This document shows positions 1 through 16,405 of a stretch of DNA of 16,405 bases, piece by piece (position 1 is the first letter of the stretch; every line of letters starts with the position of its first letter). The notes below the pieces were generated by a model. The model did not search any database and was not told where the DNA came from. It saw only the letters and a program-made list of their open reading frames with translations. A program made the translations under genes and the position numbers. The stretch covers positions 1 through 16,405 of the forward strand of contig JALGZR010000084.1 in NCBI GenBank assembly GCA_025774805.1, given 5' to 3'. The DNA comes from a bacterium. Lineage in GTDB: Bacteria > ARS69.

Positions 1-1
1 G

Positions 2-2578
2 GTCGTTCCCAATCTTCCGAAGTCGCTCGAGCGGCTTCGGGACCTCGCCTGGAATCTCCGATTCAGCTGGGATCCCGCGACCGTCGACCTGTTCCGCATG
101 ATCGATCCGGACCGGTGGGAGGAGTGCGGCCGAAATCCGGTCCTGTTTCTGGGCCGGGTCTCCCAGGCGCGGCTGGAGCGGTGCGCGACCGACGACGCGA
201 TTCTCGGGAACATCCAGAGAGTGTGGAGCGACTTCTCCAAGTATCTGGCGAGCGGAGCGACGTGGTACGCGAAACGGGACCCGGATCGGCCGGCCTTCAC
301 GATCGGGTACTTCTCGGCGGAGTTCGGCCTCTCCGCCTGCCTGCCGCTCTACTCCGGCGGCCTGGGAGTTCTTGCCGGCGATCATCTGAAGTCGGCGAGC
401 GATCTCGGCCTGCCCGTAATTGGTGTCGGGTTGATGTATCAGCGCGGCTACTTCCAGCAATACTTGAACACGGACGGGTGGCAGCAGGAGAAGTACCCGA
501 CGAACGACTTCCACAATCTCCCGCTGAGCCCGGCCCGCGACTCGGACGGTGGCGAGATCGTCATCCACCTTCCCCTCGACGGGCGATCCCTTCACGTGAA
601 GGTCTGGCGCGCGGTCGTGGGCCGGGTGCCGCTGATCCTTCTCGACACGAACCTGCCCTCGAACGACCCGGACCTGAGGCAGGTCACGAGCGACCTCTAC
701 GGCGGCGACTCCGATACCCGCTTGAGGCAGGAGTTCGTTCTCGGTGTGGGAGGGGTCCGGGCGCTCCACGCCGTCGGACGGGTGCCGGACGTCTGCCACA
801 TGAACGAGGGGCACTCCGCGTTCCTCGCCCTGGAGCGGATCCGGATCCTGATGGAGCGCGATCGCCTCTCGTTCGAGGAGGCCCGTCTCGCCTGCGCCGC
901 GTCGACCGTCTTCACGACCCACACGCCCGTCCATGCGGCGATCGACCTCTTCCGATCCGACCAGATGGAGAGGCTCTTCCGGGAGTGGCGGGAGACCTTC
1001 GGTCTCTCGACGGCGGAGCTCATGAATCTCGGCCGGGAGCACCCGGGGCGGTCCGAGTCCCCGTTCAATATGGCCGTCTTCGCTCTCCGCAACGCCGATC
1101 TGGCCAACGGGGTCAGCAAGCTGCACGGAAAGGTCAGCCGGGCCATGTGGAACCGCCTGTGGCCCGGCGTGCCCGTCGACGAGGTGCCGGTCACCTCGAT
1201 CACGAACGGGGTGCACACTCAGACCTGGATCTCCCGTGAGATCCGGGAGCTCCTCGACCGGTACCTCGGACCGCGCTGGGCCCGGGACCCTTCCAATCCG
1301 TCCATCTGGGAGGCGATCGAGAAGATTCCGAGCGAGGTCCTCTGGCGGACCCACGAAGGACAGCGACAGAGGCTCGTGGCGTACGTTCGGCGCCGGACGC
1401 GCGAGCAGCTCGAGGCGGTGAACGCGACCGCGATGGAGATCGCGGCCGCGCGGGACATCCTCGACCCGAGTGCCCTGACCATCGGATTCGCGCGCCGTTT
1501 CGCGCCCTACAAACGAGGAAACCTGATCCTGCGGGATCCGGGGCGGCTCCGGACCATCCTGGGCGACGAGAGGCGTCGCGTTCAGATCATCGTCGCGGGA
1601 AAGGCACACCCCCGCGACGAGGCGGGAAAGAAGCTGATTCAGGAGATCGTCCACTTCTCGCGGGAACCGGGCATGCGGGGAAGGGTGGCCTTCGTCGAGA
1701 ACTACGACATGGACATCGCCACCCGTCTCGTGCACGGGGTGGACGTCTGGCTGAACACCCCCCGACGGCCGCTCGAGGCGAGCGGGACCAGCGGAATGAA
1801 GGCGAGCGCGAACGGGGCCATCAACTGCAGCGTCCTCGACGGCTGGTGGGACGAGGCCGCCGGGGAGGCGAACGGCTGGTCCATCGGTCTCGGGGAGGAG
1901 TACGACGACCCCGACATCCAGGACGACATCGAGTCGAACGCCCTCTACGATCTGCTGGAGCACGAGATCGTGCCCCTCTTCTACGACCGCGGTCGCGACG
2001 GACTGCCCCGCGGCTGGATCCGGATGATGAAGGAGACCATGAAGGGTCTCACGCCGGTCTTCAGCACGGCCCGTATGGTGGCCGAGTACTCCGAGCGATT
2101 CTACCTGCCGGCGGCCGAGCGCTCCGCGCGACTGAACGCCGACGATTACCGAGGCATCCGGGAGCTGGCGGCGTGGCGCCGCCGGGTGGCCGACGCCTGG
2201 GGGAGCGTCCGCATCCTCGAGATCGAGTCTCCGATCGTCGGGGAGCGGAACGTGGGCGAGACGGTTCCGGTCCGGGCGCGCCTCGCCCTCGGAGCGCTCG
2301 ACGTCTCCGACGTGGAGGTCCAGATCTACCACGGTGACGTCGATCCGGCCGGGGAGCTCGTGGACGCGGAGGCGATCGGCATGGAGGCCGCGGAGGTCGG
2401 AGAGAACGGGAGCCGCTGGTTCTCGGGAGAGGTTCCCTGCTCCCGCACCGGCCACCGGGGATTCGCCGTCCGTGTCATCCCCGCTCACGCGGACCTCGCG
2501 ACTCCGTTCCTTCCCGGACTCATCCGGTGGAGCTCCGATCCGGTGGAGAACGGAGCGCCCCGGCCGGTCCCGGCTTAG
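2..2578 (+). CDS. glgP: Alpha-glucan (glycogen/maltodextrin) phosphorylase, 5' end cut by window
   Basis: This enzyme splits alpha-1,4-glucans with phosphate to give glucose-1-phosphate, using a pyridoxal-phosphate cofactor in the cytoplasm. The reading frame is open from base 2. The 32 codons before the first ATG (98) already read like the N-terminal domain of the family (LAWNLRFSWDP), so the true start lies upstream of the window and ATG 98 is internal. Family landmarks follow in order: YFSAEFGL and SGGLGVLAGDHLK (about 305-400), HMNEGHSAFL (about 800-830), ITNGVHTQTW (about 1200), a GFARRFAPYKRG block (about 1490-1520), and the cofactor-lysine motif EASGTSGMK at 1775-1801, with the lysine codon at 1799. 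The 858 visible residues are close to full length for the short actinobacterial-type alpha-glucan phosphorylase subfamily. The cofactor lysine and surrounding motif are intact. No other glycogen gene is visible. Family assignment is very secure; the preferred glucan cannot be told. Confidence 0.96.
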   Translation, partial: VVPNLPKSLERLRDLAWNLRFSWDPATVDLFRMIDPDRWEECGRNPVLFLGRVSQARLERCATDDAILGNIQRVWSDFSKYLASGATWYAKRDPDRPAFTIGYFSAEFGLSACLPLYSGGLGVLAGDHLKSASDLGLPVIGVGLMYQRGYFQQYLNTDGWQQEKYPTNDFHNLPLSPARDSDGGEIVIHLPLDGRSLHVKVWRAVVGRVPLILLDTNLPSNDPDLRQVTSDLYGGDSDTRLRQEFVLGVGGVRALHAVGRVPDVCHMNEGHSAFLALERIRILMERDRLSFEEARLACAASTVFTTHTPVHAAIDLFRSDQMERLFREWRETFGLSTAELMNLGREHPGRSESPFNMAVFALRNADLANGVSKLHGKVSRAMWNRLWPGVPVDEVPVTSITNGVHTQTWISREIRELLDRYLGPRWARDPSNPSIWEAIEKIPSEVLWRTHEGQRQRLVAYVRRRTREQLEAVNATAMEIAAARDILDPSALTIGFARRFAPYKRGNLILRDPGRLRTILGDERRRVQIIVAGKAHPRDEAGKKLIQEIVHFSREPGMRGRVAFVENYDMDIATRLVHGVDVWLNTPRRPLEASGTSGMKASANGAINCSVLDGWWDEAAGEANGWSIGLGEEYDDPDIQDDIESNALYDLLEHEIVPLFYDRGRDGLPRGWIRMMKETMKGLTPVFSTARMVAEYSERFYLPAAERSARLNADDYRGIRELAAWRRRVADAWGSVRILEIESPIVGERNVGETVPVRARLALGALDVSDVEVQIYHGDVDPAGELVDAEAIGMEAAEVGENGSRWFSGEVPCSRTGHRGFAVRVIPAHADLATPFLPGLIRWSSDPVENGAPRPVPA

Positions 2579-2604
2579 CCGGGATCGGGCGGCGGATCGG
2601 ACGG

Positions 2605-3897
2605 GTGCTCCCGGCCAACGTACTCGAGTCGCGCGGCGGGCGGCTCGTCGCCTTCTCCCTCCTCTACCTGTCCGAGGGAATCCCGTTCGGGTTCTCGGCG
2701 ATCGCCCTCGTGGCCCACCTCCGCCAGGCCGGGGTGGGTCTCACCGAGATCGGGCTCTTCACCGGGTCGCTCTACGCTCCCTGGAGCTTCAAGTGGGCCT
2801 GGGGACCGATCGTCGATCTCATCCGGATCCGGCGCTTCGGTCCCCGCCGCTCTTGGATCGTCTTCTGTCAGTCGATGATGATTCTCACGCTTCTGGTCGT
2901 GATGGTCTTCGACCCCGGGACGAATCTCGCGCTGCTCACCGCTCTCATCATCGTGCACAACGTCTTCGCGGCGGGGCAGGACGTCGCCATCGACGCGCTC
3001 GCGGTCCAGGTGCTGCCCGAGCGGGAGCGGGGGCTCGCGAACGGATTCATGTTCGGGGCGTCGTACCTGGGACAGACCGTCGGCGGGAGCGGAGCGCTCT
3101 TTCTGGCCGGGACGTTCGGCTTCTCCGTCACGTTTCCGTACGTCTGCGGAATGCTCCTCCTCATCCTCGTCTTCGTGTCGATGCGGCTGATCGAGCCCGC
3201 GGCGACGGCGGGGGCGGTGCTCGCGCCGGTTCGTGGAGCCGCGGAGGTTCTGCGCGCCCTGATCCGTCAACTCGGCCAGTACCTGCGCGATCTCTTCCGC
3301 AGCTTCTTTCGAGCCGGTCCCGGACCGCTCGTGGGAGTCCTGTTCGGGCTCGCGCCCTCGGGAGCGGTGGCCCTGGCACTCTCGCTCAGCGGCCCCATGC
3401 AGGTCGATCTCGGGATGACCGAGAAGCAGATCGCCGGCCTCAACGTATGGACCACGATCATGGCGGCGTTGGGCTGCGTTTTCGGGGGCTGGGTCTCCGA
3501 TCGTCTCGGCCACCGGAAGATGCTCGCGACCTGGTACGTCGCGACCACGTTGCCGACGTTCTACCTGGCCCGTCAGTTCACCGGAATGGAGGGGATGGAG
3601 GGGATCACGGTCGCTCTCTACTGGAAGGTCGCGATCGCCTACTCCTTCACGAGCGGACTCATCTCGGGCACCTCGATGGCGGTGTACATGGGGCTGACCG
3701 CCCCGATCGTGGCCGGGACGCAGTTCACCGGCTACATGGCGCTGAAGAACTTCGTGTACACCTACTCCGCGACCTGGCAGGGGCGCTACGCCGACACCCA
3801 CGGCTACGCCGCCACCCTCTTCCGGGACGGCTGGATCGCGTTCCTTCCGCTGATCGCTCTCCCGTTCCTGACTCCCTCGAAGCTGGGACGCAAGTAG
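2605..3897 (+). CDS. MFS transporter of the AmpG / PAT (acetyl-CoA transporter-like) family
   Basis: Predicted inner-membrane permease of 430 residues with about a dozen hydrophobic segments. The first segment contains YLSEGIPFGFS, followed by SLYAPWSFKWAWGPIVD. This is the layout seen in AmpG muropeptide permeases and the related PAT family, where the loop before segment 3 also carries a WxP-D pattern. The second half has a clear MFS motif A, GGWVSDRLGHRK (residues 294-305), after a long cytoplasmic loop (about 200-240). I chose GTG 2605, 26 bases after the phosphorylase stop, because it leaves a short N-terminus before the first membrane segment. GTG 2527 would also work and would overlap the phosphorylase gene by 52 bases; neither has a strong ribosome site. 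The close spacing suggests co-transcription with glgP. The substrate is unknown; AmpG homologs import anhydro-muropeptides, so a cell-wall fragment or other sugar derivative is an inference only. Confidence 0.85.
   Translation: MLPANVLESRGGRLVAFSLLYLSEGIPFGFSAIALVAHLRQAGVGLTEIGLFTGSLYAPWSFKWAWGPIVDLIRIRRFGPRRSWIVFCQSMMILTLLVVMVFDPGTNLALLTALIIVHNVFAAGQDVAIDALAVQVLPERERGLANGFMFGASYLGQTVGGSGALFLAGTFGFSVTFPYVCGMLLLILVFVSMRLIEPAATAGAVLAPVRGAAEVLRALIRQLGQYLRDLFRSFFRAGPGPLVGVLFGLAPSGAVALALSLSGPMQVDLGMTEKQIAGLNVWTTIMAALGCVFGGWVSDRLGHRKMLATWYVATTLPTFYLARQFTGMEGMEGITVALYWKVAIAYSFTSGLISGTSMAVYMGLTAPIVAGTQFTGYMALKNFVYTYSATWQGRYADTHGYAATLFRDGWIAFLPLIALPFLTPSKLGRK
3586..3603 (+). repeat. Two tandem copies of a 9-base unit inside the transporter gene
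   Basis: The 9-mer ATGGAGGGG occurs twice back to back. It encodes the peptide GMEGMEG in a loop between membrane segments of the MFS transporter. It keeps the reading frame and looks like a small slippage duplication, not a functional element. Confidence 0.6.
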
Positions 3898-3909
3898 CCT
3901 CCACCCGCC

Positions 3910-3939
3910 TTGAATTCGCCCGCGCGGATCGGATACCGT
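3910..3939 (+). promoter_or_regulatory. Candidate sigma70-type promoter for the lipoprotein gene
   Basis: TTGAAT (3910-3915) and TACCGT (3934-3939) are separated by 18 bases in the 131-bp gap before the lipoprotein gene. That would give a 5' leader of about 80 bases. The match to consensus is partial and the sigma-factor preferences of this lineage are unknown, so this is a weak call. Nothing else stands out in the gap. Confidence 0.25.
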
Positions 3940-4028
3940 GCGGTCAGGCGCAATCCGGCCACTCCCATCGCCGCTCCGACGGTCGGGCCGGCGCACCGCC
4001 TCGCCGCGCCGACCCCCGGAGGCCCGCC

Positions 4029-5099
4029 ATGCAGGGACGCGCACGCATCCGCACGAGATTCCGGAACTCCCGACGGGGAGGTTTCCGGTGGGCACCTCTC
4101 CTCGCTGGGGTGATCCTCGTGGCGGCGGGATGCGTTCCGCTCCATTCGCCGGAGAGCGGGCCGGGGGACGATCAACACGTGTCCCGTCGCGACGGCGGAT
4201 CCGGAGATCCCACCGACTGGGATCGACTCCCGGATCGCGTCGAGAAGGCGTACTTTCTGCTCCAGCACCGGGACGTGTGGAGTTTCGACTGGCCCGCCCC
4301 GTACGAGGACATCCGGGTCTTCATCTGCAACCCGTCCTTCGGCGAGGTGGAGATCCGGCGGATCCGCGAGCACCTGCCCGACGCCGTCTGTCTCGCTTAC
4401 ACGAACGCCCAGGAGGCGTTTCTCGGGATGTACGACGGGGCCTATTGGCGGGCCTTCGATGCCGCGTTCGACTCCTCACACTGCATTCGCAACCTCGAAA
4501 CCGGAGAGATCGTGCGGTTCGGAGCGGCCGAAGGGGAGCCGGGCTACGGCCTCGCCGAGTTCGTGATGCGGGAGGAGTCCGCGGAGGCGCTCGCCGCGTT
4601 TCACCGGGACGTGACCCTGGCGGTCTCCTGGGACGGTCTCTACGTCGACCAGGCCCACCGGCACTATCCGAGCTGGAAGAAGGTGAGGCTTCTCCGGGAG
4701 GCGCCCTCGTTCGACATCGATGGCGACGGGACCGCCGACCGACTCTGGCAAATCGACGCGAGCTACGAGGCGTGGAAGCCCCACTTCCTCCGACGCCTCC
4801 GGAAGGTGCTCGGGCGGCGTCGGATCCTGATCGCCAACAGCGGCGGGGAGCTCGTCGATCCCTCCTTGAACGGAATCACTCTGGAGGGCATCGGCGTCCG
4901 GCACGAGGTGGAGGATGCCGGATCCTGGTTCCGCGCACAGCGGGCCGTCGCCGTCCCGCCGTTCTTGGGAGTGGTCTGGTCGGATCTACGCGTCGAGGAG
5001 CTCGCGGCGGCTCGGTTGTCATCCGAGATCCGGGGCGTGATGCCCGGGGTATTCCGGGTCGGCGGGCTCCACGACGTCTCGTGGGGCGGGGGGCCCTGA
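4029..5099 (+). CDS. Lipoprotein with putative glycoside-hydrolase-like (GHL15-type) barrel
   Basis: 356-residue exported protein. ATG 4029 is preceded by GGAGG (4018-4022, 6-base spacing). The N-terminus is basic (several Arg to residue 20), then a hydrophobic run ends in VAAGC, so Cys35 is the likely lipidated residue and residues 36-65 form a polar linker. The rest alternates strand-like and helix-like stretches: DIRVFICNP, AVCLAYTNAQE, WDGLYVDQ (Asp207), RILIANSGGE and GITLEGIG (Glu286). This spacing, with an acidic residue closing strands, resembles the 'hypothetical glycosyl hydrolase' TIM barrels of the GHL15/PF14885 kind; that match is from memory and is tentative. DIDGDGTAD (residues 229-237) fits a DxDxDGxxD calcium-binding loop. 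It probably acts on an extracellular or periplasmic glycan, but no substrate can be named. A larger upstream-extended frame exists, but the upstream part is a shadow of the transporter gene. Confidence 0.75.
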   Translation: MQGRARIRTRFRNSRRGGFRWAPLLAGVILVAAGCVPLHSPESGPGDDQHVSRRDGGSGDPTDWDRLPDRVEKAYFLLQHRDVWSFDWPAPYEDIRVFICNPSFGEVEIRRIREHLPDAVCLAYTNAQEAFLGMYDGAYWRAFDAAFDSSHCIRNLETGEIVRFGAAEGEPGYGLAEFVMREESAEALAAFHRDVTLAVSWDGLYVDQAHRHYPSWKKVRLLREAPSFDIDGDGTADRLWQIDASYEAWKPHFLRRLRKVLGRRRILIANSGGELVDPSLNGITLEGIGVRHEVEDAGSWFRAQRAVAVPPFLGVVWSDLRVEELAAARLSSEIRGVMPGVFRVGGLHDVSWGGGP

Positions 5100-5105
5100 G
5101 CCCCG

Positions 5106-5126
5106 CGGCGCGCCCCGGCCGCGCCG
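5106..5126. terminator. GC hairpin between convergent genes, possible bidirectional terminator
   Basis: A perfect 7-bp inverted repeat (CGGCGCG / CGCGCCG, loop of 7) sits in the 45-bp gap between the stops of the lipoprotein gene and the convergent methyltransferase gene. It lacks a T-tract on either side, so intrinsic termination is uncertain; position is the main argument. Confidence 0.35.
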
Positions 5127-5144
5127 ATTCCTCGCCCCCGGCCG

Positions 5145-6050
5145 TCAGCTCCCCTTCTTGCGGCAGACGCACTCGAGGGTCCGGGTGAGCAGATCCTCGC
5201 GGGAGAATCCCCGCTCTCGCGCCCGTTCCTCGACCTGCGGCGTGAGGAGGTCCTCTCCTTCGCGGGTGAGGACCTCGTCGATCACCGCGATCTCGGTCGC
5301 GAAGATCTCGCGGTACTGATCGAGCTTGAGCCCGTTCAGGTACGTGTTCACCGGGAACCGCTTCTCGAAGAGGTGATCCCACGGCGGCACCTTGGAAGAA
5401 GGGCGCCGATCGGGATCGATCCACTCGAGATGGTGGCCGCCCGACGGGCTCGGGAAGAGATGCGCCCCGATCCACGCCGCACCGGACGGTTTGAGCACGC
5501 GGTTGACCTCCCGGACGGCCCCGCGGACGTTCTCGACGTGCTCGAAGACCCAGGAGGAGTGGACGAAGTCGAAGTGGTCGTCCGGAAACGAGAGGCGGTC
5601 CGCGTCCACGGTCCGGATCTCGATCCCCTCGTGCGAGATCGGCTTACCGTAGCGCGACGACAGCTCCGAGAGGAACCGGCGATCGAACAGGGCGTGGCGG
5701 AGCGCCGACTTGACGGCGCGCTCGAAACCGTTCGTCCTCGCCACGTGGAGGAACACCTTCGGACTCATGCGGTACGTCGGGATCTCGATGTCGATTCCGA
5801 CGACGCTCGCGCCCTCCGCCCGGAAGAGCGCGGTCTGAGTGGCCGTCTGGCCGCACCCCACGTCCAGAATCGTGGCGCGCTCGATTGCGGCGCCCGCGTG
5901 CCGGTCGATCAGCTCCATCATGCGGCGGTGATGACGCAGGGCGGTCTCGACGTTCGCCAGGGTCCCCGTTCGGTAGGCCCGGAGGATGTTCCAGGAGGAG
6001 CGGAAGCGGTCGAGGAGCGGGATGTCCTGACCGCTCATGGAGGCTTTCAT
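5145..6050 (-). CDS. Class I SAM-dependent methyltransferase
   Basis: 301 residues from ATG 6050. It has the SAM-binding motif ILDVGCGQT (residues 61-69), an acidic end of strand 2 in VVGIDIEIP (about 83-91), TVDADRLSFPDDHFDFV (about 147-163, the motif II/post-I acidic region), and VFEHVENVRGAVREVNRVLKPSG (about 168-190). This is the usual layout of the Methyltransf_11/UbiE-like group. The C-terminal third (from about 200) is a variable substrate region with HLEW, WDHLFEKRFPVNTYLNG and no recognised signature. The longer frame reaching back to 6338 is unlikely to be coding, because residues before 6050 are Arg/Pro/Ser-rich and would run into the leader of the divergent operon. ATG 6038 is an alternative start. 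The substrate is unknown. It is transcribed away from the methyl-transfer operon, and a functional link cannot be shown. Confidence 0.88.
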   Translation of the reverse strand: MKASMSGQDIPLLDRFRSSWNILRAYRTGTLANVETALRHHRRMMELIDRHAGAAIERATILDVGCGQTATQTALFRAEGASVVGIDIEIPTYRMSPKVFLHVARTNGFERAVKSALRHALFDRRFLSELSSRYGKPISHEGIEIRTVDADRLSFPDDHFDFVHSSWVFEHVENVRGAVREVNRVLKPSGAAWIGAHLFPSPSGGHHLEWIDPDRRPSSKVPPWDHLFEKRFPVNTYLNGLKLDQYREIFATEIAVIDEVLTREGEDLLTPQVEERARERGFSREDLLTRTLECVCRKKGS

Positions 6051-6108
6051 TCCGACGCTTTCGCTCCGCTCTCGGGGACTTTCCGGGGACGGGGAAGGGT
6101 AGACGACC

Positions 6109-6114
6109 ATTCTA
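6109..6114 (-). promoter_or_regulatory. Candidate -10 element for the methyltransferase gene
   Basis: On the minus strand TAGAAT (6114 to 6109) is a 5-of-6 match to TATAAT, about 60 bases before the chosen ATG at 6050. No convincing -35 hexamer lies 16-18 bases further upstream, so this is only a candidate. Confidence 0.25.
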
Positions 6115-6167
6115 GCGCATTTCGGTCCGCGTCCCTCGGATTTCGGAGCAAGATTTGGTTCCGACGG

Positions 6168-6199
6168 CGGGGGAGGACATCGTAATCTTCTCTCCCCCG
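6168..6199. promoter_or_regulatory. 8-bp inverted repeat flanking a possible -10, upstream of the methyl-transfer operon
   Basis: CGGGGGAG (6168-6175) and CTCCCCCG (6192-6199) form a perfect 8-bp inverted repeat with a 16-base spacer. The spacer contains TAATCT (6183-6188), the best -10-like hexamer on the plus strand in the 199-bp divergent gap. The arrangement could be an operator around a promoter or a leader hairpin about 50 bases before the corrinoid-protein start. The rest of the gap (6051-6249) shows no B12-box-like or other riboswitch core that I can recognise. Confidence 0.3.
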
Positions 6200-6238
6200 A
6201 TCCGGCGGGCTCGGCCGCCGCTCTCCCGTTCCGTCTTC

Positions 6239-6245
6239 GAGGAGG
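6239..6245 (+). promoter_or_regulatory. Strong Shine-Dalgarno for the first gene of the operon
   Basis: GAGGAGG lies 4 bases before ATG 6250. It is one of the strongest ribosome-binding sites in the window and fixes the start of the corrinoid-protein gene. Confidence 0.7.
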
Positions 6246-6249
6246 TTTC

Positions 6250-6909
6250 ATGGACACGACAGAGCTCCGGCGGTTGCAGAGAAAGGCCGTGCTCGACGGA
6301 GACGTCGCCGCGGCGACGCGGCTCGCCCGGGACGCCATCGAGACCGGGAACGATCTTCACGCCTTCATCGACGACGGATTCGTCGCCGGAATCCAGGAGG
6401 TGGGACGGCTCTGGGAGGAGGGCGAGTACTTCCTGCCCGAGCTGATGCAGAGCGCGGACGCGATGAAGGCCGCCATGAACGTGCTGCGGCCCGAGCTTCT
6501 CCGGAAGGGGCGGGCGACGGGATCCGGCGTCAAGACCGTCATCGGAACCGTGCAGGGGGACATCCACGACATCGGGAAGACTCTCGTCGCCACGTTCCTC
6601 GAGGCGAACGGCTTCGAGGTCATCGATCTGGGCCGCGACGTACCGCTCCCCGACTTCGTCGAGACCGCGGTCCGGGAGAACGCCCGGCTCATCTGCCTCT
6701 CCGCGCTCCTGACGACCACCATGCCCGGGCACGGAAGGGTGATCGAGCTCCTGAACGAGGCCGGACGGAAAGAGGAGATCGCCGTCCTGGTGGGGGGCGC
6801 GCCGGTGACGCGCCGCTTCGCCGACGAGATCGGGGCCGACGGCTGGGCCGTCAACGCGGTCGATGCGGTGGGCGAGGCGCGTCGTCTGTCCGAGGCGGCC
6901 GGTGCGTAA
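6250..6909 (+). CDS. Corrinoid (B12-binding) methyl-carrier protein, MttC/MtbC/MtgC-like
   Basis: 219-residue cytoplasmic protein that carries a methyl group on the cobalt of a corrinoid cofactor. The N-terminal helical cap domain (to about residue 90) has the family pattern AIETGNDL...FIDDGFVAGIQEVGRLWEEGEYFLPEL..SADAMKAA. The C-terminal Rossmann-like domain begins VIGTVQGDIHDIGK, with the DxHxxG signature at Asp104, His106 and Gly109. His106 is the expected lower axial ligand to cobalt. Further conserved points are the LSALLTTTM loop (about 155-163) and VLVGGAPVT (about 178-187). Size and layout equal those of the small corrinoid proteins of methylamine and glycine-betaine methyltransferase systems and of the cobalamin module of MetH. 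It is first in a four-gene operon and is the natural partner of all three downstream proteins. Which MtxC subtype it is cannot be fixed from sequence alone. Confidence 0.95.
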   Translation: MDTTELRRLQRKAVLDGDVAAATRLARDAIETGNDLHAFIDDGFVAGIQEVGRLWEEGEYFLPELMQSADAMKAAMNVLRPELLRKGRATGSGVKTVIGTVQGDIHDIGKTLVATFLEANGFEVIDLGRDVPLPDFVETAVRENARLICLSALLTTTMPGHGRVIELLNEAGRKEEIAVLVGGAPVTRRFADEIGADGWAVNAVDAVGEARRLSEAAGA

Positions 6910-7888
6910 AGATTTCGCGGCTCTCCTCCGCGAGCGGGTGATCCTGCTCGACGGGGGCATGGGCTCCGCCCTCATTGCCCGGGGGCTGGAGTCCGGGTCG
7001 TGTCCCGAGCTCTGGAACCTGGAACGGCCGCGGGACGTCGCCGAGATCCACGCCGCGTTCGTCCGGGCCGGAAGCGACGTCGTCCAGACGAACACGTTCG
7101 GCGGCCACCCGTCGCTCCTCGACCGGCACGGCCTCGGGGAGCGCACCGAGGAGATCCACCGGGCCGCGGCCCGAATCGCCCGCGAGGCCGCCGGCGAGGA
7201 GTGTCTCGTGGCCGGCAACCTCGGTCCGTCCGGGCTTCTCCTTCCTCCGGTGGGGGACGCCGACCCGGACCTCCTGGAGGAGGGCTTCGCCCGCCAGGTC
7301 GCGGCTCTCGAAGAGGGCGGCGTCGATTACGTCAGCGTCGAGACCATGATGGACCTGAGGGAAGCGCTCTGCGCCGTGCGCGCGGCACGGCGCGCCGGCC
7401 GCCTGCCCGTCACGGCGTGCATGACGTTCGACCGCAAGAAGCGGGGCTTCTTCACGATGATGGGCGACGAGCCGGGAGAGTGTATGCGGGCGCTGGCGGA
7501 CGAGGGGGCGATCGCCGTGGGGGCGAACTGCTCCCTCGGCAGCGAGGCCATGATCGAGCTCTGCCCGCGGCTCGTGGCGGACGCGCCGGTGCCCGTGATC
7601 GTCAAACCGAACGCCGGACTTCCGGAGACGGAGGCCGGGCGACCCGTCTACCGTCAGGATCCCCACGACTTCGCCCGGGACGGGGCGGCTCTCGTTCGGC
7701 ACGGGGCGAGCGCCGTCGGGGGATGCTGCGGCACCGATGGGCGATTCATCGCCGCTTTGAAGACCGCGCTGGAGTCGGCCGCGCAATCGGGGTCCGCCCG
7801 GGATGCGGACTCCTCGGAGCGAGGCGTCGCCCCGGACCGACCTGGCGCCTGCGGGGGCGTCGCCGGCCCCGGCGGAGACGGCGCATGA
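6902..7888 (+). CDS. Homocysteine S-methyltransferase (MetH/BHMT-type zinc domain), stand-alone
   Basis: 328 residues, a zinc-dependent barrel that binds homocysteine and accepts a methyl group to form methionine. Landmarks: ILLDGGMGSAL near the N-terminus, VVQTNTFGG (about 60-68), VAGNLGPSG (about 103), DYVSVETMMDL (about 142-152), GANCS with Cys210, and GGCCGT with Cys275 and Cys276. The three cysteines match the zinc ligands of the PF02574 family. I chose GTG 6902: it overlaps the preceding stop by 8 bases and has GAGG 6 bases upstream. ATG 6863 would add 13 residues lying inside the corrinoid gene and unlike the family. After the last barrel helix (about residue 290) comes a tail of some 40 residues rich in Gly, Ala, Asp and Ser, probably disordered. 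Gene order next to a corrinoid protein suggests methyl-corrinoid as donor, as in MetH, not betaine directly. Confidence 0.93.
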   Translation: MRKDFAALLRERVILLDGGMGSALIARGLESGSCPELWNLERPRDVAEIHAAFVRAGSDVVQTNTFGGHPSLLDRHGLGERTEEIHRAAARIAREAAGEECLVAGNLGPSGLLLPPVGDADPDLLEEGFARQVAALEEGGVDYVSVETMMDLREALCAVRAARRAGRLPVTACMTFDRKKRGFFTMMGDEPGECMRALADEGAIAVGANCSLGSEAMIELCPRLVADAPVPVIVKPNAGLPETEAGRPVYRQDPHDFARDGAALVRHGASAVGGCCGTDGRFIAALKTALESAAQSGSARDADSSERGVAPDRPGACGGVAGPGGDGA

Positions 7889-8577
7889 TGCTCGAAGGAC
7901 GGCGCGTCGAGTCGTTCTCGATCCGGATTCCCCGGGACCAGGCTCTCCGCCTGATGGGCGTGCGGGGGAAGAGGCGCGCTCCCCGGGAGTCGTTGATGGA
8001 GGTGTTCGAGGAGGAGTACGCGACCGCCGCGGAGATGGTCCGTCCGCGGGCCGTGCTGCGTTTCGCGCCCGCCGGTCTTCCCGGCTCGTCTTGGATCGCC
8101 CCCGACATGCCGCTGGTCGCGGTGGTCTGCACGATCGGCGACGTACTGGAGAAGAGAGTGAGCCGTCTGGCGGAGCAGGGGAGTGCGGCCCGCGCTCTCG
8201 TACTGGACTCGATCGGCTCCGCGGGGGCCGAGGAGGTCGCGGATCGGAGCAACCGTCTGATCTGCGAGATGGCGGCGTCCACCGACCACGTTCCGGACTG
8301 CCGGCGGAGTCCGGGCTACGGAAGCTGGGACGTCCGGGAGCAGGCGGCGATGTTCCGCTTCGTGCAGCCCGACGAGATCGGCGTGACCCTCACGGAGAGC
8401 TGCATGATGGTACCGCGCAAGTCGATCTCGTACGTCGTTCCGCTCCGGGGAGGGGAGCCGGGGAGACTGCCGGGGAACCGATGTTCGCGGTGCGGCGCCG
8501 AGGGCTGCCCCTATCGAGAGGGTGACGGCGACCACGAGGTCGACGAATCGGCTTCATCAGGAGACTTCGAATCATGA
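7885..8577 (+). CDS. Stand-alone MetH-type reactivation (Met_synt_B12) domain protein with C-terminal Cys cluster
   Basis: 230 residues. In cobalamin-dependent methionine synthase this domain binds SAM and rescues oxidised cob(II)alamin by reductive methylation; here it is a separate protein. The signature is RRSPGYGSWDVREQ (residues 140-153), with Arg141-x-x-Gly144-Tyr145 equivalent to the MetH SAM site, followed by IGVTLTESCMMVPRKSIS (about 165-182), which is nearly diagnostic. The C-terminus adds CSRCGAEGCPY (Cys200, Cys203, Cys208), absent from classical MetH and suggestive of a metal or Fe-S site, then an acidic tail. ATG 7885 overlaps the previous stop as ATGA, so translation is probably coupled. 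The role inferred is keeping the operon's corrinoid protein in the Co(I)/methyl cycle, taking the place of the RamA/RACE ferredoxin-type activators of other corrinoid methyltransferase systems. No such activator gene is seen here. Confidence 0.9.
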   Translation: MMLEGRRVESFSIRIPRDQALRLMGVRGKRRAPRESLMEVFEEEYATAAEMVRPRAVLRFAPAGLPGSSWIAPDMPLVAVVCTIGDVLEKRVSRLAEQGSAARALVLDSIGSAGAEEVADRSNRLICEMAASTDHVPDCRRSPGYGSWDVREQAAMFRFVQPDEIGVTLTESCMMVPRKSISYVVPLRGGEPGRLPGNRCSRCGAEGCPYREGDGDHEVDESASSGDFES

Positions 8578-10010
8578 GTCAGTACGTGAGACCGACGGTG
8601 CGCTTTCTCACCGAGGAGACGATTCGGGACGTCGAGGCGGAGGCGAAACGCATTCTCGAGGAGATCGGGGTCTTCGTGGAGCACGAGAGGGCCCGGGAGC
8701 TGCTCCTCCATTCCGGAGCCCGCGAGGGCCCGGGGAATCGACTGCTCATCGGCCCCGACCTCGTGGATCGCGCGCTGGCGACCGCGCCCTCCGAGGTTCT
8801 CGTGTACGACCGCGAGGGTGAGAACCCGATCCGCATCGGAGGCGACAACTTCCACTTCGACCCCGGGTCCGCGGCCATCCGGGTGTACGACTGGGAGCAA
8901 GACCGCGTCCGCCCTTCGACGACGGACGACTGCGTCCTCTTCGCGAAGCTGACCGACCGGCTCGACGCCATGGCCCTGCAGTCCACCTGTGTGGTGCCGG
9001 ACGACGTACCCCTCGAGACGGCGGACCGCACGCGCCTCTACCTCGCTCTGAAGAACGGCCGCAAGGGAGTCATCACCGGGACGTTCGCGGGCGACTCCTT
9101 CGAGGTCATGCGGCGCATGCTGGTCGCCGCCCGCGGTTCCGAGGATGCGCTTCGTCAAAAACCGCTCGCCATCTTCGACTGCTGTCCCTCGCCTCCCCTC
9201 GAGTGGAGCGAGCTCACGTGCGCGGTCCTGGTCCGGTGCGCCGAGGAGGGAATCCCGGCGGAGCTGGTCTCCATGCCCATGACCGGAGCCACCGCCCCCG
9301 TGACCCTGCTCGGGGCGGTGGCCCAGCACACGGCCGAGGACCTCTCGGGCGTCGTCATCCACCAGCTCGCGGGACCCGGCTCCCCGATCATCTACGGCGG
9401 GTCGCCGTCCGCCTTCGACATGCGGCACGGGACCACCCCCATGGGGGCGGTGGAGACGATGATGATCGACTCGGCGTACGCCCAGGTGGGGCGGCACCTC
9501 GGTCTTCCGACCCACGCGTACATGGGCCTGTCCGACTCCAAGACGCCCGACTGGCAGGCCGGCTTCGAGTCGGGATGCGGCGCGCTCCTGGCCGCGCTGA
9601 GCGGGGTGAACATGATCTCCGGACCGGGGATGCTCGACTTCGAGAGCTGCCAGAGCCCGGAGAAGCTCGTGCTCGACAACGAGGCCTGCCGGTCGGCGAT
9701 CCGGGCCGTACAGGGCATCGAGCGCCGGGAAGGTCCACTCGCCCTTCCGATCATCCGGGAGGGGATCGCGGCGGAGCAGTTTCTCGCGCTCGATCACACC
9801 CGTAAGTGGTTCCGAAAGGAGATCCACTTCCCCGGTCCGGAGATCGATCGCGCCGCCGGCGACGGGAGCGCGACGCGAAGCCGCGGATCGGCGGCCGAGC
9901 GCGCCCACGCGGAGGTGCAGCGTCTGCTGGCCGAAGAGGGGGCGCCTCCGCCGGGGGAAGACGTGCTCCGGGAGCTGGACATGCTGATCGAACTCCCGCC
10001 GCGATCTTGA
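8574..10010 (+). CDS. MttB-family methyltransferase without pyrrolysine (trimethylamine/betaine-type methyl donor enzyme)
   Basis: 478-residue cytoplasmic barrel enzyme of the trimethylamine methyltransferase superfamily (PF06253). It is expected to demethylate a quaternary or tertiary amine and pass the methyl to the corrinoid protein. Landmarks: RPTVRFLTEETI at the start, a weakly conserved N-terminal part, MTGATAPVTLLGAVAQH (about 238-254), GSPIIYGGSPSAFDMRHG (about 266-283), GLPTHAYMGLSDSKTPDWQAG (about 308-328) and ALLAALSGVNMISGPGMLD (about 333-351). The frame has no in-frame TAG, so it is one of the non-Pyl homologs, whose known members include the glycine betaine enzyme MtgB. The start overlaps the preceding stop (ATGA), with AGGAG (8559-8563) ten bases upstream. 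The C-terminal 50 residues include a Ser/Arg/Gly-rich stretch and a helix. The substrate cannot be read from sequence; glycine betaine, proline betaine, carnitine and butyrobetaine are all possible. Confidence 0.93.
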   Translation: MSQYVRPTVRFLTEETIRDVEAEAKRILEEIGVFVEHERARELLLHSGAREGPGNRLLIGPDLVDRALATAPSEVLVYDREGENPIRIGGDNFHFDPGSAAIRVYDWEQDRVRPSTTDDCVLFAKLTDRLDAMALQSTCVVPDDVPLETADRTRLYLALKNGRKGVITGTFAGDSFEVMRRMLVAARGSEDALRQKPLAIFDCCPSPPLEWSELTCAVLVRCAEEGIPAELVSMPMTGATAPVTLLGAVAQHTAEDLSGVVIHQLAGPGSPIIYGGSPSAFDMRHGTTPMGAVETMMIDSAYAQVGRHLGLPTHAYMGLSDSKTPDWQAGFESGCGALLAALSGVNMISGPGMLDFESCQSPEKLVLDNEACRSAIRAVQGIERREGPLALPIIREGIAAEQFLALDHTRKWFRKEIHFPGPEIDRAAGDGSATRSRGSAAERAHAEVQRLLAEEGAPPPGEDVLRELDMLIELPPRS

Positions 10011-10016
10011 TACACT
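10011..10016 (+). promoter_or_regulatory. Candidate -10 for the metallopeptidase gene
   Basis: TACACT directly follows the MttB-family stop codon and lies 55 bases before the next ATG. This position suits an independent promoter in the 61-bp gap. The corresponding -35 region overlaps the end of the methyltransferase gene and is weak, so read-through from the operon is equally possible. Confidence 0.25.
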
Positions 10017-10071
10017 GGGGCCTCGACGACTGCACCCGAGACTCCTCGAACTTCAGACCCGGAGGACCACG

Positions 10072-11763
10072 ATGCCCCGAACCGTTTCGACCCTCGGGAT
10101 CGCCGCCCTGACGCTCCTGCCGCTCGTCACCTTCGCCGCGGATCGCCCCGACGTCGTTCCCTGTCTCACCTCCGAGCTGCGCGAGGCGTACGGCGTCCCG
10201 GAGCTCCCCGCCAGAGGACTCCGGACGCTCCCCTGCAAGCACACCCCCGTCGGGCCTCCGCCGAACCCGCAGGTCGGGGACTCCTGGGACTGGTACATCT
10301 GGCGCCTGAACGGATATCCGGAGGCGGATCTCCTCTCCTGCACGGTGCGGGGGATGGGCCCGAACTGCTACGTCGTCGTCGAGGACAGCCAGTGGAACGT
10401 CAACATCAACCAGGCCCAGGTGGACACGATCGTTGACCACTTCGAGAACACGAGCATCGGGTACTTCCCCGGGCTCGGCATCTGGGATCTGAACACCAGC
10501 CACTTCGGGAGCCCCCCCGACTACCTCGATCAGGATCCGCGAGTCTACCTCCTCTACTACGATTTCGACGTCGGCTCCTACGGTTACTTCTGGATCTTCG
10601 ACCAGCTCTGCGACGACGTGGCCATGTTCCACTCGAACGAGTGCGACGTCGTCTACATGAACTGCAGCGACCTCGATCCGGCGGGCAGCTACATGCTGTC
10701 CATCGTCGCCCACGAGTTCGAGCATCTCATTCACCACAATTACGATCCGAACGAGGTGTACTGGGTCGACGAGGGGATGGCCGGCCTCGCCATGTGGCTG
10801 TACGGCGAACCGGACTTCATCGCGGGATTCAACACGAATCCCGACCGCTCGCTCATTACCTGGGACGGGGTCTGGGCGGACTACGTCAAGACCTATCTCT
10901 TCTCGCTCTACTTCTACGAGCGGTACGGGGGGCAGCGCTCGGTGAAGGCGCTCGTGGCCGAGCCGGCGAACAGCATCGCGGGCTACGAGGCGACCCTCGA
11001 CGCGTTCTCCTACCCGGAGGACTTCCGGGACGTCTTCGCGGACTGGGTGGTGGCGAACTACGTGGACGATACCACGATCGGAGACGGGCGCTTCGGGTAC
11101 GTCGGTGAGACGCTGCCGCCGTTCAACCCCTTCGCCACGTTCTCGAGCTACCCCGTCGGGCCTTCCTCGACTCTCGTCCAGTACTGGGCGGCCGACTACG
11201 GGCGCTACCTGAACGGAACCGACCTTCAAATGACGTTCGACGGGAGCGACAACAACCGCTACGCCGTCCGGGCGATCTTGCTGGATCCGGGGTCGCCCAC
11301 GACGATCGTCGACATGACGCTCGACTCCGCCCAGTCGGGCACGCTCGCGCTGCCCGAGATCGGGACCACGCACGACGAGGCGGTGATGGTCTACGCCGGC
11401 GCCAACAGCACGGGCTCGAGGGTCTACTCGTACGGGGCCACCTCGAGCGCCATCGCCGCTCCCGAGGCGATCGCGACCGCCGACGTGCCGACCCTCGCCG
11501 TATGGGGCTCGGGCGGCCCGACGCCGTCTCTCGTCTACTCCATTCCGGATTCGTACGCGGGATCGGCCGTGCGGTTGGATCTCCACGACGTCGCCGGCCG
11601 GCTCGTCCGGCGCCTCGTGGACTCACCCGCGGTGCCGGGGCGGCACGTCGCGGGCTGGGATCTCGGGACGGCCCAGGGGGACGGCGCCGCCTCGGGCGTC
11701 TACTTCGCGCGCCTCGCGGTCGGGGAGCATCGGGTGACGGCGCGCGTGGCCGTGCGGCGGTAA
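10072..11763 (+). CDS. Secreted zinc metallopeptidase (M30-like, HEFEH) with C-terminal FlgD-like sorting domain
   Basis: 563 residues, exported. ATG 10072 has GGAGGA (10061-10066) five bases upstream. A signal peptide (residues 1-22 or 23) ends VTFA-AD. The catalytic region contains VVYMNCSD, then IVAHEFEHLIHHN with the zinc site His214-Glu215-x-x-His218, and YWVDEGMAGLAMWLYG, where Glu234 is the likely third ligand or a helper. HEFxH followed about 15 residues later by W(V/L)(N/D)EG resembles hyicolysin-type M30 peptidases, an assignment made from memory. Seven or so cysteines in the first 230 residues fit disulphides outside the cytoplasm. A beta-rich middle (about 360-480) precedes a final module (about 495-563) with VRLDLHDVAGRLVRRLVD and GVYFARL, the FlgD-Ig/type-IX-like C-terminal domain of FCB-group secreted proteins. 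The gene follows the methyl-transfer operon but has no evident functional link to it. Confidence 0.88.
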   Translation: MPRTVSTLGIAALTLLPLVTFAADRPDVVPCLTSELREAYGVPELPARGLRTLPCKHTPVGPPPNPQVGDSWDWYIWRLNGYPEADLLSCTVRGMGPNCYVVVEDSQWNVNINQAQVDTIVDHFENTSIGYFPGLGIWDLNTSHFGSPPDYLDQDPRVYLLYYDFDVGSYGYFWIFDQLCDDVAMFHSNECDVVYMNCSDLDPAGSYMLSIVAHEFEHLIHHNYDPNEVYWVDEGMAGLAMWLYGEPDFIAGFNTNPDRSLITWDGVWADYVKTYLFSLYFYERYGGQRSVKALVAEPANSIAGYEATLDAFSYPEDFRDVFADWVVANYVDDTTIGDGRFGYVGETLPPFNPFATFSSYPVGPSSTLVQYWAADYGRYLNGTDLQMTFDGSDNNRYAVRAILLDPGSPTTIVDMTLDSAQSGTLALPEIGTTHDEAVMVYAGANSTGSRVYSYGATSSAIAAPEAIATADVPTLAVWGSGGPTPSLVYSIPDSYAGSAVRLDLHDVAGRLVRRLVDSPAVPGRHVAGWDLGTAQGDGAASGVYFARLAVGEHRVTARVAVRR

Positions 11764-11868
11764 CCGGCCAGCGGCGGGCGGGACGCGATTCGCCGGTCGG
11801 CAAGATGGCACGCCGGCCGGACCCCGACCCTCCGGCTGCCCGGCGGCTGCTCGGCGGGGTCTTTCCTC

Positions 11869-12153
11869 TTACTTCTCGGGCCGCTCCTCGGGGGGGACCC
11901 AGTCGGGGGGCGGCTCGAGTCCGGCCCCGTAGAAGAAGCGCTCCATCGCGTCGGTGAGGAGCTCCTGCGCCCGCGGGTCGGCGAGGTTCAGACGATACTC
12001 GTTGATGATGATCGTCTGCTGGGCGATCCAGCGGTTCCACGCCTCCTTGGACACGGAGTCGAAGATCCGCTTCCCGAGCTCGCCGGGGAGCGGAGGCGCC
12101 TCGAGGCCCTCCGCCTCCTTCTTCAGAATGACACACTGGACCGTTTTCGCCAT
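11869..12153 (-). CDS. yggX: YggX, probable Fe(II)-trafficking / oxidative-damage protection protein
   Basis: 94-residue cytoplasmic protein with the family's characteristic sequence throughout: VQCVILKKEAEGLEAPPLPG near the N-terminus, then GELGKRIFDSVSKEAW, then QQTIIINEYRLNLADP and MERFFYG. Cys7 corresponds to the conserved cysteine of E. coli YggX. Length matches the family (about 90). ATG 12153 is preceded by GGAGG with 6-base spacing. In E. coli and Salmonella the protein protects labile Fe-S clusters and is linked to iron handling; the biochemical mechanism is not fully settled. It lies 107 bases downstream of two Mrp/ApbC genes on the same strand, a sensible partnership because ApbC and YggX both influence Fe-S metabolism. 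Its stop faces that of the metallopeptidase across 105 bp in which I see no clear terminator. Confidence 0.96.
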   Translation of the reverse strand: MAKTVQCVILKKEAEGLEAPPLPGELGKRIFDSVSKEAWNRWIAQQTIIINEYRLNLADPRAQELLTDAMERFFYGAGLEPPPDWVPPEERPEK

Positions 12154-12165
12154 TTCGGCCTCCGG

Positions 12166-12189
12166 GTCGGGGGGGGCGTCCGCCCCGAC
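12166..12189 (-). other. GC-rich inverted repeat just upstream of yggX
   Basis: GTCGGGG (12166-12172) and CCCCGAC (12183-12189) form a 7-bp perfect inverted repeat with a 10-base loop, about 10 bases upstream (in transcription sense) of the yggX ribosome-binding site. Other local G-runs allow alternative hairpins. It could modulate yggX expression or RNA processing between the mrp genes and yggX. There is no T-tract, so a terminator is unlikely. Confidence 0.3.
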
Positions 12190-12260
12190 GGTTGGAAGAG
12201 GGGCACGCCCCCCGTTCGTTCCGGGTTCGCGGGATCGCCGCGCCCGCTCCCGGCTCTTGC

Positions 12261-13469
12261 CTACGGTGCGTCGACCCGTCCGGCCCCGGCCCGCAGCTCA
12301 CGGAAGGCGAAGATGCCGGTGTCGTGGCCGTCACTCCAGGTCGGCTGGAGGGCGTAGCGTCCCACGGTGCGGATCCGGACCGGTCGGACGTCGGCCGGGA
12401 CCTGATCGAGGGAGGGGAGCTTCTCGCCGGTCCACTCCTCGACGCACCCCGCGCAGGGACAGGCCTTCCGCAGCTCGTACGTGCCATGGTACGTCGTCGC
12501 GCCGTCGCCCCACCGGATGCCGAGCACGGTATCGGCCGCCTGCCACACCGCGACGGCGGTCTGCGGTGATCCACCGCGCGCCGTCTCCGCGGCCGGGGTC
12601 GGGGGGTCGGCCCGAACCACGCCCTTCTCCAGGGACTCCCACGTCACCTCGAAGTCGCCGGCGCCGCCGCGACCGCGACTCGCCAGCTCGGCCGTCAACG
12701 CGCCCGCGATGGCGTCGAACGCGCGCCCGATCGGTCCGTCCGGATCGGTCGCCACGATCGGGGTCCCCGTGTCGGAACCGGTCACGACGGCGGGATCGAT
12801 CGGGAGCCTTCCGAGAAACGGGATTCCGAGCTCGAGCGAGGCTCGCTCTCCCACGCCCTCGCCGAACAGCCCGACGCGCTCGCCGCAGTCGTCGCAGACG
12901 AATTCCGACATGTTCTCGACGAGTCCGAGGACGGGCACCGAGAGCTGCTCGAACCCCTGGATCCCCCGGTACGTGTCGGCGAGGCTCATCGTCGAGGGCG
13001 TGGTCACCGACACGACGCCGGAGAGCGTCACCGACTGTCCGAGGCCGATGATCGCGTCCCCGGTGCCGGGCGGCATGTCGACGACCAGAACGTCGAGCGT
13101 TCCCCAGTCGATTCCGCCCAGGAGCTGTCCGAGCGCCTGCGACACCATGGGTCCGCGCCAGATGATCGGGGCCCCGTCGGCGGCCACGTTCGCGATCGAG
13201 AGGAACTTTACCCCGTGTCGCTCGCGGGGAAGCACCGATCCCGGACGCGGCGCGGCGGCGGGAGGAGAGGCATCCCCGAACATGTGAGCGATCGAGGGCC
13301 CGTGGATGTCGCCGTCGAGAAGCCCGACGGCCGCTCCCTTGCGGGCGAGCGCGACGGCCAGGTTGGCGGCCACGGTCGACTTCCCGACCCCGCCCTTCGC
13401 GGAGTGGACGACGACGATCTCTCGCACGTCGGCGAGGAAGTCGATCGGTGGGGGGGCGGACGAGGCCAC
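12261..13469 (-). CDS. Mrp/ApbC-type Fe-S cluster carrier ATPase fused to a C-terminal DUF971 domain
   Basis: 402-residue cytoplasmic protein. The N-terminal P-loop ATPase begins with a deviant Walker A AKGGVGKST (residues 24-32). It continues with LLDGDIHGPSIAHMFG (about 50-65), VVVDMPPGTGDA (about 128-139), TTPSTMSLAD (about 156-165) and the cluster-binding CxxC at Cys192/Cys195. After a linker (about 265-310) comes DUF971 (PF06155-like, about 314-392): IRWGDG, RKACPCAGC, VRIRTVGRYALQPTWSDGHDTGIFAF. The start is GTG 13469 with GGAGG five bases upstream. There is no N-terminal DUF59 domain, unlike the gene upstream. DUF971 is best known at the C-terminus of plant HCF101, a 4Fe-4S carrier. 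The gene starts 21 bases after the stop of its paralog, so they are probably co-transcribed. Confidence 0.94.
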   Translation of the reverse strand: MASSAPPPIDFLADVREIVVVHSAKGGVGKSTVAANLAVALARKGAAVGLLDGDIHGPSIAHMFGDASPPAAAPRPGSVLPRERHGVKFLSIANVAADGAPIIWRGPMVSQALGQLLGGIDWGTLDVLVVDMPPGTGDAIIGLGQSVTLSGVVSVTTPSTMSLADTYRGIQGFEQLSVPVLGLVENMSEFVCDDCGERVGLFGEGVGERASLELGIPFLGRLPIDPAVVTGSDTGTPIVATDPDGPIGRAFDAIAGALTAELASRGRGGAGDFEVTWESLEKGVVRADPPTPAAETARGGSPQTAVAVWQAADTVLGIRWGDGATTYHGTYELRKACPCAGCVEEWTGEKLPSLDQVPADVRPVRIRTVGRYALQPTWSDGHDTGIFAFRELRAGAGRVDAP

Positions 13470-13490
13470 GGATTCCTCCCGAAAGGCGGG

Positions 13491-14549
13491 TCAGCTCAGC
13501 ACGCGGAACGGGTTCCGCCGCATCGAAACGGAGCCCGCCCGGGCGGCCACGGCCACGGCGAGCTCCCGGTAGGGGACGGCGCTGGGGGAGTCGTCGAGAG
13601 CGACGGGGCGGCCGGCGTCCCCCTGCCGCCGCGCGACCGGATCGATCGGGACCTGGGCGAGCAGCGGAACCCCTTCCCGCTCGGCGAGCGCCTTCCCTCC
13701 GTCCCTCCCGAAGATGTGGTGCCGCTTGCCGCACTTCGGACACGGGAAGTGCGCCATGTTCTCCACGATGCCGAGGATCTCGACCTTGTTGTCGCGGAAC
13801 ATCGTCAGTCCCTTGCGGGCGTCGATGAGCGCGATCTCCTGCGGCGTCGTCACGATGACCGCTCCGGTGATCGGAACCGAGTCCACCAGGGTGAGCTGCA
13901 CGTCGCCGGTGCCGGGCGGCAAGTCGAGGACGAGGTAGTCGAGCTCGCCCCAATCCGCCTGGACGATCTGCCCGACGAGCTTGTGGAGCATGGGGCCCCG
14001 CCACAGGAACGCCCGACCCGGCTCCGCGAGCATCCCCATCGAGAGGAGCTTCACTCCGTGGGCGGAAGCCGGCACGAGTCGCTGGTCCTCCGTGACCTGC
14101 GGAGGGCCGGCGGACCCCATCGCCACGACGCTATTGGGGCCGTAGATGTCCAGATCGGCGAGGCCGGTGGCGGCGCCGAGCCGAGCGAGCCCCACCGCCA
14201 GGTTCGACGCGACGGTCGACTTCCCGACACCGCCCTTTCCGCTGGCCACGACGATCACGGTGCGGACGCCCGGCACCTTCGGCTTCGCGAAGTCGGTCTC
14301 TCTCACCCGCCAGCCCGGCTCGACCTCGACCCGCTCCACGCCCGGAAGGGCGGAGATCGCCTCCCGGACCTGCCGGGAGATGTCCTCGGTCGCCGGGTGC
14401 TCCGGGGAGGGCATCTCGAGGGAAAGGCGGACCGTGCCGCCCTCGACGCGAGGGCTTTTGACGATCTCGAGATCGACGAGGTCCTTGGCGTGGCCTTCGA
14501 AGCGAAGCGCGCGCAGCGCCCCGAGGACCTGTTCGACGGAGACGGACAT
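13491..14549 (-). CDS. mrp: Mrp/ApbC Fe-S cluster carrier ATPase with N-terminal DUF59 (MIP18-like) domain
   Basis: 352-residue cytoplasmic protein that binds and transfers Fe-S clusters to target apoproteins. Residues 1-80 are the DUF59/MIP18-like domain (VEQVLGALRAL, DLVDLEIVKS, ISALPGVERVEVEPGW). The ATPase follows with Walker A GKGGVGKST (104-112), GLADLDIYGPNSVVAMG (about 129-145), LVLDLPPGTGDVQLTL (about 206-221), TTPQEIALIDARKGLTMF (about 234-251) and the cluster ligands in PCPKCG (Cys270, Cys273). The layout and length match standard bacterial Mrp/ApbC. ATG 14549 is the natural domain start but lacks a recognisable ribosome site. The same frame runs open far upstream to 16304, but that part is a shadow of the phosphoesterase gene. 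It is the first gene of the mrp-mrp-yggX cluster. Confidence 0.95.
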   Translation of the reverse strand: MSVSVEQVLGALRALRFEGHAKDLVDLEIVKSPRVEGGTVRLSLEMPSPEHPATEDISRQVREAISALPGVERVEVEPGWRVRETDFAKPKVPGVRTVIVVASGKGGVGKSTVASNLAVGLARLGAATGLADLDIYGPNSVVAMGSAGPPQVTEDQRLVPASAHGVKLLSMGMLAEPGRAFLWRGPMLHKLVGQIVQADWGELDYLVLDLPPGTGDVQLTLVDSVPITGAVIVTTPQEIALIDARKGLTMFRDNKVEILGIVENMAHFPCPKCGKRHHIFGRDGGKALAEREGVPLLAQVPIDPVARRQGDAGRPVALDDSPSAVPYRELAVAVAARAGSVSMRRNPFRVLS

Positions 14550-14616
14550 GGAAAACCGGACCGGTGGGGGAGGAATGGAGGAGGAGTGGCGGAGATCCCG
14601 CCGCGAGCAACCCTCA

Positions 14617-14645
14617 TGGATGCCGGATCGTGGACCGGGTGTCAA
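14617..14645 (-). promoter_or_regulatory. Candidate promoter for the mrp-mrp-yggX cluster
   Basis: On the minus strand a perfect TTGACA (14645 to 14640) is followed after 17 bases by CATCCA (14622 to 14617), a poor -10 match. It lies in the 119-bp gap between the phosphoesterase stop and the first mrp start, leaving a leader of about 60 bases. A perfect -35 in such GC-rich DNA is notable, but the -10 is weak. Confidence 0.3.
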
Positions 14646-14668
14646 GCGAAGAGGGTCGGACCGGCCGG

Positions 14669-16405
14669 CTACCGCACCATCACCATCTTGACGGCGTTCA
14701 GTCTCCCGTCTTCGGTGACCATGCGGACGAAGTAGACGCCGCTCGACACCCGACGCCCGTTCCGATCCCGTCCGTCCCAACGGACCTGGTGCGTTCCGGC
14801 GGGCCGGTCCTCCGTCACGAGATCCCGGATCCTCCGGCCGGTCGCGTCGTGCAGGGAGAGGCGCACCCGTCCGCGCCGCCCGAGCTCGTACTCGATGCGC
14901 GCGGAGCTCGCCGTCGGGTTGGGGTAGACCGAGCGAATCGAGTTCCGGGCGAGCCGGCCGCCCCCGATCGAGGGCGCGTCCGTGGATCCCGGCGCGGGCA
15001 GAATCGTGAAGCTGTCCCGGATCGTCCCCGCTCCCTCGGGCGGGTACGTCTGCACGTACGAGTAGGTGATCCCCCCGCTCCCCGCCGACACGTCGAGGAA
15101 CCCGGAGTTCGTCCGGAAGGTCGTGACGCCGTCCGGGTAGGACGTGACCCACCGCCAGCCCCACAGGTTGCCGGTGTGCTGTCCCGTGTCGTTCGGCTTC
15201 GGCAGGGTGACGTAGGTCACCTCGTCGAGCTCCTGGCGCGCGAAGAAGTGGTCGTGCCCCTTGAGAACCACCTGGTTCCGCCGGGAGGTCAGGAGGTCGT
15301 GGACCGAGCCGTGGGTCCAGTTCGGACGCTTCGTCGAGAGAACGTCGGCTCCGAGGGAGTCCTCGCCGCCCCACTCGAACGTCGGTCGTCCGGCCACCGC
15401 ATGCTTCGCCACCTCGATGCCGCCCCTTCCGTAGAACCCTCCGGGCCGGGAGTAGGCGGAGGTGAGGTGGTGCAGCATCAGGAGGCTGTACGGCGTCGGG
15501 TGCGTGGTCAGGTCGGCGTGCAGCCACTCGTACTGCGCGTCCCCCAGAGACCAGTCCCAGTTGTCCCGGGATCCTCCGGTCTCTCCGTGCCCGTTGTGGG
15601 GTCGGGTCATCGAGAACAGATACGGATCGAGGCAGCGGACTCTCAGGTCGCCTACGCGGAAGGCAAAGTAGTCTCCCGGCAGCCCGATCTCGGGGTGCGG
15701 CGTCTCGTTTCCCGAGTAGAAGCCGTCGGGAAGCGGGGGAGGGGCGTACTTCTTGAGGGCGAGGCCGGACCAGACGGCGGTGTTCTCGCCCGTCGCGTCG
15801 TCGTCCCAGCCGTTGACCTCCTCGTGGTTCCCCCGCACGAGCACGAAGGGTAGCGAGTGCCCGATGAGATCGAGGTACTCGCGCGCCCGACGATACCGCT
15901 GATCGACCTCTTCGGCGTCGAAGCAGACGCGCTGCGCGCGGATGACGACGAGGTCTCCCAGGTCGATCCAGGCGTGATAGCCCCCCGCGCCCCGGTAGTC
16001 CTCCATGGCGGCGAACGTCGTCTCGAGGAGGTCGAGGTGCTCGTCGAGACCGAGGGTCTCCGTGTTCGTCACATGAATGTCGCTCGTGACGCAGACCCTC
16101 GCCTCGGCCCCCGGTCCCGGAAGGGAGGTGAACGTGCGGAGGGGACCGGTCGACCAGCTTCCTCCCGCCGCGGGCCGCGCCTGGACCCGGTAGTAGTAGC
16201 GGGTGTCCGGGGTCAGCGGAGAGAGAAGCACCTCGCCCCCCGTTCCGCCCGCGAGCGGGGTCGTCGGCGTGGCGTTCGCGAGAGACTGCGAGTCCGTGCC
16301 CCACTCGACGAAGACGTCGGCGTCGGTGTGGGGGATCAGGTTCACCTGGATGGAGGTCGGAGTCGGGCGGCAGAGCAGCTCCCTTCCGTGGAAGGCGTCC
16401 AGGAA
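14669..16405 (-). CDS. Secreted metallophosphoesterase with Fn3-like N-terminal part and C-terminal FlgD-like sorting domain, 5' end cut
   Basis: The frame is open to the window edge; the 20 codons before GTG 16345 (ending RPTPTSIQ) continue the same beta-sandwich, so the true start is outside and 578 residues are visible. The N-terminal 95 residues look like the Fn3/purple-acid-phosphatase N-domain (TPTSIQVNLIPHTDADVFVEWG, TRYYYRVQA). The calcineurin-like domain shows all metal-site blocks: SDIHV (Asp109, His111 counted from base 16405), DLGDLV (Asp151), RGNHEE (Asn193, His194), LMLHHLTS (His312) and KGHDHFF (His384, His386). The end has YPNPTASSARIEY, then LSLHDATGRRIRDLV, then WDGRDRNGRRVSSGVYFVRM, the FlgD-like sorting domain also on the metallopeptidase at 10072-11763. 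Predicted to be a cell-surface or extracellular phosphatase or nuclease-like enzyme; the substrate is unknown. It lies upstream of the mrp genes on the same strand, 119 bases apart. Confidence 0.92.
   Translation of the reverse strand, partial: FLDAFHGRELLCRPTPTSIQVNLIPHTDADVFVEWGTDSQSLANATPTTPLAGGTGGEVLLSPLTPDTRYYYRVQARPAAGGSWSTGPLRTFTSLPGPGAEARVCVTSDIHVTNTETLGLDEHLDLLETTFAAMEDYRGAGGYHAWIDLGDLVVIRAQRVCFDAEEVDQRYRRAREYLDLIGHSLPFVLVRGNHEEVNGWDDDATGENTAVWSGLALKKYAPPPLPDGFYSGNETPHPEIGLPGDYFAFRVGDLRVRCLDPYLFSMTRPHNGHGETGGSRDNWDWSLGDAQYEWLHADLTTHPTPYSLLMLHHLTSAYSRPGGFYGRGGIEVAKHAVAGRPTFEWGGEDSLGADVLSTKRPNWTHGSVHDLLTSRRNQVVLKGHDHFFARQELDEVTYVTLPKPNDTGQHTGNLWGWRWVTSYPDGVTTFRTNSGFLDVSAGSGGITYSYVQTYPPEGAGTIRDSFTILPAPGSTDAPSIGGGRLARNSIRSVYPNPTASSARIEYELGRRGRVRLSLHDATGRRIRDLVTEDRPAGTHQVRWDGRDRNGRRVSSGVYFVRMVTEDGRLNAVKMVMVR

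Follow-up and report, generated by a model that had tools for sequence, protein, structure and literature searches.

The window, the whole 16,405-nucleotide stretch of DNA that was analysed, is the entire contig C24 of a MAG of 5.1 Mb (96% completeness, 5% contamination). From 6250 to 10010 on the + strand, it carries four genes arranged head to tail, encoding a corrinoid protein, a zinc homocysteine methyltransferase, a stand-alone MetH-type reactivator and a non-pyrrolysine MttB:

6225–6249, + strand: leader of the first gene with an AGGAGG ribosome-binding site, read from the sequence
6250–6909, + strand: corrinoid (methyl carrier) protein, 219 aa, with a cap and a B12-binding domain (PF02310/PF02607)
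6902–7888, + strand: MetH-type zinc homocysteine S-methyltransferase, 328 aa (PF02574, 1q7m match, Cys ligands)
7885–8577, + strand: predicted stand-alone MetH-type cobalamin reactivation protein, 230 aa (partial PF02965, 1j6r fold match)
8574–10010, + strand: non-pyrrolysine MttB-family methyltransferase of a distinct subfamily, 478 aa (PF06253, fold, identity, tree)

The GTG start of the homocysteine gene at 6902 overlaps the TAA of the corrinoid gene, ATGA overlaps form the second and third junctions (7885 and 8574), and AGGAG(G) ribosome-binding sites lie upstream of genes 1 and 4. A preliminary description of this DNA reported four overlapping genes; all are where it placed them, their stop and start codons overlapping, and its residue numbers and motifs are correct. 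No riboswitch was found at the Rfam gathering threshold in the window and nine related loci, and a search of the sequence gave no sigma-70 promoters. Rfam PYLIS_3 matches the coding sequences of five related mttB genes but nothing in the window.

The corrinoid protein matches the B12-binding (3e-26) and cap (1e-21) families of Pfam and contains the motifs GDIHDIGK and SALLTTTM; its best NCBIfam match, pyl_corrinoid TIGR02370, scores 210.6 bits, just under the cut-off of 215.3. The homocysteine enzyme matches S-methyl_trans (PF02574, 9e-63), and its zinc ligands Cys210, Cys275 and Cys276, whose numbering is exact with the start at 6902, are kept in the related loci that were aligned. Its best PDB match is the N-terminal half of T. 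maritima MetH (1q7m, 3e-48), MetH proteins outrank BHMT among its PDB matches, and the profile, the C..CC zinc cysteines and a TNTFG motif mark it as a MetH-type member of PF02574. TNTFG is presumably the MetH-type motif, standing in place of the BHMT pattern.

The third protein matches Met_synt_B12 (PF02965, 7e-7) in its C-terminal part only (140-183), and a PDB sequence search returns TM0269 as a weak match (E 0.011). Its AlphaFold2 model, built from a 13-sequence alignment (pLDDT 83), has TM0269 (1j6r) as the best PDB match (E 4.5e-10, TM-score on the target 0.77). Because of this match, and because each of the 19 PDB matches of the model at E≤0.001 is, or contains, a MetH reactivation domain, the weak Pfam match is not a chance one, and the product is, as modelled, a free MetH-type reactivator. 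A C-terminal C-x2-C-x4-C tail (C200, C203, C208) is invariant in 13 homologues and absent from the host's own MetH, and the R-x-S-P-G-Y motif is kept in the window protein and in many members, not all. The N-terminal part of the MetH reactivation domain is missing, so SAM binding is putative, as is reductive methylation of Co(II). In T. maritima, MetH (TM0268) is likewise accompanied by a stand-alone reactivation protein of the same fold, TM0269; that system (Huang 2007, cited in PMC7857596) differs in that TM0268 keeps its folate module. The alignment stops no more than 9 residues from the C-terminus of TM0269, which therefore has no room for the cysteine tail.

The fourth protein has both the profile (MTTB PF06253, 8e-82) and the fold of the MttB superfamily; its AlphaFold2 model (pLDDT 88) matches MtgB and MttB equally well (TM 0.91-0.92). 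Identity (tblastn) is 44-56% to most members of a distinct subfamily and about 30% to other MttBs, and the tree agrees in placing it there. The assignment as a non-Pyl enzyme made in the preliminary description holds: there is no in-frame Pyl codon, and Leu319 occupies the Pyl position. The Pyl-site partners of trimethylamine MttB, Gly110 and Tyr364, are replaced by Ser99 and Ser349, unlike in a Pyl-type enzyme. In MtgB, glycine betaine binding has been proposed to involve Y94, N199, R309 and H345 (PMC6855144); these align with S99, C204, H314 and S349, and F353 with E357, in an alignment that allows an offset of one between the paper numbering and the PDB chain; the MtgB pattern is thus lacking. 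S99 and C204 do not vary across the subfamily members that were compared, E357 hardly does, and the conserved set S99, C204, H/Q314, S349 and E357 suggests that the subfamily has a pocket of its own.

The MttB substrates covered by one review are trimethylamine, carboxylate-bearing quaternary amines and phosphocholine (PMC12155760). Since the pocket and Pyl-partner residues are replaced, glycine betaine (all four proposed MtgB residues exchanged) and trimethylamine (Ser at both partner positions) are unsupported as substrates of the window enzyme, and the earlier proposal of an osmolyte- or choline-derived donor loses its footing with the betaine residues. Neighbouring genes (S9 peptidase, DNA methylase, permease, aminotransferase and others) share no theme that would hint at a substrate.

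A scan of 84,980 genomes for the MttB subfamily yielded 25 loci. The complete set is present in five other genomes in two orders, and the genome search for the four-gene order proposed in the preliminary description thus finds it again. The window order, corrinoid–homocysteine–reactivator–mttB, recurs in L032 (Eisenbacteria), L041 (uncultured bacterium GB_MAG SS3) and L037 (Riflebacteria), the last with the corrinoid and homocysteine genes fused and the N-terminus of the homocysteine enzyme missing; the order mttB–reactivator–corrinoid–homocysteine is found in L039 (Cloacimonadota) and L048 (Planctomycetota). In L038 and L043, mttB–reactivator–corrinoid reaches the contig end. Three-gene versions are homocysteine–reactivator–mttB in KSB1, corrinoid–homocysteine–mttB, lacking the reactivator gene, at three Lokiarchaeota loci, and mttB–corrinoid–homocysteine at one Chloroflexota locus. 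An Anaerolineaceae variant (L045) has RACo–mttB–corrinoid with neither a linked homocysteine gene nor the reactivator, six loci (L033, L049, L050, L051, L052, L056) have a subfamily MttB with no linked homocysteine gene, and in L021 and L023 the reactivator adjoins a homocysteine gene and mttB is lacking. Its recurrence in distant phyla shows that the gene combination is more than chance, and, since full and three-gene sets are scattered across the MttB subfamily tree, the linkage is old or has re-formed repeatedly.

The MttB and the reactivator were not found in four other genomes of the host phylum; the operon was therefore gained in the host lineage or lost in the others. The same pattern, together with the 5% contamination of the MAG, could point to a contig binned by mistake or an operon created by misassembly, but this is highly improbable. 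A phosphorylase at one end of the contig is 68-70% identical to all four host-family genomes and at most 54% identical elsewhere, and on the other flank both mrp1 and its small neighbour gene show 56-57% identity in G002, one of the four; a binning artefact was rejected on these flank identities. Contig GC is 0.688 versus 0.68 elsewhere, and the same set occurs in unrelated assemblies.

The host has a complete folate-type MetH (1199 aa, above the curated cut-off) with its own reactivation domain, contrary to the earlier suggestion that full-length metH might be missing, and a 650 aa homocysteine methyltransferase/MetF-like protein whose MetF half is assigned from length. On the earlier question about metE, no MetE-type protein (PF01717) was found. 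Because the host has this MetH, methionine synthesis by the operon is an unnecessary extra there, and the operon is most likely an additional methionine synthase, not the only one. The window MttB is the only MttB of the host, in which no RACo/RamA-type activator was found. As MtgA is a divergent protein (PMC7154762), PF02007 (the MtrH/MtgA family) was searched besides PF00809; PF02007 gave no match in the host and did give matches in control genomes. The PF00809 pterin-binding domain is absent from the window, and the only two in the host are those of MetH itself and of FolP in an FtsH-FolP context. Searches of the host revealed neither a free pterin methyltransferase (MtgD type) nor a separate corrinoid:folate methyltransferase. 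Of the two features that the preliminary description weighed against its own reading, the complete MetH is thus present and an MtgA-like acceptor was not found.

These searches bear on whether the four proteins form one system at all. MtgB systems normally use MtgA and H4folate, P. inhibens has a stand-alone Bmt that acts on betaine/DMSP in vitro (PMC12366255), and a MetH is at hand in the host; the MttB and the corrinoid protein might accordingly pass methyl to a folate acceptor or to that MetH, and the homocysteine enzyme might work alone, for example on S-methylmethionine or betaine. Such a division is improbable in view of the missing free MtgA and MtgD, the tight gene overlaps, the fact that the genes are conserved together in two orders and also in archaea, and the MetH-like motif and PDB ranking of the homocysteine enzyme.

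Instead, the set is probably a four-protein, folate-independent methyl donor:homocysteine methyltransferase, a predicted split methionine synthase. The MttB would move a methyl group from a small methylated compound to Co(I) of the corrinoid protein, from which the zinc enzyme would carry it to homocysteine, yielding methionine; the stand-alone MetH-type protein would rescue Co(II), formed by oxidation, by methylating it reductively with SAM, whereas other MttB systems rely on the ATP-dependent RamA. The proposal builds on gene content, gene overlaps, folds, metal and cobalamin motifs, conservation in distant phyla, and a host in which RamA and free folate/H4MPT acceptors were not found; the direction of transfer, partner specificity, SAM use and substrate class are predicted. 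The evidence best supports a route from MttB through the corrinoid protein to homocysteine, because the host lacks a RamA-type activator, an MtgA/MtrH-type protein and a free pterin methyltransferase, and the first of these absences makes MttB as donor and homocysteine as acceptor the most economical arrangement. By contrast, where RACo replaces the reactivator (L045), the homocysteine gene is unlinked. Against the proposal stand the subfamily loci in which no homocysteine gene is linked to mttB, and the full MetH of the host. The idea of the preliminary description that MttB replaces the folate module therefore stands as far as a conserved unit lacking that module and a host lacking a separate acceptor go, but not for its betaine-type donor.

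Methionine synthases elsewhere in the carriers extend the argument. MetH was not found in 7 of 14 carrier genomes: G060 (Eisenbacteria), G063 and G070 (Cloacimonadota), G066-G068 (Lokiarchaeota) and G073 (KSB1). Stray corrinoid proteins aside, metH-model matches in these genomes comprise homocysteine and corrinoid parts only, plus the reactivator in G063, and lie on one contig for most of G060, G063, G066-G068 and G073. PF01717 (MetE type, MesA-D) is absent from 13 of the 14 carriers as well as from the host; G070 alone among the MetH-less genomes has it, so that neither MetH nor a MetE-type protein was found in the other six. Because MAG completeness is not reported for the carriers, this lack is suggestive, not proof. 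In G062 and G065, MetH matches model positions 1-864 only and lacks a reactivation domain; the free reactivator could therefore also serve a separate MetH, above all in these two. MtrH-type proteins occur among carriers only in the three Lokiarchaeota genomes, elsewhere in the genome, so other methyl acceptors are possible there.

The carriers also help to weigh purpose. MttB enzymes mostly serve catabolism (PMC12155760), the host can already rely on a MetH of its own, and in L041 the cluster is followed by a gene for an amino acid permease, as might be expected if demethylation of the MttB substrate were the purpose and homocysteine a mere sink, with methionine feeding SAM or being excreted. 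This catabolic role is unlikely: several carriers have no other methionine synthase that could be found, and no betaine, choline or methylamine gene is among the neighbours scanned in other carriers.

Of the known systems, MetH itself has the homocysteine, corrinoid and reactivation modules, but the window set is split into separate proteins, and the folate module is absent from chain and operon, with MttB instead. The closest precedent, MtgBCDE of Ruegeria pomeroyi, described in 2025, combines MttB-type proteins, a free corrinoid protein, a pterin protein and a homocysteine enzyme, and links glycine betaine demethylation to methionine synthesis (PMC12478193). This precedent qualifies the earlier statement that no description was known, although it is not the same set. 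MtgBCDE and the split methionine synthase of Phaeobacter inhibens share with the window MttB-family, free corrinoid and free MetH-type homocysteine proteins (PMC12478193, PMC5764234), and there a single corrinoid protein links quaternary amine demethylation and methionine synthesis. However, both depend on MtgD, a free pterin protein that acts as go-between, and reactivate by means of RamA plus DUF1638, whereas the window operon carries a stand-alone MetH-type reactivator and its host has neither pterin protein nor RamA that could be found; no PF02965 member was found in P. inhibens. The set is thus a folate-free variant, new relative to MtgBCDE, with a TM0269-like reactivator that bears a conserved C-x2-C-x4-C tail.

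The MtgB/MtcB/MtpB/MtyB/MthB systems of Desulfitobacterium and Eubacterium also pair a non-Pyl MttB with a corrinoid protein, but send the methyl to H4folate (MtgA-type) or CoM and use RamA/RamQ activation (PMC12155760, PMC6855144); the proposed glycine-betaine-binding residues of MtgB are not kept in the window MttB. The folate-free methionine synthases known so far, MesA-D, with a corrinoid protein as the proposed methyl donor of MesA-C, are MetE-type (PMC7857596), a type absent from the host. MtaA-like gene clusters may also lead methyl to methionine, using UroD-family enzymes and RACE proteins (PMC10418091). A literature search, confined mostly to sources other than subscription journals, turned up no paper on this four-gene set.

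A broader but somewhat doubtful reading is that candidate phyla and Asgard archaea use the set as a methionine synthase free of folate: an MttB subfamily with its own pocket feeds a donor methyl to homocysteine, some carriers have no other methionine synthase, and in the bacterial carriers the task of RamA falls to a MetH-type reactivator whose cysteine-rich tail holds a metal or an iron-sulfur cluster. If so, methionine would be made directly from a methylated compound, bypassing folate one-carbon chemistry; methionine in some uncultured lineages, Asgard archaea included, with no recognisable MetH or MetE would be explained; an entire MttB subfamily, whose current annotation is trimethylamine methyltransferase, would gain a function and an acceptor; and MetH-type reactivation would enter a methylotrophic enzyme system. 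Caution is advisable before such mttB genes are assigned to methylamine or betaine metabolism. In a plasmid collection, where no homocysteine or corrinoid gene is annotated alongside mttB in the four regions inspected, MttBs, those of alphaproteobacterial plasmids included, are only about 30% identical to the window enzyme.

The stand-alone MetH-type reactivator of the window operon ends in a cysteine motif:

window:8482-8510, C-x2-C-x4-C, reactivator C-terminus

The motif is invariant, closing every reactivator compared (the window protein and 12 homologues), and is not present in the host's own MetH; it is possibly a metal or Fe-S site.

In genomes G062 (contig C53) and G065 (contig C89), MetH is about 816-819 aa long and its match is confined to model positions 1-864; both proteins therefore lack the reactivation domain, and in both genomes a free reactivator adjoins mttB. 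Two further loci have different gene sets:

L021:5065-7645 (genome G028), reactivator and homocysteine methyltransferase pair, adjoining a UroD-family-like methyltransferase
L045:5049-9146 (Anaerolineaceae), RACo-mttB-corrinoid protein variant

At L021, no MttB or corrinoid match lies near the pair, and visual inspection of the neighbor's sequence suggests a UroD-family methyltransferase; the locus is perhaps the same homocysteine branch with another donor module. L045 carries no homocysteine gene, and this single case suggests that RACo and the MetH-type reactivator may be mutually exclusive within the MttB subfamily.

Gene structure may differ in Riflebacteria:

L037:4972-6300, corrinoid protein and homocysteine enzyme in a single frame

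Here the homocysteine enzyme is missing its first ~50 residues, and the joined frame represents either a fusion or an assembly error.

Rfam PYLIS_3, a pyrrolysine insertion element, matches mttB at five related loci:

L041:7960-8057
L042:5407-5506
L047:7940-8039
L048:1667-1763
L039:2401-2504

The encoded proteins read through without UAG, and the model caught plain coding similarity.

Three minus-strand genes elsewhere in the window were also noted:

window:5145-6338, -, divergent methyltransferase gene, upstream of the operon
window:12261-13469, -, Mrp/ApbC-type P-loop ATPase-like gene
window:13491-14610, -, Mrp/ApbC-type P-loop ATPase-like gene

The first matches the "corrinoid protein-associated methyltransferase CpaM" family weakly (34.8 bits, below the cut-off of 180). 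The other two, putative assignments named from sequence only, adjoin each other.
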